This document shows positions 1-64,000 of a DNA stretch of 64,000 nt, piece after piece. The notes under the pieces are model-generated. The model did no database searches and was not told where the DNA came from. It was given only the letters and a program-made list of their open reading frames with translations. Both the position numbers and the translations under genes were made by a program. Within the stretch, counting starts at the first letter, position 1. Each line of letters starts with the position of its first letter. This stretch comes from a virus: positions 186,614-250,613 of the IMG/VR virus record IMGVR_UViG_3300030085_002431; one strand, written 5' to 3'.

Positions 1-594
1 AGACAAGACAGTGTTACTGAACCTGTAGAAACACTATTTTTCGACTTATATGATAGTGGTGGAGATTATGTTGCAAGGACTAGGGTCTTCCTCAATAATA
101 GACTTTCACCAGTTTTAACACCAGAACCAGACGAACCAGTAGAGTCTCCACCAGGAACACCAGTTCCAAAAACTCCAGACGGTGGTACTTCTCCTGGAAT
201 TGGAACTGGTGGTGGTATTATTCCTGGAATTGGAACTGGTGGCACTGGTGGAACTGGAACTGGAGGTGGTGACCCTGGAATTGGAACTAATTTTGTTGGT
301 ATTATTACTAATATTATTGTTGATAGACCAGGATTTGGATATTCCACTGGTGATAGTGTTGAATTTGGTGGTTGTGTTTATAACCTTAAGGTCACTGAAA
401 CTGGTTCTATTGTTGGGGTTGAGTCTGCATCTTCATGTAAAAATGCTTACGAAGAAAATCCTGGAGAAGGTGTTATTACCACAACTAATGGTCAAGCAGG
501 AAGATTATTCGCAGTCTTAGAATTCACTCCTCTTACTAACAAAGTCACAGTTGTCGATGAGTTTGGTGTTATCTCAGTTGTTGATTGTGTCTAA
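1..594 (+). CDS. Structural protein, C-terminal part (truncated by window)
   Basis: This open frame enters from the left edge and ends with TAA at 592-594, giving about 197 residues with no start in the window. It holds a Pro/Glu-rich stretch followed by a low-complexity linker built from repeated PGIGTGGG-like units, then a compact domain ending in a hydrophobic VISVVDCV tail. Glycine linkers between globular parts are common in cyanophage baseplate and fibre proteins. Baseplate-type genes follow immediately, so a virion role is inferred. No family was recognised. Confidence 0.75.
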   Translation, partial: RQDSVTEPVETLFFDLYDSGGDYVARTRVFLNNRLSPVLTPEPDEPVESPPGTPVPKTPDGGTSPGIGTGGGIIPGIGTGGTGGTGTGGGDPGIGTNFVGIITNIIVDRPGFGYSTGDSVEFGGCVYNLKVTETGSIVGVESASSCKNAYEENPGEGVITTTNGQAGRLFAVLEFTPLTNKVTVVDEFGVISVVDCV

Positions 595-600
595 TAAATA
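593..600 (+). promoter_or_regulatory. Late-promoter-like AATAAATA
   Basis: An AATAAATA box overlaps the upstream stop and lies 21 nt before the ATG at 621. T4 late promoters are TATAAATA. The match is imperfect, so this is tentative. Confidence 0.35.
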
Positions 601-620
601 TCTAAAAATCCTTTTATAAA

Positions 621-1172
621 ATGACAGAACAACCAAAAGAGTGGTTTAGACAAGGATTCGGTTACAGAGAGCAATCTGGTGTCTACATTGAAGGTAGAGA
701 AGTTGGATACTCTCTAATAACTGATGAAGGTGTTGGGTATACTTATTACAAAGATGGTGGAAAGGAGGATGTTGTTCTAGAAACTTCATTAGAAGTTTGT
801 GGTAGGAGAGTAAAAGATAAAGAACCAGCAAAAGTAATCTATGCAAGAAATGGTGATATTCATTTTGAAGCACCAAATGGTCAGATAACATTAAAGGCAA
901 AGAACATAAGATTAGTTTCTCAAGATGGTGATGGTGAAGTTACCATTCAAGCAGGTAAAACCATCGAAATTGATGGTCCAACAGCTAGAGTCAAAGGAAC
1001 CAATGTTGACATTACAGGAAAAAATTCTGTAAATATGATTGGAAATTATGTAGAATCTGCTGCTGGTGTGCAGCAATCAAGTGCATCACTTGTTGATATT
1101 TTTCAAGGTTCTTTTATAGGTCAACTTCTAAATTCTCTCGGAAATCTTAAAAAATTCCTTCAACTTTTCTAA
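621..1172 (+). CDS. Baseplate hub/needle-like protein with beta-helix (gp5 C-terminal-like)
   Basis: The protein has 183 residues. Its middle (about 70-150) alternates short beta units such as GDIHFEAPNGQITLKAKNIR and VTIQAGKTIEI, the pattern of the trimeric beta-helix of T4 gp5 and VgrG needles, which pierce the outer membrane. The lysozyme domain of gp5 is absent, so this would be only the needle-like part or a separate spike protein. The next fibre gene starts 3 nt after the stop, which suggests co-expression in the late virion operon. Family assignment rests on the repeat pattern only. Confidence 0.55.
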   Translation: MTEQPKEWFRQGFGYREQSGVYIEGREVGYSLITDEGVGYTYYKDGGKEDVVLETSLEVCGRRVKDKEPAKVIYARNGDIHFEAPNGQITLKAKNIRLVSQDGDGEVTIQAGKTIEIDGPTARVKGTNVDITGKNSVNMIGNYVESAAGVQQSSASLVDIFQGSFIGQLLNSLGNLKKFLQLF

Positions 1173-1175
1173 ACT

Positions 1176-2093
1176 ATGCCTGCACTAGCCTCTATTTCAA
1201 CAATTGGTGATAAACTAATTGTCGGACAAGTTGATACTTCATTTTTGACTGCTACTGGTAGAGTTACACCAGGAACAGCAGTTCTAAATGGACCTGTTTA
1301 TATTGGTGCATCTCCTCAAATTGGTGTTGCTAGAGCAGCATGTATGATTGGTCCTCCTCTTCCTGGACTGTCAGTTCCTGCTTCACTTGAAGTTACAGGA
1401 GTTGCAAATGTCATTGGTGTTTTCAATGTCATAGCTGTTAGTACATTTACTGGTCTCACAACAAAACTTGGAACAACAATTAAGAATGCTCTAAGTCTTA
1501 AGAATGGTGTTGACCTGAAAAATGCTGTCAATATTGGTAATGGTGTTTCTATTGATAACGCAAAAGCAGTTGTAAATGGTGCAGAGACTGTTGCTGGTGT
1601 ACTTTCTGCACCAGTTGCTAATATTCCATTGGTTAATGGATATTGTACTGGAAATAAATCAATTGGTTCTTTTGATATTCCTCATTGGAGAAAAGAAAAT
1701 ACTAGAATTCGTCATATAGTTGCTGAGGGACCAGAACCAGGGATATATGTCCGTGGACGTTTAACAGGAAACAATACAATTGAATTGCCAGAATATTGGG
1801 ATGGTCTTGTTGACCCAGAATCAATCACCGTAACTCTTACACCTATTGGTTCTTCTCAAGATTTATTTGTTGATTCAATCCCTTGGGGAAGAAAGGTTAT
1901 AATTAAATCTGGAAATGCATCTAATATTGATTGCTTTTATGAAGTTTGGGTAGCACGTTGGTTAGATCCAAGAGACCATAGCAAGAAACTCCATGTAACT
2001 TATGAAGGAAAAACACCAGATGATTACCCAGGTGATGCCAAAGATTTCTTGGTTGGTGGATGGGACTATGACAGAAGAGAGTCTCAATGGTGA
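1176..2093 (+). CDS. Tail fibre/baseplate protein with cyanophage fibre C-terminal domain
   Basis: The protein has 305 residues. Residues 1-170 are Gly/Val/Asn-rich with repeated 'LKNGVDLKNAVNIGNG' style units, a likely beta-structured shaft. The C-terminal 130 residues start near HWRKENTRIRHIVAEGPEPG and contain ELPEYWDGLVDPESITVTLTP, a module seen at the ends of many marine phage fibres. It sits 3 nt after the needle-like gene. A role in the baseplate or an attached fibre is inferred. Confidence 0.6.
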   Translation: MPALASISTIGDKLIVGQVDTSFLTATGRVTPGTAVLNGPVYIGASPQIGVARAACMIGPPLPGLSVPASLEVTGVANVIGVFNVIAVSTFTGLTTKLGTTIKNALSLKNGVDLKNAVNIGNGVSIDNAKAVVNGAETVAGVLSAPVANIPLVNGYCTGNKSIGSFDIPHWRKENTRIRHIVAEGPEPGIYVRGRLTGNNTIELPEYWDGLVDPESITVTLTPIGSSQDLFVDSIPWGRKVIIKSGNASNIDCFYEVWVARWLDPRDHSKKLHVTYEGKTPDDYPGDAKDFLVGGWDYDRRESQW

Positions 2094-2095
2094 CC

Positions 2096-2103
2096 TATAA
2101 ATA
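2096..2103 (+). promoter_or_regulatory. Late promoter-like TATAAATA
   Basis: An exact match to the T4 late promoter core lies 2 nt after one stop and 30 nt before the ATG at 2133 of the next virion gene. Confidence 0.6.
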
Positions 2104-2132
2104 ATTTGAACATATTATCTTAATCTATATTC

Positions 2133-3854
2133 ATGTCCACGACACAAGATATTGTTAATGAGCTGAAAGAAGAACTTGAGTCTAAAATCAAGCAACGTGA
2201 AGGTTGCCTAGACCAACTAAAGTTGGTTGACGTGACTTTGGACAAAATGGATAAAATAATTAAAAGAATTGATAGAGATGCACAAAGTCATATTGATGCA
2301 TTAAATCCATATCTTACTGCAGTTGCGGATGCATATAAAGCAAGAGTTGATGCTGGTTGTAGAAGTAATCTTGAATGGGTAGTTGTAAGTGAGGAGACTA
2401 GACGTTCAAAAGCATTCGTCAGTGATAGAGAGATAACAGTATGGGAGTGTAAAGAAATTGAAAGCCTTGCGAGGCAAGAAAATTATCATGGAATGAAGTA
2501 CTACTCCAAACCATCAGATATAGATTATGGTTCATCTATAATTGGTGAGTTTTTTGGTTTGGTTTCTGCTGGTTCTACAGTCTTAGGAATTCATACCAGC
2601 TCTTTTGAAGCAGCTAATGCTGATGTTCTTGATTATGTCAATGGTATCGAAATTGGTCATGCCATTATTGATGATATTGAAAATCCAGAATTTTTCGATG
2701 CACAAGATATTCCAGTTGTTACTGGATTTGGGTTTACAGACTTTGTTGGTATTGTAACAACTCTTACTGGTGGTATTGATGCAGGCAGCAATGTTTTTAG
2801 ACATTTTGGTGCTGGAATTACTACTGACGTGGTAAATTTGTTTAATGCAGGAGAAAGAATTGGTTTAAATGAACCGTTTGTGTCTGGAAATACAAATCCA
2901 GCAGATGTTTTTGCAGTTGGTTTTGCTACTGTTGTTGGATTTGGAACTTCGACTCAAATAATAGAATTTCAGGATCAATTTGGTATTCCACGACAGGATG
3001 AATTTGATATTCAAACTTTAATATTGTCGGAAAACGCAACGCAAGCTGTTGCTGAGCAAGAATTTACTGTTGGTATTCTGACTTCTATCGGATGTTATTT
3101 CCTCGATACTGCGGCAAAGAAGACATCAGGAATCACTTCATTCTTTGCTATTAGGCAAGATGAAGACTTAGATGCTTCATTTGATTCTACGGCAAATCCA
3201 CATAGCCCAGTAAAAATTGGAATTATAAAAGGTGGTAAGATGGGTGTAGGACATAGTGTATTCTATGTTAAAAATGGTGACCCATTTAAACAGGAAAAAT
3301 GGAGACCAGAGACTGCACATGATGAGATTAAAATTAAAAAAGGAAAAGATATTCCTGCAGTTAAAGAACCAAAAGTTGGTGCAGGAAATGCTCCATATAA
3401 CGAAGGAAACTTCCAATGGCCAGTAAAGATTGAAACAGAAGAGGATGGAGGAAGTGGTCGTGGATGGAATTATGTTGACACTACATATGCTACGAAGGGG
3501 CAGCAGGTAATTATCAGCAGTGAAGATGTTGGAGCAGGAAGTAGTTCTGGTTCATCTGTTGGAGTTGGGTATCTGGCAACAAGTGCTCAAAATCCATCAT
3601 CGTCAACTTGTTCTGCTCTCGATGATGCTATTTCGCAAGCAGAAGCAGCAAGAGATAATGCCGTTGCTATTCATGAACCACTTGCTCGGGGAATTATGGC
3701 ATTATCAGCAACATTAAGAGAAAATAGAGCAGGGAAGCAGATGCTTGCTTGGTCACTTCTTCAAGCATCTAGGTCTTTACGTGATGATATTGAAAAATTG
3801 ACAAAACAAGTTGCGAGTTTACAAAATACTGATTTATCTAAGTATGACGAGTGA
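2133..3854 (+). CDS. Virion structural protein, 573 aa
   Basis: The N-terminal 60 residues are charged and heptad-like (ELKEELESKIKQ), a probable coiled coil. The C-terminal 90 residues are again helical (DDAISQAEAARDNAV to the end). The long middle is Gly/Thr/Phe-rich and beta-like. Helical ends with a beta centre, and a position between fibre genes behind a TATAAATA box, suggest a late baseplate or fibre protein. No named family was recognised. Confidence 0.6.
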   Translation: MSTTQDIVNELKEELESKIKQREGCLDQLKLVDVTLDKMDKIIKRIDRDAQSHIDALNPYLTAVADAYKARVDAGCRSNLEWVVVSEETRRSKAFVSDREITVWECKEIESLARQENYHGMKYYSKPSDIDYGSSIIGEFFGLVSAGSTVLGIHTSSFEAANADVLDYVNGIEIGHAIIDDIENPEFFDAQDIPVVTGFGFTDFVGIVTTLTGGIDAGSNVFRHFGAGITTDVVNLFNAGERIGLNEPFVSGNTNPADVFAVGFATVVGFGTSTQIIEFQDQFGIPRQDEFDIQTLILSENATQAVAEQEFTVGILTSIGCYFLDTAAKKTSGITSFFAIRQDEDLDASFDSTANPHSPVKIGIIKGGKMGVGHSVFYVKNGDPFKQEKWRPETAHDEIKIKKGKDIPAVKEPKVGAGNAPYNEGNFQWPVKIETEEDGGSGRGWNYVDTTYATKGQQVIISSEDVGAGSSSGSSVGVGYLATSAQNPSSSTCSALDDAISQAEAARDNAVAIHEPLARGIMALSATLRENRAGKQMLAWSLLQASRSLRDDIEKLTKQVASLQNTDLSKYDE

Positions 3855-3910
3855 TGTTCTTCGTGGTGACCTATATAGTATAAGAAAAAGTACACCGAAC
3901 TTAGAGTCTA

Positions 3911-6900
3911 ATGGCGGACAGATATCCCTTAGTAGCCAACTCTTCCACAAATAGGATAGAAGAGTTAGCAATAAATGATAATTTAAATCTAAACAACAAC
4001 GGAATTGTTGGTGCGTCTACAGTACGGGCAAGTAGTTTTATTGGTGACTTAGTTGGTACTGCAACAACTTCCACGCAATTAACAAGTGCTTCTAATATTT
4101 TAGATGGCATTCTGCCTACAGACAGATTAAGTGGTAATTATAATATTGGTGTATCGACAGCAGATACTCTAACAAATGCTGCAAATATTTTAAGTGGAAC
4201 TGTCCCTAGGGGTAGATTGGATGGTGAATATGATATTGATATAACAGGAACTGCTTCAACTGCAGGTGCATTATCCAATGCTTCAGCAATTAGTGGTGGT
4301 ACAATTCCAGCATCTGTACTATCTGGTACTTACAACATTGATATTTCTGGTACGGCATATCGTTCAGTTGGTGCTGCATTATCAATTACTGTTCAAAATC
4401 AAACTGATAATCAGAATCAATACGTTCTTTTTGCTAAACATACAAATACTGATGCTAGTGCGTTCGTAAATCCAGGTGGACTTACATATAATCCAGGACA
4501 AAACTACCTAGGCATTAATACAAGTTTACCAGAGTTTGAACTAGATGTTCTTGGTGATATTAGAGCATCTGGAATCAGTAGTTCAAATGTTTCTTTTGCA
4601 AACACTGCAACTATTGGTTCACTTAAAGGACTGACTGCTATTGATTCAACCAGTATCAGTACGATTCAAGTATCACTTGGTCTTGACCAGTTAAATGACC
4701 TGACTGTTATTGGTATTAGTACATTTGAGACTCTCATAGTTCAAAACCAAACGACACTTAATGATTTAAATGCAACTGGTGTCTCTACTATTGCAAATGC
4801 AAATATAACAGAACTGACGGCAGGAAACTCCAACATTGGAATTGCTACTGCCACAGAACTCAGTGTAGGAATTGGAACTACGGCACAGACAGTAGTTAGT
4901 AGTACAAGAGAATTACAAAATATTGTTGGTGTTGATACTGTAACTTCACAAACTCTCCGTGATAATCTAGGTCTAACTCAATTAGACAGCATTAATGTTA
5001 CGGGTCTCAGTACATTTGCGGATATTGATGCAGATGAAGTAGGTGTCTCAACATTAACTGCAGGAACAGTAAATGCTACAACCTACTTAGGTAATGGTGC
5101 TGCACTTGCTGGAATCGTTACTCAAATCACCGCAGGGATTGGAGTTACACTATCACCATCTAATGGTGTAGGAAACGTACAAATCAATGCTTACAGACCA
5201 GTTGGCAAGACAATCTTTGTTGCTAAGTCTGGTGATGACAATAATACTGGATTGACTGATAGTCATCCAAAACTAACAATTAAAGCTGCTGCAGCAGTTG
5301 CAGAAGCAGGTGATACTATTAAAGTATATCCTGGTCTTTATCAAGAAGCAAACCCAATTGTACTTAATAAGTTCGTTGCTGTTGAGGGTCTAGAACTAAG
5401 AAACTGCCAGGTAAGTGCATCAAATTCTGCTTTAGATCTCTTCCATGTTAATAATGGTTGCCATATTACTGACCTAAGTTTTGTTGGTCCTGATGCAACA
5501 GGTGGTGCTGCTGCTGTAGCATTCAACCCACTATCGGGTGTTTCTTCTGACAGATTCTTTGATGGTGCAAGACTCATCCGAATGAATCTGGATTACATTG
5601 CCCGTGAAGCAGTTGGTTTCCTTACCAGTACAGATTATCTAGACCCACCATTTGAAGTAACACCAGGTGGTCCAACTGATTGTGCTGATGATATCAAAGA
5701 TGTCTTCAGAGCAGTGATGTTTGATATCACTAGAGGAGGAAACTCTAAGTGTGTTGGTGCTGGTAAGTCATACTTCTCTGAAGCAGGAGCACTTCTTCAC
5801 GTTACTGGAACAGATGCAAATGGATATAGTGTAAAGGATGCAACGATTGCAGCAATGAATAAGGCTGTTGGAATTGCATTTTCTTGTATTACTAATGTTT
5901 CTTGGACTGGTGGATATCAAAATGAATTCTATCAAGTAAAAGACGTTGGAATTTACGCAGACTCTGCAACTGGTTCTAACCAAGACTTTGGTTCATGTGC
6001 AAATGTTAAATCTGCAATCAATACTTGCGTAGGTATTGTTACAACAATCATTGGTGCTGGAACTACTGGAAACATTAACGCAGGAATCAATACAACATAT
6101 CCTGGTAACAATGGTCAAGGTGCTCCAACCGAAAATCATTCTTCATTCTCCCCTGGTGTTGGTCCAATTACTCAAGGTCCATACATCAGAAACTGCACAA
6201 ACTTTATCGGTAACAGCATTGGTCTAAAGGTTGATGGTTTCAATGCAGAACCAGGAGACCTAGATGATATTGGTGTTACTGGTTCAATGTCAGTTGACTC
6301 CTACACTCAATTTAATCAAGGTGGCATTGGTGTTTCAGTTTCTAATGGTGCATATGCTCAGTTAGTTTCACTATTCACTATTTGCAATGAAGAAGCAGTT
6401 GTTTCAACTTCTGGTGGTCAACTCGACTTAACAAACTCCAACTCTTCTTTTGGAACTAAAGGTCTTGTTTCTAGAGGTGTTGGAAATAATGGAACTAAGT
6501 CAATTTATACATTAACTGGTGTAGGACAAACAGAAGCACTGGCAAGACAAAATGAAGTTGTTGTTTCTGGAGTAGGAACATTTAGACCATATGATGGTCA
6601 AGTCTTATACTTTGACCAACTATATCAGTCCGTCCAGGAAATTAGAGTGTTAGATGCAGGTAACAATTATACCACTGCACCTAGAGTTACTATTGATGCA
6701 CCAGTAGGACAGAATGGAATTACGGCACAAGCAACTGCAACCGTAGAGAATGGAAGAATTGCAAGCATAACAGTTATTACTGCTGGTTCTCAATACGATA
6801 CAACTCCAAGTGTTACTGTCGAAGGACCAGTTGGTGGTGGTGTAACCGCAACTGCAGAAGTAGCAGTAATGTCACCAATTTATTATAGAGTTACTGAAGC

Positions 6901-7273
6901 AACCTTACCTTCTGCAGGCATTACAACAATCACTCTTGCTAACAATCTAAATAATACAGTAAGTGCGGGAAGTACAGTTTATTTCTCCAGATTGAGTCAG
7001 CAACTTGCATCATCTCACTCATTTGAGTTTATTGGTTCTGGAACAAATATTCTCTTAGCAAAACCTGCTCTTGGTGGTGTAACAATCCAAGAAAATGAAA
7101 TTGTGAAACTTGATGGTGGTGAAATCATCTTCACTAGCACAGACCAAGCAGGTAACTTCAGAATTGGAGATGGTATTGTCATTAATCAGGCAACTGGTTC
7201 ATTGACTGGTACTGACTTCACGAAGGCACTATTCACGACCATGACCCCATTCATTCTCGCACTCGCAGACTAA
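3911..7273 (+). CDS. Large tail-fibre-like protein with beta-helix segment, 1120 aa
   Basis: Residues 1-430 consist of degenerate repeats around G(I/V)STF or DITGTAST, the shaft motif of cyanophage fibres. From about residue 437, IFVAKSGDDNNTGLTDSHP followed by a KAAAAVAEAGDTIKVYPGLY stretch resembles the start of DUF1565/pectate-lyase-type right-handed beta-helices. The 2573-aa fibre in this window has a related N-terminal segment. The C-terminus is beta-rich. A role in host recognition or as a fibre scaffold is inferred. The next gene follows after 15 nt. Confidence 0.65.
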   Translation: MADRYPLVANSSTNRIEELAINDNLNLNNNGIVGASTVRASSFIGDLVGTATTSTQLTSASNILDGILPTDRLSGNYNIGVSTADTLTNAANILSGTVPRGRLDGEYDIDITGTASTAGALSNASAISGGTIPASVLSGTYNIDISGTAYRSVGAALSITVQNQTDNQNQYVLFAKHTNTDASAFVNPGGLTYNPGQNYLGINTSLPEFELDVLGDIRASGISSSNVSFANTATIGSLKGLTAIDSTSISTIQVSLGLDQLNDLTVIGISTFETLIVQNQTTLNDLNATGVSTIANANITELTAGNSNIGIATATELSVGIGTTAQTVVSSTRELQNIVGVDTVTSQTLRDNLGLTQLDSINVTGLSTFADIDADEVGVSTLTAGTVNATTYLGNGAALAGIVTQITAGIGVTLSPSNGVGNVQINAYRPVGKTIFVAKSGDDNNTGLTDSHPKLTIKAAAAVAEAGDTIKVYPGLYQEANPIVLNKFVAVEGLELRNCQVSASNSALDLFHVNNGCHITDLSFVGPDATGGAAAVAFNPLSGVSSDRFFDGARLIRMNLDYIAREAVGFLTSTDYLDPPFEVTPGGPTDCADDIKDVFRAVMFDITRGGNSKCVGAGKSYFSEAGALLHVTGTDANGYSVKDATIAAMNKAVGIAFSCITNVSWTGGYQNEFYQVKDVGIYADSATGSNQDFGSCANVKSAINTCVGIVTTIIGAGTTGNINAGINTTYPGNNGQGAPTENHSSFSPGVGPITQGPYIRNCTNFIGNSIGLKVDGFNAEPGDLDDIGVTGSMSVDSYTQFNQGGIGVSVSNGAYAQLVSLFTICNEEAVVSTSGGQLDLTNSNSSFGTKGLVSRGVGNNGTKSIYTLTGVGQTEALARQNEVVVSGVGTFRPYDGQVLYFDQLYQSVQEIRVLDAGNNYTTAPRVTIDAPVGQNGITAQATATVENGRIASITVITAGSQYDTTPSVTVEGPVGGGVTATAEVAVMSPIYYRVTEATLPSAGITTITLANNLNNTVSAGSTVYFSRLSQQLASSHSFEFIGSGTNILLAKPALGGVTIQENEIVKLDGGEIIFTSTDQAGNFRIGDGIVINQATGSLTGTDFTKALFTTMTPFILALAD

Positions 7274-7288
7274 GGAGGAACTTAACAA

Positions 7289-7642
7289 ATGGCACTCGCA
7301 GCCGCAGCAGTTAATAATTTTAAGACTGTTACGAAAGTTGTTCAAACAACTACTGACGTTATCTATGAAGCACCAGTTGGTTTTGTTGGTGTTATTCTGC
7401 TTGCACAATGTGCAAACATTGGTTCTGATGAAGAGACACTAACTTTCTTACATAATAGACAGGTTAGTGGTTCAACTGTAACTACGGAAATTATTAAAGA
7501 TTTCCCAATTCCAGGAAACGACACCGCAAATGTTTTATCGGGTAAACTGGTACTAGAGACTGGAGACACCATTTCTGTTAGTGGAAGCAGTAATACAGAT
7601 TTAAAATTTATCATCAGTATTCTTGAAACATTTAATCAGTAA
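7289..7642 (+). CDS. Small virion-associated protein, 117 aa
   Basis: The protein is beta-rich and compact. It starts behind a strong ribosome binding site (AAGGAGG at 7272-7278). It lies between two fibre genes with 10-15 nt gaps, so it is probably a fibre connector or accessory structural protein. No family was recognised. Confidence 0.6.
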   Translation: MALAAAAVNNFKTVTKVVQTTTDVIYEAPVGFVGVILLAQCANIGSDEETLTFLHNRQVSGSTVTTEIIKDFPIPGNDTANVLSGKLVLETGDTISVSGSSNTDLKFIISILETFNQ

Positions 7643-7651
7643 TATTTAAAA

Positions 7652-10153
7652 ATGTCCGACTATTTAAGTAAAAGAGTAAAGAAGGTATTTGGGGAGGGTC
7701 TCTCCAACTCTCGTTATGATTACTTGTCACTAGAACAAGCAGAACCTGACCTCGGAAATCCACTGGTTGGACCTTCTTCCATTGGTGCAAAACCAAACCC
7801 AACAGGGGTAGCATATATTCTTGCATCCTTTGCAACAACATCAAAGGCAGATAGATACTGGGTTCCACCATCGGAACTACAGGGTCTTGGTCTTGGATTG
7901 ATTCCTGGTGCTTTCACAATTAGAGATGAAGGTGCTACAGTTGGTACTGCAAACAGTTTTACTACTCTAAATTTTGTCGGACAAGATGTCGATTTAGATT
8001 ATGTTGGACCGAATCCAGATGAGCAAACTGGTATTGCAACAGTAAGAATTAATTCCAAAGGTAGAGGAGTTATTAGTGCTATTCAATACCATAGTTCAAC
8101 AACTCTAACCGATGGTGCTCCAGACTTTGTTTATGATGAGAATACAAACTCAGTTGGTATTGGAACAACTACACCAATTGTTACTCTGGATGTAAGAGGT
8201 ACAGCATCCATAAGTGGGATAAGCACATTTAAATCTAATGTTAATTTAGATGATAACACTTCTTTAAGTATTGGAGTTAGTAGTGATTTTACTATCACTC
8301 ATGATGGAACAGATACAAATATTGTAAGTAATACTGGTAAGTTAAATCTAGACTCAGATGATTTAAATATTGCTGCAACTAGGACAGGTAAAGAATATAT
8401 TACTGCTGTTGATGGAGCAGCAGTCTCCATTTTCCATAATGGTTTAAATGACACTGGTGCTGGTTCTACTCATAAGAGAATAGAAACAACCAGATATGGA
8501 ACTACATTTAAAGGTAGTGGCGTATTTGAAGAAGGACTTCACGTTGTAGATGATAAAGCAATTAGAGTTGGTACAGGAACTGACTTAACCATCTACCATG
8601 ACGGAACAGATACTTATATTGATAATGAAGAAGGTTCTCTCTATATTAGAGATACTTCCAATGGTGATGTTCGTATCCAAGCAAATTCTGGTGAAGACTC
8701 TGCTATCTTTAACGATGATGGTTCAGTAGAACTATACCATGATAATGTTAAGAAGTTTGAGACTACTGGTATTGGTGCAACTGTATATGGTACGTTAGAA
8801 TCAACGGCAGTAGATACAGAAACAGTCTCTGCTACTACTGTAAATTCATCTGATATCTTTGTATCTGGTCTTACGACTACTACAGACTTTAGAACTAAGT
8901 ATGCTAATGTATCCACAGCAGGTACAATTACAAACTTCTTTGCAACTCATGCAAATGTTGCGGGACTGACTACAACTACCAGATTTTACTCTGGTAAGGC
9001 ATCTATTGGTTCAACCCTCACTGCTACTCATATTGGTATAAACACAGAACCAGAATATCCACTCGATGTCAATGGTGAAGCAAGATTTGGAGATTTGATT
9101 TATGTTAGTAATGGAACTGGTATCACTGGAGAAGTACTCCTTTCTCAAGGAGGTAGTAACCCACCTGTATGGGGTCCTCCAACTAACGTTACGGTTGGTT
9201 CTGCCCAGTCTGTTTACATCGATGACGTAACTGCTAACCAGACACATTTTCTCACATTCTCTACAGAGGCAGACGATACTGGATACATCAAAGTAGATAC
9301 AGAAGGTCTGTTCTACAATCCTTCATCAAATACACTTGGTATTGGTAGCACTGCTAATCATACCCTGGATGTTCTAGGTGATATTAACTTTACTGGAACT
9401 CTTCTTCAAAATGGTGAACTTGGTGTATTCTCTCGATGGACTATCGATGATGTATCACAAGATATTTTCCGTTTTGCAGGAAATATTGGTATTGGAACAA
9501 GTACTCTAAGTCATAAGTTCACAGTTCTTGGTGATACTTTACTAGAAGGTGATACAACAATCCGTGGACAGATTGCAAATGGTCTGACAGTATCTGGTAT
9601 TGCAACTATTGACCAGTTCACTTCTGCGGATAGTAATATTGACCTCTTAACTGTAGGTGCGGGTGGAACTGTATTGACTGCAAGTGCTGATGGCACTGTA
9701 GCAGTTGGTATTGGAACCACAACTGCATCTCTAACAGTAGTTGGTGAAACTATCCTTGATGGTGTTACCCACTTTGACGGAACAATCACCGAAAAGATTC
9801 ATAATACTTATGGAACTGATATTCCATCTACAGGTGGAAAGATGACTCTAGATGTCAACACAGGAACAGTGGTTGTTGGAGTTCTCACTGAGGCAGTAGG
9901 TGAGTGGGCATTTACTGGTGTGGACACTAGTGGTCCAAAAGCAACAACAATGACTCTAATTATTGACTCCGACTCACTACTTGGATATGCAGAAACATGT
10001 AGTGTAAACGGTGGTGCTCCATTCGGTGTACGATGGGGTGGTGGTATTGCACCTCTGCCAACTAACAACGAGGATATTATTAGTTTCACAATTGCAACCG
10101 ACTCTAATGGTCAAATAAGAGTCTTCGGTTCCTCCTCACTCAACTTTAGCTGA
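7652..10153 (+). CDS. Tail-fibre-like protein, 833 aa
   Basis: Repeats of two kinds are visible. One is G(I/V)STF shaft units. The other is LTI(T/Y)HDGTDT-type units, seen around residues 208-235 and 310-340, which are typical of long marine phage fibres. The very C-terminus (about 740-833) is a separate beta domain. The upstream 7289 gene and the downstream 10160 gene are almost contiguous, so all three are probably co-transcribed. Confidence 0.65.
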   Translation: MSDYLSKRVKKVFGEGLSNSRYDYLSLEQAEPDLGNPLVGPSSIGAKPNPTGVAYILASFATTSKADRYWVPPSELQGLGLGLIPGAFTIRDEGATVGTANSFTTLNFVGQDVDLDYVGPNPDEQTGIATVRINSKGRGVISAIQYHSSTTLTDGAPDFVYDENTNSVGIGTTTPIVTLDVRGTASISGISTFKSNVNLDDNTSLSIGVSSDFTITHDGTDTNIVSNTGKLNLDSDDLNIAATRTGKEYITAVDGAAVSIFHNGLNDTGAGSTHKRIETTRYGTTFKGSGVFEEGLHVVDDKAIRVGTGTDLTIYHDGTDTYIDNEEGSLYIRDTSNGDVRIQANSGEDSAIFNDDGSVELYHDNVKKFETTGIGATVYGTLESTAVDTETVSATTVNSSDIFVSGLTTTTDFRTKYANVSTAGTITNFFATHANVAGLTTTTRFYSGKASIGSTLTATHIGINTEPEYPLDVNGEARFGDLIYVSNGTGITGEVLLSQGGSNPPVWGPPTNVTVGSAQSVYIDDVTANQTHFLTFSTEADDTGYIKVDTEGLFYNPSSNTLGIGSTANHTLDVLGDINFTGTLLQNGELGVFSRWTIDDVSQDIFRFAGNIGIGTSTLSHKFTVLGDTLLEGDTTIRGQIANGLTVSGIATIDQFTSADSNIDLLTVGAGGTVLTASADGTVAVGIGTTTASLTVVGETILDGVTHFDGTITEKIHNTYGTDIPSTGGKMTLDVNTGTVVVGVLTEAVGEWAFTGVDTSGPKATTMTLIIDSDSLLGYAETCSVNGGAPFGVRWGGGIAPLPTNNEDIISFTIATDSNGQIRVFGSSSLNFS

Positions 10154-10159
10154 TAAGAT

Positions 10160-10729
10160 ATGCCTACTTCATTTGGTGTTGCCAAAGCATTCCGTTCTGG
10201 TGAATTCCGTGACCCAGCAGTTACATATGGTGACTTTTTTGTTTTTAATTTCATTATGACTGCTGGTTCTGACTTGGATATCAGGGCAAAACTTCTCAAT
10301 CCAACAGGTGTCAATGAGACTATTGGGTGGGGTAGGGATAATACAATGAGATATAATAATATTACCTTTGCATATTGGGGTGGAGATAACACGGGTGGTG
10401 GTAGAGAAACCTTCTATCTTGACAGGTCACAATTTCTACAAGCATTTCCTACTGCAACATCTTTTGAGTTTGACTTAAGATGCTTTTGGAACGCAGTTTC
10501 TGGTGGTAATGTTATCACTAATATTGATGCATATCAAGGTGGTTCCATGGTTTTGAATACCAATACAAGAGTATGGGAAAATCCTACAGCAGACAATGAT
10601 TTCCCAGCATCTAAATCTGCATCAAAAGTAATTACTCTACAAACATCTAACGTAGAGACAGAAGGTCAGAGAGCATCTAGAGTGCAAGTCAACCTCAGTG
10701 CTGAAACCATTCAGTTCTTTGCCAACTGA
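10160..10729 (+). CDS. Structural protein, 189 aa (fibre operon)
   Basis: A beta-rich protein with many aromatic and Gly/Asn residues, starting 6 nt after the 833-aa fibre. Size and position fit a fibre tip, adhesin or chaperone, but the sequence does not decide. No family was recognised. It ends the first fibre block. Confidence 0.55.
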   Translation: MPTSFGVAKAFRSGEFRDPAVTYGDFFVFNFIMTAGSDLDIRAKLLNPTGVNETIGWGRDNTMRYNNITFAYWGGDNTGGGRETFYLDRSQFLQAFPTATSFEFDLRCFWNAVSGGNVITNIDAYQGGSMVLNTNTRVWENPTADNDFPASKSASKVITLQTSNVETEGQRASRVQVNLSAETIQFFAN

Positions 10730-10735
10730 GGAACT

Positions 10736-10776
10736 GGCACAAGGTGCTTGACCTTACAGTTTCACTGTGCTATTAT
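10736..10776 (+). promoter_or_regulatory. Promoter with upstream GGCACA element (cassette S)
   Basis: GGCACA at 10736 lies exactly 35 bp upstream of an extended -10, TGC TATTAT (10771-10776). A usable -35, TTGACC at 10748 with 17 bp spacing, is also present. It drives the 10804 gene and is the first member of the cassette family listed in the findings. Confidence 0.7.
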
Positions 10777-10803
10777 AAGAAGGAACACCATTGGTTCACC
10801 TAA

Positions 10804-10983
10804 ATGATGATTACCCGAAACGCACTCACTGAGCTGCGTGAACTGCATGAAGATGTGGCAGAAAATTTTACTGACACATACTTTCCTATCAGTGGAGAAA
10901 CTTATTGGACTTGCGTTCAAGCACTTGCTGAAGCAAAACTTGCAGAACTGCGTGGAGAATTGAATGAGCTTGTTGAAGATTGA
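10804..10983 (+). CDS. Hypothetical protein, 59 aa
   Basis: This acidic, helical small protein is the first gene after a promoter in an otherwise late-gene region. Its ATG is followed by a second in-frame ATG. It overlaps the next gene by 20 nt. Confidence 0.65.
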   Translation: MMITRNALTELRELHEDVAENFTDTYFPISGETYWTCVQALAEAKLAELRGELNELVED

Positions 10984-11182
10984 TAAAGCATCTCTAGTTG
11001 AACCAAGAGTAAAAACTACCCCAACAAACGTCAATGAAGCACATGAAGCATTGTTTCATTGCACAATGACTCTTCCTGCCGCAGCAAAGCACTGTGGCAT
11101 GACTCAGAAAGAGTTAAAGATGACGTTTTTTGAATATCTTAAGTATAATCCTGTTACCTTTGATCCCGAGGACTCTAAATAA
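10964..11182 (+). CDS. Hypothetical protein, 72 aa, HTH-like segment
   Basis: Residues 35-58 (MTLPAAAKHCGMTQKELKMTF) look like a helix-turn-helix, in which 'AAKHCGMTQKEL' would be helix-turn-recognition helix. Two possible starts exist, ATG at 10964 inside the previous gene or TTG at 10973. A DNA-binding role is inferred from the motif only. Confidence 0.6.
   Translation: MSLLKIDKASLVEPRVKTTPTNVNEAHEALFHCTMTLPAAAKHCGMTQKELKMTFFEYLKYNPVTFDPEDSK
11175..11181 (+). promoter_or_regulatory. Late promoter-like CTAAATA
   Basis: CTAAATA overlaps the previous stop and lies 24 nt before the ATG at 11205. It matches a variant late box seen elsewhere in the window. Confidence 0.4.
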
Positions 11183-11204
11183 TACAATCGTAGTAGATTG
11201 TATT

Positions 11205-11468
11205 ATGAAATACAAGATTACCAACAATTACTGTTTCCATAATGGTATTATCGTTGATATGTATTTCGTCCAAGGCATACCTTTCACATTTGATGATATT
11301 GATCCTGCACTCCAGGACGACCCATATGTGAACATTGAAGCAGAAAACACAACAGCATATTCAACAGAAGATCTATACAAATGGTCTGGATATTTAATGC
11401 AAGAGGAGTGTCATCCTCTTCTATATCCACTAGAATTAGAAAATCCTGAGGCACTTCCCCAGGACTGA
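11205..11468 (+). CDS. Hypothetical protein, 87 aa
   Basis: The ATG at 11205 (MKYKITNNYCFHNG) is preferred over an upstream start inside the preceding gene. The protein is acidic and aromatic-rich. tRNA-Thr begins 2 nt after its stop. No family was recognised. Confidence 0.6.
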   Translation: MKYKITNNYCFHNGIIVDMYFVQGIPFTFDDIDPALQDDPYVNIEAENTTAYSTEDLYKWSGYLMQEECHPLLYPLELENPEALPQD

Positions 11469-11470
11469 TT

Positions 11471-11542
11471 GCCCCCGTAGCTCAGTGGTAGAGCAGGGCT
11501 TTTGTAAAGCTCAGGTCGCAAGTTCAAATCTTGTCAGGGGCT
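11471..11542 (+). tRNA. tRNA-Thr (UGU)
   Basis: A cloverleaf can be drawn: acceptor GCCCCCG/CAGGGGC with one mismatch, D arm GCTC..GAGC, anticodon loop TTTGTAA, and T loop TTCAAAT. CCA is not encoded. Confidence 0.88.
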
Positions 11543-11582
11543 TAGGCGATACTGCCGAACCAATCCCTTCCGTGTGACTTTA

Positions 11583-11610
11583 GAAACCCTCCCAAAAGGA
11601 GGGTTTCTTA
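11583..11610 (+). terminator. Intrinsic terminator
   Basis: A 10-bp perfect stem, GAAACCCTCC/GGAGGGTTTC, with a 5-nt loop is followed by TT. It separates tRNA-Thr from the giant fibre gene. Confidence 0.75.
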
Positions 11611-11614
11611 GTGT

Positions 11615-11621
11615 CTAAATA
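11615..11621 (+). promoter_or_regulatory. Late promoter-like CTAAATA
   Basis: It lies directly after the terminator and 33 nt before the ATG at 11654 of the 2573-aa fibre gene, so it is a good candidate for that gene's late promoter. Confidence 0.55.
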
Positions 11622-11653
11622 GAAAAAGATTAGTATTCTTACGCGGATATAAA

Positions 11654-14600
11654 ATGCCTCTTTCAAGATTAGAGAATTTCCTTAAGAACGCAGAAGGCAA
11701 TATTCTTTATGTTAACCCTTCGGACTTCGATGCTACCGATAGTTTTGAGAACCAAGGTAACTCACTAACGAGACCTTTCAAGAGTATTCAGAGAGCACTT
11801 GTTGAAGCCGCAAGATTTTCATATCAAGCAGGTGATAACAACGATAAGATTGATAGGACAACTATTCTAGTTTATCCTGGTACTCATTACATTGATAACC
11901 GTCCAGGTTTTTCTATCGAAGAAATCAATGGTTCTGCAGTATTTAAGGAACAAGTTGCACCAGGACAGTGGGAAGAAAGGAGTCTTCCAGAATTTGGTGA
12001 AACTACCAACTTTGATATTTTTGACCCAGCAAACGATTTAAGAAAATATAACGCAGTTGCTGGTGGTGCAGTTCTTCCTAGAGGTACTTCAATTATTGGT
12101 CTGGACCTAAGAAAGACAAAAATTAGACCACTATATGTTCCAGACCCATATGATAATAATGTAGAAGAATCAAGTATCTTTAATGTTACTGGTACTTGCT
12201 ACTTTACTGCTTTCACTATTTTTGACGGTGACCCAACAAAGACTGTTTATAATAACTATTCTGAAAATAGAGTAGTACCAAACTTCTCTCACCATAAATT
12301 AACAACATTTACATATATTGATGGTGTAAACAAAGTTAAGTTAGGTAATTATCAAACATACCTAACTGACCTTGACATGTATTACTATAAGGTCGCAAAG
12401 GCATATGGTGATATAACTGGTAGAGGTCTGGCAGATTTCCCAGTTGGAACTGATTTTGAACCATCTATTGATGAATTTAGAATTGTTGGTGCTCTAGAAG
12501 CAAACCCACTAGGAATTTCTAGTATTCGTGCTGGTAATGGAGATGGTACTGGTGATATTAATGTCATCACAGTTACTACGGCAGATAGATTAACTGGTTC
12601 TACAGCACCTCATAACTTATTTGTAAATAGTCCATTCCTCCTTAACGGAGTTGAGGTTGACCCAGATTCCTATAATGGTTCATTTACTGTTAAGGAAGTC
12701 GTTGGAATTAACACATTTACCTTCACAACAAATCAATCACCATTAGAATTTTTACCAAATCCTACAGAAATTGATACTGCAACAGTATCTGCTGGTTCTG
12801 ATACTGTAAGTTCTGCTTCACCATACATTTTCAACGTATCTTTGCGTTCCGTCTTTGGCATGTGCGGTATGCACGCTGATGGTAGCAAGGCTGCTGGTTT
12901 TAAATCAATGGTTGTGGCACAGTATACTGGTGTCTCACTACAAAAAGATGATAATGCATTCATTCTTTATGATGAAGGTGCTTTTTATGATGAGAATACT
13001 CTCCCAGAAAATAGCCCAGAGAGACCTCTCCATACCAATTCAAAAGCAATCTTCAAACCAGATTTTGAGAACTCTCACATAAGAGCATCCAACAATGCTT
13101 TCATTCAGGCAGTTTCTATCTTTGCTATTGGTTACTCTCATCACTTCTTGACTGAAAGTGGTGGTGATATGTCAATCACCAACTCAAACTCCAACTTTGG
13201 TAATACATCACTCGAATCTACTGGATTCAAACCAGATGCATTTAACAGAGATGACACTGGATTCATTACACATATCATTCCACCAAGAGAATTAGTTGCT
13301 GATGAAAACTCTGTTACTTGGTTGTCTCTTGATGCTGAAAAAATTATTAATGCTGTAGATACTAGCAAACTCTATATTGCTGGTGCGAGAAATGAAGAAG
13401 TTCCACCAGCATATCAAGTTGATGGTTACAGAGTTGGTGCTAGAGACGATGATGAATTAAATCTAACTATTACTATTGGTACTGCACAAACCAATTACAC
13501 AGCACCAATTTTAATGCCAGTAAGTGGTGGAAATGGTGTATCTGCAAGAAAATCATATCAAATCGTAAGATCAAATAATGAAAATGACATTGTAAATGAT
13601 ACAATTTCATTAACACAAGGTCATCAACTAATTAATGGTGAAAAAGTAAGAATTTTTGCAGATAATGGTCAAACACCAGATGGTCTAGACAATGAAGGTA
13701 TTTACTTTGCAATCACAACAGGTGTTGGTGCAAATCAAATTAAACTAGCACAATCTGTTAATGATGCACTTGCTAACCAACCTATCCTAGGAATTTCTAA
13801 TAACGGTGGTGTCATTACTGTTGTTTCCAGAGTTTCTGATAAACTTCCTGGAGACTTAGGACATCCAATTCAGTTTGATGAAACAGAATCAAACTGGTAT
13901 TTACAATCGGATTCAAATAACAATATCAGAGAAGCAATTGTTGATATTGGTATTACAGAACTTGGTTCAGAAACTTCAACTTCATTCATTAATAGAAAAT
14001 TAGATAATCGTTCTATTGATGATAAGATTTATAAGGTTCGTTATGTTATTCCAAAGGAATATACAAATGCAAAACCACCAGAAGCAGGATATGTAATTCA
14101 AGAATCTGGTAATGTTGGTGTTAGTAGCATTTCATTTACTAATGATACTCTTACGGATTCTACCGAGCTTAGGAATGAAAAAGTTATTTCATCTGCATCT
14201 GCAGGTCCTATCATTTCAAATGCCCAAGTAGTAACTTTAACAACTGAACTTCCTCATGGTTTAAGTTCTGGTGATACTGTAGAAATTAAAAACGTAAGGA
14301 GTGTTAACAACTCTTTAGCAACAGGAATTACTTCTTCCTTTAATGGAAGATATGAAATTGAGTCTGTACTTAACAGCAAGCAATTCCAGTATACAATTTC
14401 TGGTGTTTCAACTAATCCTGGTGCATTTTCTAATGATATTAACCAGAGAGCAACAAGACAACAGAGAGAAGCACTACCAACTTTCTCAAGGGCAGCATTT
14501 GATAATACATTCTTTATCTACAGGGCTGCACAGGTTAAGAGACATATACCAGGAGCAGATGGACAAGATGGTATTTACCATCTAATTTGTTTGCAGTCCA

Positions 14601-17600
14601 ATGTTTCTCCACCATCATCAGTTGGATTTAATCTTGATAGTAAAGAATTTAATCAAGATGTTATTAATCTCTATCCACAGTTAGATAGAGATAATCTGAA
14701 CACAAACCCCAAATCATCTACATCATACGCAAATCTACAAATTCTAGGTAGTGTTGTTACAAATGATAAGAGAAATTCAATTACTAGAGAAGCAATTGAT
14801 TATTTCACTAAGAATAGTTCTGTAGGTATTGCAATTACTTCTGTAATTATTGCACCAAGTCCTAATCATTCTGGTGATACTGTAACTATTGGAACAGAAG
14901 TTGAGCACGGACTCAACAAAATTAAAGAAATAACATTTACTAGTGGTGCTGGTTATACACCATCTACTATTTTCTATTCAGTACCATTAAACCCAATATC
15001 TTCTAGTGGAGAGGGTGCGACAGCAAAAGTAACTACAAATGCTTCAGGTGAAGTTATTGATGTTTCCTTAGTAGACCCAGGTTCTGCCTATACGACTAAC
15101 AATACATTAGAAATTCCTGGAGGAACAACTAATTCTATTGTAACAGTTAGCTCAGTAGTTACTAATGCTCAAGTAACAGCAGTCGAAATTCATGGTTACA
15201 ATGAAGATTCATTCAATGGAGTTTATAAGATTGAATCAGTAAGTGGTCCCAAAACACTTATATTGGATGCACCAACTGGAATTTCAACATATAGAGAAAA
15301 TACAACTGGTGAAAAGGGTTATGTAATACCATCTAATGATATTGTTGGACTTACTTCTGCATATATGACCAATGCAGAAACAGGAATCACAACAGTTACC
15401 GTATCATCTGCTCATGGATTGCTTCCTGGTAATTCTATTAAAATCCTATTTGACTCGGGGTCTCTTCCCAGTGGAGATTATGTTGTTAATGACGTAGTTG
15501 GACTAACAACATTTACATATGTATCTACTGGTTCAACTTCCTATCTAGATTCTTCTAGTGGTTCAATCTTAAGAAAGACACTTGCACCTAATGCTCTTAA
15601 TCTTGGTTCTGGTGAAGAAAATCTAGGTTCCCGTGCAAGTGTATTTTATGATGGACTGACTGCAACAACAAACGTACAGTTCGATACTACAAGTTCAACA
15701 ATTAGTTTCTCAAATCCTGAAGGAGTAAAAAGAGGAGACTTCTTAGATATAAGAGGTGAAATTGTTAGAGTTGCAAGTACATCTAACCCATTTGATGTTA
15801 TTCGTGGTCAACTTGGAACTGTAAAAACAAGTGCTCAATCTGGATCTAAGGTAAGAAGGATTAAGATTCTACCTATTGAGGTAAGAAGACCATCATTCAT
15901 GAGAGCATCTGGACATACTTTTGAGTATCTAGGTTTCGGTCCTGGTAACTACTCAACTGGTATGCCACAAAAACAGGATAGAATCCTTAGTGAAACTGAG
16001 GTAATTGTTTCTCAGTCTAAGGAACAAAGAGGTGGTCAGGTTGTTTACACAGGTATGAATGACCTGGGTGAATTCTTCTCTGGTAGTAAGAAACTAAGTT
16101 CTGCAACTGGTGAAGAAACAGTTATTGACGCACCAATTCTTACCTATACTGGTGATGACTCACAGGGTGAATCCAGTGCAGTTTCTAGTGGTATCTTCGA
16201 TGAACTACTTGTAAGACAAAGATTAACTGTTGAAGGTGGTGAGAATAATAACCAGTCTTCACAGTTCTATGGTCCTGTTAACTTTACTCAGAAAGTTACT
16301 AACTTATCTGAATATGGCATAGAAACCAAAGACTTATTCATCAAGGGTACTGCTGCACAGTCTAAACTAATAACAGTTGGTATTTCGACTCCAACTTCAA
16401 CTACTGTCAAATCACCAAGAGTTGGTGATATTCAACTATTATCAAACCCATCCGATGGTTATATTGGACATGTAAGGGTTGATAATGAATGGAAGTCTTT
16501 TGGATTAATTAGCAGAACTGCAGATGAATTAGATGTAAGAGTTGATAAACTTCATGTCAATACTACTTCAACTAGTAATTTTGATTTTGATGTTGATGGA
16601 AACTCTAGAGTTGAAAACTTAGTTGTCTCTGGTTCAATCGTATTCCAGCAACCACAGAGTCTTGGTAATGCAACATTTGAAGACATCATTGTAAATAGAA
16701 CTGCTAGATTCACATTGATTGGTTTAGACCCAGTTACGGGTCTTTCAACAAACTATAATATGATTATGAGTGGGGGCATCTCCCAGCTGAACGACCTTGA
16801 TGTAACGGGAATCTCTACATTTGCTGGAAGAGCAGACTTTGAATCTAATATATTTGGTATTGGTGCTAAGTTTGGTAATATCAGAATTGGTATTACCGAT
16901 GATAACACAATTGATACAACAGCAGGTGATATTGTTCTAAACTCTGACAATGGAACTACTAATATTGTTGACAATCTAATTGTTAACGGTGATAAAATTG
17001 AACTTGCTAAGGGAGATGGAGTTTCTCTTGGTGGAACTATCACATCAAGAAATGATGCTAGGGTATTCCAACTTGGCATGGGTAGTACTGATGGTGAATC
17101 TAAGATTGTTCTACACTCAAATGATACAACATCTGGACTTTCCAAAGAAGGAATTACAGCACCAGAAGGTTCTCTTACCATTCATAGAACTGCTGATAAT
17201 GAAACTACTAGTACTGTTGGTGATTCTCTAATTACACACCAAGGTGCATCTGATTTAGTTGTTTCTGGTGCAAGTTCTGGAAGTAGAATTATTTTAAAGA
17301 CTGATAATACAGAACGTGTAAATGTTGGTACATCAGGAACAATAACTTTCTCAAATACAAATAATGGAACTGCTCTACAGGGACACCATGTAAGTCTTGT
17401 TCAGTCTGGTGATGGTGATTCTGCACTATCTTGGGTACATGATAAGAACAATATTAACCAGAGATGGTATGCTGGTATTGACGCAAGTGATAACTATGCT
17501 TGGAAACTTGCACATCCAGACCCAACACTAGCATTTAATTCTGAAGATTGGAATAACTCTCAGGAAACCAAACTAACTGTTGATGCTAATGGCGATACAG

Positions 17601-19375
17601 TTGTTGGTGGTGGTTTAACTATTGGTGGTGCATTCCTAAATTCTTCAGCATCTGTCGTAACACTCTTTAGGACACCTGTTCAAGCAACTGTACTTAATTC
17701 TGCACATACAATTAATATCGGAAGTAATTCCAATACGTCATTTGTAAACATCAGAGGAACTAAGGAAGCAAATAGTACAACTACTGGTGCATTAACTGTT
17801 GGTGGTGGTGCTGGTATTGGTGGAAACCTATATGTTGGTGGTCATATGAATGACACAGACATTCAGGGAACTCTAGATGTAACTGGAAATGTTACTGTTG
17901 GAGGGAATGAGCTTTCTATTAATGCTTCAAATGGTGATATAACAACTCAAGGAAGAGGATCATTTGGTAGTGATTGTACTATTACTGGTTACCTTGATGT
18001 ATCTAGTTACATTGAGGCTGATGGAAATGGTATTTTTGGTGGTAATGTTTCTGCTGCTAAACTTATTAAGAATAACCCAGGAGCAGGAAGCAACTTCTTA
18101 AGAGCAAATGGTGAAGATTCTAAATTAACCGACCAAGACTATATTAATTCTCTTGGATTTGTTCCTGGTCAACCAGTTACTTTGAGTGCATACCCAATTG
18201 GTAACTCTATTCTTCTTAAATCTATTGATAGTCAATTTAATGGAAGTAAGCGGGAGTTTAACCTCAAAGCACCAGATGATACGAATTTCATACCAATTGG
18301 TCCTGTAAACTTACTTGTTTCACTTGGTGGTGTTATCCAAGAAGCAGGTAGAGCCTATAATATCAAACAGTCAGGTGGTACATATACAAATGTAATTAGA
18401 TTCACTGATCCACCTCCATCAGGAATGGATTGCTACATTATTGCACTTGGTGGACAAGGTTCCTTAACTGCAAACCCAGAGTGGACGAAAAAGGGTCAAC
18501 TCTTGGTAGGCAAGGGCGCCAATCAAGCAAATTTACTTCCTGTTGGTTCTAATGACAAAGTTTTAACAGCAGATTCATCTACTGCACTTGGAGTGGCATG
18601 GAAGGATATTCCACCTGGTGTTGTTACTGGTGCTATTTTTTACTGGCCAAGTACAACTATTCCTGCTGGTTATCAAAAATGTGATGGTTCTGCTGCAAAA
18701 ACACAAGAACTGAGAAACATTGTTGGAAATAATGTTCCAAACATGATTAACAGGTTTGTTCTCAGTGGAAACAGTGTTGGAGGAACTGGGGGTAAGTGGC
18801 AGCATAAACTTGAACAAGATGAAATACCATACCACCGTCATACAATTACTGAAGAGGGAGACCATAACCATACCAAAGGAAAGTATAAAGCTGGTCGATC
18901 TATTGCTGTATCGCATGACGGTCACACGCACCCTGGTTCTGTTGTATCTGGTGAGGGTGGACACGACCACACTATTAGTAAGGGTGGAAAGCACTCTCAT
19001 GGTTATGATGACCCTGGACATGACCACGCATACTCAGAAACAGCATTTAGTTCAAACCGTAAACTAGATGGTCAAGGAGAGAAAGCATATAAACTTTCCA
19101 AAGATGGTTCTAGAACAGGTAAAGATGGAGTTGGAATTAAAATCAAGGCTGAAAACACTGGTCACGATCACAATATAGAGGCTAATACTGGCAAGCACGG
19201 ACATAAGGTTTCTGTTGACAAAGGTGGTGGCCATGACCATGACGTTACTATTCAACCTCATGGAAAGCACAGTCATGGTGGGAACACTGGGTATTTTGGC
19301 AGAAATACCAACGATATTGTACCAATCCCTATTGTACCTCAATACATCTACTTAATTCCTATTATCAAAACTTAA
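11654..19375 (+). CDS. Giant tail fibre, 2573 aa, with beta-helix N-terminus and tail-collar/His-rich tip
   Basis: This is by far the largest gene in the window. The N-terminus (about 15-110) reads ILYVNPSDFDATDSFENQGN then KSIQRALVEAARF and ILVYPGTHY, a DUF1565/pectate-lyase-like start shared in outline with the 1120-aa protein. The middle holds many G(I/V)STF and LTV-type shaft repeats. The C-terminal 250 residues contain a phage tail-collar domain (GAIFYWPSTTIPAGYQKCDG). A tip with at least eight H-x-H motifs follows (HRH, HNH, HTH, HDH, HSH). In T4 gp37 and gp12, such histidine pairs bind metal ions along the trimer axis. It is probably the main receptor-binding fibre. Confidence 0.85.
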   Translation: MPLSRLENFLKNAEGNILYVNPSDFDATDSFENQGNSLTRPFKSIQRALVEAARFSYQAGDNNDKIDRTTILVYPGTHYIDNRPGFSIEEINGSAVFKEQVAPGQWEERSLPEFGETTNFDIFDPANDLRKYNAVAGGAVLPRGTSIIGLDLRKTKIRPLYVPDPYDNNVEESSIFNVTGTCYFTAFTIFDGDPTKTVYNNYSENRVVPNFSHHKLTTFTYIDGVNKVKLGNYQTYLTDLDMYYYKVAKAYGDITGRGLADFPVGTDFEPSIDEFRIVGALEANPLGISSIRAGNGDGTGDINVITVTTADRLTGSTAPHNLFVNSPFLLNGVEVDPDSYNGSFTVKEVVGINTFTFTTNQSPLEFLPNPTEIDTATVSAGSDTVSSASPYIFNVSLRSVFGMCGMHADGSKAAGFKSMVVAQYTGVSLQKDDNAFILYDEGAFYDENTLPENSPERPLHTNSKAIFKPDFENSHIRASNNAFIQAVSIFAIGYSHHFLTESGGDMSITNSNSNFGNTSLESTGFKPDAFNRDDTGFITHIIPPRELVADENSVTWLSLDAEKIINAVDTSKLYIAGARNEEVPPAYQVDGYRVGARDDDELNLTITIGTAQTNYTAPILMPVSGGNGVSARKSYQIVRSNNENDIVNDTISLTQGHQLINGEKVRIFADNGQTPDGLDNEGIYFAITTGVGANQIKLAQSVNDALANQPILGISNNGGVITVVSRVSDKLPGDLGHPIQFDETESNWYLQSDSNNNIREAIVDIGITELGSETSTSFINRKLDNRSIDDKIYKVRYVIPKEYTNAKPPEAGYVIQESGNVGVSSISFTNDTLTDSTELRNEKVISSASAGPIISNAQVVTLTTELPHGLSSGDTVEIKNVRSVNNSLATGITSSFNGRYEIESVLNSKQFQYTISGVSTNPGAFSNDINQRATRQQREALPTFSRAAFDNTFFIYRAAQVKRHIPGADGQDGIYHLICLQSNVSPPSSVGFNLDSKEFNQDVINLYPQLDRDNLNTNPKSSTSYANLQILGSVVTNDKRNSITREAIDYFTKNSSVGIAITSVIIAPSPNHSGDTVTIGTEVEHGLNKIKEITFTSGAGYTPSTIFYSVPLNPISSSGEGATAKVTTNASGEVIDVSLVDPGSAYTTNNTLEIPGGTTNSIVTVSSVVTNAQVTAVEIHGYNEDSFNGVYKIESVSGPKTLILDAPTGISTYRENTTGEKGYVIPSNDIVGLTSAYMTNAETGITTVTVSSAHGLLPGNSIKILFDSGSLPSGDYVVNDVVGLTTFTYVSTGSTSYLDSSSGSILRKTLAPNALNLGSGEENLGSRASVFYDGLTATTNVQFDTTSSTISFSNPEGVKRGDFLDIRGEIVRVASTSNPFDVIRGQLGTVKTSAQSGSKVRRIKILPIEVRRPSFMRASGHTFEYLGFGPGNYSTGMPQKQDRILSETEVIVSQSKEQRGGQVVYTGMNDLGEFFSGSKKLSSATGEETVIDAPILTYTGDDSQGESSAVSSGIFDELLVRQRLTVEGGENNNQSSQFYGPVNFTQKVTNLSEYGIETKDLFIKGTAAQSKLITVGISTPTSTTVKSPRVGDIQLLSNPSDGYIGHVRVDNEWKSFGLISRTADELDVRVDKLHVNTTSTSNFDFDVDGNSRVENLVVSGSIVFQQPQSLGNATFEDIIVNRTARFTLIGLDPVTGLSTNYNMIMSGGISQLNDLDVTGISTFAGRADFESNIFGIGAKFGNIRIGITDDNTIDTTAGDIVLNSDNGTTNIVDNLIVNGDKIELAKGDGVSLGGTITSRNDARVFQLGMGSTDGESKIVLHSNDTTSGLSKEGITAPEGSLTIHRTADNETTSTVGDSLITHQGASDLVVSGASSGSRIILKTDNTERVNVGTSGTITFSNTNNGTALQGHHVSLVQSGDGDSALSWVHDKNNINQRWYAGIDASDNYAWKLAHPDPTLAFNSEDWNNSQETKLTVDANGDTVVGGGLTIGGAFLNSSASVVTLFRTPVQATVLNSAHTINIGSNSNTSFVNIRGTKEANSTTTGALTVGGGAGIGGNLYVGGHMNDTDIQGTLDVTGNVTVGGNELSINASNGDITTQGRGSFGSDCTITGYLDVSSYIEADGNGIFGGNVSAAKLIKNNPGAGSNFLRANGEDSKLTDQDYINSLGFVPGQPVTLSAYPIGNSILLKSIDSQFNGSKREFNLKAPDDTNFIPIGPVNLLVSLGGVIQEAGRAYNIKQSGGTYTNVIRFTDPPPSGMDCYIIALGGQGSLTANPEWTKKGQLLVGKGANQANLLPVGSNDKVLTADSSTALGVAWKDIPPGVVTGAIFYWPSTTIPAGYQKCDGSAAKTQELRNIVGNNVPNMINRFVLSGNSVGGTGGKWQHKLEQDEIPYHRHTITEEGDHNHTKGKYKAGRSIAVSHDGHTHPGSVVSGEGGHDHTISKGGKHSHGYDDPGHDHAYSETAFSSNRKLDGQGEKAYKLSKDGSRTGKDGVGIKIKAENTGHDHNIEANTGKHGHKVSVDKGGGHDHDVTIQPHGKHSHGGNTGYFGRNTNDIVPIPIVPQYIYLIPIIKT

Positions 19376-19392
19376 TTTTATAATTTTTTATT

Positions 19393-19998
19393 ATGGATAG
19401 TATACAAACTCAAATGTTTCTCCCGTCACAAGTTGTTTCGGGAGATATTGAAAATTTCTCAAAACAAAGTCATCTGTTAATAGATTGGATTTACAATTAC
19501 AGGGATAGATTTCCAAGAAGTGCAGAAATAAGCAATGAAAATGGATGGCAAAGTTATGATAAAAAGTTTTATAGAACAGAAGAAACTTTTGAACCATGGT
19601 TAAAACTATTAGTTCAAGAAATTGCAGATTTAGTTGATTCTTATCGTCTCAATTGTGCGATTGACTTGACTTCTTTATGGTTTAATATCAATAGTCAATA
19701 TTCTTACAATGTAAAGCATTCACATCCTGGTGCTCTACTATCTGGAGTTTTGTGGGTAAAAGTTCCAAAAGATTCTGGTAAATTTCATTTTGTTTTACCC
19801 GATTCTTACTTCCAACCTGAATTGATAGAAAACACAGAAGAGTCTTATGCTAATGAAATGAATTTATTTGGAACTTATCCAGTAGATGATAGAGAGGGTA
19901 GGTTGATGATATTCCCTTCTAATATGCCACATCGAGTAACGATGAATAAATCTACTGAAGATAGAATATCCATATCTTTTAATCTAATTGCAAAATGA
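19393..19998 (+). CDS. 2OG-Fe(II) oxygenase (TIGR02466/PF13759-like), 201 aa
   Basis: The double-stranded beta-helix core is visible. HSHPGALLSGVLWVKVP near residues 109-125 carries the first metal ligands. FPSNMPHRVTMN around 173-184 carries the distal His. The C-terminal RISISFNL carries the Arg for 2-oxoglutarate. These enzymes hydroxylate proteins or small molecules using Fe(II), O2 and 2-oxoglutarate; the substrate here is unknown. It sits between two fibre genes with 17-24 nt gaps, so it could modify virion proteins (inference). Confidence 0.8.
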   Translation: MDSIQTQMFLPSQVVSGDIENFSKQSHLLIDWIYNYRDRFPRSAEISNENGWQSYDKKFYRTEETFEPWLKLLVQEIADLVDSYRLNCAIDLTSLWFNINSQYSYNVKHSHPGALLSGVLWVKVPKDSGKFHFVLPDSYFQPELIENTEESYANEMNLFGTYPVDDREGRLMIFPSNMPHRVTMNKSTEDRISISFNLIAK

Positions 19999-20004
19999 TA
20001 AATA
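19997..20004 (+). promoter_or_regulatory. Late promoter-like GATAAATA
   Basis: It overlaps the stop codon of the oxygenase gene and lies about 20 nt before the collar-fibre ATG at 20023. Confidence 0.45.
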
Positions 20005-20022
20005 ATCAAAACACAATAAGTT

Positions 20023-20871
20023 ATGGCAAGAACAGAAATTGAAATAATTAAGGATGGAAAGGTTGTAGAAAACGACCTGGACACTGGTTGTGTTTCCGCA
20101 GATAAATTAGCAACTGATGCGGTTCTTACTGCAAAAATCAAAAATAAGCAAGTTACTCAAGAAAAACTAGCTGATGATATTTCCTTCTTTCCCACAGGGG
20201 GTATTATTATGTGGTCTGGTCAAGCATCAACTATTCCAGGTGGTTGGAAATTGTGTGATGGCAATAATGGAACACCAGACTTAAGAGGTAGATTTATTGT
20301 TGGTGCTAGTGCAAGTGGTGGATACGATCCTGGTGCAACGGGAGGTTCAAACGAAGTAACTTTAACAGAAGCACAACTTGCCACACATAAACATGATATA
20401 ACATCTAACGGAGCCCACGGACATACTACTGGTGGTAGTTCGTCAACTGATAGTGCTGGAGCTCATTCTCATGGTGGTGGGACATCACGTCAAGATAGAA
20501 ACCATACTCATAGTGGTTCAACTACTGAAAATGGATATCATCATCATCCCCCTGTTACTCAAGTTGGTTTTGATAATGAAGGTAATGGTAATCCACTAAG
20601 AATTCTTGCTGAAGATGGTCCTCCATGGGCTGGAACAGTATGGGATTCTGGTGGTGGATCACATGGACACCAATTTACAACTGCTGGTATTAGTAACGAC
20701 CACGCTCATACTATTACTACTGATAATCATTCCGGCCATTCACATCCTGTTAGTCTATCAATCGCAGAAAATGGTGCTCACCAACATCCATGTGAAAATG
20801 TAGGGAGTAGTCAACCACATGAAAATAGACCACCATATTATGCTTTAGCATTCATCATGAAAGTGGCATAA
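20023..20871 (+). CDS. Tail-collar short fibre, 282 aa, His-rich tip
   Basis: The N-terminal 50 residues (DKLATDAVLTAKIKNKQVTQEKLADD) look like the attachment stalk of phage fibres. The collar domain follows (GGIIMWSGQASTIPGGWKLCDG, then DLRGRFIVGA) at about 58-105. The rest is Gly/His-rich with HKHD, HGHT, HSHG, HTHS, HHH, HGHQ and HAHT motifs, ending PYYALAFIMKVA as in T4 gp12-like and microcystin-collar fibres. It is a host-contact protein, related in its tip to the 2573-aa fibre just upstream. Confidence 0.85.
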   Translation: MARTEIEIIKDGKVVENDLDTGCVSADKLATDAVLTAKIKNKQVTQEKLADDISFFPTGGIIMWSGQASTIPGGWKLCDGNNGTPDLRGRFIVGASASGGYDPGATGGSNEVTLTEAQLATHKHDITSNGAHGHTTGGSSSTDSAGAHSHGGGTSRQDRNHTHSGSTTENGYHHHPPVTQVGFDNEGNGNPLRILAEDGPPWAGTVWDSGGGSHGHQFTTAGISNDHAHTITTDNHSGHSHPVSLSIAENGAHQHPCENVGSSQPHENRPPYYALAFIMKVA

Positions 20872-20874
20872 ATA
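20867..20874 (+). promoter_or_regulatory. Late promoter-like CATAAATA
   Basis: It overlaps the collar-fibre stop and lies 32 nt before the ATG at 20906. Confidence 0.4.
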
Positions 20875-20905
20875 CAAACGTAATCATTCGATATCATTCA
20901 AAAAC

Positions 20906-21082
20906 ATGGAAGCGACTAAGATGAGAGAAACTCTCACATTGAGAGCAACAGAAATTCGTGATGAACTTCTGGAACTAGAAAAGACATTCAATCAAAAGAA
21001 AGAACAGTTTCTTAAACTCACTGGTGCTTTAGAAGCTCTTGATCAATTAGATGCAGATGTCCCATCAACGGCAACAGAGTGA
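20906..21082 (+). CDS. Hypothetical coiled-coil protein, 58 aa
   Basis: A highly charged, Leu-spaced helix (RDELLELEKTFNQKKEQFLK) covers most of the length. It is the last gene before a double terminator. A structural or chaperone role is possible; no family was recognised. Confidence 0.7.
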   Translation: MEATKMRETLTLRATEIRDELLELEKTFNQKKEQFLKLTGALEALDQLDADVPSTATE

Positions 21083-21186
21083 TTGTAAAGCAATCCTCTA
21101 GGTCATGTCAATGTTGACAAACGGATTATCTAGTGGTATTCTAATTAAGTCTTGAGATGTTCTTTGCGTCTTTGAGAACTCAAGAC

Positions 21187-21212
21187 CCGTCTTTGGTGAT
21201 GGACGGTTTTTT
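21187..21212 (+). terminator. Intrinsic terminator 1
   Basis: Stem CCGTC/GACGG with a 10-nt loop is followed by six T. It is the first of two terminators closing the virion module. Confidence 0.75.
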
Positions 21213-21221
21213 ACATAAACT

Positions 21222-21252
21222 GAGGAGGGGTTGGTGTCCCTCCTCTTTTTTT
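21222..21252 (+). terminator. Intrinsic terminator 2
   Basis: An 8-bp stem, GAGGAGGG/CCCTCCTC, is followed by seven T. It lies in tandem behind terminator 1. Confidence 0.85.
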
Positions 21253-21269
21253 GTGCCAATTTTAAAGGT

Positions 21270-21318
21270 GTCTACCAAACCACCCACGCACCACCAAATG
21301 CCCTATACTACTAAGGTA
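21270..21318 (+). promoter_or_regulatory. Cassette promoter A (GTCTAC, TATACT)
   Basis: GTCTAC at 21270 starts 34 bp before the -10 TATACT (21304-21309). A weak dyad, TACTAAGGTA (21309-21318), straddles the expected start site. There is no -35. It drives the VWA gene. Confidence 0.6.
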
Positions 21319-21335
21319 TTCAACGGACAGACCCG

Positions 21336-23468
21336 ATGGCAGTTAATCTTGAAGTCAAAGGTTCCCTGGCAAAGTGCCTGGCAACTGAAAACCTCATCAT
21401 TGAACATAAGAAAGTTCCTACTGCATCTTTCGATGTTGACCGTCGTGTGCTGACTCTCCCTAACTGGGACCGAGCATCTGCAACTGTCTATGACCTTCTT
21501 GTTGGTCATGAAGTCGGTCATGCTTTGTTTACTGACAATGTTGACTGGACTGTTGAATACCCTGATGTTCCCAAAGATTTTGTGAATGTCCTTGAAGATG
21601 TTCGTGTCGAACGTCTTATGAAGAAAAAGTTTGCTGGTCTTTCCAGAACTTTTTACAATGGATACAATGAACTGAATGATGAGGACTTCTTCTCTACTCG
21701 GGATGAAGACCTTGACAAGTGTTCTTTCATTGACCGTATCAATCTGTATTTCAAGATTGGTGCGTTCCATAACATTGCATTCTCCGATGAAGAGAATGAA
21801 TTCCTCACCCGTGCATCTCAGACAGAATCTTTTGATGATGTACTGCGTCTGTCCAAGGATGTTACTGACTTTGTAAAAGCAACAAAGCAGGAACCGATGC
21901 AATCTCCCCTCCCTCAGCAGGGACAGGGAGAGGAAGGTGAGGATGAGGAGCAGGACTCCCCTGAAACCTCCCCTGAGGGGTCTCAGGCACCCCAGGAGGA
22001 CGGTCAGCAGGAACCCGTCAAGAACGGCAGCATCCCTGAGGAGAAGCAATCATCTCCTGGTGGTGGTGGCAGTCAACAGCAGGACAATGAACTTGAGTCT
22101 AAAACTCAAGATTCTTTTGATGAGCAACTTGAAAGTCTCACTAACAAATACAGAAGTGAGGATACTTATTATGTTGAACTTCCTACCTTTGACCTGGATA
22201 AACTGATTATCACTAATGAGTATATTCATAACTACTGCGATAACTGGTATGAAAGTGCCGAAGAAAATCGTTCTTGGGTTGGTGAAGGTACTAAGATTGC
22301 CATGCGTCAGTATGCTACCTTCAAAAAATCTGCTCAGAAGGAAGTCAACTACATGGTGAAAGAGTTCGAGTGCCGTAAGTCTGCTGACCAGTATGCTCGT
22401 TCCTCCACTGCTCGTACTGGTGTCCTTGATACAGCAAAACTTCACACTTACAAGTACAATGAAGACCTCTTCAAGAAAGTCTCTGTTGTTCCTGATGGCA
22501 AGAATCACGGTCTGATTTTCATCATTGACTGGTCTGGTTCTATGTGCAACTTTATCTTGGATGCATATAAGCAACTTTGCAGTCTGATGTGGTTCTGTAA
22601 GAAAGTGAATATTCCTTTCGAGGTGTATGCTTTCACTCTTGAACCTTCTGCTTACATTGAGACACAACCTAACCACCCAGATACTTACAATCGAAAAGAA
22701 GGATTGTTGGTTCCCGAATCATCTTTCCGTCTTCTCAATCTGTTTACCAGCAAGGTAAACAATCCTACTCTGGAAAAGCAGATGGGTACTGTTTGGAAGA
22801 CTGTTTACAGTCACCAATATCGTCAGTATGAGTCACCCAACATTCTGGATTTGTCTGGAACTCCTCTGGGAGAAACTATCATGGCTCTCCATCAGGTGAT
22901 TCCTGCATTCCAATCTGCTAACAAACTTCAGAAGGTGAATTGTGTCTTCCTTACTGATGGTGAAGGTTATCAAAATGCCATCACTGTCAAGAAGAAAAGG
23001 TTCTATGATGATGAAGAAATCATTGGAACTACTCGTAAACCGCACGTTGCTATCCGCAATCGTAAACTTGGACGTGTTTATCCTGAATTTGATTGGAATC
23101 ATTTCCCAATGTATTCCAAGATTCTTTTGAACACTGTTCGTGATGCATTCCCTTCAGTGAATCTCATCAACTTCCGTATCACTCCTGCCCGTGAGTTTTC
23201 TAACTGCTGGCACTGGTACGGTAACGGTTCCTCCGACCTGTATGAGAAACTGAAAATGGTTTATCGTAAGCAACAGTGTGTGCAATTTGATGACACTGGT
23301 TATGACCAGTTCAATGTCCTTGCTGCATCCGCACTTAACCAAGATGATGAATTCATCGTCAAGGAAAATGCGACCAAGGCACAAATCAAAAAGAGTTTCA
23401 CTAAGATGCTCGGAAGCAAGAAAACTAACAAAAAGATTCTTGGTTCCTTCATCGAACTCATTGCCTGA
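21336..23468 (+). CDS. VWA-domain protein with HEVGH metallopeptidase-like motif (CobT-like), 710 aa
   Basis: An HEVGH motif lies at residues 58-62, in a context (GHALFTD, then NVLEDVRVERL) that resembles CobT/NorD-type VWA proteins. Residues about 186-248 form a low-complexity Pro/Gln/Glu linker encoded by unusually GC-rich DNA. A VWA domain begins near 390 with the MIDAS motif D398-W-S-G-S and ends near the C-terminus. VWA proteins of this type act with a MoxR/CobS AAA ATPase to remodel target complexes, and such an ATPase is the next gene. Cobalamin cobaltochelatase function is not supported by anything else here. Whether the HExxH is catalytic is open. Confidence 0.8.
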   Translation: MAVNLEVKGSLAKCLATENLIIEHKKVPTASFDVDRRVLTLPNWDRASATVYDLLVGHEVGHALFTDNVDWTVEYPDVPKDFVNVLEDVRVERLMKKKFAGLSRTFYNGYNELNDEDFFSTRDEDLDKCSFIDRINLYFKIGAFHNIAFSDEENEFLTRASQTESFDDVLRLSKDVTDFVKATKQEPMQSPLPQQGQGEEGEDEEQDSPETSPEGSQAPQEDGQQEPVKNGSIPEEKQSSPGGGGSQQQDNELESKTQDSFDEQLESLTNKYRSEDTYYVELPTFDLDKLIITNEYIHNYCDNWYESAEENRSWVGEGTKIAMRQYATFKKSAQKEVNYMVKEFECRKSADQYARSSTARTGVLDTAKLHTYKYNEDLFKKVSVVPDGKNHGLIFIIDWSGSMCNFILDAYKQLCSLMWFCKKVNIPFEVYAFTLEPSAYIETQPNHPDTYNRKEGLLVPESSFRLLNLFTSKVNNPTLEKQMGTVWKTVYSHQYRQYESPNILDLSGTPLGETIMALHQVIPAFQSANKLQKVNCVFLTDGEGYQNAITVKKKRFYDDEEIIGTTRKPHVAIRNRKLGRVYPEFDWNHFPMYSKILLNTVRDAFPSVNLINFRITPAREFSNCWHWYGNGSSDLYEKLKMVYRKQQCVQFDDTGYDQFNVLAASALNQDDEFIVKENATKAQIKKSFTKMLGSKKTNKKILGSFIELIA

Positions 23469-23482
23469 CCACCTGGGAGGGT

Positions 23483-23534
23483 GTCCACTCGGACCCCTCC
23501 ACCCCCCTCAGACCTGCTACAATTACTAGGTAAT
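23483..23534 (+). promoter_or_regulatory. Cassette promoter B (GTCCAC, TACAAT, dyad)
   Basis: GTCCAC at 23483 is 35 bp upstream of TGC TACAAT (23518-23523). A perfect dyad, ATTACTAGGTAAT, spans 23522-23534. It lies between the VWA and AAA genes, so the ATPase has its own start. Confidence 0.75.
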
Positions 23535-23547
23535 CAACAGAGAACAC

Positions 23548-24639
23548 ATGACTGACCAAGCACTTGCTCTTCTTAAAGAAAAGTATGGCACTGAGTTCGG
23601 TGCTAATGCTGTGAAAGAAGTTGCTAAGGAATTGAATACTTCTTATGCTACTCTCTCTAAGTATCTGAACCAGTACAAGGTTGGTCGTGGTAAGTGGTCC
23701 CTGGAGCAAACTGTCCAGGAATTGGAAGAAACTCTTGCCTCCTCTGTTCCAACAATGACTTCTGTAGAGCAAAACCTTATCCCTCAGAAAGATGATTCCT
23801 TCGTCCAGTTTGGTAACTTCAGTGATATTAAAAAGGTTATTGCATCCCGCATGTTCTATCCTACGTTCATTACGGGACTCTCTGGAAACGGTAAAACGTT
23901 CGGTGTGGAACAAGCATGTGCCCAACTCGGACGAGAACTGATTCGTGTGAACATTACAATTGAGACCGATGAAGATGACCTTATTGGTGGTTTCCGTCTT
24001 GTTGATGGTGAAACCGTCTGGCACAATGGCCCAGTCATTGAGGCCCTGCAACGGGGTGCTGTGTTGCTCCTTGACGAAATCGACCTCGCAAGCAACAAAA
24101 TTCTCTGTCTTCAATCTATTCTCGAAGGAAAAGGTGTTTTCCTCAAGAAGATTGGCAAGTTCATTGCACCCTCAGAAGGTTTCCAAGTATTCGCAACCGC
24201 AAATACAAAGGGCAAAGGTTCCGACGACGGACGATTCATTGGAACTAACGTGCTCAACGAAGCATTCCTTGAACGATTCCCCGTCACCTTTGAGCAGTCT
24301 TATCCGACAGTAGCCATTGAGTCTAAAATCTTGACTAAAGTGGCAGAGTCTCTTAACATTCCTATGGTTGGTGAGCACACTGACTTCATTAAGCATCTGT
24401 GCGATTGGGCAGACATCATCCGCAAGACCTTCTATGATGGTGGTGTTGATGAGGTTATCTCTACCCGTCGTCTTGTTCACATTATCAAAGCATACTCTAT
24501 CTTTGGTAAGAAAGACAAAGCAATGAAGGTATGTCTGAATCGTTTCGATGATGAAACCAAAGCAACCTTTGTCGAACTCTATGACAAGATTGATGCTAAC
24601 TTTGAAGTCCAGGAAGATGCTCAAGTTCCTGCCAACTGA
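23548..24639 (+). CDS. cobS: CobS-like MoxR-type AAA+ ATPase, 363 aa
   Basis: Walker A is GLSGNGKT at about 110-117 and Walker B is VLLLDEIDLA at about 172-181. DEDDLIGGFRLVDGE and GSDDGRFIGTNVLNEAFLERFP are typical of the family found in T4-like cyanophages and annotated CobS. The N-terminal 60 residues hold a helix-turn-helix-like segment (ELNTSYATLSKYLNQYK). Together with the VWA protein upstream it probably forms a chaperone-like machine. The 'cobalamin' name is historical and the real target is unknown. Confidence 0.88.
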   Translation: MTDQALALLKEKYGTEFGANAVKEVAKELNTSYATLSKYLNQYKVGRGKWSLEQTVQELEETLASSVPTMTSVEQNLIPQKDDSFVQFGNFSDIKKVIASRMFYPTFITGLSGNGKTFGVEQACAQLGRELIRVNITIETDEDDLIGGFRLVDGETVWHNGPVIEALQRGAVLLLDEIDLASNKILCLQSILEGKGVFLKKIGKFIAPSEGFQVFATANTKGKGSDDGRFIGTNVLNEAFLERFPVTFEQSYPTVAIESKILTKVAESLNIPMVGEHTDFIKHLCDWADIIRKTFYDGGVDEVISTRRLVHIIKAYSIFGKKDKAMKVCLNRFDDETKATFVELYDKIDANFEVQEDAQVPAN

Positions 24640-24650
24640 TTAGTCTATCG

Positions 24651-24682
24651 TGTGGGTTTGCAGGTTTTTCTACAAACCCACA
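24651..24682 (+). terminator. Strong hairpin after cobS
   Basis: A perfect 10-bp stem, TGTGGGTTTG/CAAACCCACA, with a 12-nt loop. The T-tract is in the loop rather than after the stem, so it may be a terminator or an mRNA-end stabiliser. Confidence 0.6.
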
Positions 24683-24725
24683 TATATAGATATGTGTCAA
24701 ATCCCCCACTACCTTCCACACTCAA

Positions 24726-24866
24726 ATGTCCACGTTACTCTACGAACTAGACGCAGATTCGATTTACGAGCAAATTATTGAGAATTTTGATGAAGTTCAT
24801 GATGTAGAAGATGATGATGACTATCGTGAAGATAGAATGGAACAGATGATTTCTCGTCACGGATGA
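24726..24866 (+). CDS. Hypothetical acidic protein, 46 aa
   Basis: ATG at 24726, TGA at 24864. The central HDVEDDDDYRED stretch makes it strongly acidic. It is the first gene after the cobS hairpin; no family was recognised. Confidence 0.6.
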   Translation: MSTLLYELDADSIYEQIIENFDEVHDVEDDDDYREDRMEQMISRHG

Positions 24867-24875
24867 AGGAGAGTC

Positions 24876-25019
24876 ATGCAAACAATTATTTCCGAGGAAC
24901 TAACAAAGCATGATGACCTTGAAGCATTTGCTGAATATCTTGGTATAGATTACGAAGATTTCTATGAAATGCTTGTTTTAGAGAATTTTTATGAGTATGA
25001 TTACGACGATTTGTCTTAA
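24876..25019 (+). CDS. Hypothetical acidic protein, 47 aa (paralogue of 47599 gene)
   Basis: It starts behind a purine-rich GAAGGAGAG site. Its core HDDLEAFAEYLGIDYEDF closely matches HDDYETFAVKYLGVDYEDF in the 49-aa protein at 47599, so the two are paralogues. Function unknown. Confidence 0.7.
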   Translation: MQTIISEELTKHDDLEAFAEYLGIDYEDFYEMLVLENFYEYDYDDLS

Positions 25020-25067
25020 GAAACATTGCAACTTTGTTGCATCTTGAACACTTTTATCTAAAATACT

Positions 25068-25334
25068 ATGTCTATTTCCGTCATCTATGATATCGATTTA
25101 GTCGATGAGAACTATGACGAGGACTTCAAGCAGTTCTATGTCAAAGCAATTGTCGAAGATATGGCACTTGATTATATGGGTGACTATTGGAACCCACCTG
25201 AATATGGACCCGCAGTTTGTGAAGCAAACTTTATCCTGGAGAAAGAGGAACTACTCCCACACGACCCAAACAATCTAATCGAGTTCATTGAAGCACTTGA
25301 GTTAGATTGGGAAATCGTAAGAGACGACTACTGA
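25068..25334 (+). CDS. Hypothetical protein, 88 aa
   Basis: Acidic, with a clustered 'DIDLVDENYDEDF' N-terminus and conserved-looking DYMGDYWNPPEYGP. A short hairpin (TGCAAC/GTTGCA at 25027-25041) precedes it. No family was recognised. Confidence 0.65.
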   Translation: MSISVIYDIDLVDENYDEDFKQFYVKAIVEDMALDYMGDYWNPPEYGPAVCEANFILEKEELLPHDPNNLIEFIEALELDWEIVRDDY

Positions 25335-25342
25335 CTTAACAA

Positions 25343-25543
25343 ATGAAAGACCAAAACACTATTGTCGATACTGAATCCAAACAAGATAAATGGAATCGTG
25401 GACTAGATTTGTTTATTGAATCGGTCATGAAACCAGACTCTTCACTACGACAATGTGCTCATAATCAAAAGTGTTACCATGAATTGATGGATGTTAGGAA
25501 TGACGTTCTCGATTACTTAAAGACACTAAGATGGAACAATTAA
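25343..25543 (+). CDS. Hypothetical protein, 66 aa
   Basis: A soluble, charged protein with two Cys (QCAHNQKC). It overlaps the next gene by 13 nt, which suggests translational coupling. Confidence 0.6.
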   Translation: MKDQNTIVDTESKQDKWNRGLDLFIESVMKPDSSLRQCAHNQKCYHELMDVRNDVLDYLKTLRWNN

Positions 25544-25782
25544 ACGGTTATTATTACGGTTTACTATTATTCTTTGGAGTTCTATTTTACATAGTAGGAA
25601 CTCAACCTAACGCAGCAAGATATGTAGTTCTTGTACAAAAATATGCTGAAACAAAGTATAGAATGACTAAGTGGTGGTTAGTAAATAACCCCAGAAATCC
25701 AATAGTCAAATACTTTATGTGGAGACGTTCTCTCAAGTTAGCAGAAGAGGTGAGAAAACGTATAGAAGAGAATAATAAATAA
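25531..25782 (+). CDS. Small membrane protein, 83 aa
   Basis: One N-terminal transmembrane helix (about 8-24, YYGLLLFFGVLFYIVG) is followed by a basic, aromatic cytoplasmic tail ending in KRIEENNK. It is likely anchored in the inner membrane with the tail inside. Function unknown. Confidence 0.7.
   Translation: MEQLNGYYYGLLLFFGVLFYIVGTQPNAARYVVLVQKYAETKYRMTKWWLVNNPRNPIVKYFMWRRSLKLAEEVRKRIEENNK
25774..25781 (+). promoter_or_regulatory. Late-promoter-like AATAAATA
   Basis: It overlaps the stop of the membrane protein gene, 33 nt before the ATG at 25814. AT-rich context makes chance likely. Confidence 0.25.
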
Positions 25783-25813
25783 ATCGGAATGACCTTATTC
25801 TTTATTTTTTATC

Positions 25814-26011
25814 ATGCATTACAAACCGTATAGCCCTGAATGGCATAGATATAGGTATTTGAAAGAGGCACTGGACAAGTATCTTGATGATTATGTTGAG
25901 AATGACGTAATCATGGATGATATTCTTGATGTGCTGGAGAGTCGTTCTGATTCAGCATATGCTGAATACAACAAAATTACAGAATTAGAATCGAAACTGC
26001 GAAGAGGGTAA
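25814..26011 (+). CDS. Hypothetical helical protein, 65 aa
   Basis: A charged helical protein (SPEWHRYRYLKEALDKYLDDYVE). It is 3 nt upstream of the next gene. No family was recognised. Confidence 0.6.
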   Translation: MHYKPYSPEWHRYRYLKEALDKYLDDYVENDVIMDDILDVLESRSDSAYAEYNKITELESKLRRG

Positions 26012-26014
26012 GGT

Positions 26015-26326
26015 ATGCTGTCTACGAAGTACAGACTCCGTTTAGAATTTATTTGTAAGAAAATTGCAAATAAAGAAGAAGTTCAACTAGAAGATATGAT
26101 TTGGGCAGAGAAACTTGCCAAATCTCATACCACTGCTAGAGACTGGTTAAACAAAGCACGTCGTCAATCCAACGGGATTGAGGAGGGTAGTATTGACGAT
26201 TTTATGAATAGGATGGGATTAGGAGACCCCGACCCTTCCAATCATAAAACGGGGTTTGATGGTGCTGATGAAATCGTAGACTGGTTCCAACGTGATAAAC
26301 CTGATGATTGGAGGCAACGTGACTGA
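26015..26326 (+). CDS. Hypothetical protein, 103 aa
   Basis: A GAGGGTAAGG site lies just before the ATG. Its N-terminal half is helical and basic, and its C-terminal half is acidic (DFMNRMGLGDPDPSNHKTGFDGADE). It overlaps the next start by 8 nt. Confidence 0.6.
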   Translation: MLSTKYRLRLEFICKKIANKEEVQLEDMIWAEKLAKSHTTARDWLNKARRQSNGIEEGSIDDFMNRMGLGDPDPSNHKTGFDGADEIVDWFQRDKPDDWRQRD

Positions 26327-26522
26327 CGATATTATTGTTAATATGGATGGTGGTGTCGGTGGTTCATGGAATGGAGATGAAGTGACCAAAATGAATATTG
26401 CCAAGAATTTGGTAGAAAAAATTGAAGAACTTTTGGATGGCAAAGCACACTACGTTGAGTGCTGTGACCGTACCACACAACACAACAAAATTGTAATCGA
26501 ATATAATCACACGAACAAATGA
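26319..26522 (+). CDS. Hypothetical protein, 67 aa
   Basis: A GTG at 26319, placed 4 nt after GGAGG, is preferred over an upstream ATG at 26292 because of the ribosome site and the shorter overlap. The protein carries KNLVEKIEELLDGK and a CCDRTTQHNKIVIEY segment. Function unknown. Confidence 0.55.
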   Translation: MTDDIIVNMDGGVGGSWNGDEVTKMNIAKNLVEKIEELLDGKAHYVECCDRTTQHNKIVIEYNHTNK

Positions 26523-26758
26523 TTCAAGCATTAGTTTATGGTAACGGTAGTCAAGAATCTGAAAGAGCAAAGATGGTTCTTGAAGCATGTGGTCAGGAGG
26601 TAAGAGAGTTCTTCCTTGGTGTCCACTTTAGTGACAAACAGTTTCGTGATGAGTTTGGTAGTGAAGCAGAATATCCACAAGTTTCTATTGGTTTAGACCA
26701 TCGTGGCACTTTGAAAGAAACCCTAAAGTACATGAGTGATAACGGAATGTTCTTATGA
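26519..26758 (+). CDS. Glutaredoxin-like protein lacking CxxC, 79 aa
   Basis: The length and the pattern (MIQALVYGNG, helix, EFFLGV, then YPQVSIG with a cis-Pro, then GTLKETLKYM) fit the thioredoxin fold of small phage glutaredoxins. The usual CPYC active site is replaced by GSQES, so redox activity is doubtful. It has ATGA overlaps on both sides. It may be a degenerate or repurposed glutaredoxin. Confidence 0.55.
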   Translation: MIQALVYGNGSQESERAKMVLEACGQEVREFFLGVHFSDKQFRDEFGSEAEYPQVSIGLDHRGTLKETLKYMSDNGMFL

Positions 26759-26952
26759 ACTATGATGAGTTTGTAAGTCGTGATATTCAATACTATAAAA
26801 GCATGGTTATTTTAGTTGACACCAAGATAAAGTATGGTATGAAGTTCACTGATGAAGAACTCATAATAAAAGATTTAATAATGCAAGTTGAAGAAAATAA
26901 TAAAATCAACCAATTGAGGAATAAATATGAAAAACTCTGGGAATCAGAGTGA
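26755..26952 (+). CDS. Hypothetical coiled-coil protein, 65 aa
   Basis: A charged, helical protein (QVEENNKINQLRNKYEKLWES) starting inside the preceding stop. It is the last gene before a terminator. Confidence 0.6.
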   Translation: MNYDEFVSRDIQYYKSMVILVDTKIKYGMKFTDEELIIKDLIMQVEENNKINQLRNKYEKLWESE

Positions 26953-26961
26953 CACCCTATG

Positions 26962-27006
26962 AACTGTCCCTTAGTCCTAGACTAGAGGGCAGTTTTTTGC
27001 TATAAT
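26962..27006 (+). promoter_or_regulatory. Terminator fused to cassette promoter C
   Basis: A stem AACTG-CCCT/AGGG-CAGTT (26962-26994) followed by TTTTTT works as an intrinsic terminator. The same DNA holds GTCCCT at 26966, which starts 35 bp before TGC TATAAT (27001-27006). The predicted start site falls on the ATG at 27013, implying a leaderless or nearly leaderless mRNA. Confidence 0.65.
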
Positions 27007-27012
27007 GACTGT

Positions 27013-27387
27013 ATGCCCAAGAAAGCAACCCCTGCATCTAAGACAAGTGCAAACAAACGTGCAACTAAATCGACTGCAACAACTTCTAGTGACCCTAAGT
27101 CAAAAGGAACTGGAAGAGCAACCTCTGCTGCTAAGAAAGCACCTGCAAAGAAGAAAAGAGCAACTAAAAGAAAGCAACCAAAACCAACTCTAAAGAATCT
27201 AAAAGTTTCTGCAGCTGAAGGAAAAAGATTTCCTTGGCCTTCTTTCCCTTACAAGGTTGTTCATAGAGATGGGAAAGATTTGCAGGATATAAAGACCTGC
27301 TACTTTGAATGCGAAGAGCATATGAAAAAGTATCTTGTTAGATACGGATTCAAGAAAAACGAATACCACATGTTTACCAATGTCTGA
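27013..27387 (+). CDS. Lys-rich DNA-binding-like protein, 124 aa
   Basis: Residues 1-60 are Lys/Ala/Thr/Ser/Pro-rich (AAKKAPAKKKRATKRKQPKP), like histone H1 tails or bacterial nucleoid proteins. Residues 70-124 form a small aromatic domain (WPSFPYKVVHRDGKDLQDI, CYFECEEHMKKYL). Nucleic-acid binding is inferred. It overlaps the next gene by 8 nt. Confidence 0.65.
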   Translation: MPKKATPASKTSANKRATKSTATTSSDPKSKGTGRATSAAKKAPAKKKRATKRKQPKPTLKNLKVSAAEGKRFPWPSFPYKVVHRDGKDLQDIKTCYFECEEHMKKYLVRYGFKKNEYHMFTNV

Positions 27388-27694
27388 AACAGAAACTACA
27401 ACCGAACAAACAATTCACCCAAAATTGAAACAATCACTAGGTCCAAACAATACTGTTGAAAAGGACATTCCAGAAGATGTTGTTTGGATTGATGATGCGT
27501 TTTATGTCAAGAAAACACGATTCGGTCTTTATACTTCTATCCTAAAGAATCCTCTGGGTGCCAACTTCATTACTGGTGCTACAGAAGATGGTGTTATCAC
27601 AATGACGAGATGGCATCTGATGTGTATTCAGGACGGTTCTATTGATGATTACACTAGAGTTGTAAACAATGGTATTGTCGGTGGCAAACTCTAA
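27380..27694 (+). CDS. Hypothetical protein, 104 aa
   Basis: The ATG at 27380 (MSETETTTEQ) is chosen over an upstream start inside the 27013 gene. The protein is beta-rich (VVWIDDAFYVKKTRFGLYTSI, GVITMTRWHLMCI). No family was recognised. Confidence 0.6.
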   Translation: MSETETTTEQTIHPKLKQSLGPNNTVEKDIPEDVVWIDDAFYVKKTRFGLYTSILKNPLGANFITGATEDGVITMTRWHLMCIQDGSIDDYTRVVNNGIVGGKL

Positions 27695-27827
27695 CAATAA
27701 TTTGCCGTTGACATTGGCATTCATTGGAGTTATACTGCTGACACTATCAGTAATTCTTGCTGGGTATTTTCATGGTGACATGCATCTACTCACTACACTG
27801 AAAAATGCAAAGGAGTTTTATGACTAA
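27669..27827 (+). CDS. Small membrane protein, about 52 aa
   Basis: One transmembrane helix (LPLTLAFIGVILLTLSVILA) is followed by a short tail (HGDMHLLTTLKNAKEFYD). The start is either ATG 27669 or GTG 27681 in the same frame, both inside the previous gene. The tail of the frame overlaps the next ATG by 8 nt. Confidence 0.6.
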   Translation: MVLSVANSNNNLPLTLAFIGVILLTLSVILAGYFHGDMHLLTTLKNAKEFYD

Positions 27828-28065
27828 ACGAGAATTTACAGGAAAAGGTGGAGAAACCTGGGAATGGGAAGAAACCCCTGAAGTCGTTGCAGCAATCAAA
27901 AAACTGCATGAGTCATCTAAAGCAGTTCAAGAAATCAACAGCAAACCTAAGTTCAAAGGGAACTATCAAGGTCCACTTTATGCACCTCATCCTGAGTTAA
28001 AAAAACCCAAGAGAATTGTTAATACCCAAAAAGTAGTAATTACAGAAAAGGAAGGTGAAGAATGA
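27820..28065 (+). CDS. Hypothetical protein, 81 aa
   Basis: The ATG at 27820 has an AAGGAG site 5-10 nt upstream, better than a start 15 nt earlier. A basic protein beginning MTKREFTGKGGETWEWEETPEV. Its 3' end overlaps the next gene by 4 nt. Confidence 0.65.
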   Translation: MTKREFTGKGGETWEWEETPEVVAAIKKLHESSKAVQEINSKPKFKGNYQGPLYAPHPELKKPKRIVNTQKVVITEKEGEE

Positions 28066-28313
28066 ATCCAACTAAACCACTAACACCCGAAGAAGTTGCA
28101 GATGCAGCAGAACAATTCTTTCCTCTGTTTGATATTGTGCATCGTCAAATGCCAGAAAATTCAAACGTTGAAGATACTTTGAAAGTTATGGAGTCTGTTT
28201 GTGGTCTTGCTCATAAACTGAGAATGCAGTCTGATAACGATAAGGCAGGTCCGTTTGGTTTTAATAAAAAGGTAGAAACCGATGAAGATTCTTCATCTAA
28301 CGAAGAAACCTGA
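28062..28313 (+). CDS. Hypothetical acidic protein, 83 aa
   Basis: Helical and acidic (TPEEVADAAEQFFPLFDIVHRQMP), ending in a Ser/Glu tail. It overlaps the oxygenase gene by 32 nt. No family was recognised. Confidence 0.6.
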   Translation: MNPTKPLTPEEVADAAEQFFPLFDIVHRQMPENSNVEDTLKVMESVCGLAHKLRMQSDNDKAGPFGFNKKVETDEDSSSNEET

Positions 28314-28863
28314 TTCCTATGATTTCAGAGAATACATCTATGTATGGGATAATTTCCTATCAGATGAATTCTCTGATTTTTTGGATGAAGAGATTTATAT
28401 GCATACCAACTGGAGATACTGTAACTGCGTAGATACTCCAGAATGTTCTCATACAATATGGGGTAGAACTTATAAAGATTGGAGACCAGAGTATATAAAT
28501 GACCTAACTGAAGTTCTTGAAAGTAAAACTGGTATTCTAATTCCATCTCCAGAATACGTTGGATTGAATGGGCAAACAATGGGAATGAATGCTTGTTTAC
28601 ATCAAGACTGTGCTTCATTAGAAGCAAACAAAACAGCATCATTTCTTTATTACATTGGTACAGATGATGCAGATGGAGACTTAATCATTTACAATAATGA
28701 GAGAGAACCTATTGAAAGAATTGAGTTTGTAAAAAACAGAATGGTTCTTTTTGATGGAAGCATTCCACACTCTGCTGATGGACCAACGAGTATGACATTA
28801 CGAATGTCATTAGTGTATAGAGGTTACTATGAAAACAATAACGGGAATGCGAGTAGTAGGTAG
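28282..28863 (+). CDS. 2OG-Fe(II) oxygenase, prolyl-4-hydroxylase-like, 193 aa
   Basis: CLHQDC provides His107 and Asp109, IPHSADGP provides the distal His163, and LRMSLVYR provides the Arg that holds 2-oxoglutarate. The core strands (SFLYYIG, DLIIYNN) are in the expected order. The domain is complete. It starts inside the previous gene and its last 35 nt overlap a membrane-protein gene. Confidence 0.8.
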   Translation: MKILHLTKKPDSYDFREYIYVWDNFLSDEFSDFLDEEIYMHTNWRYCNCVDTPECSHTIWGRTYKDWRPEYINDLTEVLESKTGILIPSPEYVGLNGQTMGMNACLHQDCASLEANKTASFLYYIGTDDADGDLIIYNNEREPIERIEFVKNRMVLFDGSIPHSADGPTSMTLRMSLVYRGYYENNNGNASSR

Positions 28864-29041
28864 CATTGGTGTTATCGTTGCTTACTTTGTAATTCTCCAT
28901 GTAAATATTCTAGCAGGTGTAATAATTAATTTTATTGCTGACCTGATTTCAATTCCATACTTTGTAAAAACAAAAGCATGGGATGTTGTACTAATGCTAT
29001 CTTTCCTTCTTGCTATTAGCATGAGCAAGTTAATGACATGA
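28829..29041 (+). CDS. Small membrane protein, 70 aa (tandem paralogue 1)
   Basis: Two or three hydrophobic helices with the pattern RVVGSIGVIVAYFVIL, then IPYFVKTKAWDVV and a C-terminal LSFLLAISM. The next gene has the same length and the same landmarks, so this is a tandem duplication. Function unknown. Confidence 0.7.
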   Translation: MKTITGMRVVGSIGVIVAYFVILHVNILAGVIINFIADLISIPYFVKTKAWDVVLMLSFLLAISMSKLMT

Positions 29042-29256
29042 ATGCAAACACCTTAAGAATTGTAGGAAGTGCCAGTCTTTTGATTGGATACTTCCTTCTT
29101 TTGTATTTGGATGTTAGGATTGGATGTACGTTCCGACTGGTTGGTGGTTGCATGATGATTCCATTTGCAGTTTCAATCAAGACTTGGGATGTAGTAGGAC
29201 TACAATCATTCTTTGCAGTGATTGACGCAACAAAAATTATTCAACTATCAATATGA
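29038..29256 (+). CDS. Small membrane protein, 72 aa (tandem paralogue 2)
   Basis: It shares with the preceding gene the pattern RIVGSASLLIGYFLLLY, MIPFAVSIKTWDVV and SFFAVI. It starts in the preceding stop codon and ends in an ATGA overlap. The pair probably makes a membrane complex, but nothing shows what it does. Confidence 0.7.
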   Translation: MNANTLRIVGSASLLIGYFLLLYLDVRIGCTFRLVGGCMMIPFAVSIKTWDVVGLQSFFAVIDATKIIQLSI

Positions 29257-29762
29257 CAGACTGGTTAGAACTATACGAAGCACTTCCAGGTGAAGAACTA
29301 GATAAAATTGCAGTTCTTCGGGTTATGGAATGTACCAACGGTATTATTCAGTATGCACACCGAGATGATGCTGATTATAAACTTTCCATTGAAGAAACCC
29401 GAAAGGCAATGAACTTCAGTATGGGAAGCATCAAGAGGATGACAATCGAACTCACTGATGAAACCATTACCTTTGAACCTGAGACAGAAATTCTGATGCG
29501 TAAAGCACGGGAACTCTACATCAGTGGTGCTAAGAAAGGAAATGATGAGGACTACTCTGAGTTTCTGGCAATCTCTGCTGCTACAGCAAGAGCATGTGGT
29601 TTGGAGAGACTTGTGCAAGCTGTTAAGACTCTCAAAGAAAAGCAGACCGAAATCCCCTCTCGGTGTATAGTATGGGGACTAGAATACCTTCTTCAATTTT
29701 TTGACGATGAACATATTCGTGACTTCTTCGGATCCAAAGGACTCAGCGACTTATCTTCCTGA
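29253..29762 (+). CDS. Hypothetical protein, 169 aa
   Basis: A mostly helical soluble protein with a charged middle and a C-terminal YLLQFFDDEHIRDFFG segment. Its last 56 nt overlap the glycosylase-like gene. No family was recognised. Confidence 0.65.
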   Translation: MTDWLELYEALPGEELDKIAVLRVMECTNGIIQYAHRDDADYKLSIEETRKAMNFSMGSIKRMTIELTDETITFEPETEILMRKARELYISGAKKGNDEDYSEFLAISAATARACGLERLVQAVKTLKEKQTEIPSRCIVWGLEYLLQFFDDEHIRDFFGSKGLSDLSS

Positions 29763-30222
29763 CAAACATATTGTCAAGATGCCGTTGGAGTGTTGCCAAA
29801 TGCTTGCGGTCATTGCGTCGGACAGGTGGGGGCATGGGTACGGCACCCTCCCTAAGGCAGACGGAACCCCCTACAGGACCGAGAAGGGGGCATTCAGGAA
29901 CCATCCCTGCACTGCCTGGGCACGGGACACCGTGGACAATGCCTGGTGGATGCTGATGTGGGGTCTGCACCTCTGCGATGAGTACAAGCATAGATATAAC
30001 AAGACTCACTCTTGTTACAATACTTTACTTCATGCTCAAAATATCTTCCCAAATGGTAATATAACTAAAGTAACTCCCTTTGCACGGGCAATGCCTGATG
30101 AATATAAATTTGACTCAAGCATTGATACTTTTACTGCTTACAAGAATTACATTAGCAGCAAACCTTGGGTTGCATCTAATTATCTTCGTGACCCATCCAG
30201 AAAACCAGATTGGGTAAATTAA
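29707..30222 (+). CDS. Pyrimidine dimer DNA glycosylase-like protein (DenV-related), 171 aa
   Basis: The pattern MNIFVTS..P....AYLPDKH(I/V)VKMPLE..QML, then RNHPCTAWARDTVDNAWW and HLCDEYKHRY, matches the phage/bacterial family annotated as pyrimidine dimer glycosylase. These cut DNA at UV dimers, useful to a phage in sunlit water. The ATG at 29707 is used, not the TTG two codons earlier. Its central third (about 29,815-29,990) is markedly GC-rich compared with both ends, suggesting a recombinant gene. Confidence 0.65.
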   Translation: MNIFVTSSDPKDSATYLPDKHIVKMPLECCQMLAVIASDRWGHGYGTLPKADGTPYRTEKGAFRNHPCTAWARDTVDNAWWMLMWGLHLCDEYKHRYNKTHSCYNTLLHAQNIFPNGNITKVTPFARAMPDEYKFDSSIDTFTAYKNYISSKPWVASNYLRDPSRKPDWVN

Positions 30223-30467
30223 TGCGTAACTTAATACGAGAGTTCTTTAAACCATCAGAGGATAAAATTTTGGCAAATCAGAATGCTTTTTACCTTGCAG
30301 ACAAGGTAATTGAACTTCAAGAACAAGTTGCATTATTAAAAGAGGAGAATTCTTCATTGCGAGAAGAATTGTCAGAAGTTGAACGCAAACTTAACGCCAT
30401 ACAACCTGTGGTGTATAATATAACAAGTAGAGAGGACCTCTCAAATTATACCTTAGGAGACAAATGA
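30222..30467 (+). CDS. Coiled-coil protein, 81 aa
   Basis: The ATG shares a base with the preceding TAA. Residues 25-60 form a clear heptad helix (VIELQEQVALLKEENSSLRE). It overlaps talC by 4 nt, so it is co-translated with it. Confidence 0.65.
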   Translation: MRNLIREFFKPSEDKILANQNAFYLADKVIELQEQVALLKEENSSLREELSEVERKLNAIQPVVYNITSREDLSNYTLGDK

Positions 30468-31120
30468 AAATCTTTTTAGATACTGCCGATGTTGACCTGA
30501 TTCAGGAGGCATACTCCACAGGTCTAATCAATGGTGTTACCACCAACCCTACAATCATCAAAAGAAGTGGCAGAGACTTCGTTGAAGTAATTAAAGAGAT
30601 TCAGAGTAAGTTTCCTAACCTTGAATCTATTTCTGCTGAAGTAGTTGCTGATACTGCTGAAGAAATGATTGACCAGGCAAACCAATTCCAAGGAATGTGG
30701 AATGTTACAATCAAAGTTCCTTGCACTGTTGAAGGTCTGAAGGCATGTACTGCACTTGCAGTAAATGGATACAAAGTTAATGTAACTCTTGTATTCTCTG
30801 TTGCTCAGGCAATTCTTGCAGAGAAAGCAGGTGCTACTTATATCTCACCTTTTGTTGGTCGTTGGGAAGATAATTCTGTAGATGGTCTTGGTCTAATCAA
30901 GAACATCCGTGAAGTTTACACTGGTGATAACCGATTCACCACAACTCAAATCCTTGGTGCATCTGTTCGTGATGTTCGTCAAGTTGAGCAGTGTGCTCTG
31001 TTTGGTGCAGATGTTGTGACTATTCCACCTCTTGTCTTCTGGTCCATGTATAAGAATGTAATGACTGAAAAGGGTCTGGCAACATTCCAAAAGGATTGGG
31101 AAGACGCAAATGGAATCTGA
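30464..31120 (+). CDS. talC: Transaldolase, TalC/FSA type, 218 aa
   Basis: Hallmarks are MKIFLDTAD at the N-terminus, GVTTNPTIIKRSG, and the Schiff-base Lys84 in VTIKVPCT, plus ISPFVGRWED. TalC of cyanophages replaces host transaldolase and pushes carbon through the pentose phosphate pathway during infection, which supplies NADPH and nucleotides. The length is normal for the short phage form. It follows an AGGAGA ribosome site. Confidence 0.95.
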   Translation: MKIFLDTADVDLIQEAYSTGLINGVTTNPTIIKRSGRDFVEVIKEIQSKFPNLESISAEVVADTAEEMIDQANQFQGMWNVTIKVPCTVEGLKACTALAVNGYKVNVTLVFSVAQAILAEKAGATYISPFVGRWEDNSVDGLGLIKNIREVYTGDNRFTTTQILGASVRDVRQVEQCALFGADVVTIPPLVFWSMYKNVMTEKGLATFQKDWEDANGI

Positions 31121-31325
31121 TAATGAAAACGTCCCTTATGTTGAACTTGAACTAGACATTAGGGACGTTCGTGCTATATTTCAATCTATATCTGGAACGT
31201 TAGATACGTTTGCGGATAATAAAGATGAACCAGAAGAATATGAAACTCGTTTGGTTGCATTAGAGGATTTTCTGAGACGAGTTATCTTAGAATATAATTT
31301 CAAGGTGGAATCTACTGAGGAGTAA
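31110..31325 (+). CDS. Hypothetical protein, 71 aa
   Basis: It starts inside the end of talC. An acidic protein (NVPYVELELDIRDVRAIFQSI). No family was recognised. Confidence 0.65.
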   Translation: MESDNENVPYVELELDIRDVRAIFQSISGTLDTFADNKDEPEEYETRLVALEDFLRRVILEYNFKVESTEE

Positions 31326-31329
31326 ACTA

Positions 31330-31521
31330 ATGTATGAAGAACTAAATTGTTTTGAAGAAGCACTAAAACACTTTGGAACTCGTGTTGAAGTCATTTGTGC
31401 TATGGAACTTGGTGGTAGAATTACTGCTGAAGATGCCTATCAAATGGTTAAAGATGAGTTGAAGGAAGTTAAAAAGTGTAGAAAACAATATAAAAAGGAA
31501 GGTATCTGTGGAAACGAATGA
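31330..31521 (+). CDS. Hypothetical helical protein, 63 aa
   Basis: A charged helical protein with three Cys (ICAMELGG, KKCRKQ, GICGNE). It overlaps the next gene by 14 nt. Confidence 0.6.
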   Translation: MYEELNCFEEALKHFGTRVEVICAMELGGRITAEDAYQMVKDELKEVKKCRKQYKKEGICGNE

Positions 31522-31678
31522 AGACTCTTTGAAGATTCATCAAAATGAAGATGGGTCTTTTGCTATTGAGTGGGATAAAAATGACCCACGATGGAATTTC
31601 ATGAACGGATTGACAAGTCAAGAAATTACTGATATCGTAGTGAAAGCAATTAAGGAGCAACTTGATGGCGACGGTTAG
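31508..31678 (+). CDS. Hypothetical acidic protein, 56 aa, GTG start
   Basis: The GTG at 31508 is placed 4 nt after AAGGAAGG. The motif EDGSFAIEWDKNDPRWNFMNGLT followed by a helix recalls a small cyanophage protein family of unknown function. It is missed if only ATG starts are used. Confidence 0.6.
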   Translation: METNEDSLKIHQNEDGSFAIEWDKNDPRWNFMNGLTSQEITDIVVKAIKEQLDGDG

Positions 31679-32147
31679 TGCGGATGGTTATTCTGTGAAT
31701 ATCAACATGGAACACGGTGAATTTCAAAAATTGGGTGAAATGAGCACACTTAATGATAAGTGGATTTATGAGTCCCCAGATGGGGGTAAGACAATCTATC
31801 GTCGTAAAGTTGGTTCCTCGCATGAAAGTCGTGAACTTTATGTTCAGGGAAAGTCTGAACATTATTATGATTATGACCGTAATGGGAATACTGAGAATCC
31901 ATTTACTCCTAGACCTATCTCCAGTGAAATTGAAACTACATGGGCAGAGATGGATGCAATGGAACCTCTAACTCCCACTCCTCTTAGTACACCCAAAAAA
32001 GTATGGATTGCTGAGATGGATACTGATGTGACTGTAAAAGTTCCTAGAGAAGCACTCAAGTCTCTTAATTGGAAAGAGGGTGATTCACTTCAATGGTCTA
32101 CTAATTCTGATGGTTCTTTGAGTTTGAGAAAACCTTATTCAGTATGA
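31665..32147 (+). CDS. Protein with AbrB/MazE-like C-terminal domain, 160 aa
   Basis: The ATG at 31665 has AAGGAG upstream and overlaps the previous gene by 14 nt. Residues 1-60 are a beta-rich domain (WIYESPDGGKTIYRR). Residues about 118-155 (DTDVTVKVPREALKSLNWKEG, then LSLRKP) resemble the swapped-hairpin AbrB/MazE DNA-binding fold. It may be a transcription factor or antitoxin-like regulator; no toxin partner is visible. Confidence 0.55.
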   Translation: MATVSADGYSVNINMEHGEFQKLGEMSTLNDKWIYESPDGGKTIYRRKVGSSHESRELYVQGKSEHYYDYDRNGNTENPFTPRPISSEIETTWAEMDAMEPLTPTPLSTPKKVWIAEMDTDVTVKVPREALKSLNWKEGDSLQWSTNSDGSLSLRKPYSV

Positions 32148-33301
32148 ATGACAATTTAACAGAGAATAACTATATTATTATTCCTAATTTTATATCATAT
32201 TCAAGAGCAAAAAGTTTAGCAAAACAATTTAATATCTATTGTGCGGAAAATAATGTAGACAGTGATTTACAAGTACAAAATTGTTCTGCAAAATATGACT
32301 TTATACCATTTGTTGAACTTTTGGTAGAAAAAAATGTAGAAGTTAGTCAGTTAGTGGGAGAGCACGTTCTACCAACATATTCTTACGCTAGAAATTATAG
32401 AAATGGTAACGTACTTGCTGGGCATGTAGATAAACCTGGATGTGATATTTCACTAACCGTAAACTTAGAGTGTGATAAAGTATGGGATATATGGATTGAT
32501 ACACCACATGGTAGAGAATATGTTTCTCTAAACTCAGGTGATGCTATGTTATACCTTGGTATGAAAGCACAACATGGTAGGGAACCATTTGATGGAAAAT
32601 CATGCACTCAAGTATTTTTGCATTATGTAAGAAGCAATGGACCTTATTTTAGATGTTACTTTGATAAGGACTATGCAAAATCTAATGATGAAATTAAAAC
32701 CAATTCAATTGTCTCTGAGATTGATTCTAAAATAAGTAAAAGTCCTATTGTTGATTATATCAGAGTCTATGAAGGAGTATTCACATCAGAAGAGTGTAAA
32801 ACTATTTTGAATGAATATAAGAATGATAGTGGATGGGAAACTAGTAAAGTTGGTTTCAATGGCACAGAGGATAGTGATTATCGCAAATGTGATATACTGA
32901 ATATCTCAAACCAAAAGGTTATAGAAAAAAATCAAAGTGTAAGACTGGGCATTGATAATTTAATTCACAGAAAAGCAATTGGTGTTGCACAAAAATATGT
33001 CACAGAATTTCCATCATGCTGCTTAAGAACTGACAGTGGATATGATTTACTAAGATATAAGACTGGGGGATTTTTTAAGCAACATACTGACAGTTATCTG
33101 GAACAACCAAGAGCATTGGCAATGTCTATAAATCTAAATGATGACTATGAAGGTGGCAGTCTGGCATTCTTTGATGAAGAGGTAACTATTAAGGGTGGAC
33201 TTGGGTCTGTAATCATATTCCCTGCCAATTACATGTATCCACATCAAATTATGGAAGTAACCAAAGGGACAAGATATGCTATTGTCACTTGGTTGAGTTA
33301 A
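32144..33301 (+). CDS. Tandem double 2OG-Fe(II) oxygenase, 385 aa
   Basis: Two oxygenase domains are fused. The N-terminal domain has HVD near residue 91 and a second His in AQHGREP, followed by a strand ending FLHYVR. The C-terminal prolyl-4-hydroxylase-like domain has LLRYKTGGFFKQHTDS, YMYPHQIMEV and RYAIVTWLS, with all three ligands and the Arg. A linker of about 30 residues joins them. Two active sites could act successively or on a doubly modified substrate; this is inference. Confidence 0.75.
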   Translation: MNDNLTENNYIIIPNFISYSRAKSLAKQFNIYCAENNVDSDLQVQNCSAKYDFIPFVELLVEKNVEVSQLVGEHVLPTYSYARNYRNGNVLAGHVDKPGCDISLTVNLECDKVWDIWIDTPHGREYVSLNSGDAMLYLGMKAQHGREPFDGKSCTQVFLHYVRSNGPYFRCYFDKDYAKSNDEIKTNSIVSEIDSKISKSPIVDYIRVYEGVFTSEECKTILNEYKNDSGWETSKVGFNGTEDSDYRKCDILNISNQKVIEKNQSVRLGIDNLIHRKAIGVAQKYVTEFPSCCLRTDSGYDLLRYKTGGFFKQHTDSYLEQPRALAMSINLNDDYEGGSLAFFDEEVTIKGGLGSVIIFPANYMYPHQIMEVTKGTRYAIVTWLS

Positions 33302-33310
33302 TGATATAAT
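33282..33310 (+). promoter_or_regulatory. Classical promoter TTGTCA-17-TATAAT
   Basis: -35 TTGTCA (33282-33287) and -10 TATAAT (33305-33310) are 17 bp apart. The promoter sits in the 3' end of the oxygenase gene and starts the 33329 gene. Confidence 0.75.
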
Positions 33311-33328
33311 CTGTAAAACAAGATAATT

Positions 33329-33556
33329 ATGGCACTATCTAAATCGGTTGAAAATGCACTTAAAGATGCGGAGAACTCTTTGAGAGATGCTCTTGCATTT
33401 GCAGCAAGAGCAGAGAAACCATATATTGCAAAACACATTGCTGATATGGTTCATCAGATTGATACTCTCGTTAGTACTGATGCTCTTATAGATAAATTGG
33501 AAAACAGAAATCCTGGTGACAAAGGAATGTGGGGTCCAATGGTTGACTTTGAGTAG
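33329..33556 (+). CDS. Hypothetical helical protein, 75 aa
   Basis: An amphipathic helical protein (KSVENALKDAENSLRDALAFA) with its own promoter. No family was recognised. Confidence 0.65.
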   Translation: MALSKSVENALKDAENSLRDALAFAARAEKPYIAKHIADMVHQIDTLVSTDALIDKLENRNPGDKGMWGPMVDFE

Positions 33557-33642
33557 TGTAAAGCAATCCCAAAGACAATCTAAAGAACGACCCGTTTCTC
33601 CCCGACTTGTGTTAGGATACTTACACACAAACAGAGGAAACT

Positions 33643-33849
33643 ATGACTCTACCCAAAGACAAGCAAATCAAACAAGACCATATTGAGTCTATGAAAATTG
33701 CGGTAGAGCAATATGATATTCGTGCAATTCATCCCGAAAGAATGGAAGAGTTTGCTGAGTACCTTGTGCAAAAACTAAAAGAACAAAATACAACTGTGGA
33801 ACCTGTACAACCCAAACCTTGGAGAAACGGAAATCCACTATCTGAATAA
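33643..33849 (+). CDS. Hypothetical protein, 68 aa
   Basis: A basic N-terminus, helical centre and Pro-rich end. A GAGGA site precedes the ATG. A weak -10 (TAGGAT at 33613) lies upstream without a good -35. Confidence 0.6.
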   Translation: MTLPKDKQIKQDHIESMKIAVEQYDIRAIHPERMEEFAEYLVQKLKEQNTTVEPVQPKPWRNGNPLSE

Positions 33850-33858
33850 AATAGAAAA

Positions 33859-33999
33859 ATGACTACTTGCATCCTTGAACTACAGAATCAAATTCTAAGA
33901 CTAGAAGAAAGAGTTTTATCTCTTGAAGAAGAGTCTGTTATTCTACAATTACAATACGACCTTCAGAAAGACGTTCTGGATGCAGCATTTGACCTCTGA
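33859..33999 (+). CDS. Coiled-coil micro-protein, 46 aa
   Basis: The full length is one heptad-repeat helix (LELQNQILRLEERVLSLEEE). Its stop codon lies inside the stem of a terminator. Confidence 0.65.
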   Translation: MTTCILELQNQILRLEERVLSLEEESVILQLQYDLQKDVLDAAFDL

Positions 34000-34020
34000 C
34001 TAAATAGTCAGAGGTATTTT
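33992..34020 (+). terminator. Terminator with CTAAATA late box in its loop
   Basis: A perfect 10-bp stem, ACCTCTGACT/AGTCAGAGGT, with a 4-nt AAAT loop is followed by ATTTTT. The string CTAAATA (34000-34006) spans the loop and is the only late-promoter-like box upstream of the virion-type gene at 34029. Confidence 0.75.
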
Positions 34021-34028
34021 TGTATCTG

Positions 34029-35840
34029 ATGCTTGACGAAGCAAGGAAAAGAGAAAAACTTGCTAACATGGCATTGTTGGCATCTCTTGGGTTGACTGCT
34101 GCTCAAAGTCAAAAAGACTTCTTGAGAACAGGTCACATTGAAGGTCCAGGTTCTGCTTTAATGCAGAGATTTGGGCAGAAGAGACGTGAGGCAGAAAGAA
34201 ACCTAGACCACGGTGCTATTTCTCAAGCAGCAAGAAACATCAAAGATAGTGGAGCAAGGAACAAGAAAGTGAAACAGCAAAAGAAATCACTCAAAGAGTT
34301 CATGCATCTTTCTGAGATGCGTAAGGAAGATAAGGTAAAGGGTAAGGGTAGAACTCCGTTATATAAAACTACTACTAAAAAACGTATTGAACCAGATGAA
34401 ACTGGTCATCTAAAAGTAAGAAGAATTAATAGAACAGTATTAGATTCCCCTGCTGACATGGGTAGATTCAAGCAGGGAATGAAAGACCCAACAGCACTTG
34501 GACCTGGCATTGATTCTGGTGGTGGTAGACATCCACATGGTGGTGGAGGTTCTGGTGCTAAGAAACCAGGAATTTTGAGAGGTAAGAAGAGAGTTCCTGG
34601 TGAAAAGAAACCAAGAAATAAAATGGTGGATGGTCCTGCACCAGCAGAAAAGGTTGCAAATAGAAGAGCAGCAAAGAAAGCTCAAGATAGAATGAATCGT
34701 GGACGTAGAGCATTTGAGGGATTCTCTAATTGGAGAGATGATTACTCACCACTAGAAGTTGAGTCATTTGATTTAATTACTAACAAACCTCTACAACCAA
34801 CAGAGGGCATTGGAAGTAAAATTCTCGATGAAAAGTGCTGGCCTGGATATGAAAAGAAAGGCATGAAAACAATGTTTGGTAAGAGGTATCCAAACTGCGT
34901 AAAAAAGAAAACAAGAAAGGAAGAGGTTGAACTTACTGAAAGAGCACCACTTACCCCACCACCCCCAGTACCATCTTCTAGTTCTTCTAGTGGTAAGGCA
35001 ACACTGTCTTCTTTCGGTCACGGTCGTCAATATGGTTCTTCATCAAGTAATACATCAAGACCTGCATCAAGACCTGCATCAAGACCTGCACCACGTCGTG
35101 CTCCACTTACCCCACCACCTCCAGTACCTAAACCAAAGTCTACAGGGGGTGTAGGAACTACTGATGATAACAAGAATGCAACAAGCATAAAGGTACAACC
35201 ATATCAAGCTAAAAAAGGTGATAGTTACGATAGGGAGCAACTTCAGCAACTTAAGGATACGAAGTGGTATCCAGATGGTCAGAAGCGTAAACCTAAATCT
35301 CGTGATGTGTATATAAAGAGAACTCCTGGAGATGGATTACCTCCAGTCAAAATTGATAAAGCAGGGCAACCCGTTCCAGGACAATATGGTGTAGTGGGGT
35401 ATAATGAAGAAGTTGAACTTGATGAGGTGACTCGTAGAGAAATCTCTCTTACTGGTGATGAAGATAAGAAGTTCAAATCACTTTTAGATAAAGCAAGGCA
35501 GTCAAAGAAGAAACCAGACTCTAATTATAAAAAGGAAGGTGGTCCTGTAAGATTATCTTACTTTGAACGCAAGAAAAAGTTCTTCAATAAAGAAGAATTA
35601 GAACTTGAAGAAGCAAAGGAAGCAAAGTCTTGTCCTTCTGGTAAGTATTGGTGCTACGACTCAAAAAAGTGTAAGACCATCCCTACGGGATGGTATGTAG
35701 GACGTGGTGGATACCTTGAGAAAGAGGAAGAAACAAAGAAAAAGAATGGCAATGGTAATGGAAATGGTGACCATGGTAGTAATGGTGGAAGTGATGGTGG
35801 CGGGAGCAATGGAGGTGGCAACGGAGGAGGTGGAGAATGA
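34029..35840 (+). CDS. Virion-type protein with charged repeats, 603 aa
   Basis: The start is ATG 34029 (MLDEARKREK), not a TTG at 34020. The first 90 residues are helical. The middle is Lys/Arg- and Pro-rich with low-complexity stretches, and short EEVELTER/EEVELDE/EELELEE linkers recur about every 100-200 residues, as in several cyanophage virion-associated proteins. The C-terminus is a Gly/Asn tail. Its N-terminus matches the MLDEAR of the next protein. The function is unknown. Confidence 0.6.
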   Translation: MLDEARKREKLANMALLASLGLTAAQSQKDFLRTGHIEGPGSALMQRFGQKRREAERNLDHGAISQAARNIKDSGARNKKVKQQKKSLKEFMHLSEMRKEDKVKGKGRTPLYKTTTKKRIEPDETGHLKVRRINRTVLDSPADMGRFKQGMKDPTALGPGIDSGGGRHPHGGGGSGAKKPGILRGKKRVPGEKKPRNKMVDGPAPAEKVANRRAAKKAQDRMNRGRRAFEGFSNWRDDYSPLEVESFDLITNKPLQPTEGIGSKILDEKCWPGYEKKGMKTMFGKRYPNCVKKKTRKEEVELTERAPLTPPPPVPSSSSSSGKATLSSFGHGRQYGSSSSNTSRPASRPASRPAPRRAPLTPPPPVPKPKSTGGVGTTDDNKNATSIKVQPYQAKKGDSYDREQLQQLKDTKWYPDGQKRKPKSRDVYIKRTPGDGLPPVKIDKAGQPVPGQYGVVGYNEEVELDEVTRREISLTGDEDKKFKSLLDKARQSKKKPDSNYKKEGGPVRLSYFERKKKFFNKEELELEEAKEAKSCPSGKYWCYDSKKCKTIPTGWYVGRGGYLEKEEETKKKNGNGNGNGDHGSNGGSDGGGSNGGGNGGGGE

Positions 35841-36604
35841 CTAGAAAGTTTCTCCATGAAATGCTAGACGAGGCAAGAAGTAAAGACCAGCAAATCAAAG
35901 GTCAGCAGGCAATGCTCGACCAAAAGATTAAAGCAGAGTATGATTCTATAACTAAAGACATTCCTCGGAAAAAGAAAAAAGTAACTACAGGAACTGGTGC
36001 TTCACCATATCAGGTTTATAAAGCACCTCCTGCTGGTAACTATGTTCCTGCACCAAAGAGAGTTTCTGAAGACTATAAGAATCTTCCTAGAGATAGAATG
36101 GCAAAACAATATGACAGGAAGAAAGATAAGAACTATGATGAGTTCCATAAGCAAAATCCTATGGGCATAGGACCAAGGGTTTCCAGAGGAAAGAGTGACA
36201 CTCAGATTGACCAACATGGCAATAGTAAAGAAACTAAGGCAATTAGTGGACAATTAAAGAACAATCCTAGATTCTATGATTCTAGTCATGAACAATGGCA
36301 GAGAATGCAATCCAAGTTCAAGAGTAAAAAGAACTCTGATGCTACTGGTGAAGTAGCAAGAAGATTAAATCCTAAATCTTATGGTGAAGAATATAAAAAT
36401 TTTCCTTCCGATAAAGTAGAGAGAAAACTTAAAAAGGTTGTGGATTCTATTGAGAAGAATCCAAAAGACCTCGGTTTTAAAAATACTCTTAAGAAGAGGA
36501 GAATTGGCAATCTAAAAGCAGAACTTTCTACTGACGAAAGGGAAAGAGAATCTCAATCTAAGTTCATAAGTAAAATAAATAAAAGAAAAGAAAGCAGACA
36601 ATGA
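35837..36604 (+). CDS. Basic virion-type protein, 255 aa
   Basis: Lys-rich throughout, with FLHEMLDEARSK at the N-terminus, which is shared with the preceding protein. Overlaps are 4 nt on both sides. It may be a packaged or capsid-associated protein; no family was recognised. Confidence 0.6.
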   Translation: MTRKFLHEMLDEARSKDQQIKGQQAMLDQKIKAEYDSITKDIPRKKKKVTTGTGASPYQVYKAPPAGNYVPAPKRVSEDYKNLPRDRMAKQYDRKKDKNYDEFHKQNPMGIGPRVSRGKSDTQIDQHGNSKETKAISGQLKNNPRFYDSSHEQWQRMQSKFKSKKNSDATGEVARRLNPKSYGEEYKNFPSDKVERKLKKVVDSIEKNPKDLGFKNTLKKRRIGNLKAELSTDERERESQSKFISKINKRKESRQ

Positions 36605-36756
36605 AACCTACTCCAAGAGAAGCAAAAGTAATCCACGAGCACTACGAGAAGGTAGTTGAGCATCTCCTAGCAGAAGGATATGCAGAAGATAAAGAAGCAG
36701 CAGATAAGATTATCGAGGGAATGAGTGCTGCATGGTATAGTCTAATTGTAGACTGA
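36601..36756 (+). CDS. Hypothetical helical protein, 51 aa
   Basis: A charged helical protein (HEHYEKVVEHLLAEGYAEDKEAA) starting in the preceding stop. It ends immediately before the cassette D inverted repeat. Confidence 0.65.
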   Translation: MKPTPREAKVIHEHYEKVVEHLLAEGYAEDKEAADKIIEGMSAAWYSLIVD

Positions 36757-36824
36757 GGACGGTCTGGTAACTGTCCACAGACGTTGCCAGAGACCCCAAC
36801 CCATGCTATGATTACTAGGTAATC
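36757..36824 (+). promoter_or_regulatory. Cassette promoter D (inverted repeat, GTCCAC, TATGAT, dyad)
   Basis: An inverted repeat, GGACGGT/ACTGTCC (36757-36776), abuts GTCCAC at 36773. TGC TATGAT follows at 36807, 34 bp downstream. A perfect 15-bp dyad, GATTACTAGGTAATC, occupies 36810-36824. TTGCCA at the -35 position is also possible. Confidence 0.8.
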
Positions 36825-36840
36825 GAGAGAGGAACGACCA

Positions 36841-37071
36841 ATGCATTTCGTTGAGTTTACTCAATCTTCCGCAATCGCAAAGGTTGCGTTTGACCATGAT
36901 AATGGTGAAATTGGTGTTGCTTTTACTGCTGACCCCGACAAGTTTTACTTCTTTGAGTGTGACGATACGGATGGGTTTGTGACTAAACTTGAAGAGACAG
37001 TGAACAAAAACGAATCACTGGGACGGTTTATCTCCGAATTACGGAAAGACGGAACTCTAGTTTCCGTCTGA
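36841..37071 (+). CDS. KTSC-like small domain protein, 76 aa
   Basis: The order SSAIAKVAFD..NGEIGVAF, a FYFFEC strand, helix, and SLGRFISEL resembles the KTSC domain (PF13619), found in phage and bacterial proteins of unknown role. It starts 6 nt after GAGAGAGGAA. The fit is by pattern only. Confidence 0.5.
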   Translation: MHFVEFTQSSAIAKVAFDHDNGEIGVAFTADPDKFYFFECDDTDGFVTKLEETVNKNESLGRFISELRKDGTLVSV

Positions 37072-37078
37072 CCTAAAC

Positions 37079-37150
37079 GGGACTGTCGCATATTGGTTAA
37101 TGCTCACTGCTTATAACGGTGTAAACTGGGTTCAATTCCCAGCAGTCCTA
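37079..37150 (+). tRNA. tRNA-Ile (UAU)
   Basis: Acceptor GGGACTG/CAGTCCT has a G-U end pair. The D arm is GCAT..ATGC, the anticodon stem CACTG/CGGTG with loop CTTATAA, and the T loop TTCAATT. The anticodon reads AUA codons. Confidence 0.85.
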
Positions 37151-37330
37151 CTGAGGAACTTGAGACGTTCCCGACCAAAGGTGCCCAGCGGTTCGGATAT
37201 ACCGAAACCCTGTAGTTGGGAATCAGCCCCCTTTGGATATTTGCGGAGGACCTGCATCTTACTCCGTTACAAACTGTCAGTATGTTGGGTCTAGTGCCCC
37301 ATAGCAAGCATACGGATAAGTGTAATGTAT
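37151..37330 (+). other. Unexplained GC-richer spacer with hairpins between two tRNAs
   Basis: The 180 nt between two tRNA genes contain three stems: GGAAC/GTTCC near 37154, GGTTCGG/CCGAAACC near 37191, and GTATG-TTGGG/CCCCA-CATAC around 37280-37315. No protein-coding gene is convincing. It may be a small structured RNA or a decayed tRNA. Confidence 0.35.
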
Positions 37331-37414
37331 GGGAGTGTGGCGGAATCGGTAGACGCACCAGACTTAAAATCTGTTGGGAGTAATCCCGTGGGGGTTCAAG
37401 TCCCCCCACTCCTA
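37331..37414 (+). tRNA. tRNA-Leu (UAA)
   Basis: A class II tRNA with acceptor GGGAGTG/CACTCCT, anticodon loop CTTAAAA, a long variable arm (TTGGGAGTAATCCC) and T loop TTCAAGT. Confidence 0.9.
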
Positions 37415-37429
37415 CTATTTCATTTTATT

Positions 37430-38011
37430 ATGATTACAACTGAACAATTCAAAGAAATCTGCGAGACTCAAGTTGATTGGAATAAAGTCTTTGGCACTTT
37501 CCGAGATGTTTCTGAAGACCCTGGACTGAAGAGTAACTCTGATAACTTCTTCCGTTCAAAAGCATTTGAACTTGCTGTTTGTTGCTGTTCCCCATTCAAA
37601 TATGTGGATGAGGATGGTGTAGACTTTCACATGGAATATAATGGTGAAACTATTCGCATCGAACAGAAGGCACTGAAGGGTTTCTTTTATGGGAATGGTA
37701 AGTGTAAACAAGTTAAGATGAAAAACTATCGGGGTGATGTCAGTGAGGCAACATTCAACCGATACAAAACAGAAAACAAATTTGACTTCGTGATGATTGT
37801 TGATTACAAGAATCATAAAGTTGCCATCGCATCAAGAGAGACAGCACAGAAGTGTTATGTCAGTAAAGGTGATGGAGTGTTCTCCATGTTCACACCAAGT
37901 GATATGACTATTTTGAATCTAGACTTAGATTACTTTTCTTTTCCATCTTCTCAAATTCGTCTATCTGATGTGATAAATGATACTATAGTTAATTGGATTA
38001 GAGAAAGATGA
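37430..38011 (+). CDS. PD-(D/E)XK nuclease-like protein, 193 aa
   Basis: The ATG at 37430 is just after tRNA-Leu; an upstream in-frame start inside the tRNA is rejected. SKAFELAV, then DEDGVDFHMEYNGETIRIEQKAL gives the E...D...E-x-K pattern of restriction-type nucleases, followed by FDFVMIVDYKNHKVAIASRE. A 53-aa protein and an adenine methylase follow with 4-nt overlaps, so a restriction-modification-like operon is inferred. The nuclease target is unknown. Confidence 0.6.
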   Translation: MITTEQFKEICETQVDWNKVFGTFRDVSEDPGLKSNSDNFFRSKAFELAVCCCSPFKYVDEDGVDFHMEYNGETIRIEQKALKGFFYGNGKCKQVKMKNYRGDVSEATFNRYKTENKFDFVMIVDYKNHKVAIASRETAQKCYVSKGDGVFSMFTPSDMTILNLDLDYFSFPSSQIRLSDVINDTIVNWIRER

Positions 38012-38169
38012 TTAACCTATTCAAACTAAGCATTGCTAGAGGACGTTGGGGTGCTCTGAGCAGAGTAGATAAAGAATTGGTAAGAAATGCTTCCTTTGGC
38101 AAATTGATGGGAGCATGTTATATTAGAAGTAGTAGATTATCTTCCTGGAGTTGTAATACCTTAGAATGA
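38008..38169 (+). CDS. Small basic protein, 53 aa, between nuclease and methylase
   Basis: It has ATGA-type 4-nt overlaps on both sides, so it is translationally coupled to the nuclease and the methylase. It is Arg/Ser-rich (SIARGRWGALSRVDKELVR). A small regulator or nuclease subunit is possible; no family was recognised. Confidence 0.55.
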   Translation: MINLFKLSIARGRWGALSRVDKELVRNASFGKLMGACYIRSSRLSSWSCNTLE

Positions 38170-39008
38170 AACAATTTCCACTTAAAACATGTCTGCGGTA
38201 TCCAGGTGGCAAGAGTAAAGCACTGAAAACTCTTGCTCCCTGGTTTCCTAGTGACTTCAAAGAGTTTCGTGAACCATTTCTAGGTGGGGGTAGTATCTCC
38301 CTGCTCATCAGTCAGAACTATACGAGTTGCCCTATCTGGGTGAATGACAAGTATTTTTATTTGTATAATTTCTGGGTTCAACTTCGGGATAATGGTCTTG
38401 TATTAACAGAGAAACTGAGAAACATCAAACAAGAAGCTCTTGGTGATGATGAAGCACATAAAGAACTGTTCAAAAGGTATCAGAGTGACATTGAAACTCT
38501 GGAACCCATTGAGCAGGCAGTTGCTTTCTTCGTGATGAATAAGTGTTCTTATTCTGGTTTGACTGAGAACTCCACTTTCTCTGTTCAGGCATCACGTTCT
38601 AACTTCTCTCTTGTTGGTATTGATAAACTGCCAAAGTATTCTTATATTATTAGAAACTGGAAGATTACTAACATTGACTATGCTGAAGTAATGAATGCTC
38701 CAGGTGAAGATGCTTTTGTATTCCTCGACCCTCCTTACGACATTAAAGACTTTCTTTATGGTACTGGTCGTAAACTTCATAGTTCTTTCAGTCATGAAAG
38801 GTTTGCTGATGATGTGGACTCGTGCCCGCATCGGTTCATGATTACATATAACGTGAATGACTGGTTGTTGAACCGTTACAAGGAGTATAATCTCAATGAA
38901 TGGAAACTCCGTTATTCAATGGTACACAGGGGTCAGAAGGGCACACAGGACAATGTGAAGACTGAATTGCTGGTTACTAACTATGACCTGCCTGAGGTTG
39001 AAGTATAA
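38166..39008 (+). CDS. DNA adenine methylase (D12 class), 280 aa
   Basis: SAM-binding motif FREPFLGGGS is near residues 33-42 and catalytic DPPY at about 188-191. The N-terminal LRYPGGKSK is typical of Dam-like enzymes. It is divergent from the classic Dam at 53741. The likely target is GATC or a related site, methylated on the adenine. It follows the nuclease and small gene in one operon. Confidence 0.82.
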   Translation: MKQFPLKTCLRYPGGKSKALKTLAPWFPSDFKEFREPFLGGGSISLLISQNYTSCPIWVNDKYFYLYNFWVQLRDNGLVLTEKLRNIKQEALGDDEAHKELFKRYQSDIETLEPIEQAVAFFVMNKCSYSGLTENSTFSVQASRSNFSLVGIDKLPKYSYIIRNWKITNIDYAEVMNAPGEDAFVFLDPPYDIKDFLYGTGRKLHSSFSHERFADDVDSCPHRFMITYNVNDWLLNRYKEYNLNEWKLRYSMVHRGQKGTQDNVKTELLVTNYDLPEVEV

Positions 39009-39011
39009 ATA
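39004..39011 (+). promoter_or_regulatory. Late promoter TATAAATA
   Basis: Perfect T4-type late core, overlapping the methylase stop and 24 nt before ATG 39035. Confidence 0.65.
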
Positions 39012-39034
39012 TACTTACGACCTGCTGAACGATA

Positions 39035-39769
39035 ATGAACCTCAACGACATTAACAATTTAACTAATAATATTCTTTCTGAGTCAACACACCAGAAAGAT
39101 GATTTCTTGAATCGTTGGCCTTACACTTCACCATATTTGGAAGAGAAGAAGAGTTACAAGTACAAGAATTGTGGATGTGGTAAGAACCCATGTGAAACTT
39201 ATGGTGATAAAGCAGAACCAGTATCTGAAGGTGCAACCCATAAAGGTCTCGAAAAGGTAGCAAGCAAGTTAGAGGGTGCAAGTAAAGCACATGCAAAACA
39301 AGCAGCAAAGATTAGAGACCATGTTGAAGACATGAAGGAAGAGAATCTTGCTGAAATTGCACCTGCTCTTGCTGGTGTTCTAAAAATGGGAGCAAAAGCA
39401 GCAGGAAAAGCAGCACTAAGAAAAGGTGCGATGAAGGTAGCAAACAAAGTTACTCAGAATCCTTCTGATGATGAGGAGATGAGTGAAGAACTCAATCCTA
39501 AACTCAAAGCAATTGATGCTAAGAATAAGGCAAGAGTTGAAGCAGAAGGTCGTGCCGCAGCAGCAGAAAGACAAAAGAGACGTGAATCTGCCGATGCTTA
39601 CAGAAAACATAAGAATGAAGTAATGGCAAAAGGTGGAAGACCTGTTGATGCACTTGATTCTTGGATGAGAAAGAAATTAGGTATGGAACATGTTGAGACT
39701 GTATCTAAACTCATCGAATCCAATCAATTCTCTGAAGAAGAACTACTTAAAATTATTGAATCAATGTGA
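39035..39769 (+). CDS. Late virion-type protein, 244 aa
   Basis: An Ala/Lys/Glu-rich helical protein. A small Cys cluster near 45-55 (NCGCGKNPCE) may bind metal. KVASKLEGASKAHAKQAAKI and AAAERQKRRESADAY are long helices. The TATAAATA promoter suggests a late structural role. No family was recognised. Confidence 0.6.
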   Translation: MNLNDINNLTNNILSESTHQKDDFLNRWPYTSPYLEEKKSYKYKNCGCGKNPCETYGDKAEPVSEGATHKGLEKVASKLEGASKAHAKQAAKIRDHVEDMKEENLAEIAPALAGVLKMGAKAAGKAALRKGAMKVANKVTQNPSDDEEMSEELNPKLKAIDAKNKARVEAEGRAAAAERQKRRESADAYRKHKNEVMAKGGRPVDALDSWMRKKLGMEHVETVSKLIESNQFSEEELLKIIESM

Positions 39770-39784
39770 ACTAATATCATTATT

Positions 39785-40363
39785 ATGAATTTTGAAATAA
39801 TAAATGAAGACCTTTATTCGGTCACAGATTGTTTATCTTCGACCGATTTTTCATTGATTGATGATGAATTCAATTGTAGATATAATAATTGGTTATTTAC
39901 CAAAAAAGAAACTGATAGACCAGATTGGTATCCTTTAAGGGGATTTTTAGAAAAGAATGATACTGAGGATTGGAATCTAGGATATAATTTTCAATTAATT
40001 AGAGTAGGAACAACAATAAAATTACATTGTGAGCATTTGTTGAAAAAAAAGTTGCTCTTTAAAAGAGTGCATACAAACATACAATTTTTTGGACAAGAAT
40101 CTACATTTCATCAAGACACTGAAGAAAGAGAAAGTGGTAAAGATTGGTCTTTTTTAATTTTTGTTGATACTCATTGGAATACTGAACATGGTGGTGATTT
40201 TATTTGTATGTTAGAAAATGGTAAGTACAAAAATATTCCATTTATTCCTAATAACGGTGCTTTATTTAATTCTGTATTGGAACATAGAGGTGCTGCACCA
40301 AATGCACTTTGTTTACACAAACCAAGAAAAACTGTACAATTCTTATTTAATGAAATAGATTAA
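39785..40363 (+). CDS. 2OG-Fe(II) oxygenase, 192 aa
   Basis: TFHQDTEE provides the H-x-D, LEHRGAAPN the distal His, and KPRKTVQFLF the Arg. FVDTHWNTEHGGDFIC is a core strand pattern also seen in the oxygenase at 47869 (FTEKHWDTQWGGEFVC), so these two are close paralogues. The next oxygenase gene follows after 7 nt. Confidence 0.78.
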   Translation: MNFEIINEDLYSVTDCLSSTDFSLIDDEFNCRYNNWLFTKKETDRPDWYPLRGFLEKNDTEDWNLGYNFQLIRVGTTIKLHCEHLLKKKLLFKRVHTNIQFFGQESTFHQDTEERESGKDWSFLIFVDTHWNTEHGGDFICMLENGKYKNIPFIPNNGALFNSVLEHRGAAPNALCLHKPRKTVQFLFNEID

Positions 40364-40370
40364 TTTTGTT

Positions 40371-40967
40371 ATGGATTTTATTTTAGAAACTTACATTAAA
40401 GATATTTCTATCTGTGACCGTTTAGTTGACTTTTTCAATAATTCAGAGTATTCTAGATTAAGAAAGAGACCAGGGACTACAAGTGGTGGAATTACTCCTA
40501 CACAAAAAGAGTCTACGGATCTTTCAATTTTTCCTCAAGAATTTAGTGAACCAGAATTAAGTCCAATTGGTGATTACATCCCACAATTATTTGGTTGTGT
40601 AGATGAATATGTTGCAAAATATGCATGGTGTAACGCATCTACAGCTCAATTTGGAATCCTAGAAAGAATTAATATTCAGTTCTACAAACCTGGAGAGGCA
40701 TTTCATGGATGGCATTTTGAACGTGGTAGTTCTGATTTCCCTGCTTGCGGAAGACATCTAGTTTGGATGACATATTTGAACGATGTTGATGATGGTGGTG
40801 GTACAGAATTCTTTTATCAAGAAAAAGTAACCACTGCAAGAAAAGGAAAAACTGTTATTTGGCCAGCAGATTGGACACATACACATAAAGGTGAAGTTTC
40901 CAACACTGAGCACAAATATATAATTACTGGTTGGTTAAATTACGACCTTACTTCTATAAAGATGTAA
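40371..40967 (+). CDS. 2OG-Fe(II) oxygenase, 198 aa
   Basis: FHGWHFERG provides an H-x-E rather than H-x-D pair, WTHTHKGEV the distal His, and YIITGWLNY the final strand. DDGGGTEFFYQ is a typical hydroxylase strand-turn. H-x-E is rare but known in the superfamily. It is the second of two adjacent oxygenase genes, followed by tRNA-Ser. Confidence 0.75.
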   Translation: MDFILETYIKDISICDRLVDFFNNSEYSRLRKRPGTTSGGITPTQKESTDLSIFPQEFSEPELSPIGDYIPQLFGCVDEYVAKYAWCNASTAQFGILERINIQFYKPGEAFHGWHFERGSSDFPACGRHLVWMTYLNDVDDGGGTEFFYQEKVTTARKGKTVIWPADWTHTHKGEVSNTEHKYIITGWLNYDLTSIKM

Positions 40968-40975
40968 TAAGTATT

Positions 40976-41060
40976 GGAGAGGTGGTCGAGTGGTTTATGG
41001 CACTGGTCTTGAAAACCAGCGATGTGCAAGCATCCGTGGGTTCAAATCCCACCCTCTCCG
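40976..41060 (+). tRNA. tRNA-Ser (UGA)
   Basis: A class II tRNA with acceptor GGAGAGG/CCTCTCC, anticodon loop CTTGAAA and a long variable arm (GATGTGCAAGCATC). T loop TTCAAAT. Confidence 0.92.
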
Positions 41061-41089
41061 TTGACAGCACTAGCATTTTATGTTATACT
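41061..41089 (+). promoter_or_regulatory. Strong classical promoter TTGACA-17-TATACT
   Basis: A perfect -35 immediately follows tRNA-Ser and lies 17 bp before TATACT at 41084. It heads the next tRNA-containing transcript. Confidence 0.85.
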
Positions 41090-41130
41090 GTCTAGGTCAA
41101 GCAAATTACTTGACTGCGGTATTCCCCTTT

Positions 41131-41165
41131 GATGGATTCAGGAATAGCGGCGATAGGAATCCATC
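41131..41165 (+). repeat. 9-bp inverted repeat upstream of tRNA-Val
   Basis: GATGGATTC/GAATCCATC with a 17-nt loop is present in the leader between the promoter and tRNA-Val. It is probably a transcript hairpin that guides tRNA 5' processing (inference). Confidence 0.6.
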
Positions 41166-41169
41166 ATAT

Positions 41170-41244
41170 GCTTGAATAGCTCAGAGGTAGAGCATCTCCT
41201 TTACACGGAGGCGGTCGGGGGTTCGATCCCCTCTTCAAGCACCA
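41170..41244 (+). tRNA. tRNA-Val (UAC), CCA encoded
   Basis: Acceptor GCTTGAA/TTCAAGC, anticodon loop TTTACAC and T loop TTCGATC. The discriminator A is followed by an encoded CCA (41242-41244), which directly abuts the next tRNA. Confidence 0.9.
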
Positions 41245-41318
41245 CGGGACTTAGTTCAGTTTGGTAGAACGCTGCTTTTGGGAAGCAGAGGTCACAGGTT
41301 CAAATCCTGTAGTCCCGA
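41245..41318 (+). tRNA. tRNA-Pro (UGG)
   Basis: Acceptor CGGGACT/AGTCCCG, anticodon loop TTTGGGA and T loop TTCAAAT. There is no spacer to tRNA-Val. A TTCC-type hairpin (41319-41332) follows. Confidence 0.9.
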
Positions 41319-41350
41319 TTCCCTTCGGGGAACCTATCATATTCTTTATC

Positions 41351-41521
41351 ATGAAAATCAACTTATGGTATTCTAAGAGTATGTCGCAATGGCGGTGGAC
41401 TCTTACAGAAGAGTTTAAGAATGGAGTTACTAAACTGGAACAGCATTCTGGTCAACACCCATTTCTTAGAGATGCTATGAATGATGTCGCTAACACAGTA
41501 GAATATCTTTTGGATAAATGA
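41351..41521 (+). CDS. Hypothetical protein, 56 aa
   Basis: The ATG at 41351 follows the tRNA-Pro hairpin; an upstream in-frame start within the tRNA is rejected. It contains WRWTLTEEFKNGV. It overlaps the next gene by 4 nt. Confidence 0.6.
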   Translation: MKINLWYSKSMSQWRWTLTEEFKNGVTKLEQHSGQHPFLRDAMNDVANTVEYLLDK

Positions 41522-42225
41522 ACGTTATTAGTTTTCCTTCACCTTTTATTGCACAGTCTTCCATTGATGAAAAACTCCATTTGGAGTTGAAGTGTATGTA
41601 CACTGAGATGGTACAAAAAGACCTGAGTCCGAATAAACAAAATTTTGCTGATGGTGACTTTAAAAGATTTAGTTCTAAAGCAAATAATTACGAATCAGAA
41701 GTCTGGGGTGCTGGTGAATTAGAAGACTATAACGGTCGATTAGCAAAGCAACTTCAAAAAGCTTTCAATAAGGTAATTGAACATCAACAATTTCCTCAGA
41801 TATGTGTAGCTAGTAAAATTGATAAAGTATGGTGGGAGTTTTATGAACCCTATGGGTGTCGTCCAGTAGTTAATTATCCATGTTCTGATTTTACAGGAAT
41901 TTATGTAGTTGATTGTCAACAACATGATGTGATTAACTTCACTAGTCCTTTGATTTCTGTGACTTCAGGAAAGACACATTCTCCAGAAATAAAAGATGGA
42001 GATGTTCTTATTGCTCCTAGTGAACTTTTGATATCATCAAAGACATTTACTAAAAAATCTCTACTGTTCTATTTCACCATTGATTGCCAGTGGCAAGACT
42101 ATGATGTTAAAACAAAAGAAGAACTATTTGGTCTTGAACAACAAAGTTCTGCTTTCAAACAAAAGTCTAGAAAAAGACTTTCTGGTTCAGTTGATGACCG
42201 TGTTAGACTGGGTGGGTATTTTTAG
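41518..42225 (+). CDS. Degenerate oxygenase-like protein, 235 aa
   Basis: Its core WWEFYEPYGCRPVVNYPCSDFTGIYVV lines up by eye with the catalytic strand of the PF13759-like oxygenase at 19393 (HSHPGALLSGVLWV), but the metal His are replaced by NYPC. The later VLIAPSELLISSKTFTKKSLLFYFTI aligns with its FPSNMPHRV region, again without His. It looks like a fold relative without catalytic residues. The C-terminal 40 residues are Gln/Lys/Arg-rich. Confidence 0.5.
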   Translation: MNVISFPSPFIAQSSIDEKLHLELKCMYTEMVQKDLSPNKQNFADGDFKRFSSKANNYESEVWGAGELEDYNGRLAKQLQKAFNKVIEHQQFPQICVASKIDKVWWEFYEPYGCRPVVNYPCSDFTGIYVVDCQQHDVINFTSPLISVTSGKTHSPEIKDGDVLIAPSELLISSKTFTKKSLLFYFTIDCQWQDYDVKTKEELFGLEQQSSAFKQKSRKRLSGSVDDRVRLGGYF

Positions 42226-42237
42226 GGTATGTACTAA

Positions 42238-42309
42238 TCCTCTTTAGCTCAGCGGTAGAGCGAACGACTGTTAATCGTTTGGTCCCTGGTTCGATCCCAG
42301 GAAGGGGAG
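42238..42309 (+). tRNA. tRNA-Asn (GUU)
   Basis: Acceptor TCCTCTT/AAGGGGA, anticodon loop CTGTTAA and T loop TTCGATC. It is the only tRNA here with G at position 34. Confidence 0.9.
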
Positions 42310-42311
42310 TC

Positions 42312-42395
42312 TGTCGATGTGGCGGAATTGGTATACGCGCTGGGTTTAGGTTCCAGTGGAGCAATCCATGAAGGTTCAAGTCCTTTCATCGACAC
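42312..42395 (+). tRNA. tRNA-Leu (UAG)
   Basis: Acceptor TGTCGAT/ATCGACA, anticodon loop TTTAGGT, a class II variable arm (TGGAGCAATCCA) and T loop TTCAAGT. Two nt separate it from tRNA-Asn. Confidence 0.88.
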
Positions 42396-42404
42396 TTCTT
42401 CATT

Positions 42405-42596
42405 ATGAAATTCTCTGAATATACATTTGGGGGTCGTCCTATTACTCCCATAAATCTTCTTCTTCTCATTAGTGAAATGGAAGGTACTTACCAACATCTC
42501 AAATATATGGGATTTGAGGAAGATATGAATATTATTGATGAAATGAAGAAAAAGTACTATAAAATGTACTTCAAACTTAATAAAAAAGAAAAATGA
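42405..42596 (+). CDS. Hypothetical protein, 63 aa
   Basis: A helical protein with a strongly basic end (MKKKYYKMYFKLNKKEK), starting 9 nt after tRNA-Leu. It overlaps the oxygenase gene by 4 nt. Confidence 0.6.
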   Translation: MKFSEYTFGGRPITPINLLLLISEMEGTYQHLKYMGFEEDMNIIDEMKKKYYKMYFKLNKKEK

Positions 42597-43144
42597 TTAA
42601 TAGGTGTTTTCCCAAAGATTTTTATATTAAGTTTGAAATTCCAAACTATGATGAACTTCTAGAATTTTGTGAAAAGAAAACTGAAGTAAACAATGAAAAG
42701 TTTACTTGGGGTGCTGATTGCAACCTGGATAGAGTTCCACTTAATGCTGAAGAGACTTCTTCTATTATTGGACCGTCTGTTCAACAATTTGCTAAAATTC
42801 TAGGAAAAGACTTTGGATGTTATTCATCAGACCCTTGGATAAATCACTATACAAGAGGTTCTTATCAAGAGGTTCATTCTCATTCAGAAAATGATTTTGC
42901 TTCAGTATTTCTGTTGAATGATGGAGAAGAGTTTTCTCAGTTTTACTTCTATAATGAAGTGTCAATGGCAGAATCTAGATGGAGTCATGCTGTTCCTGAG
43001 ATTGCTAATAGCCAAATATATCCTATCTTAACAGAAGGTGAAGTAATTTTCTTTCCTGGTTGGTTACAACATGGTGTTACACCACATAAAAGTGATATTG
43101 TAAGAAAAACTCTTGCATGTAATTATAATTTTGCATTTAACTAG
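42593..43144 (+). CDS. 2OG-Fe(II) oxygenase (TIGR02466-like), 183 aa
   Basis: YTRGSYQEVHSHSENDFASVFLLN has the HSHS metal-binding start, FFPGWLQHGVTPHKSD the distal His, and RKTLACNYNF the Arg and last strand. It is complete and of family length. Its stop abuts the 5' end of tRNA-Ala with no spacer. Confidence 0.75.
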   Translation: MINRCFPKDFYIKFEIPNYDELLEFCEKKTEVNNEKFTWGADCNLDRVPLNAEETSSIIGPSVQQFAKILGKDFGCYSSDPWINHYTRGSYQEVHSHSENDFASVFLLNDGEEFSQFYFYNEVSMAESRWSHAVPEIANSQIYPILTEGEVIFFPGWLQHGVTPHKSDIVRKTLACNYNFAFN

Positions 43145-43217
43145 GGGGGTTTAGCTCAGTTGGTAGAGCACCTGCTTTGCAAGCAGGAAGTCAGGGGTTC
43201 GAGTCCCCTAACCTCCA
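43145..43217 (+). tRNA. tRNA-Ala (UGC)
   Basis: Acceptor GGGGGTT/AACCTCC, anticodon loop TTTGCAA and T loop TTCGAGT. Discriminator A; no CCA encoded. Confidence 0.92.
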
Positions 43218-43233
43218 TGTAAAGAACAGAACT

Positions 43234-43689
43234 ATGAAAATAGAAGTAGAAGGTTCTCCTGTTCTCAGAAAGAAATCAAAAAGAGTTTCAAATATAAACA
43301 ACGATATCCGAAAGTTTTGTGCTGAGATGGCACAGACAATGAGAGATGCAAAGGGTATTGGAATTTCAGCACCCCAGGTGGGGGTATCTAAACGCATCAT
43401 AATTGTTAATGATGGAGGAAATGATTGGGTATTGATTAACCCAGAAATTATTTGGGATGATGGTAAAAGAGTTTCTTTTAATGAGGGTTGTTTAAGTGTT
43501 CCTGGTGAATATGCAGATATTCTCAGACCAGACAGGATTAGGGTGAAATATAGAGAACTATCTGGGAGACCTCAGACTGTAGACTTAGACGGTTTATTGT
43601 CAAGGATAGTGCAACATGAAATTGACCACTTAAATGGCATTCTTTTCACAGATTACTTGACTGATAGAGGAAGTGCGATTACTATATAA
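43234..43689 (+). CDS. def: Peptide deformylase, 151 aa
   Basis: All three motifs are present: GIGISAPQVG (about 40-49), EGCLSVPG (about 84-91) and HEIDH (about 128-132), which together hold the catalytic metal with Cys and two His. Phage deformylases remove the formyl group from new proteins and are thought to act preferentially on photosystem proteins such as D1. It is short because it lacks the C-terminal helix of host enzymes. It sits between tRNA-Ala and the tmRNA. An upstream in-frame start inside the tRNA is rejected. Confidence 0.93.
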   Translation: MKIEVEGSPVLRKKSKRVSNINNDIRKFCAEMAQTMRDAKGIGISAPQVGVSKRIIIVNDGGNDWVLINPEIIWDDGKRVSFNEGCLSVPGEYADILRPDRIRVKYRELSGRPQTVDLDGLLSRIVQHEIDHLNGILFTDYLTDRGSAITI

Positions 43690-43691
43690 AG

Positions 43692-43950
43692 TGTTCAAGA
43701 GGTTGCGAAGTCTGTTGTTTTGGACAGGGGTTCGATTCCCCTCACCTCCATTCATGGGGGTGCCATGGTTTCGACAGGGCAAAAAGGTCGTAATTGTTGA
43801 CGGGACATAAACATAGATGCAAACACATCTGAAACCGCAGCAAATAACATTGTTGCATTCTCCCGCAGCACCGTTGCTGCCTGAATGGGGGATGGGGGAT
43901 AAGTCTTCCTTCTAATCCAATAGACTCTTGGGGGTGAGATGCCCCTCTTT
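43692..43950 (+). ncRNA. ssrA: Circularly permuted two-piece tmRNA (ssrA)
   Basis: The acceptor half comes first, with T arm AGGGG-TTCGATT-CCCCT and 3' acceptor strand CACCTCC plus discriminator A (43743-43750). Only five bases (TTCAT) follow before the coding half starts with GGGGGTG (43756-43762), which pairs with that strand, then GGTTTCGACAGG, the tmRNA D-loop signature. A tag frame runs GCA AAT AAC ATT GTT.. to TGA at 43882-43884 and reads ANNIVAFSRSTVAA, optionally with an extra Ala in front. tmRNA rescues stalled ribosomes and tags the peptides for proteolysis. The permuted layout and tag style are those of marine picocyanobacteria. The exact ends are approximate. Confidence 0.9.
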
Positions 43951-43952
43951 TT
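43930..43952 (+). terminator. Terminator at tmRNA 3' end
   Basis: GGGG/CCCC stem followed by TC and a run of five T. Confidence 0.65.
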
Positions 43953-43953
43953 G

Positions 43954-43961
43954 TATAAATA
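43954..43961 (+). promoter_or_regulatory. Late promoter TATAAATA
   Basis: A perfect late core directly behind the tmRNA terminator, 33 nt before the ATG at 43994. Confidence 0.65.
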
Positions 43962-43993
43962 CTCCAGAGTTAATTAAACTTAGGATACTTTTT

Positions 43994-44161
43994 ATGAAAT
44001 CTTTAGTCGCAAAGGGTGCATCCAACGTAGCACCATTCGCAGCAGCATCTGCGGTCGCAATCTTTAGTGCCATTATTGGATTTGGTTTCTATCATGGGGC
44101 ATTCCACATGAATGGAAACAGCACCCATTGCCATGCAGAAGGAGTATGCCATAACCACTGA
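43994..44161 (+). CDS. Small membrane protein with His/Cys tail, 55 aa
   Basis: The ATG at 43994 lies downstream of the TATAAATA box; an earlier in-frame start lies in the tmRNA. One transmembrane helix (FAAASAVAIFSAIIGFGFYH) is followed by HCHAEGVCHNH, a possible metal site. Late expression suggests a lysis or envelope role, not proven. Confidence 0.65.
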   Translation: MKSLVAKGASNVAPFAAASAVAIFSAIIGFGFYHGAFHMNGNSTHCHAEGVCHNH

Positions 44162-44163
44162 TT

Positions 44164-44286
44164 ATGAGTAAAACTATTATTATTGCCTTGATTGCATCTG
44201 CTGTCAGTATTACTACCTGGGAATGGATGCACATTGTTTATGGAGTTGATGAACTACCACAACAAACTATAGGAGTAAAGAAATGA
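44164..44286 (+). CDS. Small membrane protein, 40 aa
   Basis: The N-terminal helix (IIIALIASAVSITTW) could be a signal anchor. It begins 2 nt after the preceding stop and overlaps the next gene by 4 nt. It is too short for family assignment. Confidence 0.55.
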   Translation: MSKTIIIALIASAVSITTWEWMHIVYGVDELPQQTIGVKK

Positions 44287-44498
44287 GCAGATTTAGAGAC
44301 CTATTTGAAGGTGCAGCACCAGCACCACCAGAAGTTTTTGATGCACCTGCTGAATCAGCAGAACTAACCCCACCTCCAGCACCTGGAACCATTAAAGAAG
44401 AGGTATTTGGGGAAGCAGCAGCACCTCCAGCAGTAGAGGTAACTGAACCAGAAGCAGCACCAGAAGCAACACCAGAACCAAGAACATTTGGTATGTGA
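44283..44498 (+). CDS. Pro/Ala/Glu-rich protein, 71 aa
   Basis: After MSRFRDLFEG the sequence is nearly all Ala, Pro, Glu and Val, with no fold expected. It may be a tether or a virion-surface tail. It is the last gene of a late operon. Confidence 0.6.
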   Translation: MSRFRDLFEGAAPAPPEVFDAPAESAELTPPPAPGTIKEEVFGEAAAPPAVEVTEPEAAPEATPEPRTFGM

Positions 44499-44499
44499 T

Positions 44500-44566
44500 G
44501 ACAGTTGGGTAACTGTCCACTGATACCCCCACTACAACCGAGACGTGCTATGATTACTAGGTAATC
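44500..44566 (+). promoter_or_regulatory. Cassette promoter E (inverted repeat, GTCCAC, TATGAT, dyad)
   Basis: GACAGTT/AACTGTC at 44500-44517 overlaps GTCCAC at 44515. TGC TATGAT is at 44549, 34 bp on. A perfect dyad, GATTACTAGGTAATC, occupies 44552-44566, identical to the dyad of cassette D. The ATG is only 3 nt further, leaving a very short leader. Confidence 0.8.
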
Positions 44567-44568
44567 AA

Positions 44569-44769
44569 ATGAAGGGCATGTCTCGGATTTTTATTGAAGG
44601 GAAACAGTACGAACACATCAACGATGACATCCATGATGGGTGGTGGTTGATTCCTGAAGATGATGTTTTTGAGTCTATGGATGATGTTCTGGAAGATGAA
44701 TTTGAATCCAAACTTGAAACTGAGGAAACAGATTGGTTTGGTGGTGAAGACCCACTAGCACAACTCTGA
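44569..44769 (+). CDS. Hypothetical acidic protein, 66 aa
   Basis: A strongly acidic C-terminal half (DDVFESMDDVLEDEFESK). The ATG at 44569 gives a leader of about 8 nt; a second ATG three codons later has AAGG in front and may be the real start. Confidence 0.6.
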   Translation: MKGMSRIFIEGKQYEHINDDIHDGWWLIPEDDVFESMDDVLEDEFESKLETEETDWFGGEDPLAQL

Positions 44770-44798
44770 TTTAACTTTTCGTCCTTAATTTTTTTATC

Positions 44799-45179
44799 AT
44801 GGCAACTCGTTCACGCATCGGTATTCAAATTGGTAACGATATTCTTTCTGCTTATCATCATTGGGATGGTTATCCTGAGTGGTTGGGTCGGATTCTCAAG
44901 ACACACTACAATACGAAGGAGAAAGTAGCAGAACTCATTGACGGTGGTGATATGTCTGTTGCTTGGGGTGATGACAACAAACCTGAGTATTATGCTGACC
45001 GTGGTGAGGATTGTCCTCCTTCTTATATGTCTATGGATGAGTATCTCACCAAAGATAATAATGAAGAATATGCGTACATGTTCACTAGTGCTGGATGGGT
45101 TTGCTATAATATGAATGAGTTTGACGACTCAAAGCAACCTGAATTGGTTGAAATCTCTGATGTTCCTCTTGCTGCTTAA
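44799..45179 (+). CDS. Conserved phage protein (MATRSRIG family), 126 aa
   Basis: MATRSRIGIQIGNDILSAYHHWDGYPEWLG matches a small family widespread in phages whose role is not known. HHWDGYP and the later GWVCYN positions are its hallmark. The next gene overlaps by 1 nt. Confidence 0.7.
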   Translation: MATRSRIGIQIGNDILSAYHHWDGYPEWLGRILKTHYNTKEKVAELIDGGDMSVAWGDDNKPEYYADRGEDCPPSYMSMDEYLTKDNNEEYAYMFTSAGWVCYNMNEFDDSKQPELVEISDVPLAA

Positions 45180-45784
45180 TGTTTGGATGGAAAGTTGATA
45201 GTAATACGCAAAGATTTTCGGTATTTCCTACCTTAATCTATGTCATTGATATTCCTGAGGTTGTGGAAGACCTCGGGGATATTCTTTCTGCTGTAAAGTG
45301 GAGGATGCCAGATGATGATAGGAGTGGTTCGGAATCTTTCTTTGTTCTGGATGAACATCAGCACCTGAAGGATTTATTTACTGAGAGAGTAAATACTGCG
45401 GTGTCTGAATTGCAATATACTGTTCCATTAAAACTTACAACAAGTTGGTTTTTTAGGTTAAAACCTGGAGCAAAACATCCTAAACATAAACATACCAATT
45501 CTTTTTGGAGTGCAAGTTTTTACTTTGAAAAAGGTGAAAGAGAAGCACTAAATATATCCGCACCTGCCCATGCTATCAATGTTCCAGTGAACACACAAGA
45601 TATGGGGATAGTTCCATATGGAAGATTATCTTTCCCTGCGGAATGTGGTAAACTAATTTTGTTTCCCAGTCATATGGAACACTGGGTAAATGAAAACACC
45701 TTCAATAAAACTAGACACGTTCTGGCAATGAATTTCATGCCAGATGGAGAAACTGGTTTCCTAGATTCAACTTTCACCTATTAA
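45179..45784 (+). CDS. 2OG-Fe(II) oxygenase (TIGR02466-like), 201 aa
   Basis: KHPKHKHTNSFWSASFYFEKG provides the first metal His pair, LFPSHMEHWVNEN the distal His, and RHVLAMNFMP the Arg and last strand. The length equals the oxygenase at 19393. Both have a long N-terminal domain of about 100 residues that is typical of TIGR02466. Confidence 0.78.
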   Translation: MFGWKVDSNTQRFSVFPTLIYVIDIPEVVEDLGDILSAVKWRMPDDDRSGSESFFVLDEHQHLKDLFTERVNTAVSELQYTVPLKLTTSWFFRLKPGAKHPKHKHTNSFWSASFYFEKGEREALNISAPAHAINVPVNTQDMGIVPYGRLSFPAECGKLILFPSHMEHWVNENTFNKTRHVLAMNFMPDGETGFLDSTFTY

Positions 45785-45785
45785 A

Positions 45786-45986
45786 ATGACTACCAAACGT
45801 AAAATGGTCTGCGTTGACCCTCGTTCTAATGCTGCTCGTCTCCGTTTTGTGACTGAGATGAGTAAACTTCACTCTTGTTATATTGATAATGAACTTAATG
45901 GTATTCTTTACCTGACTTCTATCAATGGCAAGTATCGTTTCAGTATGAATAAGAAAGAAGATAAGAACTGGGCAGTTGTAAAGTGA
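45786..45986 (+). CDS. Hypothetical basic protein, 66 aa
   Basis: It starts 1 nt after the oxygenase stop. Beta-rich (YIDNELNGILYLTSINGKYRF). It overlaps the next gene (GTG start) by 4 nt. Confidence 0.6.
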   Translation: MTTKRKMVCVDPRSNAARLRFVTEMSKLHSCYIDNELNGILYLTSINGKYRFSMNKKEDKNWAVVK

Positions 45987-46159
45987 TTGACGAGCAAACT
46001 AGACTTATACTTGCTTTGTATCAAGTAGATAATTTAGTTGAACTTACTAAAGATAATGAATATAAACATTATCTCTACTGTAAGTTGTCATCTATTAAAT
46101 GTGAATTAGAGAGACAACTACACAACATGGTCAATCCACCAAAGAAGACACTTGAGTAA
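45983..46159 (+). CDS. Hypothetical helical protein, 58 aa, GTG start
   Basis: GTGA overlap with the preceding stop. Mostly helical and charged (LALYQVDNLVELTKDNEYKHY). It ends just before a terminator and was found only by allowing GTG. Confidence 0.55.
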   Translation: MIDEQTRLILALYQVDNLVELTKDNEYKHYLYCKLSSIKCELERQLHNMVNPPKKTLE

Positions 46160-46161
46160 GT

Positions 46162-46203
46162 GGCACACAGGGGGTTGCAAGACCCCCTTTTTGATGCCAT
46201 ACT
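46162..46203 (+). promoter_or_regulatory. Cassette promoter F with terminator in spacer
   Basis: GGCACA at 46162 lies 36 bp before TGC CATACT (46198-46203). The spacer is a full intrinsic terminator. A short dyad, TACT/AGTA, lies beyond. It drives the 46228 gene. Confidence 0.55.
46170..46192 (+). terminator. Intrinsic terminator
   Basis: GGGGGT/ACCCCC stem with 6-nt loop and TTTTT. It lies inside cassette F. Confidence 0.8.
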
Positions 46204-46227
46204 AACGGAGTAGTCAACAAGGACCAC

Positions 46228-46392
46228 ATGAATCGTCCCGAAGTTCTTCTCACTGCTGCTGATTATCTTGAGGATATTAAAGCACGGTGGGAGATTCACC
46301 AGTATGAAGTAACTAAACTGCGTGAAGACATTGCAACTTGTTTCAATGCAATCACCGATGCTGCTTACTACACATCTACTGGACAATTCTGA
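46228..46392 (+). CDS. Hypothetical helical protein, 54 aa
   Basis: An AAGGA site 6-11 nt before the ATG supports this start. A helical protein (EVLLTAADYLEDIKARWEIH). It is monocistronic between two terminators. Confidence 0.65.
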   Translation: MNRPEVLLTAADYLEDIKARWEIHQYEVTKLREDIATCFNAITDAAYYTSTGQF

Positions 46393-46396
46393 TAGT

Positions 46397-46437
46397 GTCA
46401 CAGGGGAGGTTGCGGACCTCCCTTTTTCATGTATAGT
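46397..46437 (+). promoter_or_regulatory. Cassette promoter G with terminator in spacer
   Basis: GTCACA at 46397 lies 35 bp before TATAGT (46432-46437). The spacer again is an intrinsic terminator, so read-through is stopped just before the next start. Confidence 0.6.
46404..46427 (+). terminator. Intrinsic terminator
   Basis: GGGAGGT/ACCTCCC stem, 5-nt loop, TTTTT. Confidence 0.82.
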
Positions 46438-46460
46438 TAAAGAGTCAAAGCAAACGAGAC

Positions 46461-46727
46461 ATGTTCTCAAACCTCTCTAAAATCAAACCGAAATTTCGTA
46501 CCTCTGGTCGAGTTTCTGGTAACTTTGGACGCAACAAAGTAAAAGCAGGTTCCTCTATGAAGGGAATCGGTGAAACTAATGCAAAGGTTCTAAAAATGAC
46601 GACGCAAGAAGAGTATCTTCAACGTCTCCGTGATGCTTATGGCACTACTACAAATCCACGGATGAGGGAGTTCATCTATCTCGAAATCCGTAAGATTATG
46701 GTACAACGGGGACAATGGGTAAAGTGA
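46461..46727 (+). CDS. Hypothetical basic protein, 88 aa
   Basis: A Lys/Arg/Gly-rich N-terminus (KIKPKFRTSGRVSGNFGRNK) and a helical C-terminus. It might bind nucleic acid; no family was recognised. It overlaps the next gene by 13 nt. Confidence 0.6.
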   Translation: MFSNLSKIKPKFRTSGRVSGNFGRNKVKAGSSMKGIGETNAKVLKMTTQEEYLQRLRDAYGTTTNPRMREFIYLEIRKIMVQRGQWVK

Positions 46728-46900
46728 TTTATTCCTATGCAGAACTTGAATCGACTTATTATCAATTCAAGAATCTGATTGATAGAGAACGTAAACTTCA
46801 TGAAATGGACATGATGATTAACCCCGAGCATCTTGATTTGCTTGAGTATGAAATCATGCCATTGATGGAGGAGATTGTTTTCTACGACCCCACTCCTTGA
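46715..46900 (+). CDS. Hypothetical helical protein, 61 aa
   Basis: Starts at ATG 46715, or at GTG 46724 (GTGA overlap with the previous stop). An acidic helical protein (AELESTYYQFKNLIDRERKL). Start uncertain. Confidence 0.58.
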   Translation: MGKVIYSYAELESTYYQFKNLIDRERKLHEMDMMINPEHLDLLEYEIMPLMEEIVFYDPTP

Positions 46901-46909
46901 ATACATAAT

Positions 46910-46946
46910 TATCATGCTTGACAAAAAACAAGCATGATAGTATTAT
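46910..46946 (+). promoter_or_regulatory. Classical promoter with operator-like inverted repeat
   Basis: An 11-bp perfect inverted repeat, TATCATGCTTG/CAAGCATGATA, spans 46910-46939. The -35 TTGACA (46918) starts in the left arm and the -10 TATTAT (46941) lies just beyond the right arm, 17 bp apart. A repressor bound there would block polymerase. It controls the 46987 gene. Confidence 0.7.
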
Positions 46947-46986
46947 CAAACCATAATCAACTACTTTATTAGATTATCACTGTAAG

Positions 46987-47214
46987 ATGACTTACGATAA
47001 CAAAACTCTTCAAGAGTACGAGAAAGAACTCAAAACTCAAAAGAAGAAGTTCGACAAGATGACCAAGCAATACAAGAAGTGTACTAGTAATTATCAAGCA
47101 GAAATGCTCTATGATGATTTGACTATCTTGAGTGAAGATATTCGACAACTACAACTTATTGTTAAAGAATTGCGTGAGGAAAAACGACTTGCAAAAGTTC
47201 TTGAAGATGCCTGA
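46987..47214 (+). CDS. Coiled-coil protein, 75 aa
   Basis: The whole length is charged heptads (YEKELKTQKKKFDKMTKQYK, LSEDIRQLQLIVKELREE). It overlaps the next gene by 8 nt. Its promoter carries an operator-like repeat. Confidence 0.65.
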   Translation: MTYDNKTLQEYEKELKTQKKKFDKMTKQYKKCTSNYQAEMLYDDLTILSEDIRQLQLIVKELREEKRLAKVLEDA

Positions 47215-47524
47215 TTTGTATAGTGAAGTTCTGAAATACGAACGTAACTTTCCATCTTATTTCGTTATGTCAAAATACACAAAAGAATCATTTGCGGAAG
47301 AAATCTCCCGCAATTCTCAACTTCGGGATGATTTTCTGCAAGAATATGTTGATGATATTGTCTTCAACCTATCAATCAAAGAGTTGAGAAAAAGTTATTC
47401 AAACACTCTTTTGAATCTTCTGTATCAAGATTGTGATGCAGACCAAGAGGTTCAAATTGTTGAAGAAGTTGCAGACGTTCATCCACACATTCTCAGAAGA
47501 TTTGGAGTAGATGTGACAGTGTAA
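47207..47524 (+). CDS. Hypothetical protein, 105 aa
   Basis: The ATG at 47207 (MPDLYSEVLKYERNF) is chosen over an upstream in-frame start inside the coiled-coil gene. A helical protein with acidic patches. No family was recognised. Confidence 0.6.
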   Translation: MPDLYSEVLKYERNFPSYFVMSKYTKESFAEEISRNSQLRDDFLQEYVDDIVFNLSIKELRKSYSNTLLNLLYQDCDADQEVQIVEEVADVHPHILRRFGVDVTV

Positions 47525-47529
47525 CCACT

Positions 47530-47579
47530 GACACAAAACACTTTACAAACTAGTCACCATCTGCTAAGATGTATTCATC
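47530..47579 (+). promoter_or_regulatory. Cassette promoter H (GACACA, TAAGAT, dyad)
   Basis: GACACA at 47530 lies 35 bp before TGC TAAGAT (47565-47570). Dyad GATG-TATT-CATC spans 47568-47579. It drives the 47599 gene. Confidence 0.55.
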
Positions 47580-47598
47580 AAGTCAAGGAGATTCCCCC

Positions 47599-47748
47599 AT
47601 GGTTGACACCTGCACTCGTCACGATGATTATGAGACTTTTGCTGTAAAGTATCTGGGAGTTGACTATGAAGATTTTGTAAATCTTCAGTTGGGTTGCTCC
47701 GAAGATGATGATGATTTCACTGAGTATTATTACAATACTTCTCGGTGA
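47599..47748 (+). CDS. Hypothetical acidic protein, 49 aa (paralogue of 24876 gene)
   Basis: HDDYETFAVKYLGVDYEDF closely matches its paralogue at 24876. CSEDDDDFTEYYYN forms an acidic, aromatic tail. It follows an AAGGAG site. Function unknown. Confidence 0.68.
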   Translation: MVDTCTRHDDYETFAVKYLGVDYEDFVNLQLGCSEDDDDFTEYYYNTSR

Positions 47749-47757
47749 TAATTAGTA

Positions 47758-47772
47758 GGGGTTAATTACCCC
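47758..47772 (+). terminator. Hairpin before tRNA-Arg
   Basis: GGGGT/ACCCC stem with a TAATT-type loop, followed by TCTATTTGTC. T tract is weak. Confidence 0.5.
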
Positions 47773-47779
47773 TCTATTT

Positions 47780-47853
47780 GTCTTGTTAGCTCAGATGGAT
47801 AGAGCAACTGCCTTCTAAGCAGTCGGTCGAAGGTTCGAGTCCTTCACAAGACG
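47780..47853 (+). tRNA. tRNA-Arg (UCU)
   Basis: Acceptor GTCTTGT/ACAAGAC, anticodon loop CTTCTAA and T loop TTCGAGT. Discriminator G. Confidence 0.92.
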
Positions 47854-47868
47854 TTATTTTTTAGAAAG

Positions 47869-48471
47869 ATGCTTAATAGACCTGTTGTAATTAAAAGAGT
47901 ATTAAAACCTGATTTTTTTTATGATGTGAATAAAACGATTCACCATCACATGAGATGGGCAATCAATAATTATTCAGAAGGTCCAGGTGATAGTGCCAAT
48001 GACCCAGTTTCCTGGGGAGTAGTACATAAAAATTGTGAACCAATAATATATAAGGCAGCAACTATAATTAAACTTAAAATTTTACGTCATATCAGACAAA
48101 AAATTCAAATATGTAAGATACACTATAATGCTCAGACTTCTGGGCAAGCATCAAAATTCCATCACGACTTTGACCAAGAACTTTGTTGGACATTTGTTTT
48201 ATTTACAGAAAAACATTGGGATACACAATGGGGTGGTGAGTTTGTTTGTCAGCATCCACTAAGTAAAGAATATTTTCATACCCCATATATTCCAAATAGT
48301 GGTGTGTTGATACCTTCAAGTTGGCAACATTATGGACAATCTCCTTCCGCAATAACTGACAAGGTAAGAACTACACTTGCAATTTGTTATATGGAAGCAG
48401 AAACTTTAGAAGATGAACTTGAACACTATAAATCTAAAGGAGAAATTGATACTCTTCACGAGTTCGTGTAA
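47869..48471 (+). CDS. 2OG-Fe(II) oxygenase, 200 aa
   Basis: KFHHDFDQE provides the H-x-D, SWQHYGQSP the distal His, and RTTLAICYME the Arg. FTEKHWDTQWGGEFVC matches the paralogue at 39785. It starts 16 nt after tRNA-Arg and has a longer, charged C-terminus. Confidence 0.78.
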   Translation: MLNRPVVIKRVLKPDFFYDVNKTIHHHMRWAINNYSEGPGDSANDPVSWGVVHKNCEPIIYKAATIIKLKILRHIRQKIQICKIHYNAQTSGQASKFHHDFDQELCWTFVLFTEKHWDTQWGGEFVCQHPLSKEYFHTPYIPNSGVLIPSSWQHYGQSPSAITDKVRTTLAICYMEAETLEDELEHYKSKGEIDTLHEFV

Positions 48472-48477
48472 ATACTT

Positions 48478-48975
48478 ATGACGGTATCAAAAACTCCTAT
48501 GGAATATCTTCGGATACAACCTGGAAGAACGGTTCTAGTTCTTAATGCAACTTACGAACCAATAAATTTAACGGACTGGAAAAGAGCAGTTGTGTTACTC
48601 ATGAAAGAGAAAGCACAACTGCTTTCTAATACTGTAATAAGACTTGTCAATTATATTAAACTACCATATAGTCTGATGATGAATCATAAACCATCAAGGT
48701 CTATGATTTACAAACGTGATGGAAATAAGTGCCAATACTGTGGTTCAACAAAAGAACTTAGTATTGACCATGTTCATCCAAGAAGTAAGGGGGGAAGAGA
48801 TACTTGGGAAAATCTAGTAACAGCATGTACAAAATGCAATATCAAAAAAGGTAATAAATTATTAGAGGAGTCTGGAATGGTTTTAGTTAGAAAACCTAGG
48901 GCACCATTAAATAAGATTGAATTATCTTTGAACAAATCAAAAAACTCTGAGTGGACACAGTATTTTTATGCCTAA
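48478..48975 (+). CDS. HNH endonuclease, 165 aa
   Basis: CQYCG (about 85-89) and CTKCN (about 119-123) form the zinc site. SIDHVHPRSKGGRDTWENLV holds the HNH catalytic core. The N-terminal VLVLNATYEPINLTDWKRAV is typical of a cyanobacterial/phage HNH family. It may be a free-standing homing nuclease or have a DNA-processing role. It overlaps the next gene by 8 nt. Confidence 0.88.
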   Translation: MTVSKTPMEYLRIQPGRTVLVLNATYEPINLTDWKRAVVLLMKEKAQLLSNTVIRLVNYIKLPYSLMMNHKPSRSMIYKRDGNKCQYCGSTKELSIDHVHPRSKGGRDTWENLVTACTKCNIKKGNKLLEESGMVLVRKPRAPLNKIELSLNKSKNSEWTQYFYA

Positions 48976-49138
48976 ACTAAGTAACGAGTTTTATACAGTT
49001 GAATATGAACTTCAGGGTGAAAAGAAGTTTGCGTGTTATTTTAGTTTAGAATCAGCACAAGAAGCAATGATGAAGATGATTAAACGTGGTCAAGTCGTCA
49101 ATGGATTAGAAACAAAATCCTTAAATGACACCGTGTGA
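48968..49138 (+). CDS. Hypothetical protein, 56 aa
   Basis: A mixed alpha/beta small protein (NEFYTVEYELQGEKKFACYF then a basic helix). The ATG lies in the HNH stop region. It ends before the cassette I hairpin. Confidence 0.6.
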   Translation: MPKLSNEFYTVEYELQGEKKFACYFSLESAQEAMMKMIKRGQVVNGLETKSLNDTV

Positions 49139-49151
49139 CACCTGTAGAACC

Positions 49152-49202
49152 GTCTACAACACCTCCCAAAACCTCTTGGGGGGTGTTATTGTATGTGCAT
49201 AC
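49152..49202 (+). promoter_or_regulatory. Cassette promoter I (GTCTAC, TATTGT, dyad) with terminator stem
   Basis: GTCTAC at 49152 lies 35 bp before TATTGT (49187-49192). The spacer is a 12-bp stem, AACACCTCCCAA/TTGGGGGGTGTT (49158-49187). Dyad GTATGTGCATAC (49191-49202) is perfect and starts in the last two bases of the -10. Confidence 0.7.
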
Positions 49203-49214
49203 AAACAAAGGGTG

Positions 49215-49385
49215 ATGACCTATTCTGAATTGCTTCAAGTTATTATTCGCATGTCACCTGAACAACTGAAGCAAGATGCTACAGTGTATGATATTTCAGG
49301 TGATGAGTATTACCCAATCTACGATGTTAAGTACAACGTAGATGACCACATTCTTGACCCTGACCATCCTTATTTCACTTTTTGA
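49215..49385 (+). CDS. Hypothetical protein, 56 aa
   Basis: The ATG at 49215 has AAAGGG in front and lies downstream of the cassette I start; the longer upstream frame would begin before the promoter and is rejected. A Tyr/Asp-rich protein. It shares one base with the next start. Confidence 0.65.
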   Translation: MTYSELLQVIIRMSPEQLKQDATVYDISGDEYYPIYDVKYNVDDHILDPDHPYFTF

Positions 49386-49561
49386 TGGACCCTCGAATTA
49401 TTACTCGACTGGAACTTATTGTTGACCGTCTTGAATCTGCTTGGTTGACATGTCAAAAGTATCAATCAGACGGTGGATATGCAGAATCTGCTGGTTATAG
49501 TTGCTCTGCAATGGAAGGCAGTGCCAAACAACTTCGTGACATTATTTCTGAAATCAAATGA
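49385..49561 (+). CDS. Hypothetical helical protein, 58 aa
   Basis: A helical protein (RIITRLELIVDRLESAWLTC) starting in the TGATG overlap with the previous gene. It ends in an ATGA overlap with the next. No family was recognised. Confidence 0.6.
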   Translation: MDPRIITRLELIVDRLESAWLTCQKYQSDGGYAESAGYSCSAMEGSAKQLRDIISEIK

Positions 49562-49848
49562 ACTACACACTCAAAGAACTCCAGCAACGTGTGAACAAAC
49601 TGATTGAACAACAGGGAGAAGATGCACACTGTGCCGCATGGATTTACACCAAGCACGATTGTCATCTAAAGGATGAAGATGGTGAGTTTGACTATAACAA
49701 TAACGTAGAAGATCCTGATGTTGTTGAACGTATCTTCGATGATGTTGGCAACGTTGATTACATCTATCAGGTGATTCAAGAATGTGTTGATGAAGTTGTA
49801 GAAGAACAAAGTAAAGAAAGCATCTGTGATGCTTGGTCTTTTGATTGA
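49558..49848 (+). CDS. Hypothetical acidic protein, 96 aa
   Basis: Acidic, helical (LKELQQRVNKLIEQQGEDAH, IQECVDEVVEEQSKES). It shares its start with the preceding stop. No family was recognised. Confidence 0.62.
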   Translation: MNYTLKELQQRVNKLIEQQGEDAHCAAWIYTKHDCHLKDEDGEFDYNNNVEDPDVVERIFDDVGNVDYIYQVIQECVDEVVEEQSKESICDAWSFD

Positions 49849-49869
49849 AAACTAACTACTTTTTTTATT

Positions 49870-50169
49870 ATGTCTGCATCTGTTGAAGTAATCGAAGAAT
49901 TTATCCGCAATCAAATTGCAAAACCTACTGCTAATCCTACGATTGTTCGTAGTTGGTGGAGGTATGCGAATGAGAGTGGTTATTTTCACATGCCACCATC
50001 TCATGCTCCTGGTTTCTGCCGAAATGCAAAACAGGCAGGAAAGAATATCAATGAAGAATTTGGTTTTGATGTAATCAAAATGCACTTCTATGGTATTTGG
50101 AAGAACAATGAGACCAAGAACTTCTCACCATGGGAGAAGGACCATGCCAGTTGTGAAGGTGTCCACTAA
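49870..50169 (+). CDS. Hypothetical protein, 99 aa
   Basis: An aromatic, His-containing protein (SWWRYANESGYFHMPPSHAP). The start has a T-rich leader without a clear ribosome site. Its last 9 nt overlap the cassette J element GTCCAC. Confidence 0.6.
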   Translation: MSASVEVIEEFIRNQIAKPTANPTIVRSWWRYANESGYFHMPPSHAPGFCRNAKQAGKNINEEFGFDVIKMHFYGIWKNNETKNFSPWEKDHASCEGVH

Positions 50170-50200
50170 ACCCCCCACTGGGGTCAAAACCGTGTATTCT
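50161..50200 (+). promoter_or_regulatory. Cassette promoter J (GTCCAC, TATTCT)
   Basis: GTCCACTAAACCCCCCA begins at 50161, the -10 TATTCT is at 50195, 34 bp on. A CCCC/GGGG hairpin lies in the spacer. The following dyad is weak. Confidence 0.7.
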
Positions 50201-50223
50201 AAGAGAGTCAAAGGAACAGACCA

Positions 50224-50637
50224 ATGAACACCAACCTCACTCAAGAGAAAATCATCGACCTGATTGAACAGTTCTGCGATGTTCTTCGCACTAACTACCA
50301 AACCTATTCAATCGAGATGCACCGTCGTCACATCACTGCGGGAGATGATGAGACTGGTTATCATCAGAAGTGCATTGATGCTCTCTCTGAGGGTGAAGGT
50401 GTAGATAACTACGTCTACACAAAGGGCAGAAAGTATGCTAAAATTGTGCATGTAGTTTCATCCAGTGGTCAACAATCTGCCCACGCATTTGTTGACTTGA
50501 AGACTGGAGATGTCTACAAATCTGCCTCTTGGTCTGCACCTGCAAAGGGTATTCGTTACAACCTCGTTGATGAGAAATCTCGTCACGCAATGTATCAACG
50601 TGCAGACTGGGCAGGTTCTTACCTCTACGTCAAGTGA
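50224..50637 (+). CDS. Conserved phage protein, 137 aa
   Basis: GRKYAKIVHVV....AHAFVDLKTGDVYKSASWSAPAKGIRYNL is a pattern seen in many phage proteins of unknown function. The N-terminal half is helical. It is the first gene of a cassette-driven operon. Confidence 0.7.
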   Translation: MNTNLTQEKIIDLIEQFCDVLRTNYQTYSIEMHRRHITAGDDETGYHQKCIDALSEGEGVDNYVYTKGRKYAKIVHVVSSSGQQSAHAFVDLKTGDVYKSASWSAPAKGIRYNLVDEKSRHAMYQRADWAGSYLYVK

Positions 50638-50646
50638 TTGTACCGA

Positions 50647-50922
50647 ATGAGTTACACTCCGCAAGTTGATGACTATGTAAAATGGACAGATTCCCTCGGT
50701 AGAGTTACTGAGGGATGGGTCTATTTTGTAGATAGTGCTTACATTACAATCGAAGTTGGTGTAAAGTGTAAGACTGATGAAAACATCAAAGATTGCCCTT
50801 TGCATCAAAAAATTCATACTCTTATTTGTTGCTTTCCAGAAAATTGGGAAGAATTAGAGTATGTTACCAATCGTAGAGATGAAGAGAAAACATCCTATGA
50901 TAAAATCCCCTCACGTTACTAA
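50647..50922 (+). CDS. Hypothetical SH3-like protein, 91 aa
   Basis: VDDYVKWTDSLGRVTEGWVYFV has the alternation of a small beta-barrel. The ATG at 50647 is used, not the TTG at 50638. Shares a TAATG junction with the next gene. Confidence 0.6.
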   Translation: MSYTPQVDDYVKWTDSLGRVTEGWVYFVDSAYITIEVGVKCKTDENIKDCPLHQKIHTLICCFPENWEELEYVTNRRDEEKTSYDKIPSRY

Positions 50923-51056
50923 TGCACGAATCTACTCTTGACTTATTCTGCCAACATGCAGATGAAATTATTGCTGATGAATACGCAAAAGAAATTGAAC
51001 TAAAGGCAGCAGAACTTGAACTGCCCGTTGATTATTATATGCAGGAGTTTATGTGA
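50922..51056 (+). CDS. Hypothetical acidic protein, 44 aa
   Basis: An acidic helix (DEIIADEYAKEIELKAAELE). Both junctions share bases with the neighbours' start or stop codons. Confidence 0.58.
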   Translation: MHESTLDLFCQHADEIIADEYAKEIELKAAELELPVDYYMQEFM

Positions 51057-51211
51057 TGTTTACTGTTGATGAATTGAGGTATTTGCAAAATGTTTTATCT
51101 GTTGCCAGTTCTTATACTATTGCTAGAAATGAGCAAATCGACCTCCCCACAGTAAAGCATAAAGAACTAGAAAATAAAATTAGAAATAAAATCACACAAA
51201 TGACTGTCTAA
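51056..51211 (+). CDS. Hypothetical helical protein, 51 aa
   Basis: A helical protein (DELRYLQNVLSVASSYTIAR) starting in the TGATG junction and ending in a TAATG junction. Confidence 0.58.
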   Translation: MFTVDELRYLQNVLSVASSYTIARNEQIDLPTVKHKELENKIRNKITQMTV

Positions 51212-51552
51212 TGTTTAACTGGGAATCTACAGTTCGACTTGCAAGTGGTTATCTTAAAAAGGTAAATCTCACTGGATATAATACAGTAGAAGATGCTAAT
51301 GCTGCTGCAAGAGGTCAAACAGGTGGAGGTGAAGTTCTTATCACTCAGAGAGTGAATGATATATCACCACCACCAATGTATGTTAGACATGAACCCGAAT
51401 GTCATAAAGTATATGAAGAAGTTGACCATTCTTATATGGATCAACTAGAAGAAGATATGTATTTGTATCTTTGTGAAGTCGCAATTAGACGAGGTGAAGA
51501 ACCACCATCAGTCGAAGATTTTTATATTTGGTTAGAAGATAATTTTAATTGA
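51211..51552 (+). CDS. Hypothetical protein, 113 aa
   Basis: A soluble protein with a Gly-rich turn (ARGQTGGGEVLITQRVND) and an acidic helical C-terminus. It ends the operon just before the cassette K hairpin. Confidence 0.62.
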   Translation: MFNWESTVRLASGYLKKVNLTGYNTVEDANAAARGQTGGGEVLITQRVNDISPPPMYVRHEPECHKVYEEVDHSYMDQLEEDMYLYLCEVAIRRGEEPPSVEDFYIWLEDNFN

Positions 51553-51560
51553 ACCCTGTG

Positions 51561-51626
51561 CCACCTGAGGTGGTGTCCACTACCCTGCCCATTGCCGTGG
51601 GTGGGGTGCTATATTTGTTTCACAAA
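51561..51626 (+). promoter_or_regulatory. Cassette promoter K (hairpin, GTCCAC, TATATT, dyad)
   Basis: CCACC-TGA-GGTGG (51561-51573) precedes GTCCAC at 51575. TGC TATATT is at 51610, 35 bp on. Perfect dyad TTTGT-TTC-ACAAA spans 51614-51626, a different sequence from cassettes D/E but in the same register. Confidence 0.75.
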
Positions 51627-51639
51627 CGAGGTCAAACGA

Positions 51640-52875
51640 TTGTTCACACTTCTCCCCTACCAGCAACGTGCCCTCGATGCAGTGCAAACTAATCGCAAGG
51701 GTTCTGTATTTGTTCCTACTGGTGGTGGCAAAACTGTTATCATGATGGAAGATGCAAAGCAACGTATTGCACGGGCATCTAAACCCCTCACCTTCCTGAT
51801 TGTTGCTCCTCGCATTCTCCTCGCAAACCAACTTTGTGGTGAGTTTGAAGAGTACCTAGATAATAAAGATATTCACTATATGCACTGCCATAGTGGAGAA
51901 ACTCACCACTTCAAGAGTACAAATCCAGAACTCATCAAACTGTTTGCAAATACTGCAAAAGTTGGTGGTGAGCATTGCTTCATTTTTACTACCTACAATT
52001 CTATTCATAAAGTCAATGATTCAAAGATTGACGTTGATGTTGTTTACTTTGACGAAGCACATCACTGCGTCAAGAAAAACAACTTTGTGGGTATTGCTCA
52101 GACTAGTGCAGACGCAAATAATTCTTATTTCTTTACTGCTACTCCTAAGTATCATGGTGGAGTTGAATCCATGAACAATACCTCTGTTTATGGTAACAAC
52201 ATCATCTCTATTCCTGCTCAAGAATTGATTGATGCAGGTAGCATTATTCCCCCTAAAGTTGTATCCTATGAATCACAAGACACCCGCAGTCGTGAAAATG
52301 CTGCGTGGGTCGATGGTAAGAATGTCATTGGCATTTTGCGTGGGATTACTGACACCGATGCTCCTAAAGTTCTTGTTGCATCTCCAAGCAGCAAGTGCAT
52401 CTGGGAAATGTTCACTGAAACCGATGTTCTTATTCAACTGAAAGACATGGGTTACACCATCATGCACATCACATCTAAGCATGGTGCTTACATCGACAAA
52501 ACCAAAGTTTCCCGTGAAGTATTCTTTGAGAAGATGTCTGAGTTCGGTGCTGACCCTGATAAAAAGTTCATTGTCTTCCACTATTCTATTCTGTCCGAAG
52601 GTATGAACGTGCATGGTCTGACTCATTGCATCATGCTCCGCAATCTTCCTGTGATTGAGATGGCACAGACTGTCGGTCGTGTTATCCGTATGCACCGAGA
52701 TGACCGCAAAGCAATCGCAGAAGGTAAAATGAAAGCAGGTGAGTTTGCTTTCTATAAGAAACCCTGTGGTCACGTTGTTATTCCTACCAACAACAACTAT
52801 GGAGACCGTATCATCAAGCAACTGCAAAACGTTGTTGATACTATCTTTGTCAAGGGTGAAGTTCCGATTGCATAA
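51640..52875 (+). CDS. SF2 DNA helicase (UvsW/type III-R-like), 411 aa, TTG start
   Basis: The start is TTG 51640 (FTLLPYQQRALDAV), 7 nt after GAGGT and downstream of the promoter; an ATG-less longer frame would start before the promoter. Walker A PTGGGKT is at 26-32, DEAH in VVYFDEAHHC near 138, then TATPKYH, and motif VI TVGRVIRMHRD near 345. The size and order fit phage UvsW-like helicases that remodel recombination and origin structures. R-loop or branch-migration activity is inferred from family. Confidence 0.82.
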   Translation: MFTLLPYQQRALDAVQTNRKGSVFVPTGGGKTVIMMEDAKQRIARASKPLTFLIVAPRILLANQLCGEFEEYLDNKDIHYMHCHSGETHHFKSTNPELIKLFANTAKVGGEHCFIFTTYNSIHKVNDSKIDVDVVYFDEAHHCVKKNNFVGIAQTSADANNSYFFTATPKYHGGVESMNNTSVYGNNIISIPAQELIDAGSIIPPKVVSYESQDTRSRENAAWVDGKNVIGILRGITDTDAPKVLVASPSSKCIWEMFTETDVLIQLKDMGYTIMHITSKHGAYIDKTKVSREVFFEKMSEFGADPDKKFIVFHYSILSEGMNVHGLTHCIMLRNLPVIEMAQTVGRVIRMHRDDRKAIAEGKMKAGEFAFYKKPCGHVVIPTNNNYGDRIIKQLQNVVDTIFVKGEVPIA

Positions 52876-52900
52876 ATTATTATGTGTCACGCATAATATA

Positions 52901-53065
52901 ATGCCATTTACGAAGAAGTTTCCCCGTTCTGGGGATACTAAGCACATTAGAGTTCCAGTTGTTTATTCTGACTTAGTGTTAGAGTTAATGGAAGTCTATG
53001 ACAGTAAGTTTGAGATAGATAAGGGCAAACATTTACTCCGAAAGTATATCAACTCAGTCAAGTAG
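52901..53065 (+). CDS. Hypothetical basic protein, 54 aa
   Basis: A beta strand followed by helices (HIRVPVVYSDLVLELMEVYD), reminiscent of short ribbon-helix-helix proteins but not diagnostic. It starts 25 nt after the helicase. Confidence 0.58.
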   Translation: MPFTKKFPRSGDTKHIRVPVVYSDLVLELMEVYDSKFEIDKGKHLLRKYINSVK

Positions 53066-53069
53066 TATG

Positions 53070-53137
53070 CCAGTCCTGGAACTGGTCTAATCCCCCTTGC
53101 CCTTCTTAGGGTGAGGGGTTATAGTGTATTCATACAC
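53070..53137 (+). promoter_or_regulatory. Cassette promoter L (inverted repeat, GTC, TATAGT, dyad)
   Basis: CCAGT/ACTGG (53070-53085) precedes GTCTAA at 53085. TATAGT is at 53120, 35 bp on. The spacer is a GC hairpin (CCCC..GCCCT/AGGG..AGGGG). Perfect dyad GTGTATTCATACAC at 53124-53137. Confidence 0.75.
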
Positions 53138-53145
53138 AGGAACGC

Positions 53146-53736
53146 ATGAAACTTACCACCAACGAAGTTGCAGCAAAACTGAAAGTTACTGATTTTTCTG
53201 CATTTCAAAAACCTGGCAAGAATAAGGGTGCCCGTGGTCAACTGCTGGAGACTGCTCTGGGTATTAGTAATTCCTCTGACTTGACTGATTTGATTGACGG
53301 TGAACTGAAATCTTTCACTCAGGGAGAATCTATTGCTGTCACTCAAATTAAACATTGCCTGCATGAAATTATCAGGGATGAAGTTGGATTTTATGATAGC
53401 AAAGTTGGTGAGAAACTGAGACAAACCATTTATGTTGGTTTCACACGTTCTAATGATTATATTGGAACTGCAACAATTAGTTTCGACAGTTGCCCTAAGC
53501 ATTTCTGTGAACTCGCAGAAGATTATGAATATATTTGTAATGAAATCCGCAATCGTTACAATAACAGTCAAGAACTGAGTACGATTACTGGTCCTAATAA
53601 ATTGCTTCAAATCCGTACTAAAGCAAGCAAGAATAAGTGGGGACAATACACTCCTTTGGTGTATAATGATAAAGTTATGAAAGATAAAAATATGGCATTT
53701 TATCTCTGCACACAATTCGGTAAAACTATTATTTGA
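53146..53736 (+). CDS. MutH/Sau3AI-like GATC endonuclease, 196 aa
   Basis: GQLLETALG at 31-39 matches E. coli MutH GQLLEIWLG, including the catalytic Glu. DGELKSF (51-57) gives the E-x-K of the active site (E53, K55). LLQIRTKAS near 156 and FYLCTQF near the end match the MutH C-terminal DNA-binding strands LQIRPKAA and FYLKKNF. MutH nicks unmethylated GATC; relatives such as Sau3AI cut both strands. A Dam methylase follows after 4 nt, so a phage GATC restriction or repair module is inferred. Confidence 0.8.
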   Translation: MKLTTNEVAAKLKVTDFSAFQKPGKNKGARGQLLETALGISNSSDLTDLIDGELKSFTQGESIAVTQIKHCLHEIIRDEVGFYDSKVGEKLRQTIYVGFTRSNDYIGTATISFDSCPKHFCELAEDYEYICNEIRNRYNNSQELSTITGPNKLLQIRTKASKNKWGQYTPLVYNDKVMKDKNMAFYLCTQFGKTII

Positions 53737-53740
53737 GAAC

Positions 53741-54562
53741 ATGAGAAAACCATTCCTTAAATGGGCAGGTGGTAAAACTAAAGTCCTGCAACATATTTTG
53801 CCCCTTATTGGTAATGTTGACCACTTCATTGAACCATTCGCAGGTTCTATGTCTGTGGGGTTAAATGTACCTGCAAAAGTGTGTGTTCTGAATGATGTTA
53901 ATGGGCACATCATCCAACTTTACCAGCATCTTATTGGTGAGGGTGAGGACTTTATTAACTACTGCGAATCCTTTTTTGTGGATGGTAATGTATCTGATTT
54001 GTATTATGAGAGAAGAACACTATTCAATGAAACTGAGGATAGTAGAGAAAGGTCTGCATTGTTTGTTTATTTGAATCGACATGGATTCAATGGACTGACA
54101 AGATATAATAAGAGTGGTGAATATAATGTTCCTTTTGGTAAGTATAAAAAACCATACTTTCCGAGAGACGAAATGATGGAATTTAGATATAATATGCAGA
54201 GAAAAATGCTTCTTAGAATGACAGCATTTGATTTTGCAGACCCAGTGTTGTATAAGAATCTTTCTGCTGGTAGTGTAGTTTATTGTGACCCACCTTATAT
54301 TCCGTTGAATGAAACTTCCAACTTCACGGCATATTCTACTGATGGGTTTACTAATAACGACCAAATTAGATTGAAGCAACTTGCACTTAATCTGAGAAGA
54401 CAGGGAGCAAAAGTAATCATTAGTAATCACGATGTACCTGCTGCCCGTGAATTGTACTCTGACGCATCTAGAATCATCGAAATTAACGTGAGTCGCAGTG
54501 TGAGTGCTAAGGGTGGTTCTAGAGGTAAAGTGGGGGAAATCCTAGCAGTTTATGAACCCTGA
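53741..54562 (+). CDS. dam: Dam DNA adenine methylase, 273 aa
   Basis: FLKWAGGKTK at the N-terminus, EPFAGSMSVGL near 32-42 and DPPY at 183-186 are classical Dam features, and the spacing and length equal T4 and E. coli Dam. It transfers a methyl group from SAM to the adenine of GATC. It lies 4 nt behind the MutH-like nuclease, presumably protecting phage DNA from it. It differs clearly from the methylase at 38166. Confidence 0.92.
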   Translation: MRKPFLKWAGGKTKVLQHILPLIGNVDHFIEPFAGSMSVGLNVPAKVCVLNDVNGHIIQLYQHLIGEGEDFINYCESFFVDGNVSDLYYERRTLFNETEDSRERSALFVYLNRHGFNGLTRYNKSGEYNVPFGKYKKPYFPRDEMMEFRYNMQRKMLLRMTAFDFADPVLYKNLSAGSVVYCDPPYIPLNETSNFTAYSTDGFTNNDQIRLKQLALNLRRQGAKVIISNHDVPAARELYSDASRIIEINVSRSVSAKGGSRGKVGEILAVYEP

Positions 54563-54624
54563 TGTGCCACATGTTCTAGTGGCACAGTAAATGAGCACAG
54601 ACCCCAAAATTTGCTATTCTATAG
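54563..54624 (+). promoter_or_regulatory. Cassette promoter M (inverted repeat, GGCACA, TATTCT)
   Basis: Perfect inverted repeat TGTGCCAC/GTGGCACA (54563-54586) includes GGCACA at 54581; TGC TATTCT at 54615 is 34 bp on. A dyad, TTCTATAGAA, overlaps the -10. The upstream part is nearly identical to cassette P (three differences in about 50 bp) but the dyad differs. Confidence 0.72.
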
Positions 54625-54646
54625 AAGTCGTCAGGGGATTGCCCAC

Positions 54647-54832
54647 ATGGTCACTAAAACACTCACATTTGAAGAAGAGACCGATTTGGTTTCATCCCTT
54701 TACTCTGCCGTTGCTTATTTTAAGCAGTTGGAAGAAGAATCCATCAATAACAAAGATTATTGGAAGAAACGGATACAAGAAGCACAAAACGTTGCTGATA
54801 AATTTTACGCAGAACTGAAGGCATCACTGTGA
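54647..54832 (+). CDS. Hypothetical helical protein, 61 aa
   Basis: The ATG at 54647 lies downstream of the cassette M start with AGGGGA in front. Charged helices (FEEETDLVSSLYSAVAYFKQ). It overlaps the next gene (GTG) by 4 nt. Confidence 0.62.
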   Translation: MVTKTLTFEEETDLVSSLYSAVAYFKQLEEESINNKDYWKKRIQEAQNVADKFYAELKASL

Positions 54833-55032
54833 ACGCACTGACTGAAATGGAAACTATTCTCAACCTCCAGGATTGTCTGACGGAGAAGCAACTTACTGCT
54901 CTCCGTGACATGGTAGAGTTTTATCGAGATTTTCAAGAAGAGTTGTATGATTATCCTGCTGAAGAAAATCTTTTCACAGGATCACAACTCGAACTGTTTC
55001 AAATCTTCGATGTCAATCGTATTGACAGTTGA
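54829..55032 (+). CDS. Hypothetical acidic protein, 67 aa, GTG start
   Basis: A helical acidic protein (DCLTEKQLTALRDMVEFYRD). The GTGA junction with the preceding stop supports the GTG start. The next promoter's -35 lies in its last codons. Confidence 0.6.
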   Translation: MNALTEMETILNLQDCLTEKQLTALRDMVEFYRDFQEELYDYPAEENLFTGSQLELFQIFDVNRIDS

Positions 55033-55050
55033 GATTTGAAATCATATAAT
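55022..55050 (+). promoter_or_regulatory. Consensus promoter TTGACA-17-TATAAT
   Basis: The -35 (55022) and -10 (55045) are perfect with a 17-bp spacer. A dyad, ACTTC-T-GAAGT, follows the -10. It is the strongest classical promoter in the window and starts the 55087 gene. Confidence 0.9.
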
Positions 55051-55086
55051 TACTTCTGAAGTTTATTTTCAAGACTAAAACAATCA

Positions 55087-55260
55087 ATGGAGAACGCAGT
55101 CAAGAACCAGATGCACACATCCGTAAATGTTACCATCTATTTTAATGCTGAAATGGATGATTTGGATGTGAAAGATTTTGTAGAATCTTCTCTTGAAAAG
55201 TATTGTCATCCTGATCATATTGTTCAGGATTATGAATACTGGCACTCCAATGAGTCTTGA
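55087..55260 (+). CDS. Hypothetical acidic protein, 57 aa
   Basis: A mixed small protein (HTSVNVTIYFNAEMDDLDVKD). It is monocistronic under a consensus promoter, so probably expressed early and strongly. Function unknown. Confidence 0.65.
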   Translation: MENAVKNQMHTSVNVTIYFNAEMDDLDVKDFVESSLEKYCHPDHIVQDYEYWHSNES

Positions 55261-55269
55261 GTGACGCAA

Positions 55270-55337
55270 GGACAGTTCTAACACTGTCCACTAAACCCCC
55301 CATGGCACCCTTCTGGGTGCTATCATTACGAAGTAAT
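55270..55337 (+). promoter_or_regulatory. Cassette promoter N (inverted repeat, GTCCAC, TATCAT, dyad)
   Basis: GGACAGT/ACTGTCC (55270-55289), GTCCAC at 55286, a GCACCC/GGGTGC hairpin in the spacer, TGC TATCAT at 55321 (35 bp), dyad ATTACGAAGTAAT at 55325-55337. Confidence 0.82.
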
Positions 55338-55350
55338 CAATCAAAGGCAC

Positions 55351-55752
55351 ATGTCTGTCACAACCCGACTCAAGGATTCCACCATTGATGTCATTCATGA
55401 ACTGGTTGAAAATAACTATCATGATGGTGACATTTATGAGTTCATCAACACCTACGGTGAAGATGCACTGGAAACTTGCTACGAGGATTATGTAGAACTC
55501 GGAGAATCTTATTCCTTCGAGGCAGTTGATGTTTTCTGTGAAGAGTTTTCAATCGAAGAGATTGGTAACTTCCAAGATGCTTATTATGGTGAATATGAAA
55601 CACCTGCAATTTTTGCAGAGCAATTCACTGATGACACAACTGCAATGGAACTTCCTAACTATGTTGTTGTTGATTGGGAAGCAACTTGGGAGTGCAATCT
55701 TCGGCATGATTTTATCTGGTCCGAAGGATTTGTTTTCAACCGCAACTTCTGA
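55351..55752 (+). CDS. ArdA-like antirestriction protein, 133 aa
   Basis: The C-terminal half, FQDAYYGEYETPAIFAEQFTDD then LPNYVVVDWEATWECNLRHD and a terminal FVFNR strand, follows the ArdA pattern (DAY.G......FA..., P.Y...D.E.....L..D). It is strongly acidic, as expected for a DNA mimic that blocks type I restriction and modification enzymes. It is shorter than typical ArdA (about 165 residues). Confidence 0.6.
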   Translation: MSVTTRLKDSTIDVIHELVENNYHDGDIYEFINTYGEDALETCYEDYVELGESYSFEAVDVFCEEFSIEEIGNFQDAYYGEYETPAIFAEQFTDDTTAMELPNYVVVDWEATWECNLRHDFIWSEGFVFNRNF

Positions 55753-55755
55753 TTG

Positions 55756-55959
55756 ATGCAATTTTTAATTACTGAGATTGAGTTTGATTTCACTGATGCT
55801 TTTGACGGTGAACCAAGTGCAGAATCTAAAAAAGAATTATATGATGATGTACTTGGTGAAGTGTGGGAAGCACATGATGAAGAAGATTTAATTGATGAAA
55901 TATCTGCTTGCACGGGTTGGTGCATTAACTCTATTGATTACAAACACATTCTAAAATGA
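55756..55959 (+). CDS. Hypothetical acidic protein, 67 aa
   Basis: The ATG at 55756 is used, not the TTG one codon earlier. Very acidic (FDFTDAFDGEPSAESKKELY, EAHDEEDLIDE) with two Cys near the end. It follows the ArdA-like gene by 3 nt and could also be a DNA-mimic type protein. Confidence 0.6.
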   Translation: MQFLITEIEFDFTDAFDGEPSAESKKELYDDVLGEVWEAHDEEDLIDEISACTGWCINSIDYKHILK

Positions 55960-56168
55960 TGACTCTCTCCAAAGACAAACTGCAACACATTAAAGAGAAC
56001 TATGCACAACTAATCCTTGACGGGATGGATATGCGTTCCCTTGAAGCATTTGCAATGGAATCTATTCTCCAAAACATGGAAATGTGGGATGAGAAAGATA
56101 TTAAGGAAGAAGTTCTTGATTACTATGGGGAAGAAACCTGGAACGATTTGCTAGAAGTAGATGACTAA
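55956..56168 (+). CDS. Hypothetical acidic protein, 70 aa
   Basis: Two consecutive ATG codons at the ATGATG junction; either may be used. A helical protein with an acidic tail (DEKDIKEEVLDYYGEETWND). It overlaps the next gene by 8 nt. Confidence 0.6.
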   Translation: MMTLSKDKLQHIKENYAQLILDGMDMRSLEAFAMESILQNMEMWDEKDIKEEVLDYYGEETWNDLLEVDD

Positions 56169-56484
56169 TGCCTGGGCACTTTTGTGGGACGAAATTTATC
56201 CTAACGGTGAAATGAACAAACCAAAACCATTTCAATCTAATCAATTTGAGGTTGAGAAACAACGAGCAATGTCTAACATTGAAGATGTAACTAACTCTCA
56301 AGAGGATTGGGAAGATTTCTGGTATAATTCTGAATCTGAGGGTAAAGATGTTCTTGAAGAAAATGTAGAGGAGGATAATACTCCCAAAACATTTTCTTAT
56401 GATGGTTGGATTCCCAAAGAAAAGTTTGGTATTAAAAATACAAAACAGTTCTTTGAGAAAAATGGAAAACCATTTATGGGTTAA
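56161..56484 (+). CDS. Hypothetical protein, 107 aa
   Basis: An acidic middle (SEGKDVLEENVEEDNTPK) and conserved-looking FSYDGWIPKEKFGIK. Last gene of the ArdA-like operon. No family was recognised. Confidence 0.6.
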   Translation: MTNAWALLWDEIYPNGEMNKPKPFQSNQFEVEKQRAMSNIEDVTNSQEDWEDFWYNSESEGKDVLEENVEEDNTPKTFSYDGWIPKEKFGIKNTKQFFEKNGKPFMG

Positions 56485-56538
56485 TCTCAACAGTTTCACA
56501 TAAACAGTCGATGAGACTGCACGGCATGACCTAAGACA

Positions 56539-56565
56539 CCTGCATGACCAAAATGCAGGTTTTTT
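56539..56565 (+). terminator. Intrinsic terminator
   Basis: CCTGCAT/ATGCAGG stem, 7-nt loop and six T. Confidence 0.88.
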
Positions 56566-56603
56566 AGTTTTTGACACCTTTCAAACTCTAGTCATAGCAA
56601 GGG

Positions 56604-56628
56604 TTCTCATTTGTGACACATGTGAGAA
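56604..56628 (+). promoter_or_regulatory. 25-bp imperfect palindrome, operator-like
   Basis: TTCTCA and TGAGAA flank a TGTG-A-CACA core; 10 of 12 pairs match around a central A. TTGACA is at 56571 but no good -10 follows. Its core TGTGACACATGT also occurs in cassette P (58126) and, with one change, in cassette M. Confidence 0.5.
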
Positions 56629-56687
56629 TTGCTGTCCTGGTCACTTCCCGCATAAATTAAAGAGTAAAGAATTTTTTATTTTATTGT

Positions 56688-57041
56688 ATGGAAGACAATG
56701 ATTTAAGTCAATTTCCTTCACAACTTTTCTGTGAATCTGAATTACTTGGTGTTAGTTTCACGTTTGGTCCTAATCCTAATCCCTATAGGAGAAGTCCAAA
56801 GATGTATTATATTGAATTAAAGGATAAATCATTTAACTCAGAATTTCCTGATGATTATACTGAGGTTAATTATGAAACAATTCATCCAGATAATTTTGAT
56901 GAAGTTGTCAGATGTAGGGAGAAATTAAAATCAGAGTGGTGGAAAAGATATCAATATATTGATGAAAATCCAGATATATTTGGTGCTGGTGCTGATTTTG
57001 GGGAAACTGATATTAACCTCGAAACGGATGAAATTGGTTGA
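56688..57041 (+). CDS. Hypothetical protein, 117 aa
   Basis: An aromatic-rich beta domain (LLGVSFTFGPNPNPYRRSPK, MYYIELKDKSFNSEFPDD) with an acidic end. It stands alone between a terminator/palindrome region and cassette O. Confidence 0.62.
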   Translation: MEDNDLSQFPSQLFCESELLGVSFTFGPNPNPYRRSPKMYYIELKDKSFNSEFPDDYTEVNYETIHPDNFDEVVRCREKLKSEWWKRYQYIDENPDIFGAGADFGETDINLETDEIG

Positions 57042-57057
57042 GTCTTAAGTGACTCAA

Positions 57058-57113
57058 GGACAGTTCTAGCACTGTCCACTAAACCCCCCACACGGGGCAA
57101 AATCGTGTATTGT
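57058..57113 (+). promoter_or_regulatory. Cassette promoter O (inverted repeat, GTCCAC, TATTGT)
   Basis: GGACAGT/ACTGTCC (57058-57077), GTCCACTAAACCCCCCA starting at 57074, then TATTGT at 57108 (34 bp). The first 35 bp are nearly identical to cassette N; the segment around the -10 is not. Confidence 0.78.
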
Positions 57114-57139
57114 ATAAGAGTCAAAGAGATTCGCACTAA

Positions 57140-57391
57140 ATGCAACTCACATCCAAAGATGGTCACATGGTTGTTGATTTTTATTCCCTGAAGTTTGCTG
57201 ATGGGACTGAGCACAATCGTTTGGCACTTAAGGTTGTTACTTTCTGTGGTAAAACCCAATCGAAAAGTTACATCAACATCAAAGATGTAAAACGTGAGGT
57301 AGAATCTCGTATTGAGGGTTATGGTTACAAACAAACCCGAATCAATAAAGAACCTCAATTCTTTAACTCAGCAATGGCATGTGCCTGCTGA
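57140..57391 (+). CDS. Hypothetical protein, 83 aa
   Basis: Beta-rich (GHMVVDFYSLKFADGTEHNR) with a basic C-terminal helix and a CAC end. No family was recognised. Confidence 0.62.
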   Translation: MQLTSKDGHMVVDFYSLKFADGTEHNRLALKVVTFCGKTQSKSYINIKDVKREVESRIEGYGYKQTRINKEPQFFNSAMACAC

Positions 57392-57551
57392 TATTAACTG
57401 GGCAGTACAGTATTTAACGTAAGACCCAGCATGAGATGGCATACCCGTTACGGTCACTGTGCTGACGTTCCTGAGTGAACTTCCGTGGGTCGGTTAATCC
57501 TGTCAGCAACATCTCTTTAGTACACAAACACAAACCACATTTAATTTCATT
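57392..57551 (+). other. Non-coding spacer with possible long stem
   Basis: No ORF fits. GACCCA (about 57423) and TGGGTC (about 57486) could close a stem around a GC-rich insert. It could be a leader RNA of the 57552 gene. Confidence 0.3.
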
Positions 57552-57722
57552 ATGTCTGCAACTGTTGAATTTTCTCGTGATGTCATGCTGGGTATGCTCC
57601 GCAAGGGCAAAAACGGCAAGGAAATCATGGACATTCTCAACGTGATTGCTCCTGAGTCTGATGGTGATTCTGCTGCCTCTGATTATGGTCAGGGCAACGG
57701 ATTCGACCCGATTGACTTCTGA
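57552..57722 (+). CDS. Hypothetical protein, 56 aa
   Basis: MSATVEFSRDVMLGMLRKGKN then a helix and a Gly/Asp/Ser C-terminus (ASDYGQGNGFDPIDF). It is followed by a strong terminator, so it is probably its own transcript. Confidence 0.65.
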   Translation: MSATVEFSRDVMLGMLRKGKNGKEIMDILNVIAPESDGDSAASDYGQGNGFDPIDF

Positions 57723-57729
57723 TTGAGTC

Positions 57730-57760
57730 GGGGAGTTAATAACTCCCCACATTTGTTTTT
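57730..57760 (+). terminator. Intrinsic terminator
   Basis: An 8-bp stem, GGGGAGTT/AACTCCCC, with a 3-nt loop, then ACATTTG and a run of T. Confidence 0.75.
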
Positions 57761-57772
57761 TTGTTTTATATC

Positions 57773-58111
57773 ATGAATCAAACTGAACCCACCGAATTGC
57801 AATGCTCCCAAGTTTTTTGGGTAGTTGGTGCTGCTCAAAGACTTGCTAATCTTGGTTTACTCGATGAAGTACCGATTGGGATTGCAATGGAGAAGAATGA
57901 TGAATGGATTGAACTAGATAAAACTCGGCATTTTCTTTTTGAAAATGACTTTGAGATAGCATCAATCTTTTATGCTCTTGTTACTAATGACGGGAAACTA
58001 GAAGATAATTATGATGAGAGTACTTTTGACAATATGACTCAAGTTCTCATTGATTACAAAGACAATCGAATCGAGTTGGTTCGATGTGCATTAGAGCACT
58101 GTCTTGTGTGA
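57773..58111 (+). CDS. Hypothetical protein, 112 aa
   Basis: The ATG at 57773 (MNQTEPTELQCSQ) is preferred to a start 12 nt upstream. A helical protein with hydrophobic core segments (QVFWVVGAAQRLANLGLLDE). No family was recognised. Confidence 0.62.
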   Translation: MNQTEPTELQCSQVFWVVGAAQRLANLGLLDEVPIGIAMEKNDEWIELDKTRHFLFENDFEIASIFYALVTNDGKLEDNYDESTFDNMTQVLIDYKDNRIELVRCALEHCLV

Positions 58112-58125
58112 GTCTAGTGCTCATG

Positions 58126-58194
58126 TGTGACACATGTACTAGTGGCACAGTAAATGAGCACAGACCCCAAAATCTGCTATCATTACAAAGTAAT
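58126..58194 (+). promoter_or_regulatory. Cassette promoter P (inverted repeat, GGCACA, TATCAT, dyad)
   Basis: TGTGACAC/GTGGCACA (58126-58149, one mismatch), GGCACA at 58144, TGC TATCAT at 58178 (34 bp), dyad ATTACAAAGTAAT at 58182-58194. It drives the DUF2786 gene. Confidence 0.8.
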
Positions 58195-58208
58195 CAATCA
58201 GGGACCGC

Positions 58209-58889
58209 ATGGACCGCAAGCAAGTCATCGAAAAGATTCAAGCAATCCTGAAACTTCAGGAAGGTACGACTTTCGATGGTGAAGCAGATAATGCTGCTAA
58301 GATGATTGATATGCTGTGCAAAAAGTACGGTGTAACTATCGACGAAGCAACCGAAGTTCAGGTTGAAGATGAGATTTTCCTGAAGTTCAAGAAAATCAAT
58401 GTTGCTTATGCAACTCTTCTCAATGCGATTGCATATTTCTATGATGCAAAAGCATATCTCAAAACCGATGTGAATGGAAACAAAACCATTCAAGTTATTG
58501 GTTCTGAGGCACAACAGATTCAAGTGCGAATCTATTTCGATTATCTTGTAGATTGCATGGAGAAAGAAACTGAAACTGCACACAAAGCAGAGAAGATTAT
58601 TGCTCAACTTCAGGGTAATAAACTCTCTCGCAGTTTCAAAACTAACTTCCGCAAAGGTTTTGCTGAGCAAGTTATGAACCGTCTGCAAGATAAGAAGAAA
58701 CAAGAGGGTCGAGTTCATGAGCACAAAGCAGTGACCGATAAGGCACTCTCAACCCGTCGATTTAACACTTCTCGACGTATGAATGGTGCGAGTGGTTACG
58801 GTGGCAATGCTGGGGCATCTGCGGGTGGTTCAGTGTCACTTAACCGTCAGGCATCAGGTGCTTCACAAAAGCAAATTGTTGGGGTATAA
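58209..58889 (+). CDS. DUF2786-like protein, 226 aa
   Basis: The N-terminal 40 residues (KQVIEKIQAILKLQEGTTFDGE, ADNAAKMIDMLCKKYGV) are the DUF2786 pattern found in many phage and bacterial proteins. A middle domain with strands follows (about 60-130), then a basic C-terminus and a Gly/Ser/Ala tail. Its function is not established. Confidence 0.72.
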   Translation: MDRKQVIEKIQAILKLQEGTTFDGEADNAAKMIDMLCKKYGVTIDEATEVQVEDEIFLKFKKINVAYATLLNAIAYFYDAKAYLKTDVNGNKTIQVIGSEAQQIQVRIYFDYLVDCMEKETETAHKAEKIIAQLQGNKLSRSFKTNFRKGFAEQVMNRLQDKKKQEGRVHEHKAVTDKALSTRRFNTSRRMNGASGYGGNAGASAGGSVSLNRQASGASQKQIVGV

Positions 58890-58908
58890 TATACCCCTCT
58901 CTTTTTTT
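58881..58908 (+). terminator. Intrinsic terminator overlapping stop codon
   Basis: GGGGTAT/ATACCCC stem with AAT loop, containing the TAA of the DUF2786 gene, followed by TCTCTTTTTTT. Confidence 0.8.
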
Positions 58909-58915
58909 ATCCAAA

Positions 58916-59407
58916 ATGAATCAAGAAATTAAAGTCTATGATGATTTTCTGAGTAAAGAAGATCATGATAGACTTGTTCATTTATTTTCTGGATTAGGTG
59001 AGTATTCTAAATTCCCATGGGAATGTGTGGATAATGATAGACCAAATCTAATTAAATTTACTCATGATTTTTGGTCTCATGGTCCGATGGGTAATTATAG
59101 TGAATGGATTGGACCTCTTACATATGCGTTAGATATTAAATCTTTAGTGTTTGCTTTTGCTTCCTTATATCCAAAAGGTAGTGAACTTGTTGAATTTGAT
59201 TATCATGTAGATATTGATTTTGCATGTACGACTTGTGTGTATTATGTAAACACATGCGATGGATATACTAAATTTGAAGATTGTGGAACTGTGGTAGATA
59301 GTGTTGCCAATAGATGTTTAGTTTTTCCGAGTCAATTAAGGCACACAGGTACAAATGTGACTGATACTAATAAACGGTTAATCATCAATATGAATTTCTT
59401 CAACTAA
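58916..59407 (+). CDS. 2OG-Fe(II) oxygenase, 163 aa
   Basis: FDYHVDIDFACTTCVYYVNTC provides the H-x-D, FPSQLRHTGTNVTD the distal His, and KRLIINMNFF the Arg and last strand. The N-terminal part is shorter than in the other copies. A terminator lies just upstream and no promoter was seen, so it may depend on read-through. Shares one base with the next start. Confidence 0.75.
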   Translation: MNQEIKVYDDFLSKEDHDRLVHLFSGLGEYSKFPWECVDNDRPNLIKFTHDFWSHGPMGNYSEWIGPLTYALDIKSLVFAFASLYPKGSELVEFDYHVDIDFACTTCVYYVNTCDGYTKFEDCGTVVDSVANRCLVFPSQLRHTGTNVTDTNKRLIINMNFFN

Positions 59408-59874
59408 TGAGTGATATATTATTATTAACACCATCAAGACATTCTTTCAGCACGGATGATAATGATTATTGCTTTATTTTTGTGCATGACTTAGCAATCA
59501 AGGCATCACCATCACATCTGAAAGAAGTAAATTTTGATGATATAGAATATGCTGGTGCGGAGTATTATCCACAACGAGCAGGATGGAATTGCCAATGTTG
59601 TAGTGGGAAGAAATATGCAAATGCAAATATCTATTTTCCAGGATTATTAGTTGAAGGATTAAGTAAAAAATCAAAATATAAGTTAATTGATGGTCGGCAC
59701 AGATTAGATAAGATGAGGTTTAATGGCATGACCAAATCAAAGTTTTATGTGTTTGATTATAGTGAGGTGAAGGAGTTAATTTATCACTGTAATACACAAG
59801 ATGAAAAGGATGAAATACTGAATAACGTTGCGGAGGAATGTATGCACCTGAGAGACACCATGGACCTTCTCTAA
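59407..59874 (+). CDS. ParB/sulfiredoxin-like protein, 155 aa
   Basis: LIDGRHRLDKMRFNGMTKSKFYV resembles the ParB/Srx nuclease core (DGRHR...). A CQCCSGKKYANA motif with three Cys lies at about 68-80. A nucleotide- or DNA-related function is possible; assignment rests on one motif. Confidence 0.5.
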   Translation: MSDILLLTPSRHSFSTDDNDYCFIFVHDLAIKASPSHLKEVNFDDIEYAGAEYYPQRAGWNCQCCSGKKYANANIYFPGLLVEGLSKKSKYKLIDGRHRLDKMRFNGMTKSKFYVFDYSEVKELIYHCNTQDEKDEILNNVAEECMHLRDTMDLL

Positions 59875-59925
59875 CCTACCTGAAATCTGTCTAGACTAGT
59901 ATATCTCAAAACCACTTGTTCAACT

Positions 59926-59979
59926 GGCACAAACACGACCCCAAACCCCTGAAAAATTTGCTATCATTACTATGTAATG
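59926..59979 (+). promoter_or_regulatory. Cassette promoter Q (GGCACA, TATCAT, dyad)
   Basis: GGCACA at 59926, TGC TATCAT at 59962 (36 bp), perfect 15-bp dyad CATTACTATGTAATG at 59965-59979. Confidence 0.72.
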
Positions 59980-59995
59980 AGAAAGGGAGTTCAAC

Positions 59996-60172
59996 TTGAG
60001 CACTGCTGACAAACTTGAGAAAGCATTTTATTTGAATCTGATTCGATTGGTTGATGAAGTTCAGGGCAATGTTAAATTGCAATCACAAGTTACCTACAAA
60101 CAAAAAAGTGCCTGGGTAAAACAAACTAAGTCTCAGAAAACAAAAAAAGATGCACTTTCTAAAATCAAATGA
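59996..60172 (+). CDS. Hypothetical basic protein, 58 aa, TTG start
   Basis: The TTG at 59996 has AAAGGGAG upstream at normal spacing and is the first possible start after cassette Q. Lys/Gln-rich second half (KQTKSQKTKKDALSKIK). Missed if only ATG is allowed. Confidence 0.58.
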   Translation: MSTADKLEKAFYLNLIRLVDEVQGNVKLQSQVTYKQKSAWVKQTKSQKTKKDALSKIK

Positions 60173-60297
60173 CTAGCATCAGAACAACCTACGACATCAA
60201 AACAAGAGAGAAACTTTACACTGTGATTCATAATCACAAAGTTATTCTCACTCCACACATTACCAACGCAATTCTCTACGTTCACAAATGCAAGTAA
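60169..60297 (+). CDS. Hypothetical protein, 42 aa
   Basis: An ATGA junction with the previous gene and a 10-nt overlap with the next. Short, basic, with three His. Too small for assignment. Confidence 0.5.
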   Translation: MTSIRTTYDIKTREKLYTVIHNHKVILTPHITNAILYVHKCK

Positions 60298-60464
60298 TTG
60301 ACATCAACATCATGCAATTCTGCCAAGAGCAAGAAGCAGATTTAGAAATGGTTCTTGATTATCTTAACTCTCAAATTGATAATCCTACACAGGAACAAAT
60401 TGATGAGGCATGTAAGATATATGATGATTATCTTGAAGATGTAGACTTTATCAATTCTCTCTGA
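60288..60464 (+). CDS. Hypothetical acidic protein, 58 aa
   Basis: An acidic helical protein (EQEADLEMVLDYLNSQIDNP). Its last codons contain the spacer of the next promoter. Confidence 0.58.
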   Translation: MQVIDINIMQFCQEQEADLEMVLDYLNSQIDNPTQEQIDEACKIYDDYLEDVDFINSL

Positions 60465-60470
60465 TATAAT
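60442..60470 (+). promoter_or_regulatory. Promoter TAGACT-17-TATAAT
   Basis: The -10 is perfect and the -35 matches 4 of 6. It starts the 60495 gene. Confidence 0.65.
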
Positions 60471-60494
60471 AACCAAGTAATCCAATTAAACATA

Positions 60495-60767
60495 ATGCTT
60501 AAGGCAATTACATCACTATTACTATCAGTTACCTTATGGGTACAAGTTCCACAATGGAATGATGATTGGAGTAATTGTGCAGTAGATGTTCCTGACACTA
60601 GTTGTCATTGGTACATTGTAAATGCCGATAATACTTTTGGTGAAGGATTCGATTGGGAAACTGCACCATGGTATTCGATTGAAGGATTACAAGACATTGC
60701 TAATCTTCATGATGAGGTAATTAGTAATGGTCACACTTATACAGTTGAAGCATTACAAAATCAATGA
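60495..60767 (+). CDS. Secreted or periplasmic protein, 90 aa
   Basis: A signal peptide is likely (MLKAITSLLLSVTLWVQV). The mature part is acidic, with five Trp and two Cys (NCAVDVPDTSC), which could form a disulfide in the periplasm. Function unknown; an envelope or superinfection role is a guess. Confidence 0.62.
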   Translation: MLKAITSLLLSVTLWVQVPQWNDDWSNCAVDVPDTSCHWYIVNADNTFGEGFDWETAPWYSIEGLQDIANLHDEVISNGHTYTVEALQNQ

Positions 60768-61069
60768 CGAAAAGGGTAAAGGATTTAATTAGTGAACTCG
60801 AACTATTAAATCCGAATGAATCTATCTTTGCTTTATATTATACAAAGGAGGATGTAAAACAATTAGATTACTATTGTACTGATTGTTATCCTTATACTGA
60901 TGAACTAGCAGAGAAGACAATTACTAAACTAACTGAAGATGGTGATGTAAAGAATACAGTAGACAAGTTAGTTACTAATACAATGAGAGATGATACTAGT
61001 TATCTCGTACAAGAAGAATGTAGATTAGATAGTATTGACAAGGTATTAAATGACTCTCCGAGTTACTAA
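60764..61069 (+). CDS. Hypothetical acidic protein, 101 aa
   Basis: An acidic protein with a CTDC motif near 38-41. It overlaps the preceding gene by 4 nt and is the last gene before the repeat-rich non-coding region. Confidence 0.62.
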   Translation: MTKRVKDLISELELLNPNESIFALYYTKEDVKQLDYYCTDCYPYTDELAEKTITKLTEDGDVKNTVDKLVTNTMRDDTSYLVQEECRLDSIDKVLNDSPSY

Positions 61070-61289
61070 AAAGTGCATCTGTGGAAAAACTTGTGGAAAA
61101 ACAATCATTAAATAAATGGTTAAAAAAACATAGTTGCGTGTTTTATGTTTTCCACAGAAGGTGTTGAAAAAGTATATAAATACCCTGTTTTATCTTCGTT
61201 ATTATGTTCTAAACCCCTCTGGTTATTGTTATCTAAGACCGCAGTATATCATGAGTTGACAAAAAAGTCAAGAAAATTTCTGAAACTTT

Positions 61290-61460
61290 TTGAGTCTCAC
61301 ACATATTATTCGTCTGATATAAGACTCAACAAAACTGTAAGATTTTATGAGTCCTCTGAGTCTCACTGATTCGTCCATTCTTATGCGAAACTCACTGGTC
61401 TCAGAGAACTTATGAGTCTCAGACCACTCGAAAATTCGTCCACTGGACACAGTAGTCTCA
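61290..61460 (+). repeat. GAGTCTCA repeat cluster
   Basis: Copies or near copies of (T)GAGTCTCA or its complement occur near 61320, 61291, 61357, 61398, 61413 and 61453. TGGTCT/AGACCA (61396/61421) forms an inverted pair around two of them. Confidence 0.6.
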
Positions 61461-61532
61461 TTGTTTTGCGTGTAGACTACTAGGGTGGTTTTGAGGGAGG
61501 GAAGTATTACACAGCACTATGTGATAATAATT

Positions 61533-61840
61533 ACACAGTGAGTTTGTATTAGTTTTCCACAGGCAAAGTATTAGTTATCCACAGACCCTGTGGAAAAGTA
61601 TTATAAACCTGTGGAAAACTTTATACCTGGGGGAGGGGTTTATATTACTAATACACAGTGAGTTTCTGATTGTTTATAAACACCAGTACTACTCACAAAC
61701 ACTCCGAGGGTTTCTAATACTTTACAGATTGCCCTTCGTGTATTATAATAAAACAGTGTTGTGTAATTATAATTAAGTAGTACTGTTTAATTCTTATACC
61801 CACGGGGGGGTTATTAATAACAATTACTTAGTGAGTTCGT
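61533..61840 (+). repeat. ACACAGTGAGTTT repeats
   Basis: ACACAGTGAGTTT occurs at 61533 and 61653, and a diverged copy (ACTTAGTGAGTTCG) at 61826. ACAGCACTA also occurs twice (61511 and about 61853). Confidence 0.6.
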
Positions 61841-61887
61841 TATTGTTATTATACAGCACTAAATGACAGTAACCCTCGGGGGGGTTA

Positions 61888-61904
61888 GGTTTTTTATAAA
61901 AACC
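61888..61904 (+). repeat. A/T hairpin in origin-like region
   Basis: GGTTTTT/AAAAACC with a 3-nt loop, nested within a larger GGTTAGG/CCTAACC stem. Confidence 0.55.
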
Positions 61905-61965
61905 GATGGGTCCCCCTAACCTACAAAAGTATGCATCCACGAGACCTTTACCCCGCATATAAAAA

Positions 61966-61983
61966 TTTTTCCGAGGGGAAAAA
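61966..61983 (+). repeat. TTTTTCC/GGAAAAA hairpin, duplicated
   Basis: TTTTTCCGAGGGGAAAAA forms a 7-bp stem; a second copy of TTCCGAGGGGAAAAAA lies at about 62015-62030 and a partial one (TCCGAGGTCC) at about 61990. Confidence 0.55.
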
Positions 61984-62082
61984 CGGGTCTCCGAGGTCCG
62001 TTCAAGAAAAAAAATTCCGAGGGGAAAAAATAGGTTAAAAACCCTGTGAGTGCTATATAACGGAGAATAAAAATTTCTAAGA

Positions 62083-62226
62083 ATGACCGAAGAAGAGAAG
62101 GAGTTACTCATCGAGTGCATTCAATTCCGTTTACAGCACGACAAGTCTTTAAATAGTAATGAAGTATTACGTGAAGATTTGGAAGAATTGCTCTTTAAAG
62201 TAGAGGATATTGATGACTACGTATGA
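62083..62226 (+). CDS. Hypothetical acidic protein, 47 aa
   Basis: A helical acidic protein (TEEEKELLIECIQFRLQHD). It is the first gene after the non-coding region and overlaps the next by 14 nt. Confidence 0.6.
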   Translation: MTEEEKELLIECIQFRLQHDKSLNSNEVLREDLEELLFKVEDIDDYV

Positions 62227-62371
62227 CATAAAAGTCAAAGGTTTAACAGTAATGGAGAGAGTTACTCCAGAGCAACTCACACAGAGTATGAAAGATGCTC
62301 AAATGATTGTGTGGTTGAGAGGGGGTAAAATGGAAGACGTTGAGTATGTAATAAATACAAAGTCTTCTTGA
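62213..62371 (+). CDS. Hypothetical protein, 52 aa
   Basis: An alpha/beta small protein (TYDIKVKGLTVMERVTPEQL). No family was recognised. Confidence 0.6.
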   Translation: MTTYDIKVKGLTVMERVTPEQLTQSMKDAQMIVWLRGGKMEDVEYVINTKSS

Positions 62372-62400
62372 GACGAAAAAAAACCCCGTCCGCAACGTAG

Positions 62401-62429
62401 TTGCATTTGATGTGAAGGGGTGATATAAT
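62401..62429 (+). promoter_or_regulatory. Promoter TTGCAT-17-TATAAT
   Basis: The -10 at 62424 is perfect and the -35 TTGCAT has 17-bp spacing. A GCAAC/GTTGC hairpin lies just upstream. It starts the glycosyltransferase-like gene. Confidence 0.75.
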
Positions 62430-62453
62430 TATAGAGTTGGAATTTACATTTTT

Positions 62454-63206
62454 ATGGCCAAAGGATTTACAGTAAAAGCAAAGGCACCGACAGTTAATAA
62501 GAACGTTGACGAATTCGACCTTGCAGCAGCAAAGGAGATGATTAAAGGTAAGGCAGTTGTATTTTGTCTACCTGGACGAGGATGTTCATATACGTTTATG
62601 AAGAGTTTTGTACAATTGTGTTTTGACCTTGTACAAGCAGGTGCGAGTATTCAGATTAGTCAAGACTATAGTTCCATGGTGAACTTTGCACGATGCAAGT
62701 GTCTTGGTGCTAATGTATTGCGTGGACCGAATCAGAAACCTTGGGATGGTAAACTGCAATATGATTATCAGTTGTGGATTGACAGTGATATTGTCTTCGA
62801 CACCGAGAAGTTCTATCGTCTTGTAGCAATGGATAAGGACATTGCAGCAGGTTGGTACATGACTGAGGATGGTCGTACTACGAGTGTTGCTCACTGGTTG
62901 GAAGAGGATGACTTCCGTACCAATGGTGGAGTGATGAATCACGAAACTGCTGAGACCATGCCGAAGCGTAAAAAACCGTTTACCGTTGACTACACTGGTT
63001 TCGGATGGGTTCTGATTAAGAACGGAGTCTTCGAGAGTCTTGAGTACCCCTGGTTTGCTCCTAAGATGCAGCAATTTGAATCGGGAGAGGTTCAGGATAT
63101 GTGTGGTGAGGATGTCTCCTTCTGCCTGGATGCCAAGGAAGCAGGGTTTGAAATCTGGTGCGACCCGAAGATTCGTGTTGGTCATGAAAAGACCCGAGTT
63201 ATCTGA
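62454..63206 (+). CDS. GT-A-type glycosyltransferase-like protein, 250 aa
   Basis: YQLWIDSDIVFDTEKF contains a D-x-D nucleotide-sugar metal motif. SQDYSSMVNFARCKCLGAN and GEDVSFCLDAKEAGFEIWCDP are typical of GT2-like folds (the latter being the ED acid/base region). The first 30 residues are a separate basic tail. It might glycosylate DNA, protein or cell wall; the target is unknown. A strong terminator follows. Confidence 0.65.
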   Translation: MAKGFTVKAKAPTVNKNVDEFDLAAAKEMIKGKAVVFCLPGRGCSYTFMKSFVQLCFDLVQAGASIQISQDYSSMVNFARCKCLGANVLRGPNQKPWDGKLQYDYQLWIDSDIVFDTEKFYRLVAMDKDIAAGWYMTEDGRTTSVAHWLEEDDFRTNGGVMNHETAETMPKRKKPFTVDYTGFGWVLIKNGVFESLEYPWFAPKMQQFESGEVQDMCGEDVSFCLDAKEAGFEIWCDPKIRVGHEKTRVI

Positions 63207-63212
63207 GTCATT

Positions 63213-63235
63213 GACCCCTACGGGGGTCTTTTTTT
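63213..63235 (+). terminator. Intrinsic terminator
   Basis: GACCCC/GGGGTC stem with a 4-nt loop and seven T. Confidence 0.88.
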
Positions 63236-63239
63236 ATGG

Positions 63240-63268
63240 TTGACGGAGGGTCTTGGAGGTGTTATAGT
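63240..63268 (+). promoter_or_regulatory. Promoter TTGACG-17-TATAGT
   Basis: -35 at 63240, -10 at 63263. The -10 context, TATAGTGTATTCA, is identical to that of cassette L. Confidence 0.72.
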
Positions 63269-63335
63269 GTATTCAAGCCACTGATGGGTGGTGAAAAAAA
63301 CCGTAAAAAACAACCGTTTAGGAGACACCAAAATT

Positions 63336-63476
63336 ATGGCAGCACGTCGTGGCAGTGGAAACACCAAACTTGACCCAGTTCCTAAAAAAACTCGTCAGGG
63401 GTCTGGTCAGCATACTAAATATGCAGCAAGTAGCCGTAATGGTGCTAAGAAACGTTACCGTGGACAAGGTAGGTAA
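63336..63476 (+). CDS. Small basic conserved protein, 46 aa
   Basis: The ATG at 63336 is used, with GGAG upstream; a longer GTG frame begins inside the leader. Highly basic (MAARRGSGNTKLDPVPKKTR, NGAKKRYRGQGR), of a type recurrent in T4-like cyanophages. Nucleic-acid or ribosome binding is inferred from charge. Confidence 0.68.
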   Translation: MAARRGSGNTKLDPVPKKTRQGSGQHTKYAASSRNGAKKRYRGQGR

Positions 63477-63478
63477 GT

Positions 63479-64000
63479 ATGTATTATCTGGATGGGAATG
63501 TAGAGTATCACGATATCCATCCAAAAGACCTTTGGGTCTACAATAAACTCCAATTATGTAGGGTTTTGGGATACAAATGCGGACCAGTTGGGTCCGATGT
63601 CCCAGAACCCAATTTTTATGTTGTAAAACCAGCAATCAATTTCATGGGAATGTGCCGTCATGCCCGTATTGTATGGTTAGATGGGTCAACAGACCACTTT
63701 CACCCTGGTGAATTCTGGTGTGAAGTGTTTGAAGGAGAGCATTTAAGTGTTGATTACCAAAATGAGTCGTGTAAATTAACAGTTAAAGGGTATCGTGACC
63801 CCCAAAAACCACTTTATAAGTGGGACAAATGGGAAAAAATTGATAAAAAAGTAGAATTTCCCGAAATTTTGAAGAATTTGGAGAAAAAATACGAATGGAT
63901 CAACTGCGAATTCATTAATGGAAACCTAATTGAGGCACATATGCGTCCAAATCCTGATTTTAGGCATGGAAATGTCGTTGCAATCCCAAATTGGGGTGAT
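63479..64000 (+). CDS. ATP-grasp-like protein, N-terminal part (truncated by window)
   Basis: 174 residues are visible and the frame is open at the window edge. FYVVKPAINFMGMCRHARIV, PGEFWCEVFEGEHLSVDYQ and CEFINGNLIEAHMRPNPDF resemble the Lys, Glu and Asn/His-containing strands of ATP-grasp ligases. It follows the basic protein by 2 nt. The assignment is tentative until the rest is seen. Confidence 0.55.
   Translation, partial: MYYLDGNVEYHDIHPKDLWVYNKLQLCRVLGYKCGPVGSDVPEPNFYVVKPAINFMGMCRHARIVWLDGSTDHFHPGEFWCEVFEGEHLSVDYQNESCKLTVKGYRDPQKPLYKWDKWEKIDKKVEFPEILKNLEKKYEWINCEFINGNLIEAHMRPNPDFRHGNVVAIPNWGD

Follow-up and report, generated by a model that had tools for sequence, protein, structure and literature searches.

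Do T4-like cyanophages replicate from a fixed origin, and does the DnaA of their host take part in it? The question is raised by a gene-free region at 61070-62082 of the window (the whole 64,000-nucleotide stretch of phage DNA analysed), between open reading frames at 60764-61069 and 62083-62226. From seven DnaA-box-like 9-mers in this region the initial annotation had proposed a candidate origin that uses host DnaA, which would be unusual for a phage of the T4 type. To our knowledge, DnaA has no part in T4 replication. The place and mode of initiation in the abundant T4-like cyanophages have apparently been little studied; in one review, only a single theta origin predicted for Syn9 is mentioned (Weigele et al. 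2007, as cited in PMC2984593).

All seven 9-mers are present as exact matches. Boxes 1 (61080-61088) and 2 (61092-61100), both on the minus strand and in tandem with a gap of three bases, belong to the upstream cluster and are followed by box 3 (61148-61156, plus strand) and by a one-mismatch box, TTTTCAACA (61162-61170, minus strand). The downstream cluster begins with box 4 (61553-61561, plus strand) and continues with box 5 (61575-61583, plus strand), box 6 (61589-61597, minus strand), and box 7 (61610-61618, minus strand). Box 5 is TTATCCACA, the bacterial consensus DnaA box; the other six are TTTTCCACA, which had been called the cyanobacterial form and, according to published work (PMC4674748), is indeed the DnaA box that most cyanobacteria use. 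The window holds nine such 9-mers against 2.94 expected from shuffles, with none of 100 shuffles reaching nine. The full 250,613-base record has 13, seven of them within 539 bases, so that 54% of the sites fall in 0.2% of the sequence; the remaining 250 kb or so contain six, with no dense clustering. At this background rate 539 bases should hold 0.013 sites, and seven would arise with a Poisson probability of about 1e-17, uncorrected for position. A similar density elsewhere in the genome would have counted against the proposal and was not found. The region is also the longest part of the window to have no ORF on the forward strand (713-1084 bases, according to the ORF cut-off applied), and it is rich in repeats.

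The record encodes psbA, psbD-like genes, UvsY, and gp59, as expected of a T4-like cyanophage, and has the baseplate gene gp25 at its first bases. Downstream of the boxes is a glycosyltransferase-like gene (phrog_1574; 62454-63206, plus strand) that serves as a syntenic marker, with gp25 next, across the ends of the record. Measured across these ends, the cluster is 3359 bases from gp25, compared with 3362 in an uninterrupted relative (G009); because the two distances agree within three bases, the genome in the record is probably complete and circularly permuted. A profile search (PF00308) found no phage-encoded DnaA in the record. Two other genes of this phage deserve mention. A permuted tmRNA gene of cyanobacterial type lies among tRNA genes at 43661-43975 of the window (plus strand; Rfam RF01851, 133.6 bits) and encodes the tag ANTSETAANNIVAFSRSTVAA. 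The second photosystem reaction-centre gene, psbD-like, at 163609-164465 of the record, was matched as two pieces in different frames, and the split looks like a frameshift or an insertion.

The bases of the boxes have been retained while the DNA around them has diverged. Compared with three relatives, L095, L097, and L098, the boxes differ at 1 of 63, 1 of 63, and 0 of 45 positions, whereas the rest of the region differs at 226 of 894, 111 of 904, and 293 of 852 (12-34%); Fisher p-values are approximately 8e-7, 0.007, and 2e-8, respectively, with the L098 alignment leaving out boxes 1 and 2 and the AT-rich element described below. The sole change within a box, in L095 and L097, exchanges TTATCCACA of box 5 for TTTTCCACA, and both are DnaA boxes. 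Distances between neighbouring boxes peak at 11-14 and 21-25 bases, or about one and two helical turns, so bound proteins would sit near the same face of the helix.

The place of the cluster is also conserved, in many phages of ocean and lake cyanobacteria. Searching the isolates with blastn returned no direct DNA relatives of the region, and comparison therefore relied on synteny and sequence patterns in the complete genomes of 19 T4-like cyanophage isolates together with this record, 20 in all. Each has 1-13 exact boxes, and from these totals one would expect about 1.1 pairs of boxes no more than 300 bases apart over all 20 genomes; a pair or cluster within that distance occurs in ten (S-PM2, Syn9, S-SM2, S-RIM4, S-RIM8, S-RIM50, S-M1, DSL-LC02, DSL-LC03, and this record), in every case 2.8-7.8 kb upstream of gp25; the locus is at 19.2 kb in S-PM2, 41.5-41.7 kb in S-RIM8, and about 52.6 kb in Syn9. 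The chance of such placement, taken for eight lineages, is about 1e-11. When all 9-mers in the 12.5 kb upstream of gp25 were ranked, TTTTCCACA came first, clustered in 10 of the 20 genomes, while unrelated 9-mers were clustered in three at most. The other half of the genomes, including several Synechococcus phages, have no exact boxes at the locus; the boxes are therefore not essential to all of these phages. The same arrangement was seen in 12 metagenomic phage contigs, up to 11.9 kb from gp25, but several were retrieved through the motif and are excluded from prevalence. Since a pattern scan selects for the motif, estimates of prevalence rely on the isolates and on scans with proteins. Scanning IMG/VR with the downstream glycosyltransferase-like protein, which is independent of the motif, recovered contigs that carry 3-8 exact boxes in the corresponding upstream region; of the 80 loci, most had none, and many end early upstream. 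It is well supported by these comparisons that the cluster is DnaA-box sequence under selection, conserved in place, spacing, and bases. This much of the initial annotation stands and can be widened from one phage to many, while the replication origin itself is something we infer, on grounds given below. Cumulative GC skew in four isolates, a weak test for such genomes, did not turn consistently at the locus. In S-PM2, RefSeq places tRNA features at 17.4-19.3 kb, two of them covering DnaA boxes; ARAGORN did not find these tRNAs in that sequence, and the annotation may be shifted.

Thirteen bases from box 2 lies the AT-rich sequence AAATGGTTAAAAAAACATA (61114-61132, plus strand), a candidate unwinding element with one exact copy in the record and counterparts at the same locus in relatives. 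Its consensus is AAATGGTTAAAAAAACATA or AAATGTATTAAAAAATATA with small variations, and in most genomes the first box cluster comes before it. The consensus occurs exactly once, at the locus, in this record, Sf-FS3, DSL-LC03, S-SCSM2R, S-PM2, and S-RSM4, and with one mismatch in DSL-LC02, S-RIM4, and Bellamy; Syn9, S-RIM8, and others have only a looser AT-rich match. In Sf-FS3, S-SCSM2R, S-RSM4, and Bellamy the element is present without exact boxes at the locus. Among 99 distinct contexts of the element in IMG/VR, 37 have an exact box at -150 to +60 bases, with recurring offsets, and in IMG/VR stretches that contain both the element and gp25, the latter is 2.7-7.6 kb downstream with one exception. 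When 50-100-base stretches of the window are ranked by stability, the element is within the lowest 1-3% but is not the minimum. No clear run of DnaA-trios was seen by eye beside the tandem boxes; the trio pattern in its generic form is too permissive to be discriminating. In S-SCSM2R and Sf-FS3, about 4.0-4.3 kb upstream of gp25, an apparent hairpin-like inverted repeat (by eye) lies just before the element, where relatives carry DnaA boxes.

Beyond the AT-rich element are two diverging sigma-70-like promoters that face outward both ways. The leftward one, P_L (61243-61271, minus strand), is TTGACT-17-TATACT with a TG extended -10 and has equivalents in most relatives; reading from 61271 to 61243, it would transcribe through the AT-rich element (61132-61114) towards boxes 1 and 2. 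The rightward one (61721-61749, plus strand) is TTTACA-17-TATAAT, an 11/12 match, and TTGACA-17-TATAAT occurs rightward at the locus in Syn9, S-RIM4, S-SM2, and S-SCSM2R. Promoter scores are weak for S-PM2 rightward and Syn9 leftward. In the window alone the number of promoter-like sites is not above that in shuffles. Across the related, and so not independent, genomes, promoter-like sequence is above chance: TTGACA occurs at 2.3-2.5 per kb at the locus against 0.4-0.6 elsewhere, an excess of 4-5 times over flanking DNA on each strand. As the genes neighbouring the locus in annotated isolates run rightward, transcription to the left would be antisense, without any gene to express. Several phages without boxes retain both the AT-rich element and the promoters, and for this reason the boxes look like an addition to an origin of the transcription type. 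The contrast with T4 drawn in the initial annotation is softened accordingly, in that T4-type initiation is probably not replaced here by another mode.

In position and layout the locus resembles the T4 origin oriE. The T4 record has oriE immediately before 5.4 (PAAR), 6, and 7, and its priming RNA runs antisense to gene 5; the order in S-RIM50 is the locus, a wedge protein, PAAR (same PHROG as in T4), gp25, and gp6. The PAAR gene was identified in S-RIM50 only, while the gp25-gp6 order is general. The cyanophage locus thus resembles oriE in its position upstream of PAAR, 6, and 7 and in an antisense RNA, which in cyanophages is predicted. Both also have an early-mode promoter and iterated repeats, those of oriE being iterons of unknown role (PMC3016281). 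The T4-oriE-type iterons are not matched by the cyanophage repeats in sequence, length, or setting: those of T4 are 24-base units inside gene 5, unrelated to DnaA boxes, while the cyanophage locus lies mostly between genes and carries DnaA boxes. The word DnaA is absent from the T4 review (PMC3016281). T4 oriF and oriG, like the cyanophage locus, have a promoter with an A+T-rich unwinding element downstream (PMC3016281), but theirs are MotA middle promoters rather than host sigma-70-like ones. Homology to oriF, which is beside gene 25, was considered and dropped, because oriF is on the other side of that gene, beside uvsY, while uvsY is far from the locus in this phage. Synteny through an upstream helicase (PHROG 16, common with T4 UvsW) is not claimed, the direct match being short. 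The bacterial side of the comparison is the cyanobacterial oriC and the bacterial basal unwinding system, which share with the locus the box TTTTCCACA, AT-rich DNA alongside, and tandem boxes 2-3 bases apart (PMC4674748, PMC8287927); however, the cyanophage locus is not near dnaA or dnaN, and the phage has its own helicase loader, gp59.

The adjoining AT-rich element, the diverging promoters, and the match to oriE in position and antisense transcription all favour reading the locus as an origin. On balance it is probably, though far from surely, an oriE-like, transcription-assisted replication origin of the Kyanoviridae, to which sites for host DnaA have been added in many phages. Early in infection, host RNA polymerase would fire from the diverging sigma-70 promoters, and the leftward transcript, serving no gene, would cross the AT-rich element. 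Cooperative binding of host DnaA to boxes in helical phase would help to open that element or hold it open; phage gp59 and gp41 could then load there, and the leftward RNA might prime the leading strand. DnaA binding, melting, priming, and origin activity are here predicted from sequence. Also in favour of this reading, the host Synechococcus WH7803 has an intact DnaA with a normal DNA-binding domain, and the phage encodes gp59 and UvsY and no DnaA of its own.

Other functions could be served by the same boxes. A cluster of DnaA boxes outside oriC is known from E. coli in datA, which titrates DnaA, regulates its activity, and has neither an unwinding element nor a priming promoter. Similarly, the phage boxes may be a decoy that withdraws DnaA from the host, blocking initiation of the host chromosome, with sites that multiply along with the phage DNA. 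The many strong boxes, phased for cooperative binding, would suit this role, which would be useful to a lytic phage and would need no origin activity. A decoy, however, would not have to keep to a single place, with an AT-rich element and diverging promoters conserved at its side, and some phages have only 2-3 boxes; we regard this explanation as unlikely. DnaA is also a known transcription factor in bacteria, and with sigma-70-like promoters 50-250 bases from the boxes, host DnaA could control the diverging early promoters and tie phage transcription to the host cell cycle, the locus then being no origin. Regulation of this kind is quite unlikely: it leaves a leftward promoter with no gene to serve, and in many genomes there are two box clusters 240-1000 bases apart, placing the second hundreds of bases away. 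A third possibility is that a phage-encoded protein binds the 9-mer, whose likeness to the DnaA box would be convergence. The flanking bases have some preference (A,G before; G after), and the marine Synechococcus WH7803 and RCC307 have near dnaN only one-mismatch boxes and no perfect one, which also speaks against the origin reading. ORFs around exact box pairs elsewhere in these two chromosomes gave nothing. Against such a protein, the core that never varies is identical to the DnaA box published for cyanobacteria, and the only variant among relatives, TTATCCACA, is the bacterial consensus; convergence to this degree is improbable. Chance clustering or functionless drift of repeats, which the repeat-rich region might suggest, is contradicted by near-invariant 9-mers in a diverging background across many lineages and is hardly credible.

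If the reading of the locus as a transcription-assisted origin is extended beyond this phage, a large share of T4-like cyanophages may have one conserved hybrid origin in common, with host DnaA recruited to an oriE-like unwinding element primed by an antisense transcript, the boxes being gained and lost and the transcription core kept; this generalization is tentative, with the odds lying somewhat against it. As a single conserved locus, in cultured phages with culturable hosts, it is open to test. Use of DnaA would couple phage replication to a host protein with links to light and the cell cycle, and would show T4-type initiation mixing with the bacterial type. A text search of the literature, with most subscription papers outside its reach, found no paper linking cyanophages with DnaA boxes. 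Syn9, which carries the cluster, is like this record a T4-like cyanophage, and its theta origin is mentioned as predicted in the review (PMC2984593); that prediction may have priority for the locus, but apparently not for the comparative anatomy described here. No RNA family was identified at the locus by an Rfam search. At 61798-61887 of the window, in the interval from box 7 to the next gene, are the near-identical G-run words ACCCACGGGGGGGTTA and ACCCTCGGGGGGGTTA, together with imperfect palindromes and a terminator-like hairpin, and part of this sequence is kept in relatives.
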